This document shows, one piece after another, positions 1 through 64,000 of a stretch of DNA of 64,000 nucleotides (position 1 is the first letter of the stretch; the number at the start of each line of letters is the position of its first letter). Origin of the DNA: Betaproteobacteria bacterium (GTDB taxonomy: Bacteria > Pseudomonadota > Gammaproteobacteria > Burkholderiales > SG8-41); assembly GCA_021732605.1 (NCBI GenBank), contig JAKFUS010000042.1:1-64000 (forward strand), written 5' to 3'. The notes under the pieces are model-generated. The model saw nothing but the letters and a program-made list of their open reading frames with translations. It was not told the origin of the DNA and made no database searches. The position numbers and the translations under genes were made by a program.

Positions 1-110
1 GCGGATCCCGTTTTGGCGCGTGCAGCGCCCGGTTTTGCGTTTTTCGCTTTAGCGTTTTTCGCCTTCGCGTTTTTTGCCTTGGATTTGGGTGCTTTGGACT
101 GCTTGGCCAT
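1..110 (-). CDS. rpoD: RNA polymerase sigma factor RpoD, N-terminal fragment (runs off the window)
   Basis: Only the first 36 codons are present, starting at the ATG complementary to 108-110. The peptide is almost entirely Lys, Ala, Asn and Pro, with an imperfect repeat of an AKN/AKA unit. Such basic, low-complexity N-terminal extensions are known for betaproteobacterial RpoD. Position is the main argument: it follows dnaG, as in the conserved rpsU-dnaG-rpoD macromolecular synthesis operon. No sigma-70 domain is visible in this fragment, so the identity rests on synteny and composition; another Lys/Ala-rich protein (histone-like) cannot be excluded. Confidence 0.6.
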   Translation of the reverse strand, partial: MAKQSKAPKSKAKNAKAKNAKAKNAKPGAARAKTGS

Positions 111-178
111 GGGTTAGGCTCCGCGAGGCGATGGATCGGTGAAAAAGCCGGAAATTATACCGCAAACCACCAACACCT

Positions 179-1939
179 TCACTTGATGGTTGGTACGTTA
201 AGTGCTTGATGTAACAGACGATATTGGGCCTGTTCCTCGGAATTCCAGCTCTGGCGTTTGGATTTTTCCAGCAGCGCGTTGATTCTCGCCTTACGAATCA
301 AGACCATAGCGTGTTCCCAGGCGCCGCGGAACTCCGCTTCGAACTCTCCCGGTTCCAGCGTCCGGTCCTGCCAGCGCAGGGCTCCGGCCTCCGCCTGCCG
401 GACCGCGGCTTCATGCGGCGAGCCGCGAAATACCTCGCCCAGATTGACCATGACTTCCCCGCTGCCTGTCACTTCCAGAACCGCGTCCAAGGCCCGCAAT
501 TCCACCTGATCCACGCCGGGAACCCCAACCGCCTCCACCAGATCACCCCGCTTGATCAGCGCTGCAAACCGCGGCTCGACGATCAATAATTCAAGTACCG
601 TGCGCAAAATCGACTGCGTCGCCGGCGCTGTCCGTCGCGCCGGCGCCGCTGCGGTTTGATTTCTGATTTCAAAATTCGCGTCGAGTTCCTGTTGCGTCAC
701 ACCGACGAGTTGCGCGAGCTCCTTGCGAATCAGCAGCGACAGCATCGGTGCGGCAATCTGTTTTACCAACGGTTTTGCCAGCTGCATCAGCTTGGCGCGA
801 CCTTCTGAAGTATGAATGTCGACATTCGAGCGCAGTTCATCAATCAAAAACCGCGACAGCGGTTCCGCCTTGGCAAGCAAATCTTCGAACGCCGCTTTGC
901 CGTTGGTGCGCACATAGGTATCGGGATCCTCGCCGTCGGGCAGGAACAGGAAGCGCAGTTGTTTGCCGTCCACCAGTTGCGTGAGGCTGTTCTCCAGCGC
1001 GCGCCACGCCGCGCGACGACCGGCGGCGTCACCGTCAAAACAGAACACGATCTCGTCGGACTGGCGCAACAGTTTTTGCACATGGTTCGGCGTGGTCGCC
1101 GTGCCCAGCGTTGCCACCGCGTATTCAACCCCCGCCTGCGCCAACGCCACCACATCCATGTAACCTTCGACCACGATCACGCAAGCAGCGTCGCGGATCG
1201 CGCGCCGCGCGTGAAACAAGCCGTAGAGTTCGCGACCCTTCTCAAACACCGGGGTTTCGGGAGAGTTCAGGTATTTCGGCTCGCCATCACCCAGCACGCG
1301 CCCGCCAAAACCGATGATATTGCCGCGCACATCGACGATCGGAAACATGATGCGATCGCGAAATACGTCGTAACGCCGGCCTTCCTCGTTCTGCTTCACC
1401 AGACCCGCGGTATTCAGCGCCTTGTCCGCGTAATCAGGGAACACCTGCTCCAGGTTCTGCCAGCCGTCCGGCGCATAACCGACGCCGAACCGTTTGGCGA
1501 TCTCCCCCGACAAACCGCGGCGCTTCAGGTATTCAATCGCCCGCGGCGCATCCTTCAGCTGATTGCGGTAGAACTGCGCGGCCTGCAGCAGGACGCCATA
1601 CAAATCCGGGCCTTCCTCCGCGCGGCGCTGGGTATATTCGGAGCGCGCCTCTTCAGGCACCTGCATGCCGACGCTTTGCGCGAGATCCTTCACCGCATCG
1701 ACAAAGCCCATGCCGCTGTACTCCATCATGAAGCCGATGGCGGTGCCGTGCGCACCGCAACCGAAGCAGTGATAGAACTGCTTGGTCGGACTGACGGTAA
1801 AGGACGGGGATTTTTCGGTGTGGAACGGGCAACAGGCCGAATAATTGGCACCGCTACGCTTCAGCTTGACGTGGCGATCGACCACTTCGACAATGTCGAC
1901 CCGTCCGATCAAATCCTGGATGAACGACTGCGGAATCAT
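179..1939 (-). CDS. dnaG: DNA primase DnaG
   Basis: Synthesises RNA primers for the replisome and docks on the DnaB helicase. The 586-residue protein starts with the zinc-binding CHC2 domain (Cys37, His40, Cys58, Cys61), then the catalytic core. The Toprim acidic motifs are visible as VEGYMD and FCFDGDAAG. A C-terminal helicase-interaction region completes a normal length. An upstream TTG-type start would add seven residues, but the family starts at MIPQSF, so the ATG at 1939 is chosen. It lies between yqeY and rpoD, all transcribed leftward as one macromolecular synthesis operon. Confidence 0.97.
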   Translation of the reverse strand: MIPQSFIQDLIGRVDIVEVVDRHVKLKRSGANYSACCPFHTEKSPSFTVSPTKQFYHCFGCGAHGTAIGFMMEYSGMGFVDAVKDLAQSVGMQVPEEARSEYTQRRAEEGPDLYGVLLQAAQFYRNQLKDAPRAIEYLKRRGLSGEIAKRFGVGYAPDGWQNLEQVFPDYADKALNTAGLVKQNEEGRRYDVFRDRIMFPIVDVRGNIIGFGGRVLGDGEPKYLNSPETPVFEKGRELYGLFHARRAIRDAACVIVVEGYMDVVALAQAGVEYAVATLGTATTPNHVQKLLRQSDEIVFCFDGDAAGRRAAWRALENSLTQLVDGKQLRFLFLPDGEDPDTYVRTNGKAAFEDLLAKAEPLSRFLIDELRSNVDIHTSEGRAKLMQLAKPLVKQIAAPMLSLLIRKELAQLVGVTQQELDANFEIRNQTAAAPARRTAPATQSILRTVLELLIVEPRFAALIKRGDLVEAVGVPGVDQVELRALDAVLEVTGSGEVMVNLGEVFRGSPHEAAVRQAEAGALRWQDRTLEPGEFEAEFRGAWEHAMVLIRKARINALLEKSKRQSWNSEEQAQYRLLHQALNVPTIK

Positions 1940-2080
1940 GCGCGCGGCAACTTGCTCCACTCGGAACCCGCAGTCCTGGCGGACCGTGGTAATCAGGGAA
2001 TTATAGGGTAGCGCCGGGCAGCAGCGGCAGTTGTGGCGCCCGCTCGAGACGCAAACAAAAACAGCCGCAAAAACAACGGG

Positions 2081-2530
2081 CTATGATTTCGCGAGTTGCG
2101 CTTTGACCACCGCAGACACTTGCGACATGTCGGCGCGCCCGGCCAGTTTCGGTTTCAGCACCGCCATCACCTTGCCCATGTCGGACGGCGCAGCCGCAGC
2201 GGTCTCGGCCACTGCTGCCGCAACAGCCGCTGCGATTTCTGCGTCACCCAAGGCCTGCGGCATATAGGCCTGCAGCAGCACGAGTTCCTGCTTTTCCTTG
2301 TCGGCCAGATCCTGACGGCCGCCCTGTTCGAACTGGCTGATCGAATCGCGGCGCTGCTTGAGCATTTTGTCGATAATGCCCAGCACGTCGGCATCGGTGA
2401 GCACCTTGCGCTCATCAACCTCGCGCTGCTTCAGCGCGGCCAGCAGCAGCCGGATGGTGTCGCGGCGTGCAACCTCACCGCCGCGCATCGCGGTCTTCAA
2501 GTCATCGTTGATCAGTTCTCGTAATGCCAT
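2081..2530 (-). CDS. yqeY: GatB/YqeY domain-containing protein
   Basis: A 149-residue soluble protein of the YqeY family, which shares the tail domain of the amidotransferase subunit GatB. It is mostly helical, opens with MALRELINDDLKTAM, and has the usual length. In many betaproteobacteria it sits between rpsU and dnaG, as here. Its cellular role is not firmly established; a tRNA-binding or amidotransferase-linked function is inferred from the GatB homology. A hairpin terminator separates it from rpsU, so it probably depends on read-through or on its own promoter. Confidence 0.9.
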   Translation of the reverse strand: MALRELINDDLKTAMRGGEVARRDTIRLLLAALKQREVDERKVLTDADVLGIIDKMLKQRRDSISQFEQGGRQDLADKEKQELVLLQAYMPQALGDAEIAAAVAAAVAETAAAAPSDMGKVMAVLKPKLAGRADMSQVSAVVKAQLAKS

Positions 2531-2561
2531 GATGAATGTGCTCCAAAACGATCCGGTCCCA

Positions 2562-2604
2562 GAAATAACAAAAGGGTGCGAGGCCTTAGGCCTCTACACC
2601 CTTT
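2562..2604 (-). terminator. Attenuating terminator between rpsU and yqeY-dnaG
   Basis: AAAGGGTG (2571-2578) pairs with CACCCTTT (2597-2604), with an inner GAGGCC/GGCCTC stem around a TTA loop. On the minus strand the hairpin is followed by a T-rich tail (TTTTGTTATTT). A partial terminator at this place in the rpsU-dnaG-rpoD operon is well known in E. coli, where it makes much more S21 than primase. The same role is inferred here. Confidence 0.8.
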
Positions 2605-2646
2605 GACGGCCTGAACGGCGCGCCGAACCTGGCTTAGTAACTTGTC

Positions 2647-2859
2647 TTAGTACATCTTCGGCGGCAGCAGTTGTGAGCGCAGGCGTTTATGCGTGCGTTT
2701 CACTGCGGCGGCCAGCTTGCGCTTGCGTTCAGAAGTCGGTTTTTCGTAGAACTCGCGGGCGCGCAGTTCGGTCAGCAGCCCTGTTTTTTCCACGGTGCGC
2801 TTGAAGCGGCGCAGAGCCACTTCAAACGGTTCATTTTCTTTTACACGTACTGTCGTCAT
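2647..2859 (-). CDS. rpsU: 30S ribosomal protein S21
   Basis: A 70-residue, strongly basic protein with the complete S21 pattern: [18 protein letters not shown] near the N terminus, then [12 protein letters not shown] and a Lys/Arg-rich C-terminal helix. S21 sits on the small-subunit platform near the anti-Shine-Dalgarno end of 16S rRNA and helps initiation. It is the first gene of the leftward operon with yqeY, dnaG and rpoD, and is divergent from tsaD. A terminator directly downstream should raise its expression over the other members. Confidence 0.98.
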
Positions 2860-2912
2860 GAAACCCTCATGGTCCTGCCGGCATTTGGCAGGTAGAAATC
2901 GGAAAGGCGCGT

Positions 2913-2941
2913 ATTATAACCAGATCCGGCCCGGATTTACA
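2913..2941 (-). promoter_or_regulatory. Likely sigma-70 promoter of the rpsU operon
   Basis: On the minus strand a perfect -10 hexamer TATAAT lies at 2913-2918. At 17 bp spacing there is a weak -35 (TGTAAA, 2936-2941). It lies about 55 bp upstream of rpsU in the divergent rpsU/tsaD gap. The -35 matches only three of six consensus bases, so the call rests mostly on the -10. Confidence 0.5.
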
Positions 2942-2983
2942 GGGCCCGAAATACCCCCTGTTTCCCCCTCGGCTTGAATCCCC

Positions 2984-4012
2984 GTGCTTGTACTAGGCAT
3001 CGAAACCTCCTGCGACGAAACCGGCATTGCCCTGTATGACACCGGGCGGGGCCTGCTCGCCCATGCCCTGCACTCCCAGGTGGCCCTGCACGCCGATTAT
3101 GGCGGGGTGGTGCCGGAACTGGCCTCCCGCGACCATATCCGCAGAGTATTGCCGCTGACCCGGGAAGTGCTGCTTGAATCTGGTGTCACTCTGGCCGATC
3201 TCGACGCCGTGGCCTATACCGCCGGTCCCGGGCTGGCCGGTGCACTGCTAGTCGGCGCAGGAGTCGGCACCAGCCTCGCCTATGCCTTGGACATTCCCGC
3301 GATCGGCATCCACCACCTCGAAGGCCACCTGCTGTCGCCGCTGCTGGCCGATCCGGCGCCGCAGTTCCCGTTTGTCGCACTGCTGGTTTCCGGCGGCCAC
3401 ACCCAGTTGATGCGGGTCGGCGGCGTCGGCGACTACACTCTGCTCGGCGAAACCCTGGACGACGCCGCCGGCGAAGCCTTCGACAAATCAGCAAAACTGC
3501 TGGGGCTCGGCTATCCCGGCGGTCCAGCTATCGCCGCGCTCGCCGAGTCCGGCCACACCGGCAGGTATCCGCTGCCGCGGCCGATGCTGCACAGCGATAA
3601 CCTCGATTTCAGTTTCAGCGGCCTCAAAACCGCGGTGCTCACCGCTGCGCGTAATCTGCCGCCGGATACGCAGGCTCGCGCCGACCTCGCCGCCGAATTG
3701 CAAACGGCGATCGTCGATGTGCTGGTCGGCAAGTCCATCGCAGCGATTGAACAGACCGGACTGACGCGGTTGGTGGTTGCCGGCGGTGTCGGCGCCAACC
3801 GCCGGTTGCGCGTACAACTGAGCGCAGCCGCGCAAGGCCGCGGTTGCTCGGTGTTTTACCCGCCGTTCGAGTTTTGCACCGACAACGGCGCGATGATCGC
3901 GTTTGCCGGCGCGCTGCGCCTGCAGCAGGATAAGCAGGAAAACACCCGGGGAAGCGGTTCCGGATTTACCGTGCGTCCGCGCTGGGATCTGGCGAGCCTC
4001 GCTACAGCTTAA
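2984..4012 (+). CDS. tsaD: tRNA N6-adenosine threonylcarbamoyltransferase TsaD
   Basis: Transfers the threonylcarbamoyl group to A37 of ANN-decoding tRNAs (t6A), in complex with TsaB and TsaE. The 342-residue sequence shows the ASKHA-fold signatures: [10 protein letters not shown] at the N terminus, metal-binding His111 and His115 in HHLEGH, the VSGGHTQL phosphate loop, and the C-terminal [12 protein letters not shown]. The start is GTG at 2984; no upstream in-frame codon fits the family N terminus better. It is divergent from rpsU, as in many proteobacteria. Its stop overlaps the convergent plsY stop by a few bases (4009-4012). Confidence 0.97.
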
Positions 4013-4614
4013 CTGCCGGCCTTGGCGCCAATTTTACTTTCCTTGCCGGCAATCAGATTGCGGATGTTTGAACGATGGCGCCAGATCAGCAGCGCCGCGA
4101 TCACCGCCACGGCGCAGAAAAACGGATGTGCGACGTTAAACAATATCAAGGTGAAAAACACGGCGAACACCGCGGAGATCAACGCGGCGAGCGAGGAGTA
4201 ACGGAAAAATACCGCGATGGTGATCCAGGTGGCCAGTAAGCCCAGTCCCAGATAAGGACTCAGCGCAAGCAGCGCGCCCAGCGCCGTCGCGACACCTTTA
4301 CCGCCCTTGAATCGATGATAAGCCGGGTACATGTGACCCAGAACTACCGCCACCGCCGCGAGAGCCATCGCCATCGCAGTGCCATCGACCAACCACTGCC
4401 CGGCAGCAAACACCGCGAGCCAGCCTTTGCCGCAGTCACCGAGCAGCGTCAGCACCGCCGCCGACTTGCGCCCGCTGCGCAGCACATTGGTCGCGCCGGG
4501 ATTGCCTGAACCGTATGCGCGCGGATCCGGCAGCTGGAATGCGCGGCTGACGACCACTGCGAACGAAACTGAGCCGAGCAGATATGCTGTGACAACAACA
4601 ATTAGTAACGCCAA
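4009..4614 (-). CDS. plsY: Glycerol-3-phosphate acyltransferase PlsY
   Basis: Integral membrane enzyme that acylates sn-glycerol 3-phosphate from acyl-phosphate, the first step of phospholipid synthesis. Conserved motifs are [12 protein letters not shown] and the glycine-rich FKGGKGVAT, with about five membrane segments. The start is taken as TTG at 4614, giving 201 residues. AGGGG sits six bases before it and the protein then opens directly into the first membrane helix, as in the family. An upstream ATG at 4674 would add a 20-residue polar extension without a good ribosome site. It is convergent with tsaD. Confidence 0.93.
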
Positions 4615-4709
4615 ATGATTTCCCCTAGAATGGCGCGGCCATTTTAGCTCAACAGTATCCGCCGTTTCGGACACCGCTTCTTACACCGCTTCTTACACAC
4701 CTGCCGCAT

Positions 4710-5066
4710 ATGGACACCATCTTCATCAGCGAACTGCGCATCGAAACCCGCATTGGCATCTACGCGCAGGAACTGCAGGTGCGGCAGACCGTCCAGCTCG
4801 ATCTCGAAATCGGCCTGCGCGGCAAACATGCCGCCGACAGTGACCGCATTGAAGACACCATCGATTACGCAAAAGTCGTTGCAGCGATCAAGCAACTTTT
4901 CGCGGAACAGCATTTTTCGATGCTGGAACATGCCGCAGAATCCATCGCCAGCATGGTGATCAGGGATTTCAAAGCGCCGTGGCTGCGCGTCAGCATTGCC
5001 AAACTCGCACCGCTCGCCGGCGTCAAACGGCTGGGCATCAGCATTGAACGCGGCGAAAAAAAATAA
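4710..5066 (+). CDS. folB: Dihydroneopterin aldolase
   Basis: Converts 7,8-dihydroneopterin to 6-hydroxymethyl-7,8-dihydropterin and glycolaldehyde in folate synthesis. The 118-residue protein has the normal FolB length. Landmarks are the N-terminal strand with IGIYAQE (catalytic glutamate region), DYAKV in the middle, LEHAAESIA, and the C-terminal AKLAPLAGVKRLG segment with the active-site lysine. It is divergent from plsY with a 95-bp gap and convergent with xerD, so it is probably monocistronic. Confidence 0.95.
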   Translation: MDTIFISELRIETRIGIYAQELQVRQTVQLDLEIGLRGKHAADSDRIEDTIDYAKVVAAIKQLFAEQHFSMLEHAAESIASMVIRDFKAPWLRVSIAKLAPLAGVKRLGISIERGEKK

Positions 5067-5080
5067 GCTCGTCACGTGCT

Positions 5081-5980
5081 CTATCCCCGCGGATGGTGCT
5101 TCGCATGCAACTGTTTCATCCGCTCCTGCGCGACATGGGTGTAAATCTGCGTCGTTGAAATATCCGCGTGGCCAAGCAGCAGCTGCACCACACGCAAATC
5201 AGCGCCGTGGTTCAGCAAATGGGTGGCAAAGGCATGGCGCAGCGTGTGCGGTGAAATCGGCTTGTGCAGCCCCGCCAGCAGCGCATAACGTTTGAGCAGA
5301 TGCCAGAACGCCTGGCGCGTCATCACCGCCGCGCGCGTGGTGACAAACAAGGCATCGCTGGTTTTGCTGCCGAGCAGCGCCGGTCGTGCTTCTTTCAGAT
5401 AACGCTCCAGCCACGACAGCGCCTCTTCGCCCAGCGGCACCAACCGCTCCTTGGAACCCTTGCCCATCACCCGCACCACGCCCATGTCGCGGCTGACCTG
5501 GGGCACTTTCAACGTCACCAGTTCGGACACCCGGAGGCCGCTGGCGTAGAGCATCTCCAGCATCGCCCGGTCACGCAGGCCCAGCGGCTGATTGAGCGCC
5601 GGCGCCGCGAGCAGCCCTTCGACATCGGCTTCGGTCAGTGTTTTAGGCAATGGCCGCGGCAACTTCGGCGTGTCGATGCGCAGCGTCGGATCCGCCTTGA
5701 TCGTGTTCTGGCGCAGCGCGTGGCGATAAAAGCGTTTTAAGGTCGACAGCAGCCGCGCTGCTGTGGACGCGCGCGCCTTGGCGCGGAACTTGTGCGCCAG
5801 ATAATCCTGTATCAGTACCTGGTCGGCCGCCAGCAGATCTCTGCCATTGCGTTGCTCAAGCCAGCCGGCAAACTGCTGCAAATCGCGGCGATAACTGTCG
5901 AGCGTGTTGCGCGCCAGGCCGTCTTCCAGCCACAACGCGTCACAGAAGCCGTCAATGATCGGCTTTGAGGATTCCTTCAT
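5081..5980 (-). CDS. xerD: Site-specific tyrosine recombinase XerD
   Basis: Resolves chromosome dimers at dif with XerC. The 299-residue protein has the N-terminal SAM-like core-binding domain and the catalytic domain. Catalytic residues are seen in ASGLRVSEL (Arg), GKGSKERLVPL (Lys), HTLRHAFATHL (His-x-x-Arg), LGHADISTTQIYTH (His and the Tyr nucleophile). The ATG at 5980 (MKESSKPIIDGF) fits XerD better than the start eight codons upstream. This start lies 29 bp inside the end of the preceding methyltransferase gene, so the two are probably co-transcribed. Confidence 0.93.
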   Translation of the reverse strand: MKESSKPIIDGFCDALWLEDGLARNTLDSYRRDLQQFAGWLEQRNGRDLLAADQVLIQDYLAHKFRAKARASTAARLLSTLKRFYRHALRQNTIKADPTLRIDTPKLPRPLPKTLTEADVEGLLAAPALNQPLGLRDRAMLEMLYASGLRVSELVTLKVPQVSRDMGVVRVMGKGSKERLVPLGEEALSWLERYLKEARPALLGSKTSDALFVTTRAAVMTRQAFWHLLKRYALLAGLHKPISPHTLRHAFATHLLNHGADLRVVQLLLGHADISTTQIYTHVAQERMKQLHAKHHPRG

Positions 5981-6491
5981 GCCGCAGCAGCCAGCGTTTG
6001 ACACTCAATGGAAACGGATCCTTGCCACCCATGAATCCGCCCAGTCCGCCACCGGCCGCCAGCACGCGATGGCAGGGCACGATCAGCGGTATCGGGTTGG
6101 CACCGCAGGCACCGCCCACGGCGCGCGGACCGCTCTGCAGTCGACGCGCCATCTCTCCATAAGTATTTGTTTTTATTGAACAAAGTTTTTCGCGCTGTTT
6201 TTCAAACGATCTTTCACGCAGTTTCTCGATCTCGCGCCATACCCGGCACTGGAAGGGCGTGCCATCCAATTGATAGGGTACCGTGAAACGATATTCGGCA
6301 TCCGTCAGATAACGTTCGATTTCACGGCAGACGCGTTCCGCCACACGATCCTGCGGTGCAACCGGTGCCGTGCTGCGCGGCAGATAACGCACGCTGGTCA
6401 ACACGCGGCCATCGGTGACGATACCCAGCACCGCGAACGGTGTGACGTAGCGGGTTTCGGTCTGCCCCGTCACCGGTCCCCGGCCCGTCAT
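5952..6491 (-). CDS. ogt: Methylated-DNA--protein-cysteine S-methyltransferase (Ogt/MGMT family)
   Basis: Suicide repair enzyme that takes the alkyl group from O6-alkylguanine onto its cysteine. The C-terminal domain has the active-site IVPCHRV, followed by GGLGGFMGG. The N-terminal ribonuclease-like domain is short but present; total 179 residues. Oddity: between FQCRVW and TYGEMARR, where the family has a short turn, there is an extra charged stretch of roughly 14-20 residues (KLRERSFEKQ and on). It is encoded by unusually A-rich codons and contains a copy of the AT-rich repeat at 6159-6179. The gene starts within the ATGA of the TRAP permease stop, so it is translationally coupled to it. 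Whether the enzyme is active with the insertion is unknown. Confidence 0.85.
   Translation of the reverse strand: MTGRGPVTGQTETRYVTPFAVLGIVTDGRVLTSVRYLPRSTAPVAPQDRVAERVCREIERYLTDAEYRFTVPYQLDGTPFQCRVWREIEKLRERSFEKQREKLCSIKTNTYGEMARRLQSGPRAVGGACGANPIPLIVPCHRVLAAGGGLGGFMGGKDPFPLSVKRWLLRHEGILKADH
6159..6179 (+). repeat. Copy A of a dispersed 21-bp AT-rich box, inside ogt
   Basis: Plus-strand ATAAGTA, then TT, then TGTTTTTATTGA. It matches 19 of 21 bases of copy B (33808-33828) and of copy C (51339-51359). Unlike those it lies inside a coding region, antisense to ogt, at the site of that protein's unusual insertion. Confidence 0.55.
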
Positions 6492-8602
6492 GCTGAAACA
6501 GTCGTTTTATCCGGCGGCCGCAGTTTCTGCAGCACCACCACCACGGCGACCAGCACGACTCCCAGGATATCGGCAAACGTCGTCGGATACACCAGGGCAA
6601 GACCGGCGATGATCAGCATCCAGCGCTCAAGCACGGTGGTCTTGCAGAACAGCCAGCCCTGCAAGCCGCCGGCCAGTGCGGCAATGCCCACCGCGGCGGT
6701 GCCGGCGACCAGCGCAATCGATCCCCAGTTGGCATTGGCCAGATTCTTCATGGAGCCCTCCAGCAGCAGGCCCGTACCGGAAGGATCCAGCACAAACATG
6801 AACGGGATCAGGAACGCCGGCGCGGTGTACTTCCAGCATTGCAGCGTCGTGCGGTACGGTCCGCCCCCGGTAATGGCGGCGGCGGCGAACGGTGACAGCG
6901 CGGTAGGCGGCGACACTTCCGACAGCACGGCATAGTAGAAAATAAACATGTGCGCTGCGAAATCAGGCACACCCAGCTTGATCATCGCCGGCGCGGCAAT
7001 CACCGCACAGATGATGTATGACGCGGTGACCGGCACTGCCAGCCCGACCACCCACACAATCAGAGAAGTGAAGAGAGCCGTCAGCAGCAGCTTCATGTCA
7101 TGCAGCAGTTCGGGTGTTGCGGCCGCGCCGAACATCACCCACAGGCTGACCAGCCCTTTCGAACCGGAATCGGCGTAGTCCAGCACGATGGAACTGAACT
7201 TCAGCCCCAGGCCGGTCAATGTCACCACGCCGACGATGATGCCCGCCGATGCGCAGGTCATCGCCACGTTGAGCACGCCCACCGAGCCGCCCTCCAGCGC
7301 CTTGATGAACCCCGACTCCCAGAACCCCCTGATCCAGGGCATGCGGCCACGGAACCAGTCGTAGGGGATCAGCGCCGAATCCCTCTGGAAGAACGAAACC
7401 AGCGCGGTCACGAGGGTGGCATAGAACACGGACAGTACCGGTGAATAGCCGACGAGCAGGAAAACCACGATCGATATCAGCGAAACAAAGTGGTACCAGT
7501 AGCGCTTGGCCAGTTCCAGCGGACGATGATGCTTCTCGAGGGCGACGGCTTTCATGTTGAATTTGCGCGCATCGATCTCGACCATGATGAAAATCGCCAG
7601 ATAGAACAGGATGGTCGGGATCGTCGCCATCAGGATCACATCGAGATACGAGATCCTGAGAAACTCGGCGATCAGGAACGCCGCCGCGCCCAACACCGGC
7701 GGCGACAGTATGGCCCCCAGTCCACCCGCCGCCAGCAGTCCACCAGCGGCCTCCTTGCCATACCCGGCCTTGGCGAGCAGCGGATACGCCACGGCGCCGA
7801 TGGTCACCGTGGTCGCGACACCCGAACCCGAAGGACCGCCGAGCAGGAATGAGGACATCACCACCGCGCGGCCGGCACTCGACGGCTTGCCGCCCATCGC
7901 CGCGAACGAAAAGTCGAGGAAGAACTTGCCTGCGCCTGAATACTGCAGGAAGGCGCCGAAAATGGTGAACAGGATGATCAAGGTGGAGGACACGTCCACG
8001 GCGACGCCAAAAATTCCCTCCAGCGTCATGTACAAGGCACCGGTCAGCCGCGCAATTTCATAACCCTTGTGCGTCCATGGCGCCGGCAACGATGGGCCGA
8101 ACAGCGCATAGGCCAGGAACAGCGAGACAATAAACGGCAGTATCCATGTCGAACTTCTTCGATTGGCCTCAAGGATCAGCAGAATCAGGGCGACACCGAC
8201 GACCTGGTCCAGCGTTGTGGGGACAGTGGCCCGGTCACCCAGCAAGTCACCCCAGTACAGTATGTAACCGATGATCGCCATCGAAGCGATGGCGAAAATC
8301 ACGTCCCACCACATCAGGCGATGACGGAAACGCTTCGCCGACGGAAACAACAGAAATACCAAGGTCAGCGCAAAGGCGACATGAATGGGCCGCAACCTGA
8401 ATGCCGGAACGATCTCCACTGCGGCATACAGATGAAACAGCGACATGATCACCGCGGCCAGCGTCAGTATCACCGCAAGCGCGCCGCCATACCGGTTGTG
8501 GGCGCCCTCTTCCTCCTCGATCAGTTCCGCGACGCGTTTACGCGCCTCTTCGCTGAGCGCGGCCTCACTCTGCAGCGAATTCTGAGTCGGCACTTCGTTC
8601 AT
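6488..8602 (-). CDS. TRAP transporter fused permease (DctQ-DctM fusion, TAXI type)
   Basis: A 704-residue inner-membrane protein with about 16-18 hydrophobic segments. After a charged cytoplasmic N terminus (to about residue 38) come four to five helices of DctQ type. The large DctM-type subunit follows, with the glycine/serine-rich loop FLLGGPSGSGVATTVTIG and GGLGAILSPPVLGAAAFLIAEF. Fused permeases of this kind work with TAXI-family binding proteins, and one lies just upstream at 8732-9694, so they form a sodium-driven uptake system, probably for a carboxylate. The substrate cannot be read from sequence. The stop overlaps the ogt start. Confidence 0.93.
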   Translation of the reverse strand: MNEVPTQNSLQSEAALSEEARKRVAELIEEEEGAHNRYGGALAVILTLAAVIMSLFHLYAAVEIVPAFRLRPIHVAFALTLVFLLFPSAKRFRHRLMWWDVIFAIASMAIIGYILYWGDLLGDRATVPTTLDQVVGVALILLILEANRRSSTWILPFIVSLFLAYALFGPSLPAPWTHKGYEIARLTGALYMTLEGIFGVAVDVSSTLIILFTIFGAFLQYSGAGKFFLDFSFAAMGGKPSSAGRAVVMSSFLLGGPSGSGVATTVTIGAVAYPLLAKAGYGKEAAGGLLAAGGLGAILSPPVLGAAAFLIAEFLRISYLDVILMATIPTILFYLAIFIMVEIDARKFNMKAVALEKHHRPLELAKRYWYHFVSLISIVVFLLVGYSPVLSVFYATLVTALVSFFQRDSALIPYDWFRGRMPWIRGFWESGFIKALEGGSVGVLNVAMTCASAGIIVGVVTLTGLGLKFSSIVLDYADSGSKGLVSLWVMFGAAATPELLHDMKLLLTALFTSLIVWVVGLAVPVTASYIICAVIAAPAMIKLGVPDFAAHMFIFYYAVLSEVSPPTALSPFAAAAITGGGPYRTTLQCWKYTAPAFLIPFMFVLDPSGTGLLLEGSMKNLANANWGSIALVAGTAAVGIAALAGGLQGWLFCKTTVLERWMLIIAGLALVYPTTFADILGVVLVAVVVVLQKLRPPDKTTVSA

Positions 8603-8683
8603 GCTCTTCCCCGGGAAAAGATATTATTTTCTGTGTTCATGCTGAAGCACGACCGGCCCATCCCGGCACGCAAGCTCCGCAAA

Positions 8684-8713
8684 CAAAAAACCCCGTCCGT
8701 AAACGGACGGGGT
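8684..8713 (-). terminator. Terminator/attenuator between TAXI binding protein and permease
   Basis: CCCCGTCCG (8691-8699) and CGGACGGGG (8704-8712) form a perfect 9-bp stem around a four-base loop. On the minus strand it is followed by TTTTTTG. It lies between the two transporter genes and would leave the periplasmic binding protein in excess over the permease. Confidence 0.85.
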
Positions 8714-8731
8714 TAGTACGGGCCACTCAAA

Positions 8732-9694
8732 TCAGAACTTCAGCCCTTTTTCCTTGAAATACTTCACCGCACCCGGATGCCAGGGTACCGGCGACGCTTC
8801 GGGTTTTTGTTTTTCGAGTGTGATGTCCGCTGCCGTTTTATGCACCGCAATCAGGTCAGGCCGCTTGTCGAAAATCGTTTTGACGATGTTGTAAACCGTC
8901 TCATCGCTCATGTTGGCATTGGCCACCAGCAGATTGGCCACTGCCGTCGCCTGATTGTCCGCCGTCATGCCCGGATAAGTCGCTTTCGGAATGACATCGG
9001 CAATGTACAAGGGGCCGTTTTTCTTGGTCATCGCCGGCAGCAGATTCGCATGATCAAGGAATTTGATCTTGACGCCAGGCGTCGCCGCGAGATCAGTCAC
9101 AGCCGAAGTCGGCAGGCCGACCACGAAGAAAAACGCGTCGATTTTCTTGTCCTTCATCGCGTTGGCTGACTCCGAAGCGCCCAGACGCTCGATCTTCATG
9201 TCTTTTTGCGGATCAAGGCCTGCCGCTTCAAGCACGCGGAATGCGAAGACTTCCGTCGCGCTGCCCGGCGAACCGGTGGATACACGCTTGCCCTTGAGAT
9301 CATTGATGTTGTTGATCCCCGTGCCTTCTATAGTCACGGCATGCATCAGATTGGTGTAGAGCATCATCATCGCGCGCACTGGAATCTTGGTGCCCTTGAA
9401 CTTGCCTTCACCATTCAGCGCGTCAATCGCCGCATCGGCCTGGGTCAGGGCAATGTAAGGCTTGCCGGTGCCGATCAGGCGCATGTTATCGACCGAGCCC
9501 CCGGTCACTTCAGCCGTGGCGGTCATGCCGGGGATGCTTTTCGAAAACACATTCGCCATGCCGCCGCCCAGCGGGTAATACACGCCGCCGGTGCCGCCGG
9601 TGGCGATGGACAGATTGACGGATTCGGCTGCGGTTACCGGCTGTGCAATCAGCGCGCATGCTGCCAGCGCCAAAATCCTGAATAGTTGATGCAT
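8732..9694 (-). CDS. TAXI family TRAP transporter solute-binding subunit
   Basis: Periplasmic receptor of the TRAP system at 6488-8602. The 320-residue precursor has a signal peptide (MHQLFRILALAACALIAQ, cleavage near TAA-ES). The TAXI hallmark follows at once: LSIATGGTGGVYYPLGGGMA. The central hinge region is NINDLKGKRVSTGSPGSATE. The start at 9694 is preceded by GGAGGAG seven bases away; the longer TTG start would read through that ribosome site. It is the first gene of a leftward operon with the permease and ogt. Substrate unknown. Confidence 0.95.
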   Translation of the reverse strand: MHQLFRILALAACALIAQPVTAAESVNLSIATGGTGGVYYPLGGGMANVFSKSIPGMTATAEVTGGSVDNMRLIGTGKPYIALTQADAAIDALNGEGKFKGTKIPVRAMMMLYTNLMHAVTIEGTGINNINDLKGKRVSTGSPGSATEVFAFRVLEAAGLDPQKDMKIERLGASESANAMKDKKIDAFFFVVGLPTSAVTDLAATPGVKIKFLDHANLLPAMTKKNGPLYIADVIPKATYPGMTADNQATAVANLLVANANMSDETVYNIVKTIFDKRPDLIAVHKTAADITLEKQKPEASPVPWHPGAVKYFKEKGLKF

Positions 9695-9829
9695 GTCTTT
9701 CTCCTCCAACAGGTTGATTTTTAACCCACGTTTTAAGTGCTACGGAGTACTACGGCTGATTTTTCAGATTGCGGTCTATTGAGTTTAGGAACATTCCCCG
9801 CGACGGTCAACCTTGCGCCGCAGCGGGCC

Positions 9830-10249
9830 TTATTTGGCAAACACCTGCGACATGTCCTGGAACGACTTGAACTCCAGGGCGTTGCCGCAAGGATCCAGAA
9901 AAAACATCGTCGCCTGCTCCCCGACCTGGCCCTTAAAACGAACATGCGGCTCAATGACGAACTGCGTGCCAGCCTTTATCAGTTTGTCAGCCAGCGCCTG
10001 CCATTCACCCATAGCCAGGATCGCACCGAAATGGCGCACCGGCACGTTGTCGCCGTCCACCGCGCTGGTGCTGCGATGGCCGACTTCACCCGGCGCCAGA
10101 TGGGCGACGATCTGGTGGCCGTAAAAATTGAAATCGACCCACTCCGGGGAAGAACGCCCCTCCGGGCAACCCAGCAATCCACCATAAAACGCGCGGGCGC
10201 GGGCCAGATCATCGACGGGAAAAGCGAGATGGAAAGAGGGTTGTGCCAT
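9830..10249 (-). CDS. VOC family (glyoxalase/dioxygenase superfamily) protein
   Basis: A 139-residue protein with the paired beta-alpha-beta-beta-beta modules of the vicinal oxygen chelate fold. [23 protein letters not shown] marks the first module, [15 protein letters not shown] the second, ending with the usual metal-ligand glutamate. Single-domain VOC proteins are often dioxygenases, lyases or resistance proteins; the reaction cannot be assigned. The ATG at 10249 places [12 protein letters not shown] at the N terminus, as in homologues. It stands alone on the minus strand. Confidence 0.85.
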
Positions 10250-10430
10250 ATACGGTATCCGGTGTGGTTGAACCAAAATGAATGAACCAAAGTGTGCATT
10301 TTAAGCGTACCTGCCGGCAGTGGCCATATTCTGCACCTGGCCGCGCAAGCTGCTATCAAGTCAGTGTAGGATTCCGCCACAACAGCGGCGTAGACCGCAT
10401 ACCGTCAGCTTCATTTGCAGGGAGGAAGAT

Positions 10431-10505
10431 ATGTCCAGATTGAAATCAGGCAACACTGCTGCCGTCGCTGCTGACACGCACCCCAACACCAAACCGGGAT
10501 TCTGA
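10431..10505 (+). CDS. Possible 24-residue leader peptide before the aldo/keto reductase
   Basis: A short open frame (MSRLKSGNTAAVAADTHPNTKPGF) with a strong ribosome site (GGGAGGAAGAT) immediately before its ATG. It ends 5 bp before the aldo/keto reductase ATG, which has no clear ribosome site of its own. Translational coupling through this short frame is therefore plausible. No homology is recognised; it might equally be a relic of the reductase's original start. Confidence 0.4.
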   Translation: MSRLKSGNTAAVAADTHPNTKPGF

Positions 10506-10510
10506 TCACC

Positions 10511-11341
10511 ATGCCTGCCATACCCTCACTCACTACCCATGGCTGCACCATGCCGCAAGTCGGTTTCGGCACATCGCAGCTCGGCGACTGCGCCGATCTG
10601 GTCGCCACTGCACTGAAACTCGGCTACCGCCATATCGACACAGCCTGGAAATACGGCTCCGAAAAAGGCGTCGGCGCCGGCATCCACACCTCCGGCGTAC
10701 CACGCAGCGAAATTTTCCTCGTGACCAAGGTATCGCATGAAAATTTGCGCGCCGCCGACTTTGCGCGCTCGGTGGATGAGAGCCTGCGGAACCTGCAGGT
10801 GGATTATGTCGACATGCTGCACGTGCACTGGCCGACCATCGACAAAATCCCGATGGCCGAAACCATGGGCGCGCTGGCCAAAGCGAAACAGCAGGGACTG
10901 ACCCGCCATATCGGCGTCGCCAACTTCAACATCGCGCTGATAGAAGAAGCGCGACGACACTGTCCCGAACCCCTGGCCACGCTGCAGGGTGAATACCATC
11001 CATACCTGGACCAGACCAAAGTACTCGACTATTGCAGGAAGCACGGCATGATCTTCACCGCTTACTGTCCACTCGCCCGCGGCCGCCTGTTCCAGGACCC
11101 CGTGCTGACCGAGATCGCGCAGGCGAGGAGCAAAACCATCGCCCAGGTCGTGTTGCGCTGGATTGTCCAACAAGGCAACATTGCGCCCATCCCGCGCTCG
11201 TCAAATCCGGAGCGCATCGCGCAAAACCTCGATGTTTTCAACTTCACGCTGAGCGACGACGAGATGAAACGCATTCATGCCCTGGCACGGCCTGACGGCC
11301 GCATAGCCAATCCGGCGGGTCGTGCGCCGGCGTGGGATTAA
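10511..11341 (+). CDS. Aldo/keto reductase
   Basis: A 276-residue NAD(P)H-dependent oxidoreductase of the AKR (beta/alpha)8 fold. The catalytic tetrad is visible: Asp and Tyr in HIDTAWKYG, Lys in FLVTKVS, His in LHVHWP. The C-terminal cofactor pocket reads PIPRSSNPERIAQNLDVF. It resembles the 2,5-diketo-gluconate reductase branch by length and motif order, but the substrate is open. It is followed by a Bug gene on the same strand 58 bp later, so a shared transcript is likely. Confidence 0.92.
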   Translation: MPAIPSLTTHGCTMPQVGFGTSQLGDCADLVATALKLGYRHIDTAWKYGSEKGVGAGIHTSGVPRSEIFLVTKVSHENLRAADFARSVDESLRNLQVDYVDMLHVHWPTIDKIPMAETMGALAKAKQQGLTRHIGVANFNIALIEEARRHCPEPLATLQGEYHPYLDQTKVLDYCRKHGMIFTAYCPLARGRLFQDPVLTEIAQARSKTIAQVVLRWIVQQGNIAPIPRSSNPERIAQNLDVFNFTLSDDEMKRIHALARPDGRIANPAGRAPAWD

Positions 11342-11399
11342 GCTTGGGATTAATTTAATGCGGGACTTACACCGCATCAACCAACAACGGAGTGTTCAG

Positions 11400-12386
11400 A
11401 TGAAAAAATCGTCATTCGCCGTTTCGGCCGGCCCTGCTGTAATCACTGCCATATCGCTGCTGGCTACGCCGGCTGCTCTGGCACAAACCACTTTCCCGTC
11501 AAAAAACCTGGTGATGATCGTGCCCTACACCCCAGCCGGCTCCGCCGACGCCATGAGTCGCGCCATTGCCCAGCGGCTGGGCGAAGCCTGGGGACGCAAT
11601 GTCATCGTCGACAACCGTCCGGGCGCAAGCGGCATGATCGGCACTGAAATGGTCACCAAGGCCGAACCCGACGGCCATACGCTGCTCGGCCATACATCGT
11701 CGTATCCCGCCACCGCCGCGGTACGCGCCAAACTGCCGTTTGATCCGGGCAAGTCCATCATCCCCGTGGGCATGACAGCGCGCGCGCCGATGCTGTTCGC
11801 CTTGCATCCTTCGGTTCCGGCAAAAAACATCAAGGAACTGATTGCGATCGCCAAGAAAAATCCGGGCAAGTTCAACTACGGCTCCTCGGGCACCGGCGGC
11901 AACAACCATTTCTCCGGCGCGCTGTTTGCTTCTGCCGCCGGCATCAAAATGGAACACGTGCCGTACAAGGGCATCTCGCTCGCGGTAACCGCGATTGCCT
12001 CCGGCGAAGTCGAAATCGTCATCGCCAGCTCGTCGGCGCTGCTGCCGCAACGGGATTCCGGGCGCATTCGCATACTCGGTGTCACCAGCCTGGAGAAGTC
12101 ACCGTTGTTCCCCGACCTGCCGACCATCGCATCCCAGGGCGTTCCGGGCTACGAATACCAGCTATGGTGGGGCACTTTCGCACCGGCGGGGATGTCAACA
12201 GAGCGGCTGAACTTCATCAACGCGGCGATCAACAAAATCATCGCCAGTGCAGACATGAAGAAATTCCTCGACACGCAGGGCGCCGAAGCCTGGCCGCTGC
12301 CGCTGGCGCAATTGCCGGATCTGCTGCCGAAGGAAATCGCGCGCTACAAGCAGGCCATGCAACTCGCCGGCATCCAGCCGCAGTAA
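11400..12386 (+). CDS. Bug/TctC family tripartite tricarboxylate-type solute-binding protein
   Basis: Periplasmic binding protein of the Bug family, which presents carboxylates or similar small acids to TctAB-type permeases; 328 residues. The signal peptide runs MKKSSFAVS to AALAQ. Family landmarks: VPYTPAGSADAMSR, DNRPGASGMIGTEMV, EPDGHTLLG, MEHVPYKGISLAV, and FPDLPTIASQGVPGY near the C terminus. The ATG at 11400 has GGAG upstream and exposes the signal peptide; earlier starts give an unlikely basic extension. No permease genes lie nearby; it follows an aldo/keto reductase. Confidence 0.93.
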   Translation: MKKSSFAVSAGPAVITAISLLATPAALAQTTFPSKNLVMIVPYTPAGSADAMSRAIAQRLGEAWGRNVIVDNRPGASGMIGTEMVTKAEPDGHTLLGHTSSYPATAAVRAKLPFDPGKSIIPVGMTARAPMLFALHPSVPAKNIKELIAIAKKNPGKFNYGSSGTGGNNHFSGALFASAAGIKMEHVPYKGISLAVTAIASGEVEIVIASSSALLPQRDSGRIRILGVTSLEKSPLFPDLPTIASQGVPGYEYQLWWGTFAPAGMSTERLNFINAAINKIIASADMKKFLDTQGAEAWPLPLAQLPDLLPKEIARYKQAMQLAGIQPQ

Positions 12387-12451
12387 ACTCCGCCGCAACC
12401 CGCCGCTGCGCCACAGGCGGGTGTTTTGTTTCGATTCAGCTCAGGCGACGC

Positions 12452-12492
12452 CAATAAAAACGCGGACCGCAATGCGGCCCGCGTTTTTATTG
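12452..12492. terminator. Bidirectional terminator between convergent genes
   Basis: CAATAAAAACGCGG (12452-12465) and CCGCGTTTTTATTG (12479-12492) are perfect reverse complements around a 13-base loop. A and T runs on either side make it work for both the Bug gene from the left and the RcnB-like gene from the right. Confidence 0.85.
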
Positions 12493-12506
12493 AAAGCCCC
12501 GCGTAA

Positions 12507-12989
12507 TTACATGCGCCCGAGATCAGTAATGCCGTCCACCACCATCGCTGTGCCAATCGCAATCAGCAAAATGTCAGAGGCGACACGCACATACTTGTGC
12601 CCGGCGGGCGGCGCACCCAGGCGCACAACCAGTTGCGGCGGCACATTGTAGTACACGACATCACGCGGCAACGGCCGGCCTTTATGCCATTTCTTCGCCT
12701 GCCCCGGTGGCATGCAACCGTTGTTCTTCTTGGCCAGTCCCGGCGGGCAACGTCCGCTGCGATATTCCTGCTCGTAATACTCGTGCACCACCACGCGCTT
12801 ATTGTCGTCGAAATGTCGTCCCTGCCGCTCGTTGCGGTCACCGTCGCGATCGCGCTGATGTTTGCCGCCACGTTGGTCGTGTTTGTCGCGTTTATCGTGT
12901 TTGTTGTCCGCAAAGGCGGGATTCACCGCCAGTGCCGCGGTCATCGCCAGCAACACAGCACGACCTGCCCAGATACTCGTAAATTCCAT
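12507..12989 (-). CDS. RcnB-like periplasmic protein
   Basis: A 160-residue exported protein. The signal peptide ends near AVNPAFA. A very charged, His/Asp/Arg/Lys-rich tract follows (roughly residues 28-65), and then the conserved part with CPPGLAKK, CMPPGQAKKWHKGRPLP, DVVYYNVP and HKYVRVASDILLIAIGTAMVVDGI. This arrangement fits the RcnB family, which includes proteins linked to nickel/cobalt homeostasis and CigR-like proteins. The acidic/histidine tract could bind metal, but that is inference. It stands alone between a terminator and a hydrolase gene. Confidence 0.75.
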   Translation of the reverse strand: MEFTSIWAGRAVLLAMTAALAVNPAFADNKHDKRDKHDQRGGKHQRDRDGDRNERQGRHFDDNKRVVVHEYYEQEYRSGRCPPGLAKKNNGCMPPGQAKKWHKGRPLPRDVVYYNVPPQLVVRLGAPPAGHKYVRVASDILLIAIGTAMVVDGITDLGRM

Positions 12990-13115
12990 TGTTTTCTCCT
13001 CGATTCAAATTACCTGCCCCAGTTTAACGTGCGGCAACGCTTTTGGTTGTCAGCAGCGACGGGATTCGCACCAGATAATCCTGGCTTTCGTGCAAAAAAT
13101 CACTATTAAGGTTGG

Positions 13116-14135
13116 CTACACGGTAGCGACCGGCGTCACCGGTGAACCCGCGGCACCGGGCATGCGCAACGGTGGTGCAGTCAGCAGAAAACGACTGCGT
13201 TTGTTTTTGCGCAGCCACGCCGCGAGCTCGGTGAAATACCACAACTCGCCGAGATGGATGCCCAGTTTGACCAGGCAATGCTCATGCAAGGGCAGTTGCG
13301 GACCGCGGTGCGGCATGCGCGGGTCTATACCCAGTGTGCCGGAACGTTCAACCGCGAGATTGTCAGCGGCAATCGCCGCCACGCCGATATCCGAGATCCA
13401 CTCCAGCAGGCGCTTGTCATGGCCGTCGAGCACTGCGCACTGCGTCTTGATTGCATTGTCGAGCCGGCCGTTGGCATCGCGGATCAATTGCCCGAGCCCT
13501 GTGTGCAGGCAGAGGATGTCGCCCTGCTCGACGGTGATCGCGTCATCCTTCATCACCTGCTCCAGCATTTCGTAATTGATGTCGGTACGCGCATCGCCGA
13601 AATGGTGACGCAGATCGATCAGCACCCCGCGGCCCTGCACGCCGGTTTCCGCCATCTCCGCCACCGACAATGCCACCGCACCAACGTCACCATGCAGGCC
13701 GCGACCCTGCGCATCGACCAGGCTGAAGCCGTTATACGAAACCTTCTCGGCGACACCGTCGCCGTCGGCATCAAAACGCATGCCCTTGTGTGCAAATCCG
13801 TCCCAGTGGGTTGAATACTGCGAATACAGTAAAATCGCCTCGTCCGAACCGACATCGGTGAAACGCGGGTTGGTCTCGCTCATGTCAAGGTTGAAATACA
13901 GCTTGCCCTCGCGCGTGACCGGATGGAATTCCGGCGGTTTGCGGAAATGATTGAGTACGCTGCCGCCGGGTTTGTCGAGCGGGTGTGACAGGCAAAACAC
14001 CAGGCCCGTCTGCACTTCCTTGATAGCGGCGAGCCGCCGCTGCGGTGTCAGCAGGTTCAACCGTCCACGCTGATCGTTGTCACCGAACTCGCCCCAGTTC
14101 GAGCCTTCCGGACGGTTTTTCCAGCGTTTACCCAT
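13116..14135 (-). CDS. Cyclase family protein (kynurenine formamidase-like hydrolase)
   Basis: A 339-residue protein of the metal-dependent cyclase family (PF04199). The metal-site motif appears as STHWDGFAHKG, with further conserved pieces GVLIDLRHHFG and ILCLHTGLG. The N terminus NWGEFGDNDQRGRLNLLTP is characteristic of the longer members that sit in aromatic or carboxylate degradation clusters. GGAGGG precedes the ATG at 14135. It is the last gene of a leftward run (2-hydroxyacid dehydrogenase, enoyl-CoA hydratase-like, Bug, cyclase), which suggests hydrolysis of an amide or lactone intermediate; substrate unknown. Confidence 0.87.
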   Translation of the reverse strand: MGKRWKNRPEGSNWGEFGDNDQRGRLNLLTPQRRLAAIKEVQTGLVFCLSHPLDKPGGSVLNHFRKPPEFHPVTREGKLYFNLDMSETNPRFTDVGSDEAILLYSQYSTHWDGFAHKGMRFDADGDGVAEKVSYNGFSLVDAQGRGLHGDVGAVALSVAEMAETGVQGRGVLIDLRHHFGDARTDINYEMLEQVMKDDAITVEQGDILCLHTGLGQLIRDANGRLDNAIKTQCAVLDGHDKRLLEWISDIGVAAIAADNLAVERSGTLGIDPRMPHRGPQLPLHEHCLVKLGIHLGELWYFTELAAWLRKNKRSRFLLTAPPLRMPGAAGSPVTPVATV

Positions 14136-14163
14136 GCGTGCCCTCCGCTTTATTACAAGCAGA

Positions 14164-15156
14164 TCATTCCAGCGTGATGTTCGCCGCCTTGACCACTTTC
14201 GCCCATTTCGCGATCTCTGCATGCAGCCACACCGCGAACTCCTGCGGCGTATTACCCACCGGCACCCCGCCCTCCATTTCGAAGCGTTTGCGGATGTCCG
14301 GCAGCTTTACAATGGCGACGATTTCGCGATTGAGCAGGCGGATCACCAGTTCCGGGGTGCCGCGTGGCACGAAAATACCCTGCCAGGTGCCCGACTGAAA
14401 TCCCTTCAGTCCCGTTTCGGAGATCGTGGGCAACTCCGGGACCAGCGCCGAACGCTCCAGGCTGGTGACTGCAACACCACGCAACTTGTTGGCGCGCAGA
14501 TGCGACATCACCGAAGGCATGGTGGCGAAAACCACCTGGATCCGCCCCGACAACAGATCGAGGATCGAACCCGAGGCGCCCTTGTACGGGATATGCGTCA
14601 TTTTCGTCTTGGCCATCAGGTTGAACAGTTCGCCAGCCAGATGCGGGCCGCCGCCATTGCCTGACGAGCCGAAGTTCAGTTCACCGGGTTTGGCCTGGGC
14701 GAGCTTGATCAGGTCCTGCACGGTGTTCACCGGCAAAGACGGATTGACCACCAGAATCTGCGATGCCGTGGAGCCCAGCGTGATCGGCGCCAGATCGCGC
14801 TCGGAGTCGTAGGGCAGTTTTTTGTAAATGCTCGGATTGACGCCGAAGGAGCTGCCGACCAGCAGCATCGTATAGCCGTCGGGATTGGCCTTGGCCACCA
14901 TATCGGCAGCCAGCACCCCCCCGCCGCCACCAGAACGATTATCGACCACGAATTGTTGGCCCAGCTGTTTCGCCAATTCGGCAGCCACCATGCGCGCAAC
15001 AAAATCGGCATTGCCGCCCGCGGCCTGCGCAACAATGAAGCGCACGGGGCGATTGGGATAACCGCCGGGCCGCACCTCCGCAGCAAGCAACACGCTGCTC
15101 CATGCAGCAAACAACACCGTAAGCACGCCGAAGCCAAAGTTCCGTTGCGTCACCAT
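14164..15156 (-). CDS. Bug/TctC family solute-binding protein
   Basis: A 330-residue precursor with a signal peptide ending around SVLLAAE. The first ligand loop reads VAQAAGGNADFVAR, lacking the usual PFPPGG proline pattern. It carries a five-glycine run in DNRSGGGGGVLAADMV. The end is the typical KWAKVVKAANI. Its ATG shares one base with the stop of the enoyl-CoA hydratase-like gene (15156), so the two are translationally coupled. That supports a common role in taking up and metabolising one acid. Confidence 0.93.
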   Translation of the reverse strand: MVTQRNFGFGVLTVLFAAWSSVLLAAEVRPGGYPNRPVRFIVAQAAGGNADFVARMVAAELAKQLGQQFVVDNRSGGGGGVLAADMVAKANPDGYTMLLVGSSFGVNPSIYKKLPYDSERDLAPITLGSTASQILVVNPSLPVNTVQDLIKLAQAKPGELNFGSSGNGGGPHLAGELFNLMAKTKMTHIPYKGASGSILDLLSGRIQVVFATMPSVMSHLRANKLRGVAVTSLERSALVPELPTISETGLKGFQSGTWQGIFVPRGTPELVIRLLNREIVAIVKLPDIRKRFEMEGGVPVGNTPQEFAVWLHAEIAKWAKVVKAANITLE

Positions 15157-15944
15157 CAGCGCCCCTTGAACACCGGTTTGCGCTTTTCCATGAACGCACG
15201 GCGCCCTTCAATGAAATCCTCGCTGGCGCCGCAGTCATTCACCAGTTGCTCGCACAGCGCGACATTGCGTTTGGCCGGATCTTTCATCAACTCATCAACC
15301 ACGCGCTTGGCGGTGAGGATTGACAGCGGCGCGTTGTCCGCCATGCCGTTCGCCATTTCGCGCACGGCGGCATCCAGCGCCTGTGCCGGGAACACCTGGT
15401 TGACAATGCCCATGCGCAGCGCCTCGTCGGTCTTGTAACGGCGCGCCGTGTAAACAAATTCCTTGGCCACCGACGGGCCAACCAGCTCGACCAGCCGGCC
15501 CAGACCTTCGATGCCATAACCGATGCCGAGGCGCGCCGCCGGGATGCCGAACTGCGAATCATCGGAACAAACGCGCATGTCGCAGCTCAGGGCCAGCGAC
15601 ATGCCGCCGCCGATGCAATATCCGCGGATCATTGCGATGGTCGGCTTGCCGACCTCGCGCAGGATTTTGCGCATGCCCGAGGATGTTTTCGTATATTTTT
15701 CCTGCGCCTCGGCATTTGCACGTTCATCCTCGAACTTTGAAATATCGGCGCCGGACACGAAGGCTTTGTCTCCTGCGCCGGTCAGCACGATGACCCGCAC
15801 GCTGTCATCAGCCGCAAACTCCGCAAGCACTTCGCCGGCGCGCTGCCACATCTCCAGAGACACTGCATTGCGGCGCTCGGGGTTGTTGAAAATCAGGAAG
15901 CCGATAGGGCCTTCTTTGTTCGCCAATATTTTCTCTGTTGTCAT
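15156..15944 (-). CDS. Enoyl-CoA hydratase/isomerase family protein
   Basis: A 262-residue crotonase-fold protein. The CoA-binding and oxyanion-hole segments are AFVSGADISKFEDE and MIRGYCIGGGMSLALSCDMR. Where classical hydratases have the catalytic Glu of a PE pair, this protein reads GIPAARLGIG, so that Glu appears to be Ala. The second Glu position may be the one in AKEFVYTARR. It may thus be an isomerase, hydrolase or decarboxylase rather than a hydratase. The ATG at 15944 starts MTTEKILANKEGPIGF. It is coupled to the Bug gene downstream and follows the 2-hydroxyacid dehydrogenase. Confidence 0.9.
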   Translation of the reverse strand: MTTEKILANKEGPIGFLIFNNPERRNAVSLEMWQRAGEVLAEFAADDSVRVIVLTGAGDKAFVSGADISKFEDERANAEAQEKYTKTSSGMRKILREVGKPTIAMIRGYCIGGGMSLALSCDMRVCSDDSQFGIPAARLGIGYGIEGLGRLVELVGPSVAKEFVYTARRYKTDEALRMGIVNQVFPAQALDAAVREMANGMADNAPLSILTAKRVVDELMKDPAKRNVALCEQLVNDCGASEDFIEGRRAFMEKRKPVFKGR

Positions 15945-16039
15945 ATGTGTTTTTCCGAATGGGTTGAATCCGACCCCGATAGTTGAACATACCGGCGGGC
16001 TCCTGTTCCACCAACCGACCACAATGCGTTCTGCCCTGT

Positions 16040-17038
16040 TTAGACTGAGGCGCTTTTGAACACTTGTGGATTGAGGAAATTGCGTTTCTCGTAAACTTCC
16101 CCGCGCAAATAACTGATGATGTTGGCAGCGGCTATCGTACCCATGCGCACCATCGCATCGGTAGTCGCCGCAGCGATATGAGGGGTCACCAGGACGTTGG
16201 GCAAGGCGAACAACGGATTCGCCGCGTCCGGCGGTTCTGCTGCAAACGTATCCAGTCCGGCGCCAGCAATTATCCCTCTCTGCAGCGCCTCGACCAATGC
16301 AGGCTCGTCGATGACCGGTCCGCGCGCGGTGTTCACCACAAAGGCGCCCGGTTTCATGCGCGCGAACTGCGCCGCACCGATCATGCCGCGGGTTTTATCG
16401 GTCAGCGGGCAATGCAGGCTGAGGATATCGACGCGCTCCAGCAAGCGGTCGAGATCGGGTTCCAGGGCCATGCCCTCCGGCAACTTCGGTTTGGAGCGGG
16501 TATGGACCATGACCTGCGCGCCGCAGGCCTGCACCAGTTTCGCCGTGCGCTCGCCGATCTGGCCATAACCGACAATGCCGACGGTCAGGGTATGGAATTC
16601 GCGGGTGAAATGTTTCAGATCGCGCCACGCGCCGCGCCGCGTCTCACGGTCAAAGCGCGGCACTTCGCGCGCCAGACACAACATCAAAGTCAGTGCATGC
16701 TCGGCCACCGCATCGGCATTGGCGCCACCGGCTACCATCACCGCAATGCCGTGCCTGGTCGCGCTCGCCATGTCTACCGAATCAACACCGGCGCCGTGTT
16801 TGGCGACGATTTTCAGGCCGCGCGCTGCCGCAAACACCCGCTCCGTCAACGGTGGTGAGCCGCGCAGCAGTACTGCGGCAATATTGCCACGCGAAAGCGC
16901 CGTCACCATTGCATCCTCGTCTACGAGGCCCGTCATGAATTCAATATCGGCACCGCCCTCGCGCAGCAGTTTCTGCGCCAGTTCGGAGACGGTTGCCGCA
17001 GTCACCAACACGACCGTTTTACCCAATTTCCACTCCAT
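16040..17038 (-). CDS. D-isomer-specific 2-hydroxyacid dehydrogenase
   Basis: A 332-residue NAD(P)-dependent dehydrogenase. The Rossmann loop is VGIVGYGQIGERTA. The catalytic residues are Arg in VNTARGPVID, Glu in FAAEPPD and His in VTPHIAAAT. It is of phosphoglycerate dehydrogenase type without ACT domain, as expected for a catabolic hydroxyacid or hydroxypyruvate reductase. It is the first gene of the leftward cluster to 13116 and is divergent from the Bug gene at 17244. Substrate not predictable. Confidence 0.93.
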   Translation of the reverse strand: MEWKLGKTVVLVTAATVSELAQKLLREGGADIEFMTGLVDEDAMVTALSRGNIAAVLLRGSPPLTERVFAAARGLKIVAKHGAGVDSVDMASATRHGIAVMVAGGANADAVAEHALTLMLCLAREVPRFDRETRRGAWRDLKHFTREFHTLTVGIVGYGQIGERTAKLVQACGAQVMVHTRSKPKLPEGMALEPDLDRLLERVDILSLHCPLTDKTRGMIGAAQFARMKPGAFVVNTARGPVIDEPALVEALQRGIIAGAGLDTFAAEPPDAANPLFALPNVLVTPHIAAATTDAMVRMGTIAAANIISYLRGEVYEKRNFLNPQVFKSASV

Positions 17039-17162
17039 TATTTACAAGCATTGATGCCGGATTTGGAGCGTTCAGATTACCCGATTCCGGCGCAATGCGG
17101 CCCGCCCTAAAACTTATTCCCTGCATTGTCGCTGGTACCTCTAAAATAAACCCGCCGCTGTT

Positions 17163-17201
17163 GTACCCAAGTGGGGTACCCAAATAAGGTACCCAAATGA
17201 G
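17163..17201 (+). repeat. Three tandem 13-bp direct repeats (GTACCCAA-type)
   Basis: Units at 17163-17175, 17176-17188 and 17189-17201 read GTACCCAAGTGGG, GTACCCAAATAAG and GTACCCAAATGAG with no gap. They lie 42 bp before the ATG of the Bug gene at 17244, in the gap shared with the divergent dehydrogenase. They could be operator repeats or a slippage array; no function is shown by sequence. Confidence 0.75.
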
Positions 17202-17243
17202 GCGCACCCGGCATCCATGTCACGAAACATTGGAGGAGAAATC

Positions 17244-18224
17244 ATGCATCGCCGCATTTCCGCAATCAACATTTCCGCAATGCTCGGCCTGTGCGCACTG
17301 ATGCTGGCCGGCCATGCCATCGCCCAGCAACAATACCCGAGCCGACCGATCCGGCTGATCGTGCCCTTTCCCGCCGGCGGCAACGTTGACGTGTTCTCCC
17401 GCGTGTTGTTCAAACAGGTCGAAGCCGAACTCGGCGCGACCTTCGTCATCGACAACCGGGGCGGTGCCAACGGCATCGTTGGCGCAGACACCGTCAAGAA
17501 CGCCAACCCCGACGGTTACACCATCATGAATACTTCGTTCGGTTTTGCGGTGAATCCTGCCATCGTCAAAAATCTGCCGTTCGACGTGATTCGCGACTTC
17601 CTGCCGATCACCAATGTCGCGACCGGTCTCGGTTATCTGCTGGTGGTCAACCCCAGGGTGCCGGTAAAAAACGTGTCCGAGATGATCGCACTCGCCAAAA
17701 AAGAGCAGCTGCGCTACAGCACCGCCGGCGTCGGCAACGGCCAGCATCTGGCCGGTGCGCTGCTGGCAAACATGACCAAGACCGACATGCTGCACGTGCC
17801 TTACAAGGGCGGCGGACCGGCGGTCGCCGCCTGCATCAGCGGCGAAGTGCAGGTGCATTTCCCGGCGGGCTCGGTCGGTGTACCACACCATAAGGCCGGT
17901 CGCGTACGCGCCATCGCCTTTACCGGTGCCAAACGCTTGTCCTCCATGCCCGACATTCCGACCGTTGGTGAAACAGTCAACGGCTACGTATCCGACGCCG
18001 GATGGCACGGCGTGTTCGGCCCCGCCAAACTGCCGATGCCTATTGCCATAAAGCTGCAGCAGGCCATACACAAGGCACTCCAGGACCCGAAGATCAACGC
18101 CCATTTTGTCGACAACGGTTACGAACCCAATGGTGATCCGCCGGACGTGTGGGCCAAACAATATCGTGCCGACGTCAAACGCCTGGTTGGAATTGCCAAG
18201 GCGGCAGGCATCGAACCGCAATAA
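17244..18224 (+). CDS. Bug/TctC family solute-binding protein
   Basis: A 326-residue precursor, with GGAGGAG six bases before the ATG and a signal peptide ending HAIAQQ. The first ligand loop is VPFPAGGNVDVFSR; DNRGGANGIVGADTV follows. The segment after the VPYKGGGPA loop departs from the family: ACISGEVQVHFPAGSVGVPHHKAGR, two adjacent histidines where others have a plain hydrophobic stretch. This could alter ligand choice. Three 13-bp repeats stand in front of the gene. It ends before a GC-rich hairpin (18232-18264). Confidence 0.93.
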   Translation: MHRRISAINISAMLGLCALMLAGHAIAQQQYPSRPIRLIVPFPAGGNVDVFSRVLFKQVEAELGATFVIDNRGGANGIVGADTVKNANPDGYTIMNTSFGFAVNPAIVKNLPFDVIRDFLPITNVATGLGYLLVVNPRVPVKNVSEMIALAKKEQLRYSTAGVGNGQHLAGALLANMTKTDMLHVPYKGGGPAVAACISGEVQVHFPAGSVGVPHHKAGRVRAIAFTGAKRLSSMPDIPTVGETVNGYVSDAGWHGVFGPAKLPMPIAIKLQQAIHKALQDPKINAHFVDNGYEPNGDPPDVWAKQYRADVKRLVGIAKAAGIEPQ

Positions 18225-18231
18225 CCGGATC

Positions 18232-18264
18232 GCCCCGGCGTCGCGCGCATGCGACCGCCGGGGC
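18232..18264. other. GC-rich hairpin after the Bug gene
   Basis: GCCCCGGCG (18232-18240) pairs with CGCCGGGGC (18256-18264), extended by TCGC/GCGA. It lies just after the Bug stop. There is no T run, so it is either a weak terminator or an mRNA 3-prime stabilising structure. Confidence 0.5.
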
Positions 18265-18376
18265 CCTGTCCATGACAAGCGGTGAACGGCTCGCATCGTA
18301 ATTGCTCGCCCCGCCAGCAATAGGAATAGAATCACCAGGAACAGGGTTGACCACGATGTTGATTATCGGAGTTCTC

Positions 18377-18910
18377 ATGCGCCTGACCACCAAACGTTTT
18401 AAATTAATGATTGCCGCAAGTGCCTGCCTGCTTGGCGTTACGCTGGTACAACCGGTCGCTGCCGACACTCTGTCGCCGGTCGCACCGCCTGTCCCAATGC
18501 CGGCATTCAAACTGCCGGGCCTCAACGGCACCGTTGGCAGTGACGCGGACCTGCGCAATAAAGTCACGATAATCCGCTTCTGGGCGTCGTGGTGAAGTAC
18601 CTGCGTCAGTGAAATGCCCTCCGTGCAGAGGGCACATAACGAATTGAAAAAAGACGGCATCAACGTCATCACCATTTCAATAGACGGCACCGGCGAGAAT
18701 GCCGTCAAACCGGTCTTCGCCAAGGGTGGCTATACCATGCCCGCGCTTCTCGACCAGAACATGGATGCGGCACGCGGTTTCGGTGCACGCGGCGTGCCCT
18801 TCACCGTGATCGTCGATAAAAAAGGCATGATCAACTCGCGCGGCCTGGGCCACGTTGATTTTGACGGTCAGGTACTGCGCAACTACGCGCGCAATCTTGC
18901 AAAACAATAA
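18377..18910 (+). CDS. TlpA/thioredoxin-like exported protein with in-frame TGA at the CxxC motif: predicted selenoprotein
   Basis: Read through the TGA at 18593-18595 this is a 177-residue protein. A signal peptide (MRLTTKRFKLMIAASACLLG to VAA) is followed by a TlpA-type domain: FKLPGLNGTVG, then FWASW-U-STC-VSEMP, where U is the TGA. The thioredoxin motif CxxC thus becomes Sec73-Ser-Thr-Cys76. The frame stays open behind it for 105 codons with family features: ISIDGTGENAVKPVF and the cis-proline loop GARGVPFTVIVDKKG. GGAG stands five bases before the ATG at 18377. A perfect hairpin with an apical GT follows the TGA at 18615-18634. Read as stops, these bases would destroy two conserved families at their catalytic Cys (see the next gene), so selenocysteine is the better explanation. 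It needs SelA/SelB/SelC elsewhere in the genome. The alternative is a pseudogene. Confidence 0.85.
18615..18634 (+). promoter_or_regulatory. Candidate bacterial SECIS hairpin of the TlpA-like gene
   Basis: TGCCCTC (18615-18621) and GAGGGCA (18628-18634) form a perfect 7-bp stem with the six-base loop CGTGCA. The first G of the loop is 28 nt after the TGA. Bacterial SECIS elements are SelB-binding hairpins just downstream of the UGA with a conserved G in the apical loop, typically about 16-37 nt away. This one fits in distance, loop and position within the coding sequence. Confidence 0.65.
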
Positions 18911-18936
18911 TTTCCCACCACCACCGGAGGTGTCGC

Positions 18937-19518
18937 ATGTTAAGGATGTCGTTACTGCAACGCTGTATCGCAATCGGGTTACTGGGAAGCGCAACGCTGC
19001 TCGCCGGGACCGCGCAAGCGCAAACGCAAGCGCTGAAAGTCGGCGACAAGGCGCCCGCCTTTTCGGTGATTTCCTCCACCGGAAAATCAGTGGCGCTGGC
19101 CGATTACCTCGGCAAGAAGAACGTAGTGCTGTTCTTCTACATTGGCGCCTTCACCGACACCTGAACGACCGAAGTCGTGGCCTTCCAGCTTGATCTCCCC
19201 AAGTTCGAAGCCACCAATGCTCAGGTCCCGGGCATCAGTGTCGATTTCAATGCCGCCAACACGGTATTTGCCGAAAAACTCGGCCTGAAGTTTCCGTTGC
19301 TGAGCGATACGCGCCGCGTCATGTCCCGCGATTACGGCGTGCTCAACGACAATCCAGCGATGGCCAACGACGCCAAACGCATCGCCGGCTATCTGCGTGC
19401 GAAGCGCTCGTGGTTCATCATCGATAAGGAAGGCATCATTCGCTACGCCAAGATCGAAGACCCGCGCGGCATCATGCCCAATGACGAGTTACTGGAAGCC
19501 TTGGAGAAACTGCGTTAA
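18937..19518 (+). CDS. Peroxiredoxin-like (AhpC/TSA) exported protein with in-frame TGA at the peroxidatic Cys: predicted selenoprotein
   Basis: Read through TGA at 19162-19164 this is 193 residues. It has a signal peptide (MLRMSLLQRCIAIGLLGS to AQAQ), then KVGDKAPAFSVISSTGK and LFFYIGAFTDT-U-TTEVVAF. Peroxiredoxins have TxxC at this spot; here Thr-Asp-Thr-Sec76. The frame continues for 117 codons with peroxiredoxin features: GISVDFNAANTVFAEKLG, FPLLSDTRRVMSRDYGVL, and RSWFIIDKEGIIRYA. After signal cleavage the protein has no cysteine, so Sec would be its only redox residue and an outside reductant is needed. GGAGG lies six bases before the ATG, 26 bp after the TlpA-like gene; the pair is clearly one operon. 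A pseudogene is the alternative, but loss at the same codon type and catalytic site in both neighbours is unlikely. Confidence 0.85.
19177..19214 (+). promoter_or_regulatory. Candidate SECIS hairpin of the peroxiredoxin-like gene
   Basis: An extended imperfect hairpin: GTGG and CTTC (19177-19185, one bulged C) pair with GAAG and CCAC (19207-19214). An inner stem, GCTT/AAGT with a G-T wobble, closes a loop that begins with G19192. That G is 28 nt after the TGA, the same distance as in the gene before. The stem is less perfect than the first, so this is a candidate only. Confidence 0.4.
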
Positions 19519-19526
19519 GCGCAGCG

Positions 19527-19549
19527 GCGCGGCCCGCAAAGGGCCGCGC
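19527..19549 (+). terminator. GC-rich hairpin ending the two-gene selenoprotein operon
   Basis: GCGCGGCCC (19527-19535) pairs with GGGCCGCGC (19541-19549) around GCAAA, nine bases after the stop. The tail is pyrimidine-rich (TCTCC) but not a T run, so termination may be weak or factor-aided. The next gene is convergent. Confidence 0.5.
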
Positions 19550-19569
19550 TCTCCGCTTCCTGGTCCGGG

Positions 19570-20535
19570 TTAATCCAGTTTCAGATTGAGTTTTTTCAGG
19601 ATTTTTTCGTTGCGCTGCATCTCGTTGCGGATGTAGGCATCGTAATCGGCAGGCGTCATGGTGCCCTCCGAGAAGCCTTGCTTGGCCAGGATCGCACCCG
19701 CCTCCGGCGCCTTCAGCGCTTTGGCGACTTCCGCCGACAGGCGCTCCACGATGGGCCGCGGCGTACCGGCACGGATCATGATGCCGAACCAGTTCAATGA
19801 TTCAAACCCCGGCCAGCCTGATTCGGCAATGGTCGGAACATCAGGCAGATTCGACGCGCGCTGCGCCGACGTCACCGCAATCCCGCGCAGGCGTCCGGTA
19901 GGAATGTACTGGGAACAATCTAGTACATTGCCGACCAGCAGCGTGATATGGCCGCCGAGAATCGCTGTCGTCGCAGGTGCCCCGCCGCCAAACGGCACAT
20001 TGACGATGTCGATCTTGGCAAGATCCTTGAACAGTTCACCGGCAATCCGCCCCCCGCCGATGATGCTCGATACGCCCCATGTCAACTGGCCGGGTCGGGC
20101 CTTCGCCAGCGCCACCAGCTCTTTCATGTTTTTCACCGGCAGTGACGGATGCGCACAGTAGATCAGCGGGTTGTAAACCATCCGCGTCACACCGTGGAAA
20201 TCACGCAGCGTGTCGTATGGCAATTTGTTGTAAGCGAACGGATTCACGGTGAAGCTCGTCGCCATCACCAGCATGGTGTAGCCGTCGGCCGGCGCACGCA
20301 CCGCGACTTCCGTGGCAATCACCGTGTTGGCGCCAGGCCGGTTTTCGATCACCAGGTTCTGGCCCAGTGCCTTGGACATCGGTGGCGCGATCAGCCTCGC
20401 CATGGTGTCGGCAGCACCCCCCGGCGGAAACGGCACGATCATCCGGATCGACCGCGTTGGATAGTCCTGCGCAACAACCTGCAACGACAACAGTGCGGCC
20501 ACGGCAAACAGCAGCTTCGGCAATACCTGCGTCAT
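19570..20535 (-). CDS. Bug/TctC family solute-binding protein
   Basis: A 321-residue precursor with signal peptide MTQVLPKLLFAVAALLSLQVVAQ. Ligand loops are the standard VPFPPGGAADTMAR and IENRPGANTVIATEVA. The middle loop carries a hydrophobic variant, IVNVPFGGGAPATTAIL, where most members have HVPYKGG. The C-terminal part reads GWPGFESLNWFGIMIRAGTP. It is convergent with the selenoprotein operon. Upstream lies an AT-rich stretch (20645-20685), possibly its promoter region. Confidence 0.93.
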   Translation of the reverse strand: MTQVLPKLLFAVAALLSLQVVAQDYPTRSIRMIVPFPPGGAADTMARLIAPPMSKALGQNLVIENRPGANTVIATEVAVRAPADGYTMLVMATSFTVNPFAYNKLPYDTLRDFHGVTRMVYNPLIYCAHPSLPVKNMKELVALAKARPGQLTWGVSSIIGGGRIAGELFKDLAKIDIVNVPFGGGAPATTAILGGHITLLVGNVLDCSQYIPTGRLRGIAVTSAQRASNLPDVPTIAESGWPGFESLNWFGIMIRAGTPRPIVERLSAEVAKALKAPEAGAILAKQGFSEGTMTPADYDAYIRNEMQRNEKILKKLNLKLD

Positions 20536-20644
20536 GGTGCTCTCTCCCAGATGACAACGGATCGGATGTCCGGATTTTTATTACAGCGACATTTACAGCG
20601 ACAATACACGCCGACACCGCTGAAGGCAAAAACGGGGCCCGACG

Positions 20645-20685
20645 AAGTATAATAAAATATATTTAAAATCAATAACTTATATGTA
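20645..20685. promoter_or_regulatory. AT-rich stretch upstream of a Bug gene
   Basis: About 40 bases of nearly pure A/T in a GC-rich surrounding, between the Bug gene (minus strand, start 20535) and the end of the DUF3095 gene. On the minus strand it holds ATATAAGTTATTG and TATTTTATTATAC, which loosely resemble the ATAAG part of the 21-bp boxes elsewhere but not the TGTTTTTATTGA part. It probably includes promoter elements for the Bug gene. Confidence 0.4.
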
Positions 20686-20695
20686 TTCCTGCGGC

Positions 20696-21889
20696 CTAGA
20701 TGCCAGTACGGCTGATGTACTGGTTGGCGCGTTCCTTGAACGCCTTGGCCGCCAGAAACAGCCCGCCGTCGGCGCCGTCGATGAAATGCAGGTGCCGTCC
20801 CGAATAATCAAACACCAGACAGGTCATGTGCGCGCGATCAGTGACGTGAAGACCGTATATCAACTGCCGGCGCTTGAACTGCTGCTGCAGCCAGGCGTCC
20901 AGCGCGAGTCGCTGCGCCTCGTTACCGGCGAGTATCTGCCTGTAGACATCGGAGAATTTGCGCACATCGGAATTGCGTGCCAGCGTCTTCTTGTACTGGC
21001 TCCAGTCGGTTGCCTCGATTTTGATACCGAAACGCATCAGCAATTTGCCAAGCAGCACGATCACACGCGTTTTCATCACGCGTCTCCAGCGGTCAAATCC
21101 CGCAGCCTGGCCGGTGCGCACGCCCAGTTCATCAGCGAGCAACGTCGACTTCAGCGTCATCGCCAGCTCCGGCACCGATACCGGATGGCAGGCCTCCTCG
21201 TCGCCGTAAATTTCGCGCACCTTGCGAAACACCTCGCAGTACACCGCTGACGCGCGTTCGGGTTCGTAATGCAGCGCCAGCACCATCAGGCTCACCGTCT
21301 CACCGTGGCGGCTGGGAATGTCCTCCTAGCGGCACTCAAAACCATCAAAACTGCCACGCGGCTCCACGCTGCCCGGCGCGATCGCAAATTGCGCCTCGGT
21401 GGCTGAATCCTTGATCAGACTGTCAGCACAGGAAATACCGCCGCCGGAAAACACCGCCTGCGTGTAGTTGTCGGAGACGCGATAGCGCGCCACCTGCACC
21501 GAAAACCCCGCGGCACGAATAGCCTTAACCGGCACCGTGGCGATGCGCAAGTCGAGGCCGAAGGCATCGCGCGCGACCTCCTGTGTCTTCGCCAGTGCGG
21601 CGCGCGTGACTTCCAGCAGTTGCTGCGGCACACACACCAGACTGCCGTCGCCCTCGAAACTGAATGGCACCTCAACCTCGCCCGCGGCATTGATGATCGC
21701 GGTGATCGCCGCCGCACCGATCGAATTGACGTTGCGGTATTTGCCGTCGGCGACTGCGGCGGTGGAATTGCGCACGTCACACAGCGCGACATGCCAGTCG
21801 TCGGGCAGCGGCGCGTAGCTCCCGGCATCGGTGATCGCCTCGAAGTCGGTGATCGCCGGCAAGCTAGCGTAAAAACGTTCGCTTCCCAT
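20696..21889 (-). pseudogene. DUF3095 (adenylate cyclase-like) gene interrupted by an amber codon
   Basis: The DUF3095 family is about 390 residues with a cyclase-like N-terminal half. The first part (21889-21329) has the family signatures FYASLPAITDF, YAPLPDDWHVALCDVRNST, NSIGAAAITAIIN and FSFEGDGSLVCVP. It stops at TAG (21326-21328) directly after FDGFECR. The same frame continues without another stop as EDIPSRHGETVSLMVLALHYEPERA to 20696. In intact members this junction reads ECRW followed by IPS-type residues, so the TAG sits where Trp (TGG) is expected: a single base change. The downstream half could restart at the GTG at 21295. A sequencing error is possible. TAG does not encode Sec, so it is not parallel to the TGA genes. 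Confidence 0.8.
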
Positions 21890-21916
21890 TTTAAACAGCT
21901 CCTGCGGCAGCGGAGA

Positions 21917-22219
21917 TCAGGCGCCTTCCGCGGCGCCCGGATTCCAGTTCCCCTTGCGCATGCGGGTGATGGTGATATTGGCAAACACGCCGTTTTGCGT
22001 AAACGGATCGCCATCGGAGAATTTTTTTGCGTCGGCACGGCTGTTGACGTTGAGGATAAAGAGGCTGCCGATCGCCTGCGCGCCGTCATCGCTTTGAGTG
22101 GCGCCGGACAGTATCAGAATGTTTTTCTGGCTGGTGAGGTAATCGCGGTGCGGCTGCAGGACGGTCTCGCGGTTGGCGGCGGTGTTCGGTTTATCGACGC
22201 AGACAATGGCCCAAAGCAT
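21917..22219 (-). CDS. YciI family protein
   Basis: A 100-residue protein of the YciI/ferredoxin-like dimeric alpha-beta fold. It has MLWAIVCVDKP at the start, PHRDYLTSQ with the family's conserved His-x-x-Tyr-Leu region, and the acidic DPFTQNGVFANITITRM segment near the end. The role of YciI proteins is poorly known; some act as small-molecule dehydrochlorinases or accessory enzymes. GGAG precedes the ATG. It lies 27 bp upstream of the DUF3095 gene and may share its transcript. Confidence 0.88.
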   Translation of the reverse strand: MLWAIVCVDKPNTAANRETVLQPHRDYLTSQKNILILSGATQSDDGAQAIGSLFILNVNSRADAKKFSDGDPFTQNGVFANITITRMRKGNWNPGAAEGA

Positions 22220-22333
22220 GGTGATTCTCCGTAATTTAATGTGGACTCCAGAGCATGTTTTCGTGTCACGCGAAACGCACTGGAGGGCTTATCATATTGC
22301 ACTTTGTGACCCGCCCCAATCGAAGGAACCGCC

Positions 22334-23197
22334 ATGACGCTCGCTTATAACCCCGCCAACCTGTTCGCCGTCAAAGTCTGGGAAGTGGAATTCCGCAACA
22401 CCGACCAGCGCACATTGATCGCGCGCATCTATCAGCCGCAGGGCACGGGGCCGTTCCCGGTGCTCCTCGACCTGCACGGCGGCGCGTGGAGCCGCAAAGA
22501 CCGCTATGCCAATGAACCGATGGCACGCGCCATCGCGGCAGCCGGCATGCTGGTGGTGTCGCCCGACCTGCGCATCTCCAGCGAGGCGCCCTATCCCGCC
22601 GCGGTGCAGGACGCGCACTACGCCATCCGCTGGTTGAAGCACAAAGCCCTTGGGTGGAATGGCGATCCGACCCACTTCGGTGTGCTCGGCAGTTCCAGCG
22701 GCGGCCATGTGGCGCAACTGATCGCGATGCGCCCGCGAGATGCGCGTTATGCCGCGATTCCGCTGCCCGAGGCGCCGCACCTCGACGCCACCATCGCCTA
22801 CCTCGCCACGCGCTCTCCGATCAGCAATCCGGTGGCGCGCCGCGCGCAGGCCGAGAAGAAAGGCAATGCGGCAATGATGAAAAAGTCCGACGCCTTCTTC
22901 AGCACTCCCGACAGCATCCACGACGGCAACCCGCAGGAAATCCTCGAGCGCAAGGAAAAGGTTCAACTCCCGCCCTTGCTGATCATGCAGGGTGAACTCG
23001 ATGACAACGTGATTCCGCCGATCCAGGAAAAATTCGCTGCGACCTACCGTTCAGCCGGCGGCGAATGTCAGCTCGAGATTTTCAAGGATTGCGAACACGA
23101 ATGGACCGCAGTGCCCAGTCCGGAAGCCGACCGTTCGCACGAAATGGTCATGGCTTTTATCGCCAAACAATTGCGCGCGCTGCAAAAAGCTGCGTAA
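22334..23197 (+). CDS. Alpha/beta hydrolase (carboxylesterase, hormone-sensitive-lipase-like)
   Basis: A 287-residue cytoplasmic hydrolase. Landmarks are the oxyanion-hole motif LDLHGGAW, the nucleophile elbow GSSSGG, Asp in MQGELDDNVIP, and the catalytic His in KDCEHEW. It acts on an ester or similar bond; substrate unknown. AAGGA precedes the ATG. It is monocistronic, ending at a strong bidirectional terminator, and divergent from the YciI gene. Confidence 0.92.
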   Translation: MTLAYNPANLFAVKVWEVEFRNTDQRTLIARIYQPQGTGPFPVLLDLHGGAWSRKDRYANEPMARAIAAAGMLVVSPDLRISSEAPYPAAVQDAHYAIRWLKHKALGWNGDPTHFGVLGSSSGGHVAQLIAMRPRDARYAAIPLPEAPHLDATIAYLATRSPISNPVARRAQAEKKGNAAMMKKSDAFFSTPDSIHDGNPQEILERKEKVQLPPLLIMQGELDDNVIPPIQEKFAATYRSAGGECQLEIFKDCEHEWTAVPSPEADRSHEMVMAFIAKQLRALQKAA

Positions 23198-23214
23198 CCG
23201 TTCCGGCACCCGGC

Positions 23215-23240
23215 AAAAACCCCGCTGCGGCGGGGTTTTT
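23215..23240. terminator. Bidirectional terminator
   Basis: AAAAACCCCGC (23215-23225) and GCGGGGTTTTT (23230-23240) are perfect inverted repeats around TGCG. It ends the hydrolase from the left and the Bug gene from the right. Confidence 0.92.
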
Positions 23241-23259
23241 ATTACCCGCAGAAACCACA

Positions 23260-24246
23260 TCACTCCATGCTGATGTTCAGCGGTTTCGCCACCTTCAGCC
23301 ATTTCGCAATATCGCTGTCGATCAGCTTGCCGAACTCTGCCGGGGATACCTCCGCGGCTTCGACACCGACGCCTAGCAGACGCTCCTTGATTTCCGGCTG
23401 GCGCAGCGCGTACTGGATTGCGCCATGCAGGCGCTCGATCACCGCTTTCGGTGTGCCCTTGGGCGCAACCACTCCGTACCAGCCGCTGACCGCATAACCG
23501 GGCAGACCGGATTCGGCGATGGTCGGCACATTGGGCAAGGCCGGCGTGCGTTTCGGCGTCGTCACCCCCAGCCCCCTGATCTTGCCCGACTGCAGGTGCG
23601 GCCGCGCCACCGCCACCGTCGAGAAAAACACGCTGACCCTGCCGCCCAGCAAATCGGTCATGGCCGGATTGCCGCCTTTATACGGCACATGCAGCATCTT
23701 GATACCAGCCAGCGAGTTGAACAGTTCCGCGGCCAGGTGCGTCAGGTTGCCGGTGCTCGAAGACGCATAGGTCACCTGCCCGGGTTTGGATTTCGCCAGC
23801 GCAATCAGTTCGGCGCTGGATGACACGCCAGCCGCGGGATGCGCAACAAACACATAGGCGCCGTCACCGAACAGCGAAACCGGCACAAAATCGCGCGCGG
23901 TATCGTAAGGCAACCTGGGATACAGCGCGGGATTGATGGCGTGTCCCGCAGCGACCACCAGCAGCGTGTAACCGTCGGGCGCCGAACGGGCCACGATTTC
24001 AGATCCGATCAGCGTGTTGCCGCCGCCGCGGTTGTCGATGATCACACTCTGCCCCAATTGCTGGATCAGCAGCGGTGACAGCAGACGCGCCACAATGTCA
24101 TTGGCACCGCCGGCTGGATACGGCACAACCATGCGCACCGGGCGCGTCGGATAGGACTGGGCTTGAGCCGGCACGGCGGCAACGATGGCTACAGCCGCCA
24201 GCAGCACGCGCATAAAACAGGCGCAACGATGAATCAGTTTCTGCAT
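23260..24246 (-). CDS. Bug/TctC family solute-binding protein
   Basis: A 328-residue precursor with signal peptide ending VAAVPAQAQ. Ligand loops are VPYPAGGANDIVAR, DNRGGGNTLIGSEIV and MLHVPYKGGNPAMTDLLGG. AGGAA precedes the ATG at 24246. It follows an ABC-type binding-protein homologue on the same strand 158 bp upstream, but the two belong to unrelated families. The 158-bp gap shows no clear element. Confidence 0.93.
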   Translation of the reverse strand: MQKLIHRCACFMRVLLAAVAIVAAVPAQAQSYPTRPVRMVVPYPAGGANDIVARLLSPLLIQQLGQSVIIDNRGGGNTLIGSEIVARSAPDGYTLLVVAAGHAINPALYPRLPYDTARDFVPVSLFGDGAYVFVAHPAAGVSSSAELIALAKSKPGQVTYASSSTGNLTHLAAELFNSLAGIKMLHVPYKGGNPAMTDLLGGRVSVFFSTVAVARPHLQSGKIRGLGVTTPKRTPALPNVPTIAESGLPGYAVSGWYGVVAPKGTPKAVIERLHGAIQYALRQPEIKERLLGVGVEAAEVSPAEFGKLIDSDIAKWLKVAKPLNISME

Positions 24247-24404
24247 GAGGTTCCTCTCGTGTGCTTAACTTTTGTTTTTTGCCACTGCCAGCCATTGGAG
24301 CATCGCAACCCCGGAAACACAATCAATCTGTACGCCGCAAAAAACATCGCGGCTGCGGACTATGGAACACTGCAAACATTACATGGCGATGTTGACTGTC
24401 GCAA

Positions 24405-25352
24405 TTACTGCTTGCCAAACGCCTTGTCGTGCAGCGCCAGATCTACATAAGGCATCGGATCGGTCAGGGTTTTCTGCGGCACGCCGAAGCGGGTGCGTAA
24501 CGCGAGCACCGTGCGAATACCTTCCAGGTCCAGTGCAAGGTCACGCCAGAAACCGCCCTTTTCATCGAGCAGGATGTCGAGCGACAAACGCGCAAGCTCC
24601 GGGGTCACGGAAGCATCGTTGGCCATCAGCAGATCGGCGGCGGCAGCGCGGTTATTGCGGTCATATAGCCAGTCCATCGCATCGCGATAACCGCGCATGA
24701 ATCCAATCACCGCCGCCTGGTTGTTTTTGATCCACGTCCGCTGCGCGAAACCGGTGCGGCCCTGGTAACGGCCGAGCAGTTCACGCGCCGTACCCAGTTT
24801 TGTGAATCCCTGGTCGGCTGCAATCTTGTCCAGCGGCGTGGCGAGCAGGCCCGCGGCATAATTTCCATCCAGCATCGCACGCAGACGCATCGGCCCGCCG
24901 CCCGTGCGCTCGTAAGTCACATCGGCATCGGTCATGCCGGCACGCGCGATCATCTCGCGCAGGATGAAGGCATAACCGGTGGTCAGCGCATCCACCGCAA
25001 TTTTCTTGCCGCGCAGATCCGCAACCGACTTGATGTCTGGACTGGCCATCAGGCTCTGGAAACTGTCGTCCACACCCATGAACGCAACCAGATCGCAGGT
25101 GCCCGTGAATTCCGCTTCACCCTGGCCCTCCTGGTACGCCACCAGGTTGTCCATGGCGGTCACGGTGAGATCGAACTTGCCTTCGATCAGATTTTTCATC
25201 AGGAACACCGAATTCGGCGTATGCGTGATGTTGACCTCAATGCCATGCATCGAGAAGAAGCCCTGGCGCTGCGCCACCCATGCCGGCAGCGAATAACCGC
25301 CGCCGAAAGTGATCATGTTGACGGTCTGCAGGGGCTTTTTATCGTTGGACAT
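24405..25352 (-). CDS. NMT1/THI5-like (SsuA/TauA-type) binding protein homologue without signal peptide
   Basis: A 315-residue type II periplasmic-binding-protein fold. It has the family opening ITFGGGYSLPAWVAQRQGFFSMHGIEV, FDLTVTAMDNLVAYQ in the ligand cleft, and SVADLRGKKIAVDALTTGYAF at the hinge. No signal peptide is visible from the ATG at 25352 (MSNDKKPLQTV), nor from the longer start at 25385. The protein should therefore stay in the cytoplasm, unlike transporter receptors. It may be an enzyme-like or sensory member, or the true start was missed. No ABC permease or ATPase genes are near; the divergent neighbour is an alpha/beta hydrolase. Confidence 0.82.
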   Translation of the reverse strand: MSNDKKPLQTVNMITFGGGYSLPAWVAQRQGFFSMHGIEVNITHTPNSVFLMKNLIEGKFDLTVTAMDNLVAYQEGQGEAEFTGTCDLVAFMGVDDSFQSLMASPDIKSVADLRGKKIAVDALTTGYAFILREMIARAGMTDADVTYERTGGGPMRLRAMLDGNYAAGLLATPLDKIAADQGFTKLGTARELLGRYQGRTGFAQRTWIKNNQAAVIGFMRGYRDAMDWLYDRNNRAAAADLLMANDASVTPELARLSLDILLDEKGGFWRDLALDLEGIRTVLALRTRFGVPQKTLTDPMPYVDLALHDKAFGKQ

Positions 25353-25449
25353 CGACCAGGCTCTCAAAATGGATGACTGCAACAATACACGACGCGCTGC
25401 GGCGTGAGTAGAATGCCCGCTCGTCCATCACTGCGAGCAACCCCACATC

Positions 25450-26670
25450 ATGAACGCCCCCGTGACCCGCCGCTGGACCGAACAACGCTGGCTGATCGAC
25501 AACGTCATCCGCTCGGTCGGCATCGACTGGGACCAGCCGCGCAGCATCAATTACAACGCGCCCTGCGGACCTGAAGCCAATGCCGACTTTGCCGGCATCC
25601 GCGACCGCGTCAAAAAATATGCCGATATTTCCCCTGCATTTGAAACTGCGGCCAAACGCCGTGAAGCTAAGGCCAAAGCTGCAGAAGAAGCCGGCGAGAC
25701 CGTCACCGCACGCCAGAACTATTTCATCGCCGCAGTTCAGTACGCCGCGTCACAGTGGCCGTATGACGAAAATAATGAAAAAAATCTGGCGCTTAATCAA
25801 CGCAAGCGCGAGTGTTATCTGAATTACGCCAAATACGCCGAACACAAGGTCGAGGCCGCTTGGATTCCGTTCCAGGGCAAGGCGCTCCCGGGCTGGTTTC
25901 ATCTGCCGCCCGGTTACAGCGGCGGGCGCATACCGGCGGTGGTGGCAATACCGGGTATGGACGGCTTCAAGGAAGCGAGCATTGCGATGTACGGCGATCG
26001 CTGGCTGTCGCGCGGCATCGCCGTACTCAGCGTTGAAGGCCCGGGGCAATACGAAAGCGCGGTGCTCGGCATCCCTGTCAGCATGCCGAACTGGATAGCC
26101 GCAGGCCGCGCGATCATGGACTGGATGGCAGCGCGGCCTGAGATAGACCCGCAGCGTATCGGCGTCACCGGGCAGAGCTTCGGTTCATTTTTTGCGACGA
26201 TCTCAGCCGCGTCAGAGCCGCGTTACCGCGCCTGCGCTGTGACCGCCACCTGTCTCGAACCCGGCTGCCACACCATCTTCGAAGAAGCCTCGCCCACCTT
26301 CAAGCAGCGCTTCATGTACATGTCCGGTTATACCGACGAGGCTGCGTTTGATGAATTCTGCAAAACGCTGACCTGGGAAGGCCACGCCGAAAAAATCCGC
26401 GTCCCGTACTTATGCGTGGCCGGCGAAGCTGATGAACTGTCGCCGCTCACCCACACCGAGCGGCTGCTGACCACGCTGCAATGCCCGAAACGGCTGGTGG
26501 TGTACCAGGACAGCCGCCACTCGGTCGGCAACGTGCCCGCCGCCAGTCTCGGCCCCACACCCGCAGTGCTGGTCGCGGACTGGATGAACGCCCGCCTCGC
26601 AGGCCAACCGTTCACCAGTGAGCGCTGGTTCGTGGAATCTAGCGGCAAAGTACAAGCGACGCCGTACTAA
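25450..26670 (+). CDS. Alpha/beta hydrolase (FrsA / pseudooxynicotine-hydrolase-like)
   Basis: A 406-residue hydrolase with a helical N-terminal cap (to about residue 130) and an alpha/beta domain. The nucleophile elbow is GVTGQSFGSFFA. The acid is in VAGEADELSPLTH, and the catalytic His is in QDSRHSVGN. Long-cap members such as 2,6-dihydropseudooxynicotine hydrolase cut C-C bonds, and others act on esters; the choice here is open. It is divergent from the signal-less binding-protein homologue, with about 97 bp between them, and convergent with a Bug gene 9 bp away. Confidence 0.88.
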   Translation: MNAPVTRRWTEQRWLIDNVIRSVGIDWDQPRSINYNAPCGPEANADFAGIRDRVKKYADISPAFETAAKRREAKAKAAEEAGETVTARQNYFIAAVQYAASQWPYDENNEKNLALNQRKRECYLNYAKYAEHKVEAAWIPFQGKALPGWFHLPPGYSGGRIPAVVAIPGMDGFKEASIAMYGDRWLSRGIAVLSVEGPGQYESAVLGIPVSMPNWIAAGRAIMDWMAARPEIDPQRIGVTGQSFGSFFATISAASEPRYRACAVTATCLEPGCHTIFEEASPTFKQRFMYMSGYTDEAAFDEFCKTLTWEGHAEKIRVPYLCVAGEADELSPLTHTERLLTTLQCPKRLVVYQDSRHSVGNVPAASLGPTPAVLVADWMNARLAGQPFTSERWFVESSGKVQATPY

Positions 26671-26678
26671 CGTAAAAA

Positions 26679-27662
26679 TTATTCCGGCTTTAAACCCGCG
26701 GCTTTAACCACCTTGGCCCACTTCGCCATGTCGTTACGGATGCCGGCGGCGAATTCCTCGGGCGTGTTGCCCACCGGGTCGGCGCCGCTGGCCTGAAAGC
26801 GCTCCTTCACCGTGGCATCCTGCAACGCAAAGACCACGCCCTTGTGCAGCTTGGCGACGACATCGCGGGGCGTGCCGCCGGGCGCCATCAATCCGTACCA
26901 CTGCACGGCTTCGTATTCGGGGACACCCTGCTCGGCAATGGTTGGGATGTCAGGGGCAGCGTTGGAGCGCCTGGCACTGGTCACGCCATAAGCGCGCAGC
27001 CGGCCGGCTTTGACCTGCTGCGTACCGGTGATCATGTTGGTGACCATGAACGGCACATAACCGGCCACCAGATCGGCAATCGCCTGATTGGCGCTCTTGT
27101 AAGGCACATGCACCATCTTCAACCCCGCCATGCTGAGGAACATCTCCATGCACAAATGCAGATTGCTGCCAGTACCAGCCGAGCCAAACTCCAGCTTGCC
27201 CGGACGGGATTTCGAAAACGCGATCAGCTCTTTGATGTTTTTCGGCTGCATTGACGGATGGGCCACCAGCACATTGGGCAGGATCACGAGCTGGCTGACC
27301 GGCGCGAAATCCTTGACCACATCGAATGGCATGTTCTTCTGCATCGAAGGCTGGATGGTAATGCTGCTGACGCCAGCGAGCAGGGTGTAGCCGTCGGGCG
27401 CCGCGCGCGCGACGGCTTCGCTGCCGATCAGCGATCCGGCCCCTGGACGGTTTTCGACGAGGACCCGCTGGCCGAGAAACTCATCAAGCTTGGGCGCAAC
27501 CAGACGTGCCGTGGAGTCGGTGCCACCGCCGGCCCCGGAAGGCACGATAATCCGGATCGAACGTACTGGATAATTCTGTTGCGCCGCAACGCCCAGCGCT
27601 ATTCCGAACAGTGAAATGCCCATCAGGCTGCAGACCATCCGGATTTGATAACTAGCTGACAT
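26679..27662 (-). CDS. Bug/TctC family solute-binding protein
   Basis: A 327-residue precursor. AGGAG lies seven bases before the ATG at 27662, and the signal peptide ends near LGVAAQQ. The first loop is serine-containing, VPSGAGGGTDSTAR, in place of the usual proline-rich form; ENRPGAGSLIGSEAV follows. Gene order (hydrolase convergent, metallo-beta-lactamase-fold gene divergent) gives no substrate hint. Confidence 0.93.
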   Translation of the reverse strand: MSASYQIRMVCSLMGISLFGIALGVAAQQNYPVRSIRIIVPSGAGGGTDSTARLVAPKLDEFLGQRVLVENRPGAGSLIGSEAVARAAPDGYTLLAGVSSITIQPSMQKNMPFDVVKDFAPVSQLVILPNVLVAHPSMQPKNIKELIAFSKSRPGKLEFGSAGTGSNLHLCMEMFLSMAGLKMVHVPYKSANQAIADLVAGYVPFMVTNMITGTQQVKAGRLRAYGVTSARRSNAAPDIPTIAEQGVPEYEAVQWYGLMAPGGTPRDVVAKLHKGVVFALQDATVKERFQASGADPVGNTPEEFAAGIRNDMAKWAKVVKAAGLKPE

Positions 27663-27898
27663 TCTGATCTCCTCAGATATCCGGTTCATGGCCCGGATGT
27701 TTATTGAATAGTGTGATGATTCTGGCGGCACCCCTCACTGTTGTAAAGCCGCACGGCGCCAAGAAACACCATCCTCAGGGCAGTTATTCCGCCAGTCCGG
27801 CAAAAATTTCCCGCAACATTCACGACATGTTCTGCGGGCATAATGACCGTTGATGCAGCAGGGGGAGGCCCGGCTGCAAACACTCCGGAGGTACAACC

Positions 27899-28798
27899 AT
27901 GTTGCGCACCATGATTGCCATCATCACCCTGGGGCTCGCCGCCGGCGCCGCCGCCCAGGACCAGCCTGCCGCCGCACCTGTCGAAAAACCGCCGCTCTAC
28001 GCCACCACCAAAGTTGACGGCACCGACAATGTCTACGTGTTCCGTTACGGCAACCACCAGGCGATGTTCGTCGTCACTTCCGCCGGCGTCATCGCCACCG
28101 ACCCCATCGGCTACGGCCGGCCGCAGGCAGTAACCACCTACCTCGATGAAATCAAAAAAGTCACCGACAAACCGGTCAAATACCTGATCTACAGCCACCA
28201 CCACTACGACCACATCGCCGGCGGCAAACCGTTCAAGGACGCAGGGGCCAAAATCATCGCCCACAAACGCGCCAAGGAACGCCTTGCATTGATCAAGGAT
28301 CCGCACACCCCGCTGCCCGACGAGGTCATGGACGAAAAACGCGTCATCAAGCTCGGCGATACCTCCCTCGAGCTGACATACCACGGCCTCAACCACTCCG
28401 ACAGCACCATCGCCATGCGTCTGCCCAAGGAAAAAATCCTGTTCGTGGTGGACGTGCTGCCCGTGGGTTCGGTGCCCGGCCGCGGCATGATCGACTTTCA
28501 TCCGCTGGAAGCCGAAAAATCCATCGAATCCATGCTGGCGATGGACTGGGAGAGGATGATCCCCGGTCATCCCGGCGCACCCAATGGCCGCCTCGGCACC
28601 AAGGACGACGTGCGCGCGCAACTGCAATTCCTGCGCGATGCCTCCGCTGCAGTGAAAACAGCCGCCCGCGAAGGCAAATGCTGGGAACCGGCGGAAAAGG
28701 AAGTGACGCTGCCGCAGTATGAAAACTGGCCCGGCTACAAGAACAACCTGCAGTTCGTGCTGCGCCGCTACTGCGGCCTGTGGGGCCGCGGCACCTGA
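27899..28798 (+). CDS. MBL-fold metallo-hydrolase, exported
   Basis: A 299-residue protein with a signal peptide (MLRTMIAIITLGLAAGAAAQ). The dinuclear zinc motif is IYSHHHYDHIAGG. Later ligands are His in HGLNHSDSTI, Asp in FVVDVLPVG and His in IPGHPGAP. Periplasmic members of this group hydrolyse thioesters, lactones or similar compounds; beta-lactamase activity is not implied. GGAGG precedes the ATG. The 236 bp shared with the divergent Bug gene presumably contains both promoters. Confidence 0.9.
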   Translation: MLRTMIAIITLGLAAGAAAQDQPAAAPVEKPPLYATTKVDGTDNVYVFRYGNHQAMFVVTSAGVIATDPIGYGRPQAVTTYLDEIKKVTDKPVKYLIYSHHHYDHIAGGKPFKDAGAKIIAHKRAKERLALIKDPHTPLPDEVMDEKRVIKLGDTSLELTYHGLNHSDSTIAMRLPKEKILFVVDVLPVGSVPGRGMIDFHPLEAEKSIESMLAMDWERMIPGHPGAPNGRLGTKDDVRAQLQFLRDASAAVKTAAREGKCWEPAEKEVTLPQYENWPGYKNNLQFVLRRYCGLWGRGT

Positions 28799-28814
28799 TC
28801 GCCACACCGCCAAC

Positions 28815-28840
28815 AAAAACCCCGCAATCGCGGGGTTTTT
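28815..28840. terminator. Bidirectional terminator
   Basis: AAAAACCCCGC (28815-28825) and GCGGGGTTTTT (28830-28840) form a perfect stem around AATC, followed by two more T. It serves the MBL-fold gene and the convergent dienelactone hydrolase. The stem sequence is the same as that of the terminator at 23215, with a different loop. Confidence 0.92.
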
Positions 28841-28888
28841 TTATTCAGCAACCATCGTTCAGCCGCGCCGCATTTAAGCACGCCGCTT

Positions 28889-29779
28889 CTAAGCCCTCAA
28901 ATGCTGGTTGAAAAACTCCAGCGTACGCTGCCACGACAGTTTCGCCGCTGACTCTTCAAACCGCGGCGTCGTGTCGTTGTGGAAACCGTGCAATGTATTT
29001 GGATAGATGTGCGCCGTGTACCGGACCTTGTTCGCCTTCAGCGCCTCTTCGTACTCCGGCCAGGTCTTGTTGACGCCCTCGTCGTCGCTGGCGAAGTGCA
29101 GCAGCAGCGGCGCCTTGATTTTCGGCACCTCCGCTGCCGGAAGCTGGCGACCGTAGTACGGTACCGCAGCGGCGAGTTCGGGCATGCGCGCAGCCAGCAT
29201 GTTGCAGATGTAGCCGCCGAAGCAGAATCCGACCACGCCCATTTTTCCGGTAGTGTCCGGCCGCGATTTCAGGTACAGCGCAGCGTTGTAGAGATCTTCC
29301 TCGCGCTTTTTTGCATCCTGCCCGGCAAACATCGCGCGCGCCTTGTCTTCATCGCCGGGGTAGCCACCGAGCGGCGCCAGCGCATCCGGCGCAAAAGCAA
29401 CAAAATTTGCCGTCGCCAGCCGCCGCGCCACATCTTCGACATAGGGATTGAGGCCACGGTTTTCATGGATCACCAGCACCGCCGGCAGCTTGCTGCTGCC
29501 GGTGGCCGGCTGCGCCAGATAACCGCGCATCTTTCCGGAGCCGCCGGGCGAGTCGTAATCCACATACCCGGCCTTGATGCGCTTGTCGTCTTTCGCCACC
29601 TGCTGTGCCCAGGCGAAATTCGGCTTCAGGCTTTCGAGCATTGCGGTTGCGGTAAATGCACCTACCGCGAATTTCGCGGCACGATCGAGAAATTCGCGCC
29701 GGTCCAGCTGGCCATGCACATAACCGTCAAACAATTTCAGCACTTCCGGTGGAAAATCACTCGCTTTTTTGCGTTCCAT
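28889..29779 (-). CDS. Dienelactone hydrolase family protein, probably Tat-exported
   Basis: A 296-residue hydrolase. The N terminus carries HGQLDRREFLDRAAKFAVGAF, a twin-arginine-like pattern with a hydrophobic stretch, so export by Tat is likely. The active site has the cysteine nucleophile in GVVGFCFGGYI, the partner Glu in VIHENRGL, Asp in FASDDEGVN and His in YPNTLHGFHND. Classical enzymes open dienelactones in chloro-aromatic degradation; related members act on other esters. It lies 59 bp downstream of an amidohydrolase gene on the same strand. Confidence 0.9.
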   Translation of the reverse strand: MERKKASDFPPEVLKLFDGYVHGQLDRREFLDRAAKFAVGAFTATAMLESLKPNFAWAQQVAKDDKRIKAGYVDYDSPGGSGKMRGYLAQPATGSSKLPAVLVIHENRGLNPYVEDVARRLATANFVAFAPDALAPLGGYPGDEDKARAMFAGQDAKKREEDLYNAALYLKSRPDTTGKMGVVGFCFGGYICNMLAARMPELAAAVPYYGRQLPAAEVPKIKAPLLLHFASDDEGVNKTWPEYEEALKANKVRYTAHIYPNTLHGFHNDTTPRFEESAAKLSWQRTLEFFNQHLRA

Positions 29780-29838
29780 GACGACCTCCTGGTTAAGAGT
29801 CAGGCGAAAGAATCAGGATCAAAGGATCGGTTAAAAAA

Positions 29839-30909
29839 TTAGAGCGGAATGCCCAACAACTTTGCCGCGGTCTCGCTCAACATCGCGCGTTTCTCTGCGT
29901 CGGTGAAGCCCGGTGCATTGAGGATGTGATTCACCGAATCAGCCTGCCACGGAATCGGGTGGTCGGTTCCGATCACCAGCTTGTCGACACCGACTTCCGC
30001 CGCCAGGTGACGCAGTGCCTCGTCGGTAAACACCAGCGTGTCGTAATACATGTCACGCAGGTACTCGGTCGGTTTTTTCTTCAGCTTCACGCCGGTGTCC
30101 ATCTCCGGTGCCACACGCAGGCTGTTGTCCGATCGCGGCGCATACGAAGGCAGGTAACCGCCGCCATGTGCAGAACAGATTTTCAGGCCCGGGAAATGGT
30201 CGAGCATGCCGTCAAAAATCAGGTGTGACAGCGCGATGGTGGTGTCGAGCGGGTTACCGATGGTGTTCGACAGCCAGCCGTTGCCCTTGAAGCGTGACTC
30301 CAGCGGCGCCGTGCCCCGCGGATGAATAAAAATCAGCACGCCGAGTTCCTCGGCTTTTTTCCAGAACGGGTGCAGGTACGGATCCGAGAACTCCCTGCCC
30401 GGAATGCTGGTGCCAACCGCGGCGCCGCGCAGCCCCAGCTTCTTCACTGCATATTCAAGCTGTTGTGCGGCAAGCTCCGGAAACTGCAAAGCCACCGAGG
30501 CATAGGCCACAAAACGGTCCGGGTAGGTGTCGCACCAGTCGGCGAGTTTTTCGTTCTGGATGCGCACGACTTCCGTCGCCAGATCACGCTCGGCGTGATA
30601 CCAGAGCGGATTGATGCTCAGCGCCTCGATGTCGATGCCCTGCTCATCCATCTCGGCAATGCGCCGCGAACCGACATCACCGAGACCGGGGCCGCGCTGC
30701 TCTTCGACCGTCGTGCCCAGCAGCGCCAGCGCCTCGGCCACCACGCAATGCGCATGCACATCGATGGTTTTGACGCGCTTGCCGTTCACCAGCACCTGGC
30801 GGCGACGTCCGCCCGCCTGTCCTTGTGCGGCATTGCTCATGTTGCAGCCGGTAAAGATGAGTCCGCCGTCGTTGTGGGCGCAGCGGTGTTCGGAGTTACG
30901 TATGCTCAT
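29839..30909 (-). CDS. Amidohydrolase family protein (ACMSD-like, PF04909)
   Basis: A 356-residue TIM-barrel metal enzyme. The N-terminal metal motif is TIDVHAHCV. Further conserved pieces are IFIHPRGTAPLESR, CSAHGGGYLPSYAPR and the catalytic-Asp segment KLVIGTDHPIP. Relatives are decarboxylases (ACMSD, gamma-resorcylate decarboxylase) and lactone hydrolases. GGGGG stands six bases before the ATG at 30909; the open frame extends further upstream but with no family resemblance. With the dienelactone hydrolase downstream it suggests degradation of an aromatic acid or lactone. Confidence 0.9.
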   Translation of the reverse strand: MSIRNSEHRCAHNDGGLIFTGCNMSNAAQGQAGGRRRQVLVNGKRVKTIDVHAHCVVAEALALLGTTVEEQRGPGLGDVGSRRIAEMDEQGIDIEALSINPLWYHAERDLATEVVRIQNEKLADWCDTYPDRFVAYASVALQFPELAAQQLEYAVKKLGLRGAAVGTSIPGREFSDPYLHPFWKKAEELGVLIFIHPRGTAPLESRFKGNGWLSNTIGNPLDTTIALSHLIFDGMLDHFPGLKICSAHGGGYLPSYAPRSDNSLRVAPEMDTGVKLKKKPTEYLRDMYYDTLVFTDEALRHLAAEVGVDKLVIGTDHPIPWQADSVNHILNAPGFTDAEKRAMLSETAAKLLGIPL

Positions 30910-31057
30910 TGATTCCCCCTGAGGTTTGCGGCAGACCGGTATCCGCCAGATGTGATTGCGGCGCACAGAATAACAGCGCCGGAAGGTCCATACCATGACC
31001 TTGTTGCAGACATGCGCCGGCACTGCTTTACAATCAAAGCCCGAAGAGGAACAGCCC

Positions 31058-31735
31058 ATGGATCTCAGCATCTGGGCCCTGTGGTACGACATTGCCGCCA
31101 GCCACAAGACGGAATACCGCGACTGGTTTCATGGCGTCCACATCCCGGAAAAACTGGCGCGCCCCGGCTATCGCTGGGCGGCGCACTATGAACTCGGCCA
31201 CGGCGGACGAGGCACGGGCTATCTCGCTTTGTTCGGCGGCGACAGCACGCAGACTTTCCTCAGTCCCAGCCCCGGCCAGCTCGCCACGCGGCAAAGCGCC
31301 GATACCAAAAAATTCCTCGCCATGCGACTGCAGTCCGCCGCGGGCATCCTCGCCGAGGAATACCGCGTCGCCGGCCCCGATGCCGGCAAACGCAGTCCTG
31401 GCCTGAGCACCGCGCCGGTGCTGCAGATCGGCCATTACAACGCCCCGACCCCCGCCATCGAAGACGACCTCGGCGGCTGGTATGCCCAACAGCGATTCCC
31501 GTTACTGGCCACACTGCCCGGCTGTGTCGGCACGCGTAAAATGCTCGCCACGGTCGGCAATTACAAACACGCCATCCTGCATGAGTTCAGCAGCCTCACT
31601 CTGCGTGAACAACATTTCGCCGCGCACGAAGCCGAGCGGGATGATCCGAACACATGGATGGGCCGCGTAGTACCGCAGCTGACCCATGCACCGTATTCAC
31701 CCGCCGTTGGCTGCCGCATCTGGCCAACACCATAA
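31058..31735 (+). CDS. Conserved hypothetical protein, possibly two ferredoxin-like repeats
   Basis: A 225-residue soluble protein not firmly recognised. It begins DLSIWALWYDIAASHKTEY and has WFHGVHIPEKLARPGYRWAAHY, resembling the dimeric alpha-beta barrel (EthD-like) pattern in which a short His-containing segment binds substrate. A second similar segment, IEDDLGGWYAQQRFPLLATLPG, suggests an internal duplication. AGAGGA precedes the ATG at 31058. It is divergent from the amidohydrolase and 25 bp before a Bug gene, so it is probably part of that transcript. Confidence 0.7.
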   Translation: MDLSIWALWYDIAASHKTEYRDWFHGVHIPEKLARPGYRWAAHYELGHGGRGTGYLALFGGDSTQTFLSPSPGQLATRQSADTKKFLAMRLQSAAGILAEEYRVAGPDAGKRSPGLSTAPVLQIGHYNAPTPAIEDDLGGWYAQQRFPLLATLPGCVGTRKMLATVGNYKHAILHEFSSLTLREQHFAAHEAERDDPNTWMGRVVPQLTHAPYSPAVGCRIWPTP

Positions 31736-31760
31736 GAATAGTTCACCCATGGAGGTATTG

Positions 31761-32738
31761 ATGAGTTCGTTTGCCTGCTTGCCCCGTATCGCCCTGTTGA
31801 TCGCCGCATTATTGCCAGCAACCACGATGGCAGCCGGCGCCTATCCCGATCGCCCGGTGCGGCTGATGCTGCCCTTCCCGCCTGGCGGCCCCAGCGACAT
31901 CGTCGGCCGCATGTTTGCGCAAAAACTCGGTGAGTCCTTGGGCCAGCAGGTGGTCATCGACAACCGCGGCGGTGCTGCCGGCACCATCGCCTGCGAAATC
32001 GCCAAGAACGCCGCACCCGACGGCTACACGCTGATGCAGGCCACCGTCGGCACCATGTCGATCAACCCCAGCCTCTACCTGAAGCTGCCGTATGAACCGC
32101 TGCGCGACTTTGCCCCGATCTCGCTGCTGACTGAAACGCCGTATCTGCTGGTGGTGAACCCCAACGTGCCCGCCAAATCAGTGAAGGAACTGGTTGCGCT
32201 GGCGAAATCCCAGCCCGGGAAGATGAATTTTGCCTCGGGTGGTGTCGGTACCGGCAATCATTTCTCCGGCGAACTGTTTCGCATGCTCTCCGGCATCGAT
32301 GTCGTGCACATTCCCTACAAAGGCAGCGGCGTCGGCATGAACGATGTGCTTGCCGGCCAGGTCCAGTTCATGTTTATCAACCTGCTGCCTGCAACGCCGT
32401 TTGTCGCCAACGGCCGCCTGCGCGGTCTCGGCGTGACCAGCGCCAAACGCTCGTCCGCTGCGCCGGATATCCCCACCATTGCTGAAAGCGGATTCCCCGG
32501 TTACCAGTCAACGTCCTGGCATGGCTTCGTCGCGCCAATCAAGGTGCCGGCCCCGATCATCAAGCAACTGCATGGCGAACTCGTCAAGATTACGCAGCAG
32601 CCCGATGTCAAAAAACGCATGGTGGCGCAGGGTACTGATGTCATCGGCAGCACACCGGAAGAATTCCGCAAGGTAATCCAGATCGAATCGGCGAAGTGGG
32701 CCGGCGTCATCAAAACCGCCGGCATCAAGCCGGAATAA
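31761..32738 (+). CDS. Bug/TctC family solute-binding protein (first of a tandem pair)
   Basis: A 325-residue precursor. GGAGG lies five bases before the ATG at 31761; a signal peptide ends near TTMAAG. Ligand loops are LPFPPGGPSDIVGR, DNRGGAAGTIACEIA (with an unusual Cys) and VVHIPYKGSGVGMNDVLAG. Only 26 bp separate it from the next Bug gene. The two differ throughout, so this is an old pair, not a recent duplication. Confidence 0.93.
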   Translation: MSSFACLPRIALLIAALLPATTMAAGAYPDRPVRLMLPFPPGGPSDIVGRMFAQKLGESLGQQVVIDNRGGAAGTIACEIAKNAAPDGYTLMQATVGTMSINPSLYLKLPYEPLRDFAPISLLTETPYLLVVNPNVPAKSVKELVALAKSQPGKMNFASGGVGTGNHFSGELFRMLSGIDVVHIPYKGSGVGMNDVLAGQVQFMFINLLPATPFVANGRLRGLGVTSAKRSSAAPDIPTIAESGFPGYQSTSWHGFVAPIKVPAPIIKQLHGELVKITQQPDVKKRMVAQGTDVIGSTPEEFRKVIQIESAKWAGVIKTAGIKPE

Positions 32739-32764
32739 ATTCAAAAACTTAAAAGGTGATCACC

Positions 32765-33748
32765 ATGTCTGCCAACCACCACGCCAGCGTCATCATCGCG
32801 ACACTGGCCGTCTGCAGCGGAATGCTGGCGGCGACTGAAAGCGGCGCGCAAACCTATCCGACGCGCGCCATCCGCCTCGTCATTCCCCAATCGGCGGGTT
32901 CTGCCACCGACACCGTTGCCCGCATGATCGGCACCCGGCTCGCGGAAAAGTTCGGCCAGCCGGTGATCCATGAAAACCGCGCCGGTGCGGGCGGCATCAT
33001 CGGGGTTGAGCTGACAGCCAAAGCAGCACCCGACGGTTACACCATCGCCATTGTCAGCGCGACGCACACCGTCAACCCCAGCCTGCGCCGCAACCTGCCC
33101 TACGACACCATCGCCGACTTTGCACCGATCACCATGGCCACCGCGCAGCCCTACGTGATGCTCGCGCATCCGTCACTGCCGGCAAAAAACGTCAAGGAAC
33201 TGGTGACCCTCGCGCGCACGCGGCCGGGACAGATCAATTACGCCTCGTCGGGCGCCGGCACCCTGGGCCACCTCGGCTTCGAACTGCTGAAGACCAGTGC
33301 CAACGTCAACATGGTGCACGTGCCGTACAAGGGCATCGTGCCCGCGATCACCGACATCACCGGCGGGCACGTGTCGCTGTTGTACTCCACCGTGGTGTCG
33401 GGCATGCCGCAGGTCAACGCCGGCAAGCTGCGCGCGCTGGCGGTGTCCTCCATCAAACGCGCACAGGTCGCACCGGGCGTGCCCACGGTCGCCGAATCCG
33501 GTTTCCCCGGCTACGACGTCAGCGGCTGGTACGGCATCCTCGCACCCGCAAAAACACCCGCCGACATCATTACCCGGCTCAACACCGAGATCGTGACCAT
33601 CCTGCGTTCGCCCGCCGCCATTGAACGCCTAGCCGCAGACGGTTCGGAAGCCGTCGGCAGCACACCGGAACAATTCGCCGCGCATATCAAAAGCGAGATC
33701 GCGAAATGGGGCAAGGTCGTGAAGGCCGCGGGGATTACTGCAGACTAA
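32765..33748 (+). CDS. Bug/TctC family solute-binding protein (second of a tandem pair)
   Basis: A 327-residue precursor with signal peptide ending ESGAQ. The first loop, IPQSAGSATDTVAR, lacks the glycine pair usual in the family; ENRAGAGGIIGVELT and MVHVPYKGIVPAITDITGG are standard. Two adjacent binding proteins without permease suggest they feed one or more distant TctAB systems, or act as sensors. An ATG at 32765 with AGGTGA upstream is preferred to the GTG nine bases earlier. Confidence 0.92.
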   Translation: MSANHHASVIIATLAVCSGMLAATESGAQTYPTRAIRLVIPQSAGSATDTVARMIGTRLAEKFGQPVIHENRAGAGGIIGVELTAKAAPDGYTIAIVSATHTVNPSLRRNLPYDTIADFAPITMATAQPYVMLAHPSLPAKNVKELVTLARTRPGQINYASSGAGTLGHLGFELLKTSANVNMVHVPYKGIVPAITDITGGHVSLLYSTVVSGMPQVNAGKLRALAVSSIKRAQVAPGVPTVAESGFPGYDVSGWYGILAPAKTPADIITRLNTEIVTILRSPAAIERLAADGSEAVGSTPEQFAAHIKSEIAKWGKVVKAAGITAD

Positions 33749-33807
33749 GTTCCATAGCGCACATAAGAGAAGGCTGATGGCGTCGCCGCCACAGAGGGTG
33801 TATATTT

Positions 33808-33828
33808 ATAAGCAATTGTTTTTATTGA
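33808..33828 (+). repeat. Copy B of the 21-bp AT-rich box, upstream of an aldo/keto reductase
   Basis: ATAAGCA, then AT, then TGTTTTTATTGA, ending 21 bases before the ATG at 33850. It matches 19 of 21 bases of copy A at 6159 and 19 of 21 of copy C at 51339. No Shine-Dalgarno sequence is visible between box and start codon. Placement suggests a promoter or operator with a very short leader. Confidence 0.7.
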
Positions 33829-33849
33829 TTATTTTATACACCGGCGCTC

Positions 33850-34824
33850 ATGGAATACACCACTCTCGGCCGCACCGGCCTCAAGGTCAGCGTCGCCGGA
33901 CTCGGCTGCGGCGGCAACAGCAAGCTCGGACTGGGCACGGGGCACAGCGCAGCGCATGCGGCGGACCTCGTGCGCCGTGCTCTCGACCTAGGCATCAATT
34001 GCATCGATACCGCGCAGTACTACGGCACCGAAGCCGTGGTCGGCGCTGCGATCGAGGGTCGCGCGCGCGAGTCGGTGGTCATCTCCACCAAGCACAAGGT
34101 GTCATCGAACGATGGCGGCATCATCTCCGTCGCTGAGGTCCTCGCCGGGCTCGATCGCTCACTGCGGGCGCTGGGCACCGACCATGTCGATGTGTTCTGC
34201 CTGCACACCGTGTTGCCGCAGGAATACGATCGCGTGATGGCGGAGATCGTCCCGCCGCTGTTGCGCGAAAAGGAAAAAGGCAAATTCCGCTTTCTCGGCA
34301 TCACCGAGTTCGCCGGACGCGATCCGCGACACGACATGCTCGCCCGAGCCCTCAGTGACGACTGCTGGGACGTAATGATGGTCGCCTTTCACATGCTCAA
34401 CCAGAACGCGCGGCAACGCGTGTTTCCGGCGACACAGGGCAACAACATCGGCACACTGCTGATGTTCGCCGTGCGCGCAATTTTCAGCGTGCCGGGCCGG
34501 CTGCAGCGCGACATCGCCGAACTTGTTGCAGAGGGCAAGCTGCCGAAATGGCTCGCGGACAAGAAGCAGCCGCTGGATTTTCTGCTGCAGGAGAACGGCG
34601 GCGCAATCAACATCATCGAGGCTGCCTACCGTTACGCCCGGCACGAACCCGGCGCCAACGTCGTGCTCTTCGGCACCGGCAATCCCGATCACCTGGCGCC
34701 CAACATCAACGCCATCCTGCAACCACCGCTGCCGGCCGCCGCCACGAAAAAAATCGCTGAACTGTTCGGGGCGCTGGAGGGCGTGGGGCTGGACGAGATC
34801 CTGCCGAAGCCTAAACAGCGTTAA
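33850..34824 (+). CDS. Aldo/keto reductase (Tas/YajO-like group)
   Basis: A 324-residue AKR-fold oxidoreductase. The opening is MEYTTLGRTGLKVSVAGLGCGG. Catalytic residues are Asp and Tyr in NCIDTAQYYGTE, Lys in ISTKHKVS, and His in DVFCLHTV. The C-terminal cofactor segment VVLFGTGNPDHLAPNI is present but less canonical than usual. The start ATG has no ribosome site and lies just behind box B. It precedes a Bug gene 52 bp downstream on the same strand. Substrate unknown. Confidence 0.9.
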   Translation: MEYTTLGRTGLKVSVAGLGCGGNSKLGLGTGHSAAHAADLVRRALDLGINCIDTAQYYGTEAVVGAAIEGRARESVVISTKHKVSSNDGGIISVAEVLAGLDRSLRALGTDHVDVFCLHTVLPQEYDRVMAEIVPPLLREKEKGKFRFLGITEFAGRDPRHDMLARALSDDCWDVMMVAFHMLNQNARQRVFPATQGNNIGTLLMFAVRAIFSVPGRLQRDIAELVAEGKLPKWLADKKQPLDFLLQENGGAINIIEAAYRYARHEPGANVVLFGTGNPDHLAPNINAILQPPLPAAATKKIAELFGALEGVGLDEILPKPKQR

Positions 34825-34876
34825 CGCCAGAGCAGTGTTAAGTAATAATGCAGCATTCGACCTCACGAGTATTGTC

Positions 34877-35845
34877 ATGAAGCGCCTTGCCCGCACTCTC
34901 GCTGCTGCACTGCTGCTGACTCCCCTGGGCGTAATCGCGGCCGATGCCTACCCATCGAAACCCTTGCGCATGGTCATCACCTTCCCCGCCGGCGGCCCGA
35001 GCGATGTCGTGGTGCGGCTGATTTCGCAGCGGCTGACTGATCAATGGGGTTATCCGGTCATCATCGACAACCGCGGCGGCGCCGGCGGCATTGTCGGCAC
35101 TGAAATCGTGGCGCGCGCCACGCCCGACGGTTACACCTTTCTCGTCGGCACCGCGGGCGGCATGACCATCAATCCTGCGCTGCGCTCCGACCTCTCCTAC
35201 GATCCGTTCCGCGATTTCTCGCCGGTCGGCATGCTGGTGGTGAACCCGCAGATCCTTGTCGCGCATCCGACATTGGCGGCAAAAAACATCAAGGAACTCG
35301 TCGCGCTCGCCAAACAAAAGCCCGGCCAGCTCAATTTCGCCTCGGCCGGAACGGGCACCGCAACGCACCTGGGGCTTGAATTGCTGAAACTCACCGCCGG
35401 CATCGACGTCGTGCATGTGCCGTATAAAGGCGGGGCCCCTGCGGTCACCGATCTGATCGGCGGCCAGGTGCAACTGCTGTGGGTGAGCATTCCCTCCGTA
35501 TTGCCGCATGTGAAAGCCGCCCGACTGCGCGCGCTGGCGGTGAGCACGGCGAAACGCACGTCCTCGGCCCCGGACGTGCCAACAGTGGCGGAATCCGGCT
35601 ACCCCGGTTTCGAGTATTCAAACTGGAACGCGCTGTTTGCGCCCGCCGGCACACCACAGCCGCAGGTGCGGAAAATCAACGCCCAAGTCGTCGCCGCGCT
35701 GAGTGACCCTGCCGTTGCTCAGCGTCTGACCGCGCAGGGCGCCGACCCCGCCCCCGGCACGCCCGAGGAACTGGGCAAATACATGCGTACCGACCATGAG
35801 CGCTGGAAAAAAGTCATTCGCACTGCGGGTATCAAGCCGCAGTAG
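34877..35845 (+). CDS. Bug/TctC family solute-binding protein
   Basis: A 322-residue precursor with signal peptide MKRLARTLAAALLLTPLGVIAAD. Ligand loops are ITFPAGGPSDVVVR, DNRGGAGGIVGTEIV and VVHVPYKGGAPAVTDLIGG. A longer in-frame opening into the aldo/keto reductase gene exists (from 34523) but is a shadow frame. Likely co-transcribed with that reductase. Confidence 0.93.
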   Translation: MKRLARTLAAALLLTPLGVIAADAYPSKPLRMVITFPAGGPSDVVVRLISQRLTDQWGYPVIIDNRGGAGGIVGTEIVARATPDGYTFLVGTAGGMTINPALRSDLSYDPFRDFSPVGMLVVNPQILVAHPTLAAKNIKELVALAKQKPGQLNFASAGTGTATHLGLELLKLTAGIDVVHVPYKGGAPAVTDLIGGQVQLLWVSIPSVLPHVKAARLRALAVSTAKRTSSAPDVPTVAESGYPGFEYSNWNALFAPAGTPQPQVRKINAQVVAALSDPAVAQRLTAQGADPAPGTPEELGKYMRTDHERWKKVIRTAGIKPQ

Positions 35846-35875
35846 GAAGGCTGCAATAAGCGGCGGCGGCCGCGA

Positions 35876-36091
35876 TCAACTGCGCCTGAACGACGGGCCG
35901 GTGGTAATGCCGGAACCCGGTTGAGCGATCGGTTGTGCCGCTGCCGGAAGATCAACCCGCACAATGACCTTGTTGTTGTTCGCCGCCCAGAAACGCGCGG
36001 TGTCTTCGGTCATCGGGGCGCGGACCAGGCGCCAGCGCACCCGGCCATGCTGGTCTTTTTCCTGGACACGCCACTTGTAGAGGGTTTCCAT
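35876..36091 (-). CDS. Small conserved hypothetical protein
   Basis: A 71-residue protein, METLYKWRVQEKDQHGRVRWRL at the start and a proline/glycine-rich tail. It is soluble and moderately basic, with no membrane segment. GGGAGG stands before the ATG at 36091. The type of N terminus (METLYKWR) is known from small uncharacterised burkholderial proteins, but no function is recognised. It is convergent with a Bug gene and divergent from the GST gene. Confidence 0.65.
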   Translation of the reverse strand: METLYKWRVQEKDQHGRVRWRLVRAPMTEDTARFWAANNNKVIVRVDLPAAAQPIAQPGSGITTGPSFRRS

Positions 36092-36240
36092 GCCGCCTCC
36101 CTGATCGGGCCGGGCCGATGCAGCCCGGGGCCGCATATCTTAGCGCGCCTTGCGGCATGCGACCAGACTGCCCCCCGTTCCTTTCCCTACTCCGGCCCGA
36201 CCGACGCGGGCGTTAGAATCCCCACTCCACAGGAGGCCAC

Positions 36241-36858
36241 ATGAAACTGTTCGGCACGCCGGGAAGTCCGTTTGTGCGCAAAGTGCGCGTCTTCCTTGCA
36301 GAAAAAAACATCGCTTACGATTACATCGTCGCCCGCGCCTCGACGCCGGACTCCCCGGTGCCGTCGTTCAACCCGCTGGCGAAAATCCCCACACTTGTGC
36401 GCGACGATGGCCGTGCACTGTATGACTCGCCGGTAATTGTCGAATACCTGGATGCCTTCGGCAGCGGACCGAAACTGATCCCGGAAGATTTTGAATCGCG
36501 CATCGAAGTCAAACGCTGGGAAGCGCTGTGCGACGGTATTGCCGAGGCCACCGTTGCCATCAACCATGAATACCGCGAACCCACAGAGAAGCAGCGTTCC
36601 GCCGCGTGGTTCAGCAAGCAGCAATCAAAAATCGACCGCAGCCTCGTCTTTCTGGAAAAAGATTTGGGTAAAAACGATTGGTGTTTTGGTGGCCGCCTGA
36701 CGTTGGCCGACATCTGCACCGGTTACGCGCTGGGTTATCTCGATTACGCACTACCGGATTACGAATGGCGCAGCAAACACCCGGCGCTGGCACAACTTGC
36801 ACTGCGGCTGAAATCGCGGCCGTCATTCATCGGCAATGACCACTCTGCCAACCGTTAG
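36241..36858 (+). CDS. Glutathione S-transferase family protein
   Basis: A 205-residue GST. The N-terminal thioredoxin-like domain has MKLFGTPGSPFVRKVRVFLAEK (likely Ser activating the thiol), NPLAKIPTLV with the cis-proline, and LYDSPVIVEYLD for glutathione binding. The C-terminal helical domain includes LTLADICTGYALGYLDYALPDYEW. AGGAGG precedes the ATG. A degraded copy of the C-terminal end from a close relative lies at 46765-46881. Confidence 0.93.
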   Translation: MKLFGTPGSPFVRKVRVFLAEKNIAYDYIVARASTPDSPVPSFNPLAKIPTLVRDDGRALYDSPVIVEYLDAFGSGPKLIPEDFESRIEVKRWEALCDGIAEATVAINHEYREPTEKQRSAAWFSKQQSKIDRSLVFLEKDLGKNDWCFGGRLTLADICTGYALGYLDYALPDYEWRSKHPALAQLALRLKSRPSFIGNDHSANR

Positions 36859-36877
36859 CCGAGCGGGTTTTTACTGA

Positions 36878-38329
36878 TCATGCAAGCAGTCGCACCACCT
36901 TGGTGGCGTCCTGCTCCGATTCCAGACCACGAATTATCGCGACAGCCTCTCTTAGTTGACCCGCCGCAATTGGTTTTGCCGAAAACGACACGCAGTCGCG
37001 GAATTTTGTCTCAAGGCGCTCCCAGGAAACCGGGTTCTTCGAGTCACCGGGCACGCTGGTCGACCTGTGTTCGAAACGCCGGCCGTCACGGGTGACGATC
37101 TCGACCGAAGTCTTCGACACGTCCTGCGAGCCGCCCTTGCCCGTGACAGGCTGGGTGCCTGGCCGGTAACTTACCCGGTCGGCCATGGCGAGCACCGCCG
37201 GATCGCGCAACCCCTCCTCGGTGTAATCGCGCAGCGTAACGTTGCCCTTTGCCATCATCACCGCAGTCGTGAACGGGATGCTGAACTTTCCATCGATGCT
37301 GACTTTGGGCCGGCGTTTTGCAGTGAGCGGCTCACACAGTTGCTGCGTACCACCGGTGCCGCCGACGATGGTGATCGACTCGATGTCCTCGGGTTTGAGG
37401 CCATGCTGCTCCCGCATGGCCAGCGTCGAGGTATTCGTGGTGCGCGTGTAGGCACACGCCGGCCACACCTTGAAGCCGTGCTTCTCGAGAATCGGGAACT
37501 TCACACCGAGCCCGTCCACGATCCCGTTCCAGTCGGGCTCGCAGCCACGTATGTAAGTCCTGAAGAAACCGTAACGCCCCTCGACGAAATCCTTCGAGCC
37601 GATGATGCCGCGCCGCGCAAGTTCCGCCGCGAGCACAGCACCTTGTCCGGAAAAGCCCGCCTGCATCGAACGCATGTGTGTCGCTGCGCCTTCGGCCATC
37701 TGGCGCGTGCCACTCATCTGGTTGAAGCCGATGCCAAGCGCGTTCTCCATCTGCTCCGGGTCGAGCTTCAGCAGCCTGCCGGCAGTCGCGGCGCCTGCGG
37801 CAAAACCGATCAACTGGGTCGCGAACCAGCCCTCGGCCATCGTCCAGTCCGGCACGTCGATCGCGCGGCTGATCCGAGTCATGATGTCCATGCCCGCGGC
37901 GACAGCGGTAATCAGCTCGCGGCCACTGACGCCACCCAGCTTCTCCGCAACTGCGAACGCAACCGGAATCGTTGCGATGCCGGGATGTCCGCTCTCGCCC
38001 ATATCGTCGTAATCGAGCATATGGCCCAGGCTGCCGTTGACAAAGGTCGCCCATGCTGCGGGAGCTTTGCTGCCGAAACCGAGTATCGTCGCCTCGGGTT
38101 TGCCGCCCATGTCGGCAACATAGGCGTCGAGTATCGCCGCCTCGGGCGCCAGGGTGCTGGCGCCTATCGATACGCCGAGAGTGTCCATCACGCATTGCTT
38201 GATGAGTTCGACCAGCGCTGGCGGCAGCGCTTCGTATTGCAGCGTCGCCGCATGACGGGAAAGGGCACGGGTAATGCCCGGCGCCTGCTGAGTAACATCC
38301 GCTTTTTGGGTAGGAGTGACCGCGCTCAT
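36878..38329 (-). CDS. MmgE/PrpD family protein
   Basis: A 483-residue protein of the 2-methylcitrate dehydratase (PrpD) / cis-aconitate decarboxylase superfamily. Landmarks are the helical-domain segment WATFVNGSLGHMLDYDDMGESGHPGIATIPVAFA, with the conserved Asp-Asp and His, and CAYTRTTNTSTLAMREQHG further on. In betaproteobacteria many uncharacterised paralogues occur beside Bug genes. Here the start codon overlaps the stop of the upstream Bug gene by the ATGA pattern, so the two are coupled. A hydroxy-tricarboxylate or related acid is a fair guess for the substrate. Confidence 0.92.
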   Translation of the reverse strand: MSAVTPTQKADVTQQAPGITRALSRHAATLQYEALPPALVELIKQCVMDTLGVSIGASTLAPEAAILDAYVADMGGKPEATILGFGSKAPAAWATFVNGSLGHMLDYDDMGESGHPGIATIPVAFAVAEKLGGVSGRELITAVAAGMDIMTRISRAIDVPDWTMAEGWFATQLIGFAAGAATAGRLLKLDPEQMENALGIGFNQMSGTRQMAEGAATHMRSMQAGFSGQGAVLAAELARRGIIGSKDFVEGRYGFFRTYIRGCEPDWNGIVDGLGVKFPILEKHGFKVWPACAYTRTTNTSTLAMREQHGLKPEDIESITIVGGTGGTQQLCEPLTAKRRPKVSIDGKFSIPFTTAVMMAKGNVTLRDYTEEGLRDPAVLAMADRVSYRPGTQPVTGKGGSQDVSKTSVEIVTRDGRRFEHRSTSVPGDSKNPVSWERLETKFRDCVSFSAKPIAAGQLREAVAIIRGLESEQDATKVVRLLA

Positions 38330-39303
38330 TTCGCCTCCGGCTTTTTGGCCAGCCCGAGGTTATTGATGATTTTGTTCCAGCGTGCAGTCTCGGCAAGGAT
38401 CAAATCGCGGAACTGCGTCGGCGTATTCGGCGGAGCCGCTTCGGCGCCGTCCGCGGCCAGCCGTTCCTTCATTTCCGGCGCATTGACCACTGCGCTCACA
38501 TCACGATTGATCGAAAGCACCAGAGCTGCCGGGGTGCCGTTGGGCGCCAGCAAGCCATACCAGCTGCGCAGATCATAACCAGGCACGGTTTCCGCAACGG
38601 TCGGTACATCGGGCATGGCTTGCGCCCGCTGCGGACTGGTGATCCCCAGTGCTTTCAGCTTGCCGCTGCGCACCAATGGAGTCGCCGTAAGCGTATTCGT
38701 TATTGCAAGGTGGACACGACCACCCATCAGATCGATCATCGACAGGCCGCTGCCCTTGTACGGGACATGCGTCATCTCGACCGCAGCCATGGACTTGAAC
38801 AACTCCATGCCCAAATGCACAACCGAGCCGACACCGCTTGATGCGTATACCAGCGGCTTCGCCTTGGCCAGCGCAATCAATTCCTTGACCGAAGCTGCAG
38901 GCAGGGATGGCGTTGCCACCATCAGATAGGGCTGCGACAGAATCATGCCCACCGGCGTCAGCTCTTTTGAAATGTTGGTGGTCACCGTACCGAGGAGCAT
39001 TGCCGTCACGTTCTGCGCACTGAGCGCAACCAGCGTGTAGCCGTCGGGTGCTGCCTGGGCACCCAGTTGCAGCGAAATCGCCCCGGTTGCCCCTGCTCGA
39101 TTGTCAACGACGACAGACTGCCCATAACGTTCGGAGAGTTTTTGCGCGACGGCACGGGTCATCACGTCGCTGCCGCTGCCTGCGGGAGTTCCGACCAGAA
39201 TCCGTACCGGCCGGGATGGGTAGCCGGATGGTTTTTGTTGGGCGGCCGCAACACTGGCGACACCAACACTTGCCAGAACCATCATCAAAAACAGCGTCTT
39301 CAT
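38326..39303 (-). CDS. Bug/TctC family solute-binding protein
   Basis: A 325-residue precursor. GGAGG precedes the ATG at 39303, and the signal peptide ends VAAAQQ. The first loop is the divergent VGTPAGSGSDVMTR; DNRAGATGAISLQLG lacks the usual second glycine pair. It is translationally coupled to the MmgE/PrpD gene, the clearest enzyme-transporter pairing in this region. Confidence 0.93.
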   Translation of the reverse strand: MKTLFLMMVLASVGVASVAAAQQKPSGYPSRPVRILVGTPAGSGSDVMTRAVAQKLSERYGQSVVVDNRAGATGAISLQLGAQAAPDGYTLVALSAQNVTAMLLGTVTTNISKELTPVGMILSQPYLMVATPSLPAASVKELIALAKAKPLVYASSGVGSVVHLGMELFKSMAAVEMTHVPYKGSGLSMIDLMGGRVHLAITNTLTATPLVRSGKLKALGITSPQRAQAMPDVPTVAETVPGYDLRSWYGLLAPNGTPAALVLSINRDVSAVVNAPEMKERLAADGAEAAPPNTPTQFRDLILAETARWNKIINNLGLAKKPEAK

Positions 39304-39342
39304 GCTCCACCTCCTCATTTTTTTTGGCTCACATCAGGGCGT

Positions 39343-40452
39343 TTAACTCACCGTTACAACGACTTCGTCGCCTTCAACCGTAAATCGGTGCTCAAAATCC
39401 TCAGAAACCCAATCCATGAAACGCACTGCCTCGTCAAAACGTTCATCGCCCTGGCGCAAAACCTCGGGACGCAGCGCCTTGTCGATCAGCACCGGCAGAA
39501 ATGACACGCGCCTGACACCATCGCGGGCCAAAACCGCCTTTGCAATAAGACTACGTTTGGCGTCGGCACCGTAAGACAGGTGCGGGTAATCCGCATCAAG
39601 AACGACGCCGTAACGCTTTTCGAATGCCGCCGCCTTCTCCGGGGTCTTGGCGGTCGAGGACATGATGAAGTTTGACAGGCTGTAGAAACAGACTTTGCCC
39701 TGATGCACACCGACCGCCTTGGGTGTGTGCGCGTGGTGGCCGAGGATCAGGCCGGCTCCGGCATCAAATACGGCATTGGCCACAGTCACCTGATAATCGG
39801 CAATCATGCGCGGGATGTAATGGATGCCCCAGTGCAGGGATACCACCACGTTGTCCGCCAGGCTCTTCGCGCGCTTGATATCTTCAACCATGCCGGCCAG
39901 ATCTTCTTCATAGGGCACCGTAACCACCCGCGGCGGCACACCGGCCTGATAATCGAAGGCCTCATAGTAAGTGTGGGCGCGCATCGGCGCGATGCCCGCG
40001 CGGTCAGGTCTGGCCGCGTATCCCGCCTGCAGTATCGAGCAGTAGGCGAGGAAGGCCGTCTTCATCCCGTTCTTTTCGATGATGGCCGGTGTGCGCGCCT
40101 CCTTCAGGTTGCGCCCCGCACCGATGACATGGAAGCCCTTGCCGCGAAATAACGCCACCGTGTCGAGCAGGGCATCCTCGCCCCAGTCCATTGCATGGTT
40201 GCTGGCGAGTGACACCACATCAAAGCCACATTCAGTGAACACCGAGGCCATATGCGGTTTCACCCTGCTGTGTGCACCGCCGGAATGCACCTGGAACGCG
40301 CCACGCTCTGAGTAAACGCGCTCGACCTGCGCAAATCGAATGTCGGCTGCCGCCAGAACCGGCTTTGCCAGTGCCGCATAGGCATCGACCGGCTCGTGAA
40401 TGGGGCCAACGTCACCGCAGGCCATCAGTGTCACCGTATTTGCCACGCTCAA
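39343..40452 (-). CDS. CapA family (poly-gamma-glutamate biosynthesis-like) metallophosphatase-fold protein
   Basis: A 369-residue protein of the PGA_cap family. Motifs are TLMACGDVGP, FDVVSLASNHAMDWGEDAL, VVSLHWGIHYIP and LILGHHAHTPKAVGVHQGKVCFYSLSNFI, which carry the metal-ligand Asn and His residues of the calcineurin-like fold. No signal peptide or membrane anchor is visible, so it probably acts in the cytoplasm, unlike capsule CapA. It is the last gene of the leftward run led by the LeuC-like gene, 71 bp after the lyase. Its role there is unclear. Confidence 0.85.
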   Translation of the reverse strand: MSVANTVTLMACGDVGPIHEPVDAYAALAKPVLAAADIRFAQVERVYSERGAFQVHSGGAHSRVKPHMASVFTECGFDVVSLASNHAMDWGEDALLDTVALFRGKGFHVIGAGRNLKEARTPAIIEKNGMKTAFLAYCSILQAGYAARPDRAGIAPMRAHTYYEAFDYQAGVPPRVVTVPYEEDLAGMVEDIKRAKSLADNVVVSLHWGIHYIPRMIADYQVTVANAVFDAGAGLILGHHAHTPKAVGVHQGKVCFYSLSNFIMSSTAKTPEKAAAFEKRYGVVLDADYPHLSYGADAKRSLIAKAVLARDGVRRVSFLPVLIDKALRPEVLRQGDERFDEAVRFMDWVSEDFEHRFTVEGDEVVVTVS

Positions 40453-40523
40453 TTACCTCAGATCATCAAGCAGTGAATAAACTGCTGCGCCGCCGGATCG
40501 CAAACCCCGACAAGCGCAACACC

Positions 40524-41459
40524 TCAGTCCGCGTATTTCTTCAACGCAGCTGCGGCCATGTAACGCTCCTCCAGCTCGCGCTGCTTTTCACCGCCCTCGC
40601 CATCAGGACCGGGATCGGGACGCGGATAGGGATTGTTCTTGCGGCTGGCCTGAAAATCCTCCCACGCAAGGATTCCGCGGCTCTGGAAGTCCCGCATGAA
40701 ATCATGCAGCGCAGCCCACATCACCTCGTGGGTGAATCCGGGATACCAGGCGATGTTCACGCCGAGCGCGAGATGTTCATCCAGCCCGAGGTAACGCGGC
40801 AGCTTGCCCTTCATGAATGAAAGTGGTCCTTCGACCGCCGCCCGCGCCTGCCTGATCTCGTCGAGAGAATGCGGAGACTCCAGTTGCACCCAGTCCACAC
40901 CCGCCTCCGTGCGATAAAGCTGAAGGCGGCGGATACAATCCTCAAGGCTGCTGTTCACCGCGTCACGCGCATAACACTGGGACATGATCACAAAATCCGG
41001 ATCAATTTCATTTTTCATGTCGACGGCCGCACGATAGCGGGCTATTGCCTGTTCGACCGGCACCACCTCCACACCTGCACTTTGGGTGCGGCGCTTGCCT
41101 TCGATCGGCTGGTCATCAATCCGCACCCCGGCGACTCCGGCGCGGATACATTCCCTGACCATCCTGCGCACCGCCATGATGCCGCCGTGACCGGTATCAC
41201 CGTCCATGATGATCGGAAAATTCGCGCTTTGTGCAATCCAACCCGCGATCTGCACGCACTCAGTCATGGTCGCCGTGCCCACATCGGACAGGCCGGTGTA
41301 GGACCCGACTACACCACTGGTGCCCACAAACCCGCATTCACAACCCGCCTTCTCCATGATACGGGCATGTGTTGCCGTCGGTGGATGCAATACCACCAGC
41401 ACCTTGTCCTTGCGTTGAATCAGTTCCCGCAAGCGCGTAGATTTTTTTCCGGACTCCAT
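40524..41459 (-). CDS. Isocitrate lyase/PEP mutase superfamily protein
   Basis: A 311-residue TIM-barrel protein. The metal-binding pattern PIIMDGDTGHGG and the following VAGVRIDDQ are those of the ICL/PEPM family, which forms or cleaves C-C or P-C bonds next to a carboxylate. In isocitrate and methylisocitrate lyases the loop after that is KxCGH with the catalytic Cys; here the region reads IEGKRRTQSAG, without Cys-Gly-His. It may therefore be a decarboxylase, a hydrolase or a lyase with another mechanism. The ATG at 41459 lies two bases after the stop of the FAD dehydrogenase gene. Confidence 0.88.
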   Translation of the reverse strand: MESGKKSTRLRELIQRKDKVLVVLHPPTATHARIMEKAGCECGFVGTSGVVGSYTGLSDVGTATMTECVQIAGWIAQSANFPIIMDGDTGHGGIMAVRRMVRECIRAGVAGVRIDDQPIEGKRRTQSAGVEVVPVEQAIARYRAAVDMKNEIDPDFVIMSQCYARDAVNSSLEDCIRRLQLYRTEAGVDWVQLESPHSLDEIRQARAAVEGPLSFMKGKLPRYLGLDEHLALGVNIAWYPGFTHEVMWAALHDFMRDFQSRGILAWEDFQASRKNNPYPRPDPGPDGEGGEKQRELEERYMAAAALKKYAD

Positions 41460-41461
41460 GT

Positions 41462-42964
41462 TCAGGCTGCCTTTGCTTCGGCGCCGAGCGCGTGCGCTGC
41501 GGCCTCGCGTCCGGCAATGCGGCCAAACACCGAGCCGGCCATCAGACCGGAACTGCCGGGATAGTTGAAATAAAACAGACCGCCAACCAACTCGCCGGCG
41601 GCGAACAGGCCCGGCAGCGGCGCGTCTGCAATATCCAGCACGCGGGTCGCAGTGTCGATCTTGAGCCCGCCGAAAGTGAAGGTAATGCCGCAGGTCACGG
41701 CGTAGGCCGAGAAAGGCGCCTTCTCGATCGGGTTCGCCCAGTTCGATTTCTCGATGCCAAGCCCGGTCGTGCACTTGCCATCCTTGATGTTGGGGTTGAA
41801 CGCGGCGTCTCGCTTCACCGCAGCGTTAAATTCGCGCACCGTCTTCAGGAACTGCGGCGGGTTAACGTCTTCCATCTTTGCCACCAGCTCCTCTAGGGTA
41901 TCGGCTTGAACTTTGGTCGTGCCCTTGGAGCGATACTCGTCATGAAGCAGGTGATCAACCTGCGAATCAAACACATGCCATGCGAACCCGCCCGGCTGCT
42001 CCAGCACCACGCGGCCATACTTCGCGTAGGTATAGTTACGGAAGTCGGCGCCTTCATCGACAAAACGCTTGCCTTCGGCATTCACCATGATGCTGAACGG
42101 GTATCCGTTCCGGCTCGCGGTTATCGGTCGGTCCAATTCGCCGAAATCAGGCGCATATCGCTCCCAGGACACCGAGTGGCAGCCTGACCACTGCCCGTAC
42201 GGCTGTGCCCCGATATCAATGGCCATGCGAATGCCGTCCCCGGTGTTGTATCGGGTGCCGCGCACTTTGGCCATGTCCCAGCCCGGTCCGAGATAACGCG
42301 CGCGCCACTCGCGATTTGCCTCGAAGCCGCCCGCCGCAAGCACCACGGCCTTGGCGCTGATTTCCTCTTCACTGCCGTTCGCAAACACGCGCACACCCCG
42401 AACCTCGCCGTTGCCACGGATCAGTCCGATGGCCTGTGCGCCATAACGAATCTCCACACCGTGTTTTTCTGCTGCGGTGTATTCAGCCTGCACCAAACCC
42501 CGTCCGCCGCCTGCCGCCTCGACCACCGTGCCGCCGAAAAACTTGAATTTCCCTTCGTGCTTGAAAGCATATCGCCCGAAACGTGGAACAAAACGCACAC
42601 CCCTGCCGTGCAGCCATTGCACGGTCTCGGTACTGTTGAGCACCAGCATCTCTGCAAGATCGGGATCACAATAGTATTGCGTGACCCGGCCCAGATCATC
42701 GAGGTACTGTTCCGTGGTGTATTCACCGAAATCGGTATTGGCAATCTCTCCCTCGGAAAGATCAGGCACCACCGTTTTCACGGTATCAGCGCCATGGTGC
42801 ACCATGCGAAAGCCGCCACCGGTGTAAGAACTGTTGCCGCCGCGCTGAGCCTCTGGCGCACGCTCCAACAAAAGAACCGTTGCATTGTGTTCGCGTGCCG
42901 ACAAGGCGGCGCAAAGTGCTGCGTTACCGCCGCCCACCACGATTACATCGTAAGTCTTTCCCAT
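41462..42964 (-). CDS. FAD-dependent dehydrogenase, TcuA / fumarate-reductase flavoprotein family
   Basis: A 500-residue flavoprotein. The dinucleotide loop is YDVIVVGGGNAALCAALSA, followed by RGGNSSYTGGGFRMVHHG, AVVLAAGGFEANREWR, and C-terminal TFGGLKIDT and GLFAAGELVGG. The order and motifs resemble tricarballylate dehydrogenase TcuA, which oxidises tricarballylate to cis-aconitate, and also 3-ketosteroid and fumarate reductases. No TcuB (electron-transfer partner) gene is present in the window. AGGAG precedes the ATG at 42964. It sits between the LeuD-like and lyase genes, which favours a role in di- or tricarboxylate oxidation. Confidence 0.87.
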   Translation of the reverse strand: MGKTYDVIVVGGGNAALCAALSAREHNATVLLLERAPEAQRGGNSSYTGGGFRMVHHGADTVKTVVPDLSEGEIANTDFGEYTTEQYLDDLGRVTQYYCDPDLAEMLVLNSTETVQWLHGRGVRFVPRFGRYAFKHEGKFKFFGGTVVEAAGGGRGLVQAEYTAAEKHGVEIRYGAQAIGLIRGNGEVRGVRVFANGSEEEISAKAVVLAAGGFEANREWRARYLGPGWDMAKVRGTRYNTGDGIRMAIDIGAQPYGQWSGCHSVSWERYAPDFGELDRPITASRNGYPFSIMVNAEGKRFVDEGADFRNYTYAKYGRVVLEQPGGFAWHVFDSQVDHLLHDEYRSKGTTKVQADTLEELVAKMEDVNPPQFLKTVREFNAAVKRDAAFNPNIKDGKCTTGLGIEKSNWANPIEKAPFSAYAVTCGITFTFGGLKIDTATRVLDIADAPLPGLFAAGELVGGLFYFNYPGSSGLMAGSVFGRIAGREAAAHALGAEAKAA

Positions 42965-42966
42965 GA

Positions 42967-43509
42967 TCACTCCTGTTTTTCCTGACGGGTCCGCCCGGCC
43001 AGCGCGGCCTCACGGATGTAACGCTCATAAGCAAACTGCAGCAATCCGCCGCACTCGAAAATCTGTTCGATGCCAGCGGGGTATTTATTGAAAGGCAGAC
43101 TGGCCCCGGTGGCCGGATTGACAATCACGCCTTTCGGGTAATCCACCTCCAGGGTGTCGCCGTCCTCTGCCAGCGACGTGACGCCCGGCACCACAAAAAT
43201 CGGGATTGCCCGCGAGATGCTGTTGCGCAAAAAAAGACGCGACACCGATTCGGCAATGATCGCGGCGATCCCCACTTCGCGCAGCACCAGGCCGGGCCTG
43301 CTCGATCCGCAGCCGAAGTTGCGCCCCGCGATCATGATGTCGCCGGGCTTTACCTCGCGCGGAAACTCGGGCCGGTACACCTCCATGGTGTGCAGCTTCA
43401 ACTCCTCCATGGTCGGGTAGAGGTAATAGGGATTGATGGCATCGGTCTCGATCGAATCGCCGAACTTCCACACGCGGCCACGTATAAGCCGATTGAGGTC
43501 AAAGCCCAC
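42967..43509 (-). CDS. LeuD-like hydro-lyase small subunit
   Basis: A 180-residue swivelling domain of the aconitase superfamily. Motifs are GRVWKFGDSIETDAINPYYL at the start and GRNFGCGSSRPGLVLREVGIAAIIAESVSRLF. In LeuD and aconitase the latter reads GCGSSREH; here SSRPG differs, which suggests another substrate. It overlaps the LeuC-like gene by 11 bp and is co-translated. Known non-leucine members include homoaconitase and dimethylmaleate hydratase. Confidence 0.9.
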   Translation of the reverse strand: MGFDLNRLIRGRVWKFGDSIETDAINPYYLYPTMEELKLHTMEVYRPEFPREVKPGDIMIAGRNFGCGSSRPGLVLREVGIAAIIAESVSRLFLRNSISRAIPIFVVPGVTSLAEDGDTLEVDYPKGVIVNPATGASLPFNKYPAGIEQIFECGGLLQFAYERYIREAALAGRTRQEKQE

Positions 43510-44779
43510 TGAACACCTCCTTCGGATTCACGATTTCGCCGGCAACCGCCGCAGCCGCCACCGTCAACGGGCCGCCAAGATAAATTTCGGCTTTGGCGCT
43601 GCCCTTGCGACCTTTGAAATTGCGTGTGGTGGCCGTAATGCAAACCTCGCCATCGGACAGGAAACCCACGCGGGGTTGGCAGATACCGCAGCCGGGCGTG
43701 ATGACCTGGGCGCCGGCCTCGATCAGCGTTTCGATCAGGCCCGCCTTGAGGCACTGCAGATAAACCTGCTGGGATGCCGGAGAAATCAGGAAACGCACGC
43801 CTTTAGCGACCTTGTGTTTCTTCAGCACACGGGCCGCGATCTCAATGTCCTCGTATCGGCCGTTGGCGCAGGAGCCGATCTGCGCCTGATGGATGCGCGT
43901 GCCCAGCACCTCGTCCACTGGGACCACATTGCCGAACTGGTGCGGTTTGGCGACCACGAAGGGCATGTCGTCCACGGACAGCCGAATTTCCTTGGCGTAC
44001 TGCGCGCCCTGATCCGCAGTCAGCGCTTCAAAGGGAAGCTCCGTCCTTGCGCTAACGAATTGCCGCGTCACCTCATCCATGCCGAACATGGCGAATTTGG
44101 CGCCAACCTCCACACCGTGCGTCGACAGGCACATGCGGCTGTCGATGGACAATTGCGGCGCCAGCGTGCCGGAATATTCAATCGACATGCCTTGCGCGAA
44201 GTCATCGCCGTACTGGCCGGCCAGATAAAGAATGATGTCTTTCGAAATCGGATAATCCGGCTGTTTGCCGTCGAGCACCACCCGGATCGATTCAGGCACC
44301 TGAAACCACAACTCTCCATAAAGCAGCACATAGAGCATGTCGGCGCGGGTGATGCCAGTGGCGCCGGCGTTAACCGATCCATAACCGAGGGTGTGTGAAT
44401 CATTGCCGACCACCAGCTCGCCGGGACGCACGAGGCCGTAGTCGAGCATCATTTGATGGGCAATGCCGGGCTCGGAATCATGAAAACACTGGATGCCGAG
44501 CCGCTCAACCTCACGTCGGACAAGGGCGTTTTCATCCGCCAGTTTCTGGCTGAGCGTGGGCTGATGGTGATCCAGCAGCACGTAGACTTTGCTGCGATCC
44601 CACACTCTGGGCAAACCATCCTTGAAGCCGGCCTCGATCGCCAGATCATGCATCGGCTCGGCGGCGTGGTAGTGACACATCGCTCCGTCGATCCGCGCCT
44701 CGAGAAAATCGCCCGCACGCACCTCCTTGCCAGCAAGGTTGTGCCGCGTGAGCAGCTTTTCCGCCATCGTCTGCGTCAT
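43499..44779 (-). CDS. LeuC-like aconitase-family hydro-lyase large subunit
   Basis: A 426-residue subunit carrying the [4Fe-4S] cluster. The ligands are Cys in IGSCANGRYED and the Cys pair in TPGCGICQPRVGFLSDGE. The N terminus has MAEKLLTRHNLAGKEVRAGDFLEA, seen in the short archaeal-type LeuC/HacA group (about 420 residues) and not in E. coli LeuC (466). With the LeuD-like subunit it should (de)hydrate a carboxylate such as cis-aconitate or a substituted maleate. It lies 80 bp downstream of a GntR regulator and starts the enzyme run. Confidence 0.92.
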   Translation of the reverse strand: MTQTMAEKLLTRHNLAGKEVRAGDFLEARIDGAMCHYHAAEPMHDLAIEAGFKDGLPRVWDRSKVYVLLDHHQPTLSQKLADENALVRREVERLGIQCFHDSEPGIAHQMMLDYGLVRPGELVVGNDSHTLGYGSVNAGATGITRADMLYVLLYGELWFQVPESIRVVLDGKQPDYPISKDIILYLAGQYGDDFAQGMSIEYSGTLAPQLSIDSRMCLSTHGVEVGAKFAMFGMDEVTRQFVSARTELPFEALTADQGAQYAKEIRLSVDDMPFVVAKPHQFGNVVPVDEVLGTRIHQAQIGSCANGRYEDIEIAARVLKKHKVAKGVRFLISPASQQVYLQCLKAGLIETLIEAGAQVITPGCGICQPRVGFLSDGEVCITATTRNFKGRKGSAKAEIYLGGPLTVAAAAVAGEIVNPKEVFSGL

Positions 44780-44859
44780 GAAAAAATCCAGTTAATTCAG
44801 TAATAGTTCGGTCATTGATGTGCTGTCCCGCAAGACGCGCGGGTCAAGAAACCCGCTGG

Positions 44860-45552
44860 CTAACCCTCGGTCTGCGGGAACAGGCGTTTGAGCCGTTCGC
44901 GCTGCGCGGCCTGCACATGCGAGCGCGCGACCTTCTCTGCAGCGTCAGCGTCACGCTGCGCGATTTTTGCCGCCAGCGCTGCATGCTCCGTCGCCGCCGT
45001 CTGTGCGCGCTCGGGCAACAACATCAGCGGTGAGCCCAGCAGCCACATCGAGTCATTCACCGCGGCAAGGCTCTTTTCCAGATAACGATTGTGTGCCCCG
45101 CGGTGAATCGCCTCATGAAAACGCCGGTTGTTCTGGGACAACGCCTCCTGATTGCCGGCCAACTGGCGCTCACGCTCAACGAGATCGAGCAGCGACTGCA
45201 CTTCAATGTCAGAGGCGTGGCGCGCACAAAGTCGCGCTGCCGTGCCTTCAAGCACCTCGCGCATGGCGTAAAGCTCCATCACCGCCTGCCGATCGAGATG
45301 CGCGACGATCAGACCGTTGCGGGGTTCGTGCTCAAGAATACCCTCGCCTTCAAGACGGCGGATCGCGTCACGCACGGGTGTGCGACTCAGCTTGAGCCAG
45401 GCCGCGATTTCGACTTCCATCACCCGGTGCCCCGGCGCAAACTGCCCCTGCTGTATGGCATCGCGCAGACGTCGATAGGCGTGTTCGCTGCGCGAGCCGT
45501 GGCGTAGTGCTTGCGGTCCCGATTTCGCTCTCGGCGTGCTGGCGCTCGGCAT
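44860..45552 (-). CDS. GntR family transcriptional regulator (FadR/FCD subfamily)
   Basis: A 230-residue repressor-type protein. The winged helix (about residues 15-80) includes AYRRLRDAIQQGQFAPG and LSRTPVRDAIRRLEGEGIL, the recognition helix. The C-terminal FCD helical domain has MREVLEGTAARLCARHAS, NNRRFHEAIHRGAHN and a late His, the usual metal/ligand pocket for small carboxylates. An upstream ATG (45615) would place the start inside a TGTATACA palindrome, so 45552 is preferred, though uncertain. It likely controls the enzyme run downstream and the divergent Bug gene. Confidence 0.88.
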   Translation of the reverse strand: MPSASTPRAKSGPQALRHGSRSEHAYRRLRDAIQQGQFAPGHRVMEVEIAAWLKLSRTPVRDAIRRLEGEGILEHEPRNGLIVAHLDRQAVMELYAMREVLEGTAARLCARHASDIEVQSLLDLVERERQLAGNQEALSQNNRRFHEAIHRGAHNRYLEKSLAAVNDSMWLLGSPLMLLPERAQTAATEHAALAAKIAQRDADAAEKVARSHVQAAQRERLKRLFPQTEG

Positions 45553-45612
45553 GCGTGCGTGCTTTCTTCTGAAAATTTCGCGGTTGACGGGATGATAGCG
45601 AGATTGTACTCT

Positions 45613-45624
45613 CATGTATACACG
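45613..45624. promoter_or_regulatory. Possible GntR operator (TGTATACA palindrome)
   Basis: The perfect palindrome TGTATACA (45615-45622) lies between the GntR gene and the divergent Bug gene. Operators of FCD-type GntR regulators often have such TGTATACA-like cores. Position in the divergent promoter gap supports autoregulation plus control of the Bug gene; this is inference from pattern and place. Confidence 0.5.
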
Positions 45625-45725
45625 TGAACTCTTTACCTCAGCGCAGCAACAATAAACTTTTTAAAACAATTATTTAGAGACTTCCCGTGATTCAAACATC
45701 CGGGTCTCTATCGAGGAGCATAGGC

Positions 45726-46691
45726 ATGGCCAAGGTTCTTGTTCTGGCATCAGTACTGTTGGTATCCGGCGTTTCCTTGCACGCCCACGCGCAAAGCCCC
45801 TACCCCACCAAGGCGGTGCGGCTGGTCGTCGGACAGGCACCGGGCGGCGCCACCGACGTCATCGCCCGACTGGTCAGTCCGAAACTCAGCGAACAGTTGA
45901 GTCACACGATACTGGTGGAAAATCGCACCGGTGCTGCCGGTTCGATAGGCGCGGCATTTGTGGCGAAAAGTGCGCCTGACGGTTACAACCTGTTGGTGAT
46001 TTCGAGCAGCTATGCCATCAACCCCAGCCTCTATACCGACCTGCCTTTTGACCCGGTCAAAGATTTTGCCCCGGTCAGTCTGATCGCCGAGGCCCCTTTC
46101 CTGCTGCTGGTGCATCCGTCCATGCCGGTACGTTCGGTCAAGGAGTTGGTGGCGTTTGCCAAGGCAAAACCGGGCGCGCTGAACTACGCCTCCGGCGGCA
46201 ACGGGAGTTCGGGCCACCTCGCGGGCGAGTTATTAACCTATCTGGCGAAAGTAAACATCGTCCATATCCCGTACAAGGGCGCCGGTCCCGCAATCGTCGA
46301 TGTAATAGCAGGACAAGTACACATGACTTTCGGCAGCGTGCTGTCCTCGCTGGGCCACGTGAAGAACGGTCGAATGCGTGCGCTGGGCGTCACCGGATCA
46401 ACGCGATCCTCCGTCATGGCTGACCTGCCCACCATCGCAGAAGCCGGAGTTCCGGGATACCAGACCACAACCTGGTACGGCCTGATGGCCCCGACAAACA
46501 CGCCTGCCGCCATCGTGAACAAGCTCAGCGAAGAAATGAAAAAAGCGGTTGAGTCACCGGAAGTCAGGAACAAGATATCCGCTGATGGTGCAGATCCACG
46601 AGGCAGCACGCCTAAACAGTTCCAGACTCACCTCGCCTCCGAAATGAAACGGGTTTCGGAGATCATCAAGCGTGCCGGCATCAAACAGTAG
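45726..46691 (+). CDS. Bug/TctC family solute-binding protein, likely for the substrate of the adjacent pathway
   Basis: A 321-residue precursor with signal peptide MAKVLVLASVLLVSGVSLHAHAQ. Ligand loops are VGQAPGGATDVIAR, ENRTGAAGSIGAAFV and IVHIPYKGAGPAIVDVIAG. GAGGAG lies before the ATG at 45726. It is divergent from the GntR regulator, with which it shares the TGTATACA palindrome. So it probably supplies the di- or tricarboxylate degraded by the LeuCD/TcuA/lyase set. Confidence 0.93.
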   Translation: MAKVLVLASVLLVSGVSLHAHAQSPYPTKAVRLVVGQAPGGATDVIARLVSPKLSEQLSHTILVENRTGAAGSIGAAFVAKSAPDGYNLLVISSSYAINPSLYTDLPFDPVKDFAPVSLIAEAPFLLLVHPSMPVRSVKELVAFAKAKPGALNYASGGNGSSGHLAGELLTYLAKVNIVHIPYKGAGPAIVDVIAGQVHMTFGSVLSSLGHVKNGRMRALGVTGSTRSSVMADLPTIAEAGVPGYQTTTWYGLMAPTNTPAAIVNKLSEEMKKAVESPEVRNKISADGADPRGSTPKQFQTHLASEMKRVSEIIKRAGIKQ

Positions 46692-46764
46692 GATGGTTTG
46701 AATCTGCAGGCATCACCTTCTGCGAACCCTGGATCCAGCGCGGGCAGTAACAACGGACACCACC

Positions 46765-46881
46765 GACTACGCGCTGCCGGATTACGAATGGCGCAGCAAA
46801 CACCCGGCACTGGCCAGGCTCGCGGCACGGCTGACGGCACGCACCTCGTTCAGCACCACCGGACACGCCCAAAATACCTGA
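46765..46881 (+). pseudogene. Remnant of a glutathione S-transferase C terminus
   Basis: The last 38 codons and stop of a GST: DYALPDYEWRSKHPAL and on to GHAQNT. It is close to the end of the GST at 36241-36858, with a shared run of about 30 identical bases around 46774-46804. The remaining part matches less well, so it comes from a close paralogue and not from that gene itself. The rest of the gene is missing; upstream sequence to the Bug stop shows no GST similarity. Confidence 0.8.
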
Positions 46882-46889
46882 CAGCGGCG

Positions 46890-47168
46890 CTAACGCAGCA
46901 GCGCTGGAACCGTAGGGCCGGATGCGGGTCGTGCATTGCCATTGGCCCTGCCATTTTTGATCTGGCGCAATTGAATATTCGCCTGATGAAAAAGTTCGTT
47001 CAGTTCCCGGACCTGGACATAGGCATCGCCGTGGGTTTCCTTGGCGAGCCATTGACCAATCTTTTGCACTTCAAAAAGTTGCTCGATCAACTGGTCTATG
47101 GTTTCGCGCCGCACGGGGAGCGCGCGCCTTTCTTGGCGTTCCCTTATTTCAAACCGTTCTACTTGCAT
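46890..47168 (-). CDS. Small hypothetical protein with coiled-coil tendency
   Basis: A 92-residue protein rich in Gln, Glu and Arg (ERFEIRERQERRALPVRRETI, VRELNELFHQANIQLRQIKN). It has no signal peptide or membrane segment. GGGAGG stands before the ATG. It is probably helical and could form a coiled coil. No family is recognised. It stands alone between the GST remnant and a 287-bp gap. Confidence 0.55.
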   Translation of the reverse strand: MQVERFEIRERQERRALPVRRETIDQLIEQLFEVQKIGQWLAKETHGDAYVQVRELNELFHQANIQLRQIKNGRANGNARPASGPTVPALLR

Positions 47169-47455
47169 GGGGCCTCCCTTGGATTCACAGTCTGCACGCT
47201 AGTCGCTCGCGGACCAGAGCCGGCGCCAGGATTGCTGTTCACGGGTTTCAATAAAACGCCCAGCAATACGGAGCCCTTAGGTGGCACGATGTCCAATGAC
47301 GACCGCTGCGTCGGTTCGATAGCGTACGGAGCAGGGGCTGTGGTCCAACAGCCTTTTTCACGATTGTCCGGGTCCAGCCCCGCAGACCCAGCTCATGGCC
47401 AGCCGCATCCCCCGTGCCGCGGTCTTACGTGTTGGCGACCCACTACGGTTGCGGT
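47169..47455. other. Intergenic gap without recognised gene
   Basis: About 290 bases between the small hypothetical gene and the end of a Bug gene. A plus-strand frame runs through it but shows no recognisable protein. No terminator, promoter or repeat stands out. It may be eroded sequence, in line with the GST remnant next to it. Confidence 0.5.
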
Positions 47456-48442
47456 TTATTCGGCCTTCGCGCCCGATTCGCGGATGGCTTTCGCGTATTT
47501 CACCGACTCCGCCTGCACAAACGCTGCGAACTGTTCGGGGGTATTACCCACCGTCTCGCTGCCCAGCTGCTTGATGCGCGCGATGATCTCGGGGGTTTTC
47601 AGGATGCGCACGAATTCCGCGTTGAGCTTGGCGATGATGGGCTTCGGCACGCCGGCCGGCGCGTGCATCGAATACCAGGCGTTGACTTCGTAGCCCTTGA
47701 TGCCCTGCTCGCTGAAGGTGGCGACTTCAGGCAACTCCGGCAGCCGCTGCTCACGGGCAATGGCCACCGCTTTCAATTTGCCCGCCTTGATCTGCGGCAT
47801 CACCGATGCTGCGGTGTCGAACATCATGTTGGTCTGTCCGGAAATGGTGTCGAGCTGCGCCGGCGCACCGCCCTTGTACGGCACATGCAGCAGGTTGATA
47901 CCGTTCATCGATGCAAAGATCACGCCGGCCATGTGCGGCGGCGTACCGGCGCCGCCGGACGCGTAGGTATATTTCCCCGGCGCTGCCTTCGCCGCCGCAA
48001 CGAAATCCTGCACGCCCTTGAACGGCATACTGTTGTTCATTACCAGCACCGTTGGCGCCACCGCCAGCAAAGTGATCGGGGAGAAATCCTTAACCGGATC
48101 GTAGCCTGGGTTTTTGTAGAGATTGGGCGCCAGCGCATGCGTGGCGATTGATGACAGCAGCAGCGTGTAACCGTTGGGCACCGCGCGCGCGGCGATCTGG
48201 GTGCCGATGGTGGTGCCGGCGCCGGGCCGGTTATCGATCACCACCTGCTGGCTCCAGGCCTCCGTCAGCTTCTGCCCGAAAATGCGTGCCAGCGTGTCGT
48301 TACCGCCGCCCGGTGGATAGGGCACGATAATGCGGATGGGTTTGCTCGGATAATTCTTGGCCGTGCCTGAACCATCGGCGGCACCGGCCGCTGCCGCCGC
48401 GAACGCAAGCAGCGCCAAACACCATTGTGTGATGCGTTTCAT
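47456..48442 (-). CDS. Bug/TctC family solute-binding protein
   Basis: A 328-residue precursor with signal peptide MKRITQWCLALLAFAAAAAG. Ligand loops are VPYPPGGGNDTLAR, DNRPGAGTTIGTQIA and LLHVPYKGGAPAQLDTISG. It lies 23 bp after a 3-hydroxyacyl-CoA dehydrogenase gene on the same strand, so the two are probably one operon. Confidence 0.93.
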   Translation of the reverse strand: MKRITQWCLALLAFAAAAAGAADGSGTAKNYPSKPIRIIVPYPPGGGNDTLARIFGQKLTEAWSQQVVIDNRPGAGTTIGTQIAARAVPNGYTLLLSSIATHALAPNLYKNPGYDPVKDFSPITLLAVAPTVLVMNNSMPFKGVQDFVAAAKAAPGKYTYASGGAGTPPHMAGVIFASMNGINLLHVPYKGGAPAQLDTISGQTNMMFDTAASVMPQIKAGKLKAVAIAREQRLPELPEVATFSEQGIKGYEVNAWYSMHAPAGVPKPIIAKLNAEFVRILKTPEIIARIKQLGSETVGNTPEQFAAFVQAESVKYAKAIRESGAKAE

Positions 48443-48465
48443 GTCGCCTCCCCCGTGGATCCGGT

Positions 48466-49416
48466 TTATTCCGGCTTAGTCCGGTTTGTTCCGTTATTCA
48501 TCAGTTCGACCACCTGCCGCAAACCATTTTCGTAGCGTTCGCGCTCGCGCGCAATCGCCGCCGCGTTCCAGTCCATGAAACCGCCGCCCGTTTTCATGCC
48601 AAACCGCTTTCGGGCCAGCAGGGCTTCCAGCACCGGCGCCGGCGCCGCCGTATTGCACAAGGTCGGAAACACCCGGCGATAGAGCTGGGTGGAAATCTCC
48701 CAGCCCGAATGTTCCTTTTGCAGGATCGGGCCGCACACCGCATAACGAAAACCGAATCCATATTGCACGGCGGCATCGACGTCCTCCGCCGTGGCCACCC
48801 CGCGGTCGACCAGGTCCAGCGCTTCGCGCATCAGCGCAGCCTGGATGCGATTGACCAGAAAACCCGGCAGATCGCGATTGAGCCGCACCGGCCGTTTGCC
48901 GAGGCCTCGCAGAATCTCCACCAGGCGATCGGCCAGCGCCGGATCGCTATGCCCGGAACAGATCACCTCGACAATCGGCACAAACTGCGCCGGCATCAGG
49001 AAATGCATGCCCAGCATGCGCTGCTGCGTCGCGAGGCCTTCGGCAATCTCGCTGATCGGATAACTGGATGAATTGCTGGTCAGAATGACGGTCGCCGGGG
49101 CAACACGCTCCAGCTCCGTGAACACGCGCCGCTTGATCGCCAGATCTTCGGTTGCGCTTTCACTGACCAGTTCGACGCCGTCCCAGTTCACATCGCTCAA
49201 TGCAGCCATAACTGCAATGTGTTCCGCCCGCGCGCCATCAGCCCCGGTGCGGGTCAGCCCCTCACGCAGGCGCTCCGGCAGAGTAGTGCGCAGCGCAGCC
49301 ACCGACTCGACCAGTTGCACGCTCCAGCCGCCTGCGGCGAAGACCATCGCCACGCCGCTGCCCATGGTACCACCGCCGATCACTACGGCTTTGCCTGCCG
49401 GATGGTTCGTAGTCAC
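48466..49416 (-). CDS. 3-hydroxyacyl-CoA dehydrogenase family protein
   Basis: A 316-residue NAD-dependent dehydrogenase. The Rossmann loop is AVVIGGGTMGSGVAMVFA. The active-site region has SNSSSYPISEIAEG and MHFLMPAQFVPIVEVI, where the catalytic His is in GMHF. The C-terminal domain has FLVNRIQAALMREALDLVDRGVATAEDVD. Members of this size include 3-hydroxybutyryl-CoA and carnitine/hydroxyacid dehydrogenases. It is co-directional with the Bug gene downstream. Confidence 0.92.
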   Translation of the reverse strand: MTTNHPAGKAVVIGGGTMGSGVAMVFAAGGWSVQLVESVAALRTTLPERLREGLTRTGADGARAEHIAVMAALSDVNWDGVELVSESATEDLAIKRRVFTELERVAPATVILTSNSSSYPISEIAEGLATQQRMLGMHFLMPAQFVPIVEVICSGHSDPALADRLVEILRGLGKRPVRLNRDLPGFLVNRIQAALMREALDLVDRGVATAEDVDAAVQYGFGFRYAVCGPILQKEHSGWEISTQLYRRVFPTLCNTAAPAPVLEALLARKRFGMKTGGGFMDWNAAAIARERERYENGLRQVVELMNNGTNRTKPE

Positions 49417-49463
49417 GACCTTGGCACTCGCGACAACAGGTCCGGAGGCAGAATCGCGCGCGC

Positions 49464-50105
49464 TTACCAGAGCTTCGGCAATATCAATCCGAAGGCGCCG
49501 ATCAGCGCCAGCGCAAACACCACGATGATCCCGCCGGCCGCGCGCGGATAGACCGCCACCCAGGCATCGAGCCGGGTATTCATGTCATCACCACCCTTGG
49601 TGATCTTCCGCTCCGAATACCAGTGGCTGCCGCGCGCCTCCAGCGCGACCACGGCGTCGGGGAAAAAAGCCAGCATGATGCCGGCCACGACCGCGGCCAG
49701 GTTGCCGGCGACCAGCATCCAGCGCACGCTGTCGATCACCCAAAGCGCAACAACCGGGCGCAGGGACTCGAGACCGAGCATGGTCACGACTGCGCTGGCT
49801 TTGAACTGGGTGAGCAGACTGAATACCGCAAACACGCCGCCGGCGACAAAAATCGCCGCCAGCCAATACCGGTATTGCTGCACGGCCTGCCGGGTATCGC
49901 GGGGGATTTCCAGCGACCGGGACGCACCGCGCATCGACACCCAGCGATTCATGTTGCCGAAAAAGCGCAACGCCCCCGCGCTGTTGATGATCAGGCTGAT
50001 GCCGACGGCGAGCAAGGCAACACCGCCCACCAGAAAAAAGATCACCGTTGACTGTGCCAGCCACAGCCGGACGCTGTGCCCGCCCATCATGTTCAGAAAT
50101 TCCAT
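49464..50105 (-). CDS. Hypothetical membrane protein, about four transmembrane segments
   Basis: A 213-residue integral membrane protein. Hydrophobic segments are near residues 15-40 (FFLVGGVALLAVGISLII), 80-100 (YWLAAIFVAGGVFAVFSLL), 125-150 (MLVAGNLAAVVAGIMLAFF) and 190-210 (GGIIVVFALALIGAFGLIL). GGAGGG precedes the ATG at 50105. No catalytic motif or family is recognised. It is 47 bp upstream of the 3-hydroxyacyl-CoA dehydrogenase gene. Confidence 0.7.
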   Translation of the reverse strand: MEFLNMMGGHSVRLWLAQSTVIFFLVGGVALLAVGISLIINSAGALRFFGNMNRWVSMRGASRSLEIPRDTRQAVQQYRYWLAAIFVAGGVFAVFSLLTQFKASAVVTMLGLESLRPVVALWVIDSVRWMLVAGNLAAVVAGIMLAFFPDAVVALEARGSHWYSERKITKGGDDMNTRLDAWVAVYPRAAGGIIVVFALALIGAFGLILPKLW

Positions 50106-50509
50106 TGGTCCCTCCTGTTGTTTCTCGCTACATTTCGCCACAGCCTGCGCAAGTGAGCGCATCTTACCGGTATCTACTGTTAGTGAACGAACATTGAAAA
50201 ACCTCGCCCTGGGCCCGGCACACCGGGCGTACGCCACCGTACAGCCTGGTCGCGACAAAGGGTAAAGAATGAATTGTGGCAAACACTAGGCCTCCCCCTG
50301 TGTCTTTAAGTCCACACGGGCCTTCATCCCCCCTGATGACGCCCGTACTTTTAGCCCGATAACAGCAATGCTGTTACCGGGCTTTTTTTGACGCCCGTGC
50401 GCGAACGTACGGACGCATTCCGGAATTTGGCACATCGTGCGATTTGAGCCGCGCAGCGGCTCGGCAGAGCTGGATGCAGGCTCGGCCATCATTCCCGGGG
50501 AAAACGCAC
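50106..50509. other. 404-bp intergenic region holding a candidate small RNA
   Basis: No protein gene is supported in this gap between divergent membrane-protein genes. Its right half carries a stacked series of hairpins ending in a plus-strand terminator (see 50291-50389). The left half (50110-50280) has no clear feature beyond presumed promoters. Confidence 0.6.
50291..50389 (+). ncRNA. Candidate small RNA with C-rich hairpin loop and strong terminator
   Basis: Three consecutive hairpins. First, GTGT/ACAC (50300-50317). Second, GGGC/GCCC enclosing TCATC/GATGA with the exposed loop CCCCCT (50318-50344). Third, a 13-pair terminator stem, AGCCCG and TAACAGC against GCTGTTA and CGGGCT, followed by seven T (50353-50389). 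The terminator points along the plus strand, but no plus-strand gene precedes it for kilobases, so it must end a non-coding transcript. CCTCCCCC before the first hairpin and the C-rich loop could pair with Shine-Dalgarno sequences, as in known C-rich-loop sRNAs. No Rfam family is recognised; start site unknown. Confidence 0.5.
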
Positions 50510-50794
50510 ATGAATATTGCGATCTGGATACTGGCGGGCTTTGCCATCGGTTGGCTGGGCTACATCGTTTTCCATGACCATGAACGGCACGGTGTGCTGA
50601 CAACAGTCACCATCGGCGTGTTGGGCGGCCTGCTGGGTGGCATGACGCTGGCGCCGATGCTGGCTGACGTCATCGACACAATCAGCCCTTTCAACCCGTT
50701 CTCGCCAATAATCCCCCTCGCCGTTGCGGCGACGTGCCTGACCATCAGCAATCTGCTGTCCCATTCATTGCCTGTGGGACATCCTTCGGCATGA
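50510..50794 (+). CDS. Small membrane protein, GlsB/YeaQ/YmgE-like
   Basis: A 94-residue protein with three hydrophobic segments: IAIWILAGFAIGWLGYIVF, TTVTIGVLGGLLGGMTLAPM and PLAVAATCLTISNLL. The glycine-rich first and second helices resemble the transglycosylase-associated (GlsB/YeaQ/YmgE) stress proteins, though the match is not complete. The ATG at 50510 opens directly into the first helix. The stop overlaps the next gene's start, so the two are coupled. Confidence 0.65.
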   Translation: MNIAIWILAGFAIGWLGYIVFHDHERHGVLTTVTIGVLGGLLGGMTLAPMLADVIDTISPFNPFSPIIPLAVAATCLTISNLLSHSLPVGHPSA

Positions 50795-51162
50795 TGGAAT
50801 CCGACGCGCTGCCGGTCCCTGTCGAGCAGCAGTCGTTTTTCAGTTTTCAGGATGCGTTGCGCCACCTCACGCGCTTCATGATCGGCCCGCCGCTTGAAAA
50901 TCCGCTGGATGTCGCCGCAAAAAGAATCGAAACCAATCCGGCCTTCGCACAATCCCGGCTGCTCACCCGATTGCTGGCCGCGATGACCCGCCAGAGCGGC
51001 GAATTCCGCCCCGCGGAAATTTCCGTGTTCGACCGGGAAACCCTCACCGTGATTGTCGCGCTGATCAACAGCCATGACGCCGGCACCTCGCCACCCGCGG
51101 ACTGGCAACGCGCCGTCGATCGGGCCCAAGCCGCACAGCTCGGGTTCGACCGCCAGACCTGA
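50791..51162 (+). CDS. Conserved hypothetical protein
   Basis: A 123-residue acidic soluble protein, MMESDALPVPVEQQSFFSFQ at the start. It is helical with no signal or membrane segment. The second half (FDRETLTVIVALINSHDAG) has no recognised motif. The ATG overlaps the stop of the membrane-protein gene by four bases, which supports both as real and co-translated. Function unknown. Confidence 0.6.
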   Translation: MMESDALPVPVEQQSFFSFQDALRHLTRFMIGPPLENPLDVAAKRIETNPAFAQSRLLTRLLAAMTRQSGEFRPAEISVFDRETLTVIVALINSHDAGTSPPADWQRAVDRAQAAQLGFDRQT

Positions 51163-51338
51163 CTGACAAATAAAGGCTGGGCCACCGCTCCAAGGCCAAT
51201 ACCCGGACTCGACGGTCACCTGCTGCGGGCCGGGGTTAGAATTCTCCGCAGGTCCTGCACGCTCAGTCTGCGTAAAAAAAATCGGCTGACCCATGAGTGA
51301 GTACTGACTCACAGCTCTCGCTCCCTTGGTAAAATTAT

Positions 51339-51359
51339 ATAAGTAACTGTTTTTATTGA
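51339..51359 (+). repeat. Copy C of the 21-bp AT-rich box, upstream of the ArgH-like gene
   Basis: ATAAGTA, then AC, then TGTTTTTATTGA, ending 20 bases before the ATG at 51380. It is at nearly the same distance from the start codon as copy B (21 bases), and again there is no Shine-Dalgarno sequence. The flanking bases are also very AT-rich here (51330-51378). Confidence 0.7.
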
Positions 51360-51379
51360 TATTTTTGTAAAAATTATCC

Positions 51380-52819
51380 ATGAGCGATTCCACCCTCGAC
51401 ATCAACGCCAGCTTCCGCGGCGGCGGCCGCTCGGTCGAATTTCTCGACCAGATCAACAAAGCGTCGATCGTGATGCTCGCCGGGACCGGCATCGTGCCGC
51501 GGGATGTGGCGCAGCGCATTGCCCGCGGCATTGCCGAGGTCATCGACAACGAAAGCAAAGACCCCGGCACGCGGCGTACTTCCGCTGATTACCTTGATTA
51601 CGAACCGCGGCTGATCGCCGTCGCCGGCCAGGAAGCCTCGCGCCTGCACACCGGCCGCAGCCGGCAGGATCTCGCCTCCACCATCGCACGGATGAACCTG
51701 CGCGACGGTTTGCTGCAAGTGATCGATGCACTGATCAAGGCGCGCGAAGCATTACTGAAGCGCGCCGAAGAACATATTGAAACCATCATCCCCGCCTACA
51801 CCCACGGCGTGCAGGCACAGCCCACCACCTTCGCGCATTACCTGCTGGCGTTTGAATCTGCCCTCGCCCGCGCCACCGAACGGCTGCAGGAGACTTATGT
51901 GCGGGTGAACAAATGTCCGCTCGGCGCTGCGGCTCTGGCGACATCCAGTTTTCCGCTGGACCGGAATCGCCTGGCGGAACAACTCGGTTTCGAAGGCCTC
52001 GTTGAAAACGCCTACGACGCCAACCACCTCGCCCCCGTCGACAGCGCACTCGAAGTCGCCGCCGCGTATAGCAGCGCCGCGGTGCAAACAGGGATGTTCG
52101 CGCAGGACATCCACGCCCAATACGCCGAGCCCGTGCCCTGGTTCATGCTTGCCGCGGGTGAATTGACAGGCACCAGCAGCATCATGCCGCAGAAGCGCAA
52201 CCCGGCCGCACTCGAACAACTGCGCGCGCAGTCGAGCATCCTGTTGAGCGAAATGCAGACCATGACCTTCGTCGCGCACAACAACCGTCCGGGCATGTTC
52301 GACTACCGCATGTACGACCCGGTGCCGGCCGGCCGCGCGCTGCAGGTGTTCAAACTGTTCAAGCAGGTGGTGGAAGCGCTGGTGGTCAACAAGGCACGGG
52401 CGCTGGAAGAAGTGCACGCCGACTATTCGACCACCACCGAAATCGCCGATGCCTTGTTACAGCGCGCCGAAGTGCCCTTTCGCACCGGGCATCATTTTGC
52501 GTCCAGGCTGACGGACTTCGGGCGGGGCAAGGGGCTGAAGCTGCAGGAGATTCGATTTACCGAAGTGGCGCGGATTTATCAGGAACAGGCGAAGGCCGAG
52601 CTGCCGCTCACCGAGAAGGAATTCCGTGAGGTGATCAGTGCGGAATATATGGTGTTTGGGCGGCAGGGACTGGGCGGACCGCAGAAGTCAGAGACCAAGC
52701 GGATGCTGGCCGTTGCGATCAAGGCAGTCCAAACCAACACGGCTCAACTGAACAAACACGCCGAACATCTCGCAAGCCGGCAGCAGTCACTCGACCAGGC
52801 GTTTTCAGCGCTCATCTGA
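51380..52819 (+). CDS. Argininosuccinate lyase-like protein (fumarase/aspartase superfamily)
   Basis: A 479-residue lyase. Signatures are LHTGRSRQDLASTIARM, YTHGVQAQPTTFAHYLLAF with the catalytic His, and TGTSSIMPQKRNPAALEQL, the superfamily signature with the catalytic Ser loop. It differs from housekeeping ArgH in many segments (for example NNRPGMFDYRMYDP in place of the usual NKDxQEDKE-type stretch). So it may act on another N-succinyl-type substrate, as known paralogues such as EDDS lyase do. It follows box C and is convergent with the hybrid kinase gene. Confidence 0.85.
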   Translation: MSDSTLDINASFRGGGRSVEFLDQINKASIVMLAGTGIVPRDVAQRIARGIAEVIDNESKDPGTRRTSADYLDYEPRLIAVAGQEASRLHTGRSRQDLASTIARMNLRDGLLQVIDALIKAREALLKRAEEHIETIIPAYTHGVQAQPTTFAHYLLAFESALARATERLQETYVRVNKCPLGAAALATSSFPLDRNRLAEQLGFEGLVENAYDANHLAPVDSALEVAAAYSSAAVQTGMFAQDIHAQYAEPVPWFMLAAGELTGTSSIMPQKRNPAALEQLRAQSSILLSEMQTMTFVAHNNRPGMFDYRMYDPVPAGRALQVFKLFKQVVEALVVNKARALEEVHADYSTTTEIADALLQRAEVPFRTGHHFASRLTDFGRGKGLKLQEIRFTEVARIYQEQAKAELPLTEKEFREVISAEYMVFGRQGLGGPQKSETKRMLAVAIKAVQTNTAQLNKHAEHLASRQQSLDQAFSALI

Positions 52820-52838
52820 CAGCGCTGGCCGGCGCGTC

Positions 52839-55520
52839 TCAGATGGTCAGCGGCTGCTGCATGTCCTGCCCGAACCCGGCAATTCCAGCCGCACGCTCCT
52901 CACTGGCCGCCAGCTTGTGGATATAAGCCAAATCGCGCAGGGCCACGTGGGTTGTCTCAAAACTGTCCATCAATTCGCGGATCAGATTCGAGTTGCCACG
53001 ACGATCGCCCGCCTGGGCGTTCTGTTCCAGCCGGGTGGCAACCGATGCCAGACCTTTGGCGCCGAACGCACCGGCTGACCCTTTCAGCTTGTGCGCACGC
53101 ACCGCCACCTTCGCAAAGTCCTGCGCTTCGAGTGCGTCGACAATCCCCGACAACTCCAGCGGAAAGCGCGCGACAAATGCCGCGATCAGGTCTTCGAGTG
53201 CGATGACATCATCCTCATACAGACTGCGCAGCATCGACACGCACTCCGGATCGAGTATCCGCTCGCTGTCGCGTCCGGTCGATGCCGGTTTCTCGTTCTC
53301 GAGACCCAGGGCCTCGGCCAGTTGCAACTGCGAGTACGGCTTGGCGAGATAGCCGTCCATGCCCGCCGCAATGCACTTTTCCCGATCACCGGCCATTGCA
53401 TTGGCGGTCAGGGCAATGATGCGCGGACCGTCCGCCCCGTAGCGGCGGCGTATTTCGATGGTGCTGTCGAGGCCATCCATTTCCGGCATCTGCATGTCCA
53501 TCAGCACCACATCGTACTGCTGACGCTTCAGCGCCGTCAGCACCTCAAGCCCGTTTGCCGCAACGTCCGCGTTGACGCCAAGCCGGACCAGAACCTTGAC
53601 GGCGAGTTTTCTGTTGATATCGTTGTCATCGGCAACCAGGACCCGCAGCGCGGTCCGGCGCCAGACATTGCCGGATGGAATGCTTTGAAAAGCCTCTGAC
53701 GGCACCCCCAGAATCGCCCGTGTCACGGCATCCATCAGCACCGATCCCCTGACCGGTTTGACCAGATGGGCGAAGAAAACGCCATTCTCGATTCCGGACT
53801 CGACCCGCCCGGCGGTCGAAAGCAATATCAGCGGCAGGCTTGAATGACCCGAAAGCCCGCGGATGGTGTGCGCCAGTTCGGTGGTGCGCAGTCCGCCGTT
53901 GCCCATGCTCACCACGGCGGCATCAACCGGCCCCGCCGTCCGCAGCCACTCGATGGCATCCATCGGTTTTCGAAATGCATATACCGCCATTCCCGCCCTC
54001 AGACAGCGGCGGGAGAACAATTGCAGGTCGGCCTCCTGCTCATCGACGATGACGATCCTGCGCGCAACAACATTGCCGTGCTGCGCTGGAACCGTCGCCA
54101 CAACCTGCTGCCACATTTTTACGGTAAACGTGAACGTCGAGCCGCAACCCTCCGCGCTTTTGACCGAAATCCTGCCGCCCATCAACTGAACCAACCTTGC
54201 ACAAATTGCCAGGCCAAGCCCGGTGCCGCCGTAGCGCCGCGTCGTGGAACTGTCCGCCTGGGTAAACGGTTCGAACAGGCGGTCGATCGCCTTTTCGGGA
54301 ATCCCGACGCCGGTATCGGACACACTGAATTGCAGCAGCAGGGACGGTTCCGTCGACGGACACAATCCGACGTGGATGCGCACCTGCCCCTGCGGCGTGA
54401 ACTTGACCGCATTGCTGCACAGGTTGAGCAGAATCTGCCGGAGCCGGGTGAAATCACCGCAGATCAGATCGGGCACGTTCTCTTCGATGACACAGGAAAT
54501 GCCCGTTCCCTGTTCGCGCGCGTGCACTGCCACCAGATCGACCACGTCGTCGATCACCTCGGTCAGCTCAAAATCGATGTTTTCAAGTTCGACCTTGCCC
54601 GACTCGATCTTGGAAAAATCCAGGATGTCGTTGATGACGGTCAGCAGTGAGTCAGCGGAAACCCTGATGGTTTGCACATAATCCTGCTGTTCCATCGTCA
54701 ACGGGGTGTCCTGAAGCAAGCCGGTCATTCCGACCACGGCATTCATCGGTGTGCGAATTTCGTGGCTCATGGTCGCCAGAAATGCGGACTTGGCAATGAC
54801 GGCCTCCTCCGCCTTGCGGTTGATCTGCACGAACAGTGCATTTTTCGCCTGCAGATCCCGCGCGTAACGGTGAAGGTGCTGCGTCTCGGCACGCATCCGC
54901 ACCGCTTCCAGACCAAGCCGGCGGATCGGATAGATGCGCACCAGAAAATAGAACACGCCCGCGAGGACTGCCGACAGGGCCGTTACCAGCAGGCTCTGCA
55001 ACACCAGGGGCAGCAGCGAGGCCCTGACCGTAATTTCGCCGATCTCCTGCTTCGAGACGACAATGGCTGCGCGTCGGATCAACACGGGATCTGACACAGC
55101 CTGCCCCGTCCGGACCATCGTCTCCCCGGCGGCGGAAACCACCATGATCGACATGCCGAACGTCCCCCCGGGCGGCACCATATCGCGCACTTCGGCGCCG
55201 AGGGGGCGCCAAAAATTCCTGTCGCGGGAAACCGCGTCGCCCAGTTGCCGGGCATGTTCACCGGCATAAGCCTCGATCTGATTCGACAGCCAGAAATGGC
55301 TGAGTGCAAAATGGCCCGCCGGGATGCCGAGAGAAATCGCCGCGGCGACACCCACTGCCACGCCGGAAAGATGCCTGATCAGGCTGCGGTAAGCCTCGCC
55401 GTGAAAGTCGGCGTCAATATCCCCCGCCTCCACCGATTCGGACTTGGCGACATCAGGGTCCGCCGGGGAACGCGGATTGCCCGTGCGCGATTGCAGCGGA
55501 TTAGTCGCCGGCACGCTCAT
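52839..55520 (-). CDS. BarA-type hybrid sensor histidine kinase
   Basis: An 893-residue membrane kinase. Two transmembrane segments (about 50-72 and 170-196) flank a small periplasmic domain. The HisKA phospho-His253 is in [14 protein letters not shown], and the ATPase domain is visible as [13 protein letters not shown] and GTGLGLAI. A receiver-like domain follows whose acceptor Asp is missing ([12 protein letters not shown]). A true receiver ([23 protein letters not shown]) and a C-terminal HPt ([13 protein letters not shown]) complete a phosphorelay. Its ATG overlaps the response-regulator stop (55517-55520). It closes the chemosensory operon and may pass phosphate to that regulator. Confidence 0.93.
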
Positions 55521-56140
55521 CGCTCCCCGAAGATCTCGGTCAACAACCTGCGCACGACACCCACCTTGACCGGCTTTGACAAATAGCCGTCCGCACCCAG
55601 CTTGAAGGCACGCGCCACATCGTCCGGCGCAGAACACGACGTCACCATCACCACCGGGATGTTCCGGACCGACGCCTGCTGGCGCAGGCGCGACAGCACT
55701 GCGAATCCATTCATATCCGGCATGTTCACATCGAGCAGGATCAGCGAGGGTTGCTGTACCAGTTTCATCACGCCGATAAACTCATCCCTGTTACCGGCAG
55801 CCTTCACCGGATATCCGTCCGTCATCAACAGCCTTTCCAGCAACTTGCGTGTTATCAGGTCGTCATCGACCACCACGATCGGCGCACCCGGGGTCGGCGG
55901 CGGTGCCCCGCTGCGCCTTTGCACCCTGCGCACCGCACCGGCTGCGCCGGCAGCGGACACACCGCCAATCAGAAAATGGTCATTCAGCTTCGCCGCACCC
56001 GCTGGCTGCGCATCACCGGCGCTGGTCCGCGATTCGATGGCTTCGGCGACCATCCACGACTGCGTGATCGCCAGCGACGGATTGGTCAGGATGAGCGTGA
56101 AATCCAGGCTGTCGTCCGGTTCCTTCAGATTGTTGGTCAT
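55517..56140 (-). CDS. Response regulator with N-terminal extension
   Basis: A 207-residue protein. About 85 residues of low-complexity linker (Ala/Gly/Pro-rich) precede a single receiver domain: [18 protein letters not shown], acceptor Asp in [13 protein letters not shown], Thr in VVMVTS and Lys in YLSKPVK. No DNA-binding or output domain is present, so it acts by protein contact. It is coupled to the hybrid kinase downstream and lies 51 bp after a CheW-like gene, as part of the leftward chemosensory run. Confidence 0.92.
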
Positions 56141-56191
56141 CGTGGCAGCACTCGTTCGCCCTTTGACCCGTCATCAACACGGCGGCAGCCA

Positions 56192-56677
56192 TCAGGCCGC
56201 AATCGAAGCGCCGGCAGCATCGGCTGCGCCTGTCTTTTGGGATTGGTCATGGGGTTGAAACACTTTGCGTAACGACAGGATTGGCACTGTCTTCCCGTCC
56301 CCCTTGAAGCACGAAATCGCGATGCGGCTCCACGCCGCATCAACGGGCAGGCTGCAGGCCTGCTGGTCCGAGAGTTCGACAATCTGCGGAAATTCGGGCA
56401 CCCGCATGCACCCGTACTGGACACCGCCGGCGTCTGCCGCATACCCGACGACGACAAAAAACCGCCCTGGCGATTCCGGTTGCAAACCGCGCCATGTCGC
56501 CAGATCAAATACCGGAATCCATTGATCGCGCCACTGCAACAGCTCCCGGCAATGCGGCGGCGCCATGGGAACGGGCGCCATGTCCCCCTCCGTCACCACT
56601 TCGATGACTTCATGCAATCCGATCGCAGCGACCGCGCTGACACCGGCGTCAAGCCGGATGGCTTTGCTCGTAGGCAT
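56192..56677 (-). CDS. CheW-like domain protein (second of two between ChpA and the response regulator)
   Basis: A 161-residue protein related to CheW adaptors: HEVIEVVTEGDMAPVPMAPP, LLQWRDQWIPVFDLATWRGL, and a final KTVPILSLRKVFQ. The middle parts are poorly conserved. The ATG at 56677 lies 29 bp inside the preceding gene. Two divergent CheW-like proteins in a row suggest alternative couplers or interaction partners for the receptor-kinase array. Function is inferred from fold and context. Confidence 0.72.
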   Translation of the reverse strand: MPTSKAIRLDAGVSAVAAIGLHEVIEVVTEGDMAPVPMAPPHCRELLQWRDQWIPVFDLATWRGLQPESPGRFFVVVGYAADAGGVQYGCMRVPEFPQIVELSDQQACSLPVDAAWSRIAISCFKGDGKTVPILSLRKVFQPHDQSQKTGAADAAGASIAA

Positions 56678-57128
56678 GGGCTTCCACATCCTCCAGTGGC
56701 AACAATGCAGCAATGGCTTCCAGCGAGCATTGAAATGCAATCTTTTTCCCGAACAGTGCGAAGGCTTCAATCGGGGAGTTACCGCATTTCAAGGACGTCG
56801 GAATCAATTTGAGACTGACCTGCGCTGAATTGATGGCCTGCAACTCGTCGCAAGCCAGGCCAAATACACCGCCGCGATACCGGGCAACGATAAAGTACGG
56901 CCGGTCGGTTTTTGCGATGGGCCGGAACGCCCGTGACAGCGAAAACACGCGGGCACTGATGCCGCCCCCGCGATACACGGCATAGGTGTCACGATGTTCC
57001 GTCAAATGCGAACGCTGCTCCACCGTCATGACGCTCTGTTGCGGAAACAGCGCCGTAAATCCATCAAATGTCGCCGCCAGGAATCCCGCCCCCGCGCGCA
57101 GATGATCAGTGGATGCTTTGGGCAACAT
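56649..57128 (-). CDS. CheW-like protein (first of two after ChpA)
   Basis: A 159-residue protein with a weak CheW-type pattern (AVYRGGGISARVFSLSRAFR, YFIVARYRGGVFGLACDELQAI). AGGAGG stands before the ATG. The gene overlaps the end of the ChpA gene by 23 bp and the next CheW-like gene by 29 bp, a tightly packed operon. The CheW call is supported by position and fold-like pattern, and is less certain than for the pilI-like gene. Confidence 0.6.
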   Translation of the reverse strand: MLPKASTDHLRAGAGFLAATFDGFTALFPQQSVMTVEQRSHLTEHRDTYAVYRGGGISARVFSLSRAFRPIAKTDRPYFIVARYRGGVFGLACDELQAINSAQVSLKLIPTSLKCGNSPIEAFALFGKKIAFQCSLEAIAALLPLEDVEAHAYEQSHPA

Positions 57129-59949
57129 GGTGTCCTCCTTTGAGCTGCGCCTGCAGGTGCGACAGCAGGTCGTGATCTGAATACGGTTTGGTCAGATAGA
57201 CGCTGACTCCGGACAATTCCGCCTGCCGGCGGTGCTTGTCGAGGGATCGCGAGGTAATCATGATCACCGGAAGACTCTGCGTCTCCTTGCCCGCCCGCAG
57301 GCGCGCCGTCAACTCCAGACCGTTCATATTCGGCATTTCCAGGTCCGTGAGCACCGCATGCGGCCGGAAGGCATCGATCATCTGTACCGCCTCCATGCCA
57401 TCTTTCGCCGCCTCCACGGCGTATCCGCTGTCCTCAAGCAACTGCGTCAGCAGCCTGCGCACGCTGAGGGAATCATCAACAACAACGATCCGCGTCCGCT
57501 GTATCGGCTCATCCACCGCGGCAGCGGCAGCGAAATCCCGGCCGTAACCCGCAGCCGGTTCGCGCAGCATCGCGGCAATATCCAGCAGCGGCGCTACTGA
57601 ACCGTCACCAAGCACCGCCGCGCCGTTGAGCCCCTTGACGCCTTTCAGCAATTGCCCCAGATCCTTCGCAATCAGGTCGCGCGCATCAACCAGCTTGTCC
57701 ACCAGCAGTGCCGTGGCCTTGCCGTCGACCCGCATCAGCACGGCCACCTGCTTCGCCGGATCGCAGGGCGTTCCGGTGACTCCGACCAGATCGGCCAGCG
57801 ACCGGATCGGGAAGACGCCATTGCCATGCTTGAGATGGGGTTGGTCTGCGACATGCACCACTTCGGCGACGCCGGGAGCCATGGCATGTTCGATGCCGTA
57901 GCTGGGCAGGCCGAATATCTGGCCCGCGGACTCGACCAGCAGTACGTGGAGCGCCGTCAGCGACGCCTGCAGGCGCAGTTCAATCATCGTGCCCATTCCC
58001 GAACCGGCCGAGGAAATGTCCACGCTGCCTTTCATCGACAGGACGCGCTCGCGCACCACGTCAAGGCCGACGCCCCTCCCGGAAATTTCACTGACGCTGT
58101 CGCGCGTGGAAAAACCGGGCAGCATGATCAGACGCGCGAGTTCCTGCTGGCTCAAAGTCTGGCTGGCGGTGATCAACCCCCGTTCGATCGCCTTGGCGCG
58201 TATGGCCGCATAGTCCAGCCCGCGCCCGTCATCCACGCAGCGCACGATCAATCCCTGCCCCTGTCGCAGGAAGCTCAAGGTCACGCTGCCGAGCAGCGGC
58301 TTGCCGAGCAGTTCGCGCTCCTCGGGCGGCTCGATGCCATGGTCTATCGCATTGCGCAGAATGTGCAGCAGTGGATCTGCGAGGCGGTTGAGAATCTCGC
58401 CGTCGAGCATGGTATCGCCGCCGTTCAACAGCAGATCCGCCTGCTTCCCGGTCGAGCGGCAGGTCTGTCGGACATTGCGCGTGAGCCGGGGAAGAATGTT
58501 CTTCACCGGCGTCATCCGGGTGGACAGCGCAAGATGCTGCATCTCGCGGCGAATGCGGTCCTGCTGCAGCAATGTGCCGCCGAGCTGGGCAATGTCCTCC
58601 TCAATCTCGCGGCCAAGCTCGCGGGCATCGGCGGTTTCCTCCGCCAATGCCCGGGTAACCATGTGCAATTCGTTGTACTGATCCATTTCCAGGGAGTCGA
58701 AATGACCATCAGCCGCGCTACGCTGCCCCTGCATGTCGGCGAATCCGCGGATGTCGACGATGTTCTCCAGCTCGAAGATCCGTTTCTGCACGGCAAGATT
58801 CTGCTCCAGCAGATGCTTCGATCGCTGCGTCACCTGCTTCAGGCGCGACTGGAACTGTCCGACCTTGATCGCCATTTCACTGGTGAGACGGAACAGGTCA
58901 TCGAGGGTCTTCACCGGCACGCGCAGACTCTGCTCGAGCTCCGTCGTGGCGGCCGGAGCCGCTTCTGCCACGTCTGGCTTGTCGGCTGCCGGTTCCATCC
59001 GGGGTGTTGCGGAATCGGGCACGACCGGAACCGGTTCCGTCGTGACGTCCATCTCGCCATTATCAATACGGTTCGCCCAGTCCAGCACGCTTTGCATCAC
59101 CTGCCGGGCGTTGTGCGGCTGATCCTCCTGGCCGAGCAGATAACACACCATCTGCTCCAGGCATCCGGCAACATCCAGCAGCGTGTTGCCCAGCGCCGCA
59201 GACAACGCTTCCGGGTGCCCCTGCAGGTACTCCAGGATGTCCTCGGTGTGATGTCCCAGACGCGCGATGCCCATGATGCCAACGATGTTTGCCGAACCCT
59301 TGAAGGTATGGGCGATCCGCTTTGCCTCCTTGAAGACCTCCGGCGTGCCCTTGCCGGCGACAATGCGGCCGACCAGTTTGGAGAATTCAGCGGCATGGCC
59401 GGGCGCCTCCTGCATGAATCCCTCAAACATGCTCTGATCCAGATCCGCCGGCAAAACCAGCGATACGTCGTCCTCCGCTGCGACCGTCGGCCGCGCCGGC
59501 CCTGCGGCATCGCGGATTTCAGCGGTCAGGTCAGGCGGTGCCGACAGCAGCAGTGCAAGCTCAGCGGCACCACCGTCACCCGCAGCCCCGGCGGCGGCAA
59601 AATGTTCGGCCAGCGCGCTGCAGGCTGCTGCATCAGCGGATTTTGCAAGATAGCTGATCACCAGTTCCGGCCACCGGTCGAAGAAGCCGCGGCTCGCGGC
59701 AACCGCCTGCGCATCGTCCACATCGAGAACGAGCAAGGCCTCGCTCACTTTGGCACAGCAGATTCCGAGTCCCGGCATGCCCATCAGGGCGGCCGTCGCG
59801 GCAAGACGCTCAACCTGGCTCCCGTAGTTCTCCCGCGCACCCAATGCATCGTCACCGCCGGCAACCAGGGCCGAAAAGCTGGCGGAGAGGTCTCCGGCAA
59901 TACCCTCGACCTCGGACTGCAGCGCCCGTATCAGTTCACTGGTATCCAT
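57106..59949 (-). CDS. chpA: ChpA/PilL-type CheA histidine kinase with C-terminal receiver
   Basis: A 947-residue kinase hub of a twitching-type chemosensory system. An N-terminal helical region (to about 120) looks like a degenerate HPt without His. A true HPt follows with His214 in AKRIAHTFKGSANIVG, then a dimerisation helix region, then the ATPase domain (LLHILRNAIDHGIEPPEER, CVDDGRGLD, GFSTRDSVSEISGRGVGLDVV). A CheW-like domain and a receiver (IVVVDDSLSVRRLL, AVLTDLEMPNMNG, VYLTKPYSD) complete it. PilL/ChpA of Pseudomonas has many more HPt domains, so this is a compact form. It should phosphorylate PilG and PilH. Confidence 0.92.
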   Translation of the reverse strand: MDTSELIRALQSEVEGIAGDLSASFSALVAGGDDALGARENYGSQVERLAATAALMGMPGLGICCAKVSEALLVLDVDDAQAVAASRGFFDRWPELVISYLAKSADAAACSALAEHFAAAGAAGDGGAAELALLLSAPPDLTAEIRDAAGPARPTVAAEDDVSLVLPADLDQSMFEGFMQEAPGHAAEFSKLVGRIVAGKGTPEVFKEAKRIAHTFKGSANIVGIMGIARLGHHTEDILEYLQGHPEALSAALGNTLLDVAGCLEQMVCYLLGQEDQPHNARQVMQSVLDWANRIDNGEMDVTTEPVPVVPDSATPRMEPAADKPDVAEAAPAATTELEQSLRVPVKTLDDLFRLTSEMAIKVGQFQSRLKQVTQRSKHLLEQNLAVQKRIFELENIVDIRGFADMQGQRSAADGHFDSLEMDQYNELHMVTRALAEETADARELGREIEEDIAQLGGTLLQQDRIRREMQHLALSTRMTPVKNILPRLTRNVRQTCRSTGKQADLLLNGGDTMLDGEILNRLADPLLHILRNAIDHGIEPPEERELLGKPLLGSVTLSFLRQGQGLIVRCVDDGRGLDYAAIRAKAIERGLITASQTLSQQELARLIMLPGFSTRDSVSEISGRGVGLDVVRERVLSMKGSVDISSAGSGMGTMIELRLQASLTALHVLLVESAGQIFGLPSYGIEHAMAPGVAEVVHVADQPHLKHGNGVFPIRSLADLVGVTGTPCDPAKQVAVLMRVDGKATALLVDKLVDARDLIAKDLGQLLKGVKGLNGAAVLGDGSVAPLLDIAAMLREPAAGYGRDFAAAAAVDEPIQRTRIVVVDDSLSVRRLLTQLLEDSGYAVEAAKDGMEAVQMIDAFRPHAVLTDLEMPNMNGLELTARLRAGKETQSLPVIMITSRSLDKHRRQAELSGVSVYLTKPYSDHDLLSHLQAQLKGGHHVAQSIH

Positions 59950-60023
59950 ACACCATCCATGACCTGTCACTCATTTCATGCTCCGATTCGCACAAGGCAC
60001 CGCTTTACTTCCACCGGGTAGAT

Positions 60024-60051
60024 GCGGGGCTGGCGCCAACACCAGCCCCGC
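60024..60051 (-). other. Intercistronic hairpin between receptor and chpA
   Basis: GCGGGGCTGG (60024-60033) and CCAGCCCCGC (60042-60051) form a perfect 10-bp stem. No T run follows on the minus strand. It may slow decay or partly attenuate the message between the receptor gene and chpA. Confidence 0.5.
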
Positions 60052-60055
60052 ACGG

Positions 60056-62356
60056 TCAGGCCGCTGCCGGCAAGGGCTCGCGCTGAACGGCCACCAGCGT
60101 CGCCGTGTCGGACTCCAACACCTGCCGGGGGAGCTTGAACACGGAAATCGCCGAATTGAGCTGGCGCGCCGCCTCCGCCAGGGCGGTCGTTTCAATCGTC
60201 TGCTCCTCGATCTGCTGCGATGTCAGCTCGGAACTGCGCCCGATCTCGTTGATCCGGCTTTTCAGCTCGATCGCCACCTGGTTTTGCGCATCCGTTCCCG
60301 CCGCGATGCGCTGCACGAGGCCCGCCAGGCTGGTCGCGATACGCTGGGTTTCACGCATCTGGTCACCCGCGCGCTTCGCCAGTTCAGATCCATCGACCAC
60401 CTGCGCAATCGTGCGGTTTACCGTTCCGATCGTCTCGTTGGTTTCGATCTGGATATTGTTGATCAGTGTCGCAATCTGCGAGGTCGCATTGCGGGAGGAT
60501 TCCGCCAGCCGCTGCACCTCCTCCGCCACCACCGCAAAACCACGGCCCGCATCACCCGCAATCGCCGCCTGCATCGCAGCATTCAGCGCCAGCACGTGGG
60601 TGCGCTCTGCAATCGTGTTGATCAGGCCGATAATCCCGGAAATTTCCTGCGAGCGTTCGCCGAGACGCTTGATTCGCTTCTCGGTTTCGGCAATGGTCTC
60701 GCGAATGCCTTCCATGCCGGCAACGGTTTCCTTCACCCGTTCCAGCGCCGCATTGGTCGCCTGGCTTGCGCTCTCCGCAGCGACGTTGGTATCTCCCGCC
60801 AGTGTCGCGATCAGATTCATTTGCGTAACCGCCTCGGTAAGGTCGTCGGCCATGTGGGAGACCTCGGCGCGCTCGTTTTTTGCGGTCTTCTGCACCAGCT
60901 CGGCCTTTGCCTTAACCTGCGCCGACGCACGGTCAACGTTTCCGGCAATGCGCGACACCTGCCCGAGCACCTTGTTGGTCTCGCCGGTCAGCTGATTGAT
61001 CGAACTGGCGACGGTGCCAATCACCGATTCATCGACGTTCGCATGCGCCGTCAAATCCCGGTTGCTCAACTGGTACACGGTCTGCATCAGCTCAATCACG
61101 GATTTATTGAGCTGGGCGTTTTCTTCCTCCGCCTTTTTCTGCGCCGCGATCCGATCCTGCAACAGGGTGTTGACCGTCCGCCCGAGCGACCCGACCTCGT
61201 CATTGCCCTTGATGTTGGCCAACCCCGACTCATCGCCGCTGCGCACCTTGTTGACCGCAACCTGCAGCGCACGGACGGTGGAGGTTACGTTGCGCACAAT
61301 GAAAAAGCCCAATGCGCCACCCAACGCGAACAACAGGACGATCTGCAACCCGGCATAGATTGCGGTCTGGCGCAGGCGATCCGCCTTGGCAATAAGCTCG
61401 GTCTCCAGCGCTTTCGCCGCGGTGTCGATCCACTCATACAGGCCATCGATGCCCTGCGTCGCGCTATCAAAGAATTCCATCGGGCGCAGCGTCGACTTGT
61501 CCGTATTCAGCATCTCCGCCCTCGCCGTTTCGGCCAATCCGTTGACCACGCGTATTTTTTGCCGCGCCGGCTGCTCCATCGTGTCCTTGAAAGCAGGCAG
61601 CATCAGGAAGGTCTTGACCATCCCCCTGCCCGCCTGCTCGATCCGCACCTGCGCATCGGCGATGCTCGACGCCAGGGCAGCGCGTTCCGCCGCGGACACC
61701 GGTACCGCCGTTTTCGGATCGGCAATACGCATTTCTGCGCGCATCAGCTGAACAGCGCCGAGACCCTGGATCCTCGCCAGCGGCTCCGATGCAGCCGGCA
61801 GATCGACATAGACGTTACGGATCAGCAGTGCCGTGTGTTCATCCGGGTCAAGACTCAACTTGTAGTAATCCAGAAACAGCTCGTTCAGATAAAACACCTT
61901 CCGGCTCATCTCGCCGTGATCGGCAAACGATCCATCCGCATCAATGGACTTGACCTTCACCAGCTCGGTGAGGGTGGGCCATTGCGTCTTGACCTCCAGC
62001 CACGCGCCCTGGATACGCCCGTCCCCGGTGGCTTCCACATCCTTTTCCAGCTTCTCGATCAGGGTTTTGGCTTCCGTCAGGATGGTCTCGAGCGGCTGCG
62101 GATTCGCGTCAATCCCGGTCAGGAAAATCATTGAGCGGGCGCCATGCCGCTGCACTTGCTTGAGTAGCTGGATCGTCGTCGATACAGTCGAAAGTCCGCT
62201 GATCTCGCGTTTTGCGGTATCAATCTCCTCCCAGGTTTTCATGCCGTAGTAGTACGTCGGCAATCCGACCATTGGCAGCACCAGCAACCCGAGCAGCAGA
62301 AACTTTTTCCAAAGCTTCCAGTCAGCAAGAGAAAACTGTTTGAATTTCAGTTTCAT
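60056..62356 (-). CDS. pilJ: PilJ-like methyl-accepting chemotaxis protein
   Basis: A 766-residue receptor. There is a short N-terminal membrane segment (LLLGLLVLPMVGLPTYYYGM, about residues 20-40). A large helical periplasmic domain follows, then a second membrane segment (AIYAGLQIVLLFALGGALGFFIV) and a HAMP domain, then the cytoplasmic signalling domain. The hairpin tip reads ERTHVLALNAAMQAAIAGDAGRGFAVVAEEVQRLAESSRNAT. GGAGAAA stands before the ATG. In Pil-Chp systems PilJ senses pilin retraction and drives ChpA; the same is inferred here from gene order. Confidence 0.88.
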   Translation of the reverse strand: MKLKFKQFSLADWKLWKKFLLLGLLVLPMVGLPTYYYGMKTWEEIDTAKREISGLSTVSTTIQLLKQVQRHGARSMIFLTGIDANPQPLETILTEAKTLIEKLEKDVEATGDGRIQGAWLEVKTQWPTLTELVKVKSIDADGSFADHGEMSRKVFYLNELFLDYYKLSLDPDEHTALLIRNVYVDLPAASEPLARIQGLGAVQLMRAEMRIADPKTAVPVSAAERAALASSIADAQVRIEQAGRGMVKTFLMLPAFKDTMEQPARQKIRVVNGLAETARAEMLNTDKSTLRPMEFFDSATQGIDGLYEWIDTAAKALETELIAKADRLRQTAIYAGLQIVLLFALGGALGFFIVRNVTSTVRALQVAVNKVRSGDESGLANIKGNDEVGSLGRTVNTLLQDRIAAQKKAEEENAQLNKSVIELMQTVYQLSNRDLTAHANVDESVIGTVASSINQLTGETNKVLGQVSRIAGNVDRASAQVKAKAELVQKTAKNERAEVSHMADDLTEAVTQMNLIATLAGDTNVAAESASQATNAALERVKETVAGMEGIRETIAETEKRIKRLGERSQEISGIIGLINTIAERTHVLALNAAMQAAIAGDAGRGFAVVAEEVQRLAESSRNATSQIATLINNIQIETNETIGTVNRTIAQVVDGSELAKRAGDQMRETQRIATSLAGLVQRIAAGTDAQNQVAIELKSRINEIGRSSELTSQQIEEQTIETTALAEAARQLNSAISVFKLPRQVLESDTATLVAVQREPLPAAA

Positions 62357-62405
62357 CGCATTTCTCCAGTAGGATTATTTCCATGCAAAAACAGGCCCGG
62401 GAAAT

Positions 62406-63203
62406 TCATGATGCAAGCCTTGCCGAGGTCATCTCGAAAAATCGTTGGTATTGCAGCTCAAGCCAGACTTCCTGCTCTTGCAGGTAAGCCTTCGGCACGC
62501 AATCTTTCAGCGCATCCGGCAATTCAGGCAGGTCGATCGCGGTTGCGGACTCGAGGCGGATCCGTGTCGGCAACTCATTGACCAGCAGCCCGGCGGCCAT
62601 GGCGCCATGACCGAGAACCAGCAGCATCCGGTCATTGCCGGCCTGGACCTGGGATCCGATCATCGCGGCGACATCAAACACCGGCACCAGATTGCCGTGC
62701 AGGTTGGCCAGCCCGCGGAACCAGGAAGGCACGTTCGGCAACCGGTAAACCGTCATCATCTCGGACAACTCGCTGGCATCGTCAAACGACACCACAAACC
62801 GCAGATCGCCAACATGAAAACCGAGCCTGGCAGACAACGCCCGGCGCCGGTCGGTACCCCAGCCACCCAGCAGACCTTCGCGCAGATCCGTCCGCGACGA
62901 ACCCAGTGCCACGGAAGGCGGCAACAACCCGGGCTGAGCGGAAAAATCCTGCGGCGGAGCAGTCACTGCAGCAGCCTCTGTCGTTGCGGCCGCCGGCAGC
63001 GGTTCCCCGCTGCGCTCAGTCCCCGCATCCGGCAACGCTGCGTCAGCCTCCGCCGCAAAACCATCCATCAGAAACGCAGTCGAATCCGGAATCATGTCCT
63101 CTGCGGCTTGCTCCGGCGCGGCAGATGCCTCTGCGCAAGGGACATCCTCCAGCAGCGGCATGTCCGCGAGGAAATTTGCGCCGTCCGGAACCATGTCATT
63201 CAT
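62406..63203 (-). CDS. pilI: CheW-type coupling protein, PilI-like, with long acidic N terminus
   Basis: A 265-residue protein. The C-terminal half is a CheW domain: RLGFHVGDLRFVVSFDDASEL, VYRLPNVPSWFRGLANLHGNLVPVFDVAAMIG. The first 120 residues are Ala/Glu/Asp/Pro-rich and carry a repeated short motif, VPDGANFLADMPLLED and IPDSTAFLMDGFAAE. It lies between pilH and the PilJ-like gene, which matches PilI. The start ATG at 63203 is chosen; a TTG three codons earlier is possible. Confidence 0.83.
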   Translation of the reverse strand: MNDMVPDGANFLADMPLLEDVPCAEASAAPEQAAEDMIPDSTAFLMDGFAAEADAALPDAGTERSGEPLPAAATTEAAAVTAPPQDFSAQPGLLPPSVALGSSRTDLREGLLGGWGTDRRRALSARLGFHVGDLRFVVSFDDASELSEMMTVYRLPNVPSWFRGLANLHGNLVPVFDVAAMIGSQVQAGNDRMLLVLGHGAMAAGLLVNELPTRIRLESATAIDLPELPDALKDCVPKAYLQEQEVWLELQYQRFFEMTSARLAS

Positions 63204-63306
63204 GGGCGGCAACCGGGAACTGCGCGACGCCAGGGCACATCGCGCCCTGTGCGCCGGCGGCTTCCCGCTCCTTCAATCGCTTTGATGAACGCAACATGCG
63301 GGTCGG

Positions 63307-63669
63307 CTAAATCGCGTTTAATTGATCAAGTATCTGTTCGGCGCTGTAAGGCTTGGTGACAAAGCCTTTCGCCCCCAGCATCTGCGCCCAGACCCGATCG
63401 GCCTGCTGGTTTTTCGCGGTGACGAATACCACGGGGATGCCCTTCGTCTCCGGCGTGCCCTGCAGCGTCCGGGTGGCCTGGAACCCGTCGACTTCCTTCA
63501 TGTTGACGTCCATGAAAATGAGATCCGGTTTCTCTGACTTCGCCTTGTCAACCGCCTGTTCGCCGGAGACCGCCGTGACCACCTGATAACCGGCGCCGGT
63601 GACGATCCTTTCCAGATTCATCAGGTCCACCTTTGCATCATCAACAACCAGAATTTTGCCTTTGCTCAT
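63307..63669 (-). CDS. pilH: PilH-like single-domain response regulator
   Basis: A 120-residue receiver. The acidic pocket is Asp10-Asp11 in ILVVDDA, the phosphoacceptor Asp54 in LIFMDVNM, Thr84 in VFVTAK and Lys106 in VTKPYS. As in other PilH proteins there is no output domain; it acts on pilus motors or as a phosphate sink. It is followed by the CheW-like gene and preceded by the PilG-like gene 30 bp upstream. Confidence 0.88.
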   Translation of the reverse strand: MSKGKILVVDDAKVDLMNLERIVTGAGYQVVTAVSGEQAVDKAKSEKPDLIFMDVNMKEVDGFQATRTLQGTPETKGIPVVFVTAKNQQADRVWAQMLGAKGFVTKPYSAEQILDQLNAI

Positions 63670-63699
63670 TTCAGATTCCTCCGCTTCGATTGATCAAAA

Positions 63700-64000
63700 C
63701 TAAACAGCCATTTCCTCGGGCGTTGTCGTCGAAACGAACCTGGAAATCACCTCCAGCAGACGGTCTTCGTCCACCGGCTTGGTCAGGTACGCGTCACATC
63801 CCGCCATCGTTCCGCGGATCTTGTCGAAGGGCGAAGACTTGCTCGTCAGCATCACCACGGCTGTCGGCTTCTCCGCTGACTTTTTCCCCTTGATCAGCTT
63901 GCACACCTGATAACCATCCACTCCGGGAAGAATCACATCAAGGAAAACGCAGGTATAAGTCCGCTCCCCGGTAAAACCGATGGCCTGCTCACCGCTTTCC
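63700..64000 (-). CDS. pilG: PilG-like single-domain response regulator, 5-prime end outside window
   Basis: The last 99 codons of a receiver protein; the frame runs open to the window edge. The phosphoacceptor is in YTCVFLDVILPGVDG, then Thr in VVMLTSKSSPFDKIRG and Lys in DAYLTKPVDEDRLL. The segment SSPFDKIRGTMAGCDAYLTKP is typical of PilG. The N terminus lies beyond 64000. It is the first visible gene of the leftward pil-chp cluster. Confidence 0.87.
   Translation of the reverse strand, partial: ESGEQAIGFTGERTYTCVFLDVILPGVDGYQVCKLIKGKKSAEKPTAVVMLTSKSSPFDKIRGTMAGCDAYLTKPVDEDRLLEVISRFVSTTTPEEMAV

Follow-up and report, generated by a model that had tools for sequence, protein, structure and literature searches.

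Adjacent TlpA-like and peroxiredoxin genes with in-frame TGA codons in a betaproteobacterial genome: a probable selenoprotein pair

The window, i.e., the whole stretch of 64,000 nucleotides analyzed here (assembly GCA_021732605.1, contig JAKFUS010000042.1, Betaproteobacteria bacterium), contains two neighboring genes that are each crossed by a single in-frame TGA codon (Table 1). The first gene encodes a TlpA/ResA-like protein. The initial annotation had placed its TGA at the first active-site Cys of a TlpA-like protein whose frame stays open on both sides, and this was confirmed: read with selenocysteine (Sec) at position 73, the product carries the motif RFWASW-U-STC, and its Pfam matches to AhpC-TSA (PF00578, 2.4e-19, residues 40-153) and Redoxin (PF08534, 1e-18, residues 40-159), both over the cut-off, span the TGA. 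It had also been foreseen that conventional annotation would split the gene, and the mechanical ORF list does break it into 18302-18595 and 18614-18910. The best PDB match of the read-through product is the thioredoxin-family chain 3kcm_A (7.6e-25), and a structure search with its AlphaFold model, which is good in the mature part (mean pLDDT of 90.0), returned 3kcm, ResA, and TlpA as the nearest solved folds. The protein thus has the domain (Redoxin/AhpC-TSA), the CxxC-type site (here UxxC), and the fold match of a TlpA. Sec73, Cys76, and Pro141, presumably the cis-Pro, are invariant in an alignment of 26 of the 41 close family members described below. Beyond the presumed signal peptide, Cys76 is the sole Cys; the signal peptides of this and the following protein were assigned by eye.

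Table 1. Features of the two-gene locus in the window.
Feature	Position	Strand	Remarks
TlpA/ResA-like thioredoxin-fold selenoprotein (predicted), presumably exported	18377..18910	+	177 aa with Sec73; UxxC active site
Alternative start of the TlpA gene	in-frame ATG at 18356	+	
TGA of the TlpA gene, very probably decoded as selenocysteine; first position of UxxC	18593..18595	+	one TGA in 41/41 close family matches
SECIS-like hairpin, TlpA gene	18615..18634	+	7 bp stem UGCCCUC/GAGGGCA, 6-nt loop CGUGCA
GGAGGT, ribosome-binding-site-like, ahead of the peroxiredoxin gene	18926..18931	+	sequence reading
Peroxiredoxin selenoprotein (predicted), presumably exported	18937..19518	+	193 aa with Sec76; active-site Pro replaced by Ile
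TGA, apparently read as selenocysteine; peroxidatic position (AFTDT-U-T)	19162..19164	+	one TGA in 51/52 family matches
Candidate SECIS hairpin, peroxiredoxin gene	19180..19212	+	folding

The second gene, which the initial annotation had missed and with it the two-selenoprotein unit, lies 26 bases behind the TAA of the TlpA gene and encodes a peroxiredoxin (Prx). It stood fifth in the top-15 list of a window scan for TGA-bridged frames, from which the TlpA gene was absent; by eye, no other frame in this list resembled a known active site. With its single TGA read as Sec, the product matches AhpC-TSA (PF00578, 3.5e-32, Pfam) and shows the motif FYIGAFTDT-U-TTE. When aligned to 2ywn, the peroxidatic Cys, the Thr three residues earlier, and the distal Arg all match up. 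None of Thr73, Sec76, and Arg157 varies in the pair-type Prx alignment (26 of 42 sequences aligned), and among the matches listed the Sec rows of the Prx profile have the Thr in 90 of 91 and the Arg in 89 of 91 cases. The protein encoded at 18937-19518 therefore combines the AhpC-TSA domain with the peroxidatic residue, Thr, and Arg of a peroxiredoxin. Its AlphaFold model is likewise good in the mature part (mean pLDDT of 86.7), and the nearest solved folds are those of the 1-Cys Prx AhpE and of Bcp4, the top four having TMt values of 0.90-0.93. Its only Cys, Cys10, falls inside the presumed signal peptide, which leaves the mature chain without a resolving Cys, as in 1-Cys (here 1-Sec) peroxiredoxins. 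Most pair-type Prx proteins (37 of 42) have no Cys at all and the window's and four others have one; L110 is the only one with a Cys near Sec, four residues after it.

A family search with the TlpA protein over 74 genomes, run to E<=1e-15, yielded 79 matches. Of these, the top 41 (E<=3.9e-27; 35-99% identity), which come from 40 genomes, contain a single TGA apiece; further stops, for which a check of the close relatives had been proposed, do not occur inside them, and RFWA[ST]W-U-xx-C was read in all 41 loci. The remaining 38 matches (E>=1.2e-22, at most 35% identity) are free of stops. The expectation that most homologs would have Cys and some Sec at this column therefore holds for the distant relatives and fails for the near clade, in which all 41 have TGA. 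An in-frame UGA at a redox residue, with Cys in distant homologs, is the pattern of a bacterial selenoprotein, and the TGA of the TlpA gene is very probably read as Sec, as had been suggested. The corresponding Prx search gave 52 matches, 51 with one TGA and one with none; U occupies the active-site position in all 51, of which 48 were recognized by motif and three (L085, L092, and L093) by eye. Since its distant homologs have Cys, this gene shows the same pattern and looks like a second selenium-dependent gene.

The two genes are also kept together. Of the 41 TlpA loci, 40 have the Prx gene next on the same strand, with 539-612 nt from TGA to TGA; in the exception (L114), the TlpA gene stops 187 bases short of where its contig ends, and the Prx found in this genome sits at the end of another contig. 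Two Sec-TlpA/Sec-Prx pairs occur in one genome, G043 (L084 and L111, on G043:C27 and G043:C114). When 670 ORFs around the pair were clustered, the widest clusters were reading frames overlapping the pair itself; beyond it, only receptor-like genes, of which these genomes have many, extended to three or four groups, and the flanking genes mostly vary between genera. No further conserved neighbor, such as a DsbD adjoining the pair, was seen in the ORF clusters or in six loci inspected by eye. In the window, the pair is flanked by genes that we take to be tripartite-tricarboxylate receptors (11322-12386, 14164-15156, 17217-18224, 19570-20535, 23260-24246, and 26679-27731), and a cluster of such receptor-like ORFs was seen again in three genus groups and at one additional locus. 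No TGA-TlpA was found in 34 of the 74 family genomes, some of which are incomplete drafts, so the pair appears to be dispensable for some Sec-decoding genomes.

Because SelB scores over the cut-off in 66 of the 74 family genomes, the family gives almost no contrast for an association between SelB and the pair, and an order-level sample of 160 genomes, each at least 90% complete, was used instead. The Prx (E<=1e-40) was detected in eight of them, each time with one TGA, and all eight are within the 45 genomes that have SelB; they are not independent, since five are from the window's family and three from one other genus. A scan of named contigs with the Prx alignment was carried out with the patterns FQLDLP[KQ]F and [AT]QVLG[VI]SVD. 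In the best 80 of 550 confirmed relatives, a Sec-TlpA (WUxxC) adjoins the Sec-Prx in 34 loci, which do not add to the 40 above because many are the same contigs (L134, for example, is G015:C34). Among these 34 loci from the best 80 of 550, 23 are titled Betaproteobacteria, Burkholderiales, or Burkholderiaceae, seven Bordetella parapertussis, one Chitinophaga pinensis, and one Proteobacteria, the Bordetella and Chitinophaga entries being environmental bins whose names are given as titled. The other two of the 34 are a Candidatus Entotheonella chromosome (4.3 Mb, L161) and a Methylomirabilota bin, in which the gene order is reversed (L199).

The capacity to decode UGA is encoded in the window's genome (3.48 Mb, a draft of 75 contigs, 96.5% complete). 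The check for selA, selB, selC, and selD that had been recommended found all four: SelA (C44:10223-11329, 5.9e-158), SelB (C44:11429-13312, 9.4e-127), and a tRNA-Sec with anticodon TCA (C44:15602-15692, 75.9 bits against an Rfam cut-off of 47) lie on one contig, and SelD (2.7e-126) on another (L011, G000:C6:88961-89887). The SelD gene has one internal TGA of its own, in the context GGTGGG-TGA-GGCTGC on the reverse strand, and the Sec machinery of this genome thus appears to depend itself on a selenoprotein. A Sec-type formate dehydrogenase was considered as the reason for keeping the sel genes and was rejected: the only Fdh-alpha match over the cut-off (C21, model positions 2-672) is stop-free, and none of the five molybdopterin-domain matches of the genome has an internal stop.

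Bacterial SECIS elements, as described in the accessible part of a 2026 inventory, have a loop of 3-9 nt with G in one of its first two positions, a stem of 4-16 bp, a distance of 16-37 nt from the UGA, and a minimum free energy of -7.5 or lower (PMC13188914). The hairpin behind the TGA of the TlpA gene fits this model: its stem begins 19 nt and its loop 26 nt past the UGA, G is second in the loop, and the energy is -14.2 kcal/mol over the 54-nt stretch, or -12.3 for the centroid with the hairpin alone. Across 41 sequences (38 distinct), 97.7% of 266 cells are paired and the loop is invariant in the aligned sequences. Double changes occur in three of the seven pairs, one of them in 15 rows (C-G to U-A) and two in single rows; on four of five covariation measures none of 500 shuffles scored as high, and on the fifth 10 of 500 did, although related sequences may exceed such shuffles without any structure. 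The codons are constrained as well, Ser at +9 being TCC in 40 of 40 cases and GTG at +10 and CAG at +11 being found in 41 of 41, and codon entropy is 0.56 in the seven hairpin codons vs. 1.10 in 26 codons elsewhere (p 0.010). The folding energy itself is unexceptional (z -1.66; 14 of 200 shuffles fold as well). The candidate hairpin of the Prx gene fits the model less clearly. It is stable (-17.7 kcal/mol, z -3.84, one of 200 shuffles as good) and its spacing is within the SECIS rules, but G takes the first loop position only when the closing pair G31-C39 is opened. Among 42 sequences (35 distinct) 97.1% of the cells are paired, with mostly one-sided G-U changes; double changes occur in one of 11 pairs, a level equaled by 406 of 500 shuffles, and the codon entropy (0.76 in the hairpin vs. 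1.02 elsewhere, p 0.10) is not clearly lower.

Based on these data, we consider it probable that the locus is a two-gene operon for two exported selenoproteins, whose UGAs would be decoded by the genome's own SelA, SelB, tRNA-Sec, and SelD, and that the Sec-Prx is recharged by the Sec-TlpA, with DsbD as the most likely source of electrons. The Sec of the Prx would reduce peroxide and be converted to a selenenic acid (Prx-SeOH). Because the mature Prx has no Cys that could resolve this selenenic acid, an outside partner would be needed. The neighboring UxxC TlpA, presumed to share the compartment, would attack the oxidized Prx with its selenolate, its Cys would then resolve the intermediate to leave a selenenylsulfide within TlpA, and TlpA would be re-reduced from the cytoplasm. 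The genome has one DsbD_TM match (4.1e-98, in an open frame of 706 aa), on a different contig from the pair, and this DsbD would most likely be the route. For one selenoprotein reducing another there is a precedent in other protein families: a selenoprotein glutaredoxin reportedly serves a selenoprotein MsrA, to judge by the title of the 2011 work of Kim et al. The pair may thus constitute a small, exported, selenium-powered unit for peroxide removal in many uncultured bacteria, and what a plain ORF list fragments would be two linked genes of an apparently selenium-dependent peroxide defense.

It is also conceivable, but unlikely, that both proteins are selenoproteins while TlpA is not the reductant of the Prx, acting instead on some other periplasmic client, and that nothing but co-regulation under oxidative stress links the two genes. 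Cys-type TlpA/ResA/CcmG relatives act on clients in cytochrome maturation, copper insertion, and disulfide repair, which are the candidate alternatives here, and the fold matches of the TlpA model include 4txv and 4txo, complexes of TlpA with a cytochrome oxidase subunit and with ScoI. Against this, the Prx of the window has no resolving Cys, and the two genes have stayed together while most of the genes around them change from genus to genus. Moreover, a Sec-Prx is found beside a Cys-type TlpA elsewhere, with the Prx first in six family loci (L086-L091), opposite to the order in the window, and with TlpA first, among the matches listed, in a deltaproteobacterial (L168) and a Rokuibacteriota (L169) contig. 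The link therefore outlives both changes of gene order and the change from Sec to Cys.

Readings that dispense with Sec fare far worse. In-frame starts are available after each TGA (ATG at 18614 and GTG at 19177), so pseudogenes, or genes split by true stops with restarted downstream halves, were considered; this is very improbable, given that TGA recurs in register at the catalytic position (41 of 41 TlpA and 51 of 52 Prx matches), that the genome has the full Sec machinery, and that both sides of each TGA are under purifying selection. Compared with close relatives (14 of the same genus and one of another, with the first 30 residues omitted), dN/dS for TlpA is 0.07-0.28 before and 0.09-0.23 after the TGA (15 of the 40 other sequences), and for the Prx it is 0.02-0.25 and 0.05-0.21, respectively (15 of the 41 others). 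Least credible of all is that the TGA arose through faulty sequencing or assembly, or that the genetic code is reassigned: the window does come from a draft of 75 contigs, but the identical TGA recurs in 40 genomes, tRNA-Sec and SelB are present, and TGA serves as an ordinary stop that closes five of the 17 long mechanical ORFs between 8000 and 30000. We accordingly rejected all of these readings.

Selenoproteins of both general kinds have been cataloged before. The 2026 inventory, in its accessible part, lists TxxU peroxiredoxins, UxxC thiol-disulfide isomerase-like proteins, and a UGC-type TlpA, and names operons in which selenoprotein genes, including those of redox proteins, stand side by side as they do here (Prx with a SELENOW-like protein, a Prx-like with an AhpD-like protein, SAO, Tso, and others); a TlpA-like and Prx pair is not among the operons named there (PMC13188914). 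The Sargasso Sea survey of 2005 also records both domain kinds (PMC1088965). To judge by name and motif, its thiol-disulfide isomerase-like selenoprotein (cd02966, UxxC) is of the same kind as the window's TlpA (PMC1088965; PMC13188914); it comprised four sequences in 2005 with widespread Cys homologs, whereas every member of the window's near clade has TGA and the gene is coupled to that of a Sec-peroxiredoxin, and the word operon does not occur in the main text of that survey as far as it was available (PMC1088965). Trx-like 1 (COG0526) of the Global Ocean Sampling study of 2008 likewise denotes thiol-disulfide isomerase/thioredoxin selenoproteins, normally UxxC, and the accessible text of that study contains neither operon nor TlpA (PMC2398784).

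At the level of protein families, PrxU of Eubacterium acidaminophilum (NF040737), as far as its available description goes, shares with the window's Prx the AhpC-TSA domain, a peroxidatic Sec, and the Thr three residues before it (TxxU). The window's Prx reaches 52.3 bits against this model, below the cut-off of 270, and differs from PrxU in having Ile for Pro, in its presumed export, and in a mature part that contains no Cys. NF041054 (WAxxUGC_long) is, by its name, a ResA-like protein with an active-site Sec; the window's TlpA reaches 68.1 bits, below the cut-off of 300, and is a UxxC protein of 177 aa, whereas the model has 354 positions and, by name, a UGC spacing. In NCBIfam, 11 and 13 models are listed for the two proteins at E<=0.001, and neither protein scores over the cut-off of any of them. 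Known selenoproteins include TxxU peroxiredoxins and UxxC thiol-disulfide isomerase-like proteins; a TlpA-Prx selenoprotein pair and a Pro-less Sec-Prx are unreported in the literature searched, which had most subscription journals and preprints outside its reach.

The leading Pro of the peroxiredoxin motif PxxxTxxC/U is described as highly conserved, in Sec forms as well, in the accessible part of the inventory (PMC13188914). The window's Prx departs from this motif with Ile in place of Pro. The Prx-profile alignment holds 118 different rows among the matches listed, which represent proteins resembling the window's Prx, not all peroxiredoxins; four of the 27 Cys rows, in which the Prx profile had picked up TlpA domains, were left out, and in two Cys rows (L196 and L208) and two Sec rows (L092 and L093) the Pro lies one column off and was scored as present after the letters were read. 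Among these matches, all 23 Cys rows have the Pro and 83 of the 91 Sec rows lack it, mostly with Ile (51) or Val (30) in its place. The scan patterns lie away from the Pro site and do not directly select for it. In a tree of 110 rows, 80 Pro-less Sec rows fall into two supported groups (55 and 25) with two changes as the minimum; the tree was quickly made, its branches are long and its root has weak support, and a single origin of the Pro-less Sec rows may also be compatible with it.

We give about an even chance to a broader proposal, namely that a two-selenium relay outside the cytoplasm constitutes a unit shared by Betaproteobacteria, Entotheonella, and Methylomirabilota, and that the uptake of Sec went along with the loss of Pro, with the result that no near Cys version turned up and that the ability to function with Cys may have been lost. 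Every Pro-less row among the matches listed is a Sec row, which makes this lineage a natural experiment on the retention of selenium, and raises the questions of whether Sec makes the Pro unnecessary and whether a Cys version fails without it.

Other arrangements of Sec-Prx were observed on the side. Among the matches listed, six (L183, L191, L198, L203, L207, and L210) form a set of Sec-Prx that retains the Pro, with the motif YPL[AD]WTPVU, and the Prx of the six family loci in which it precedes a Cys-type TlpA is a third Sec-Prx type, with the motif YVLDFTPTUI. In seven further loci among the matches listed (L171, L172, L176, L177, L179, L184, and L190), at which a TlpA partner was not seen, two Prx genes with one TGA each lie near one another, on contigs titled Acidobacteria or Terriglobia.
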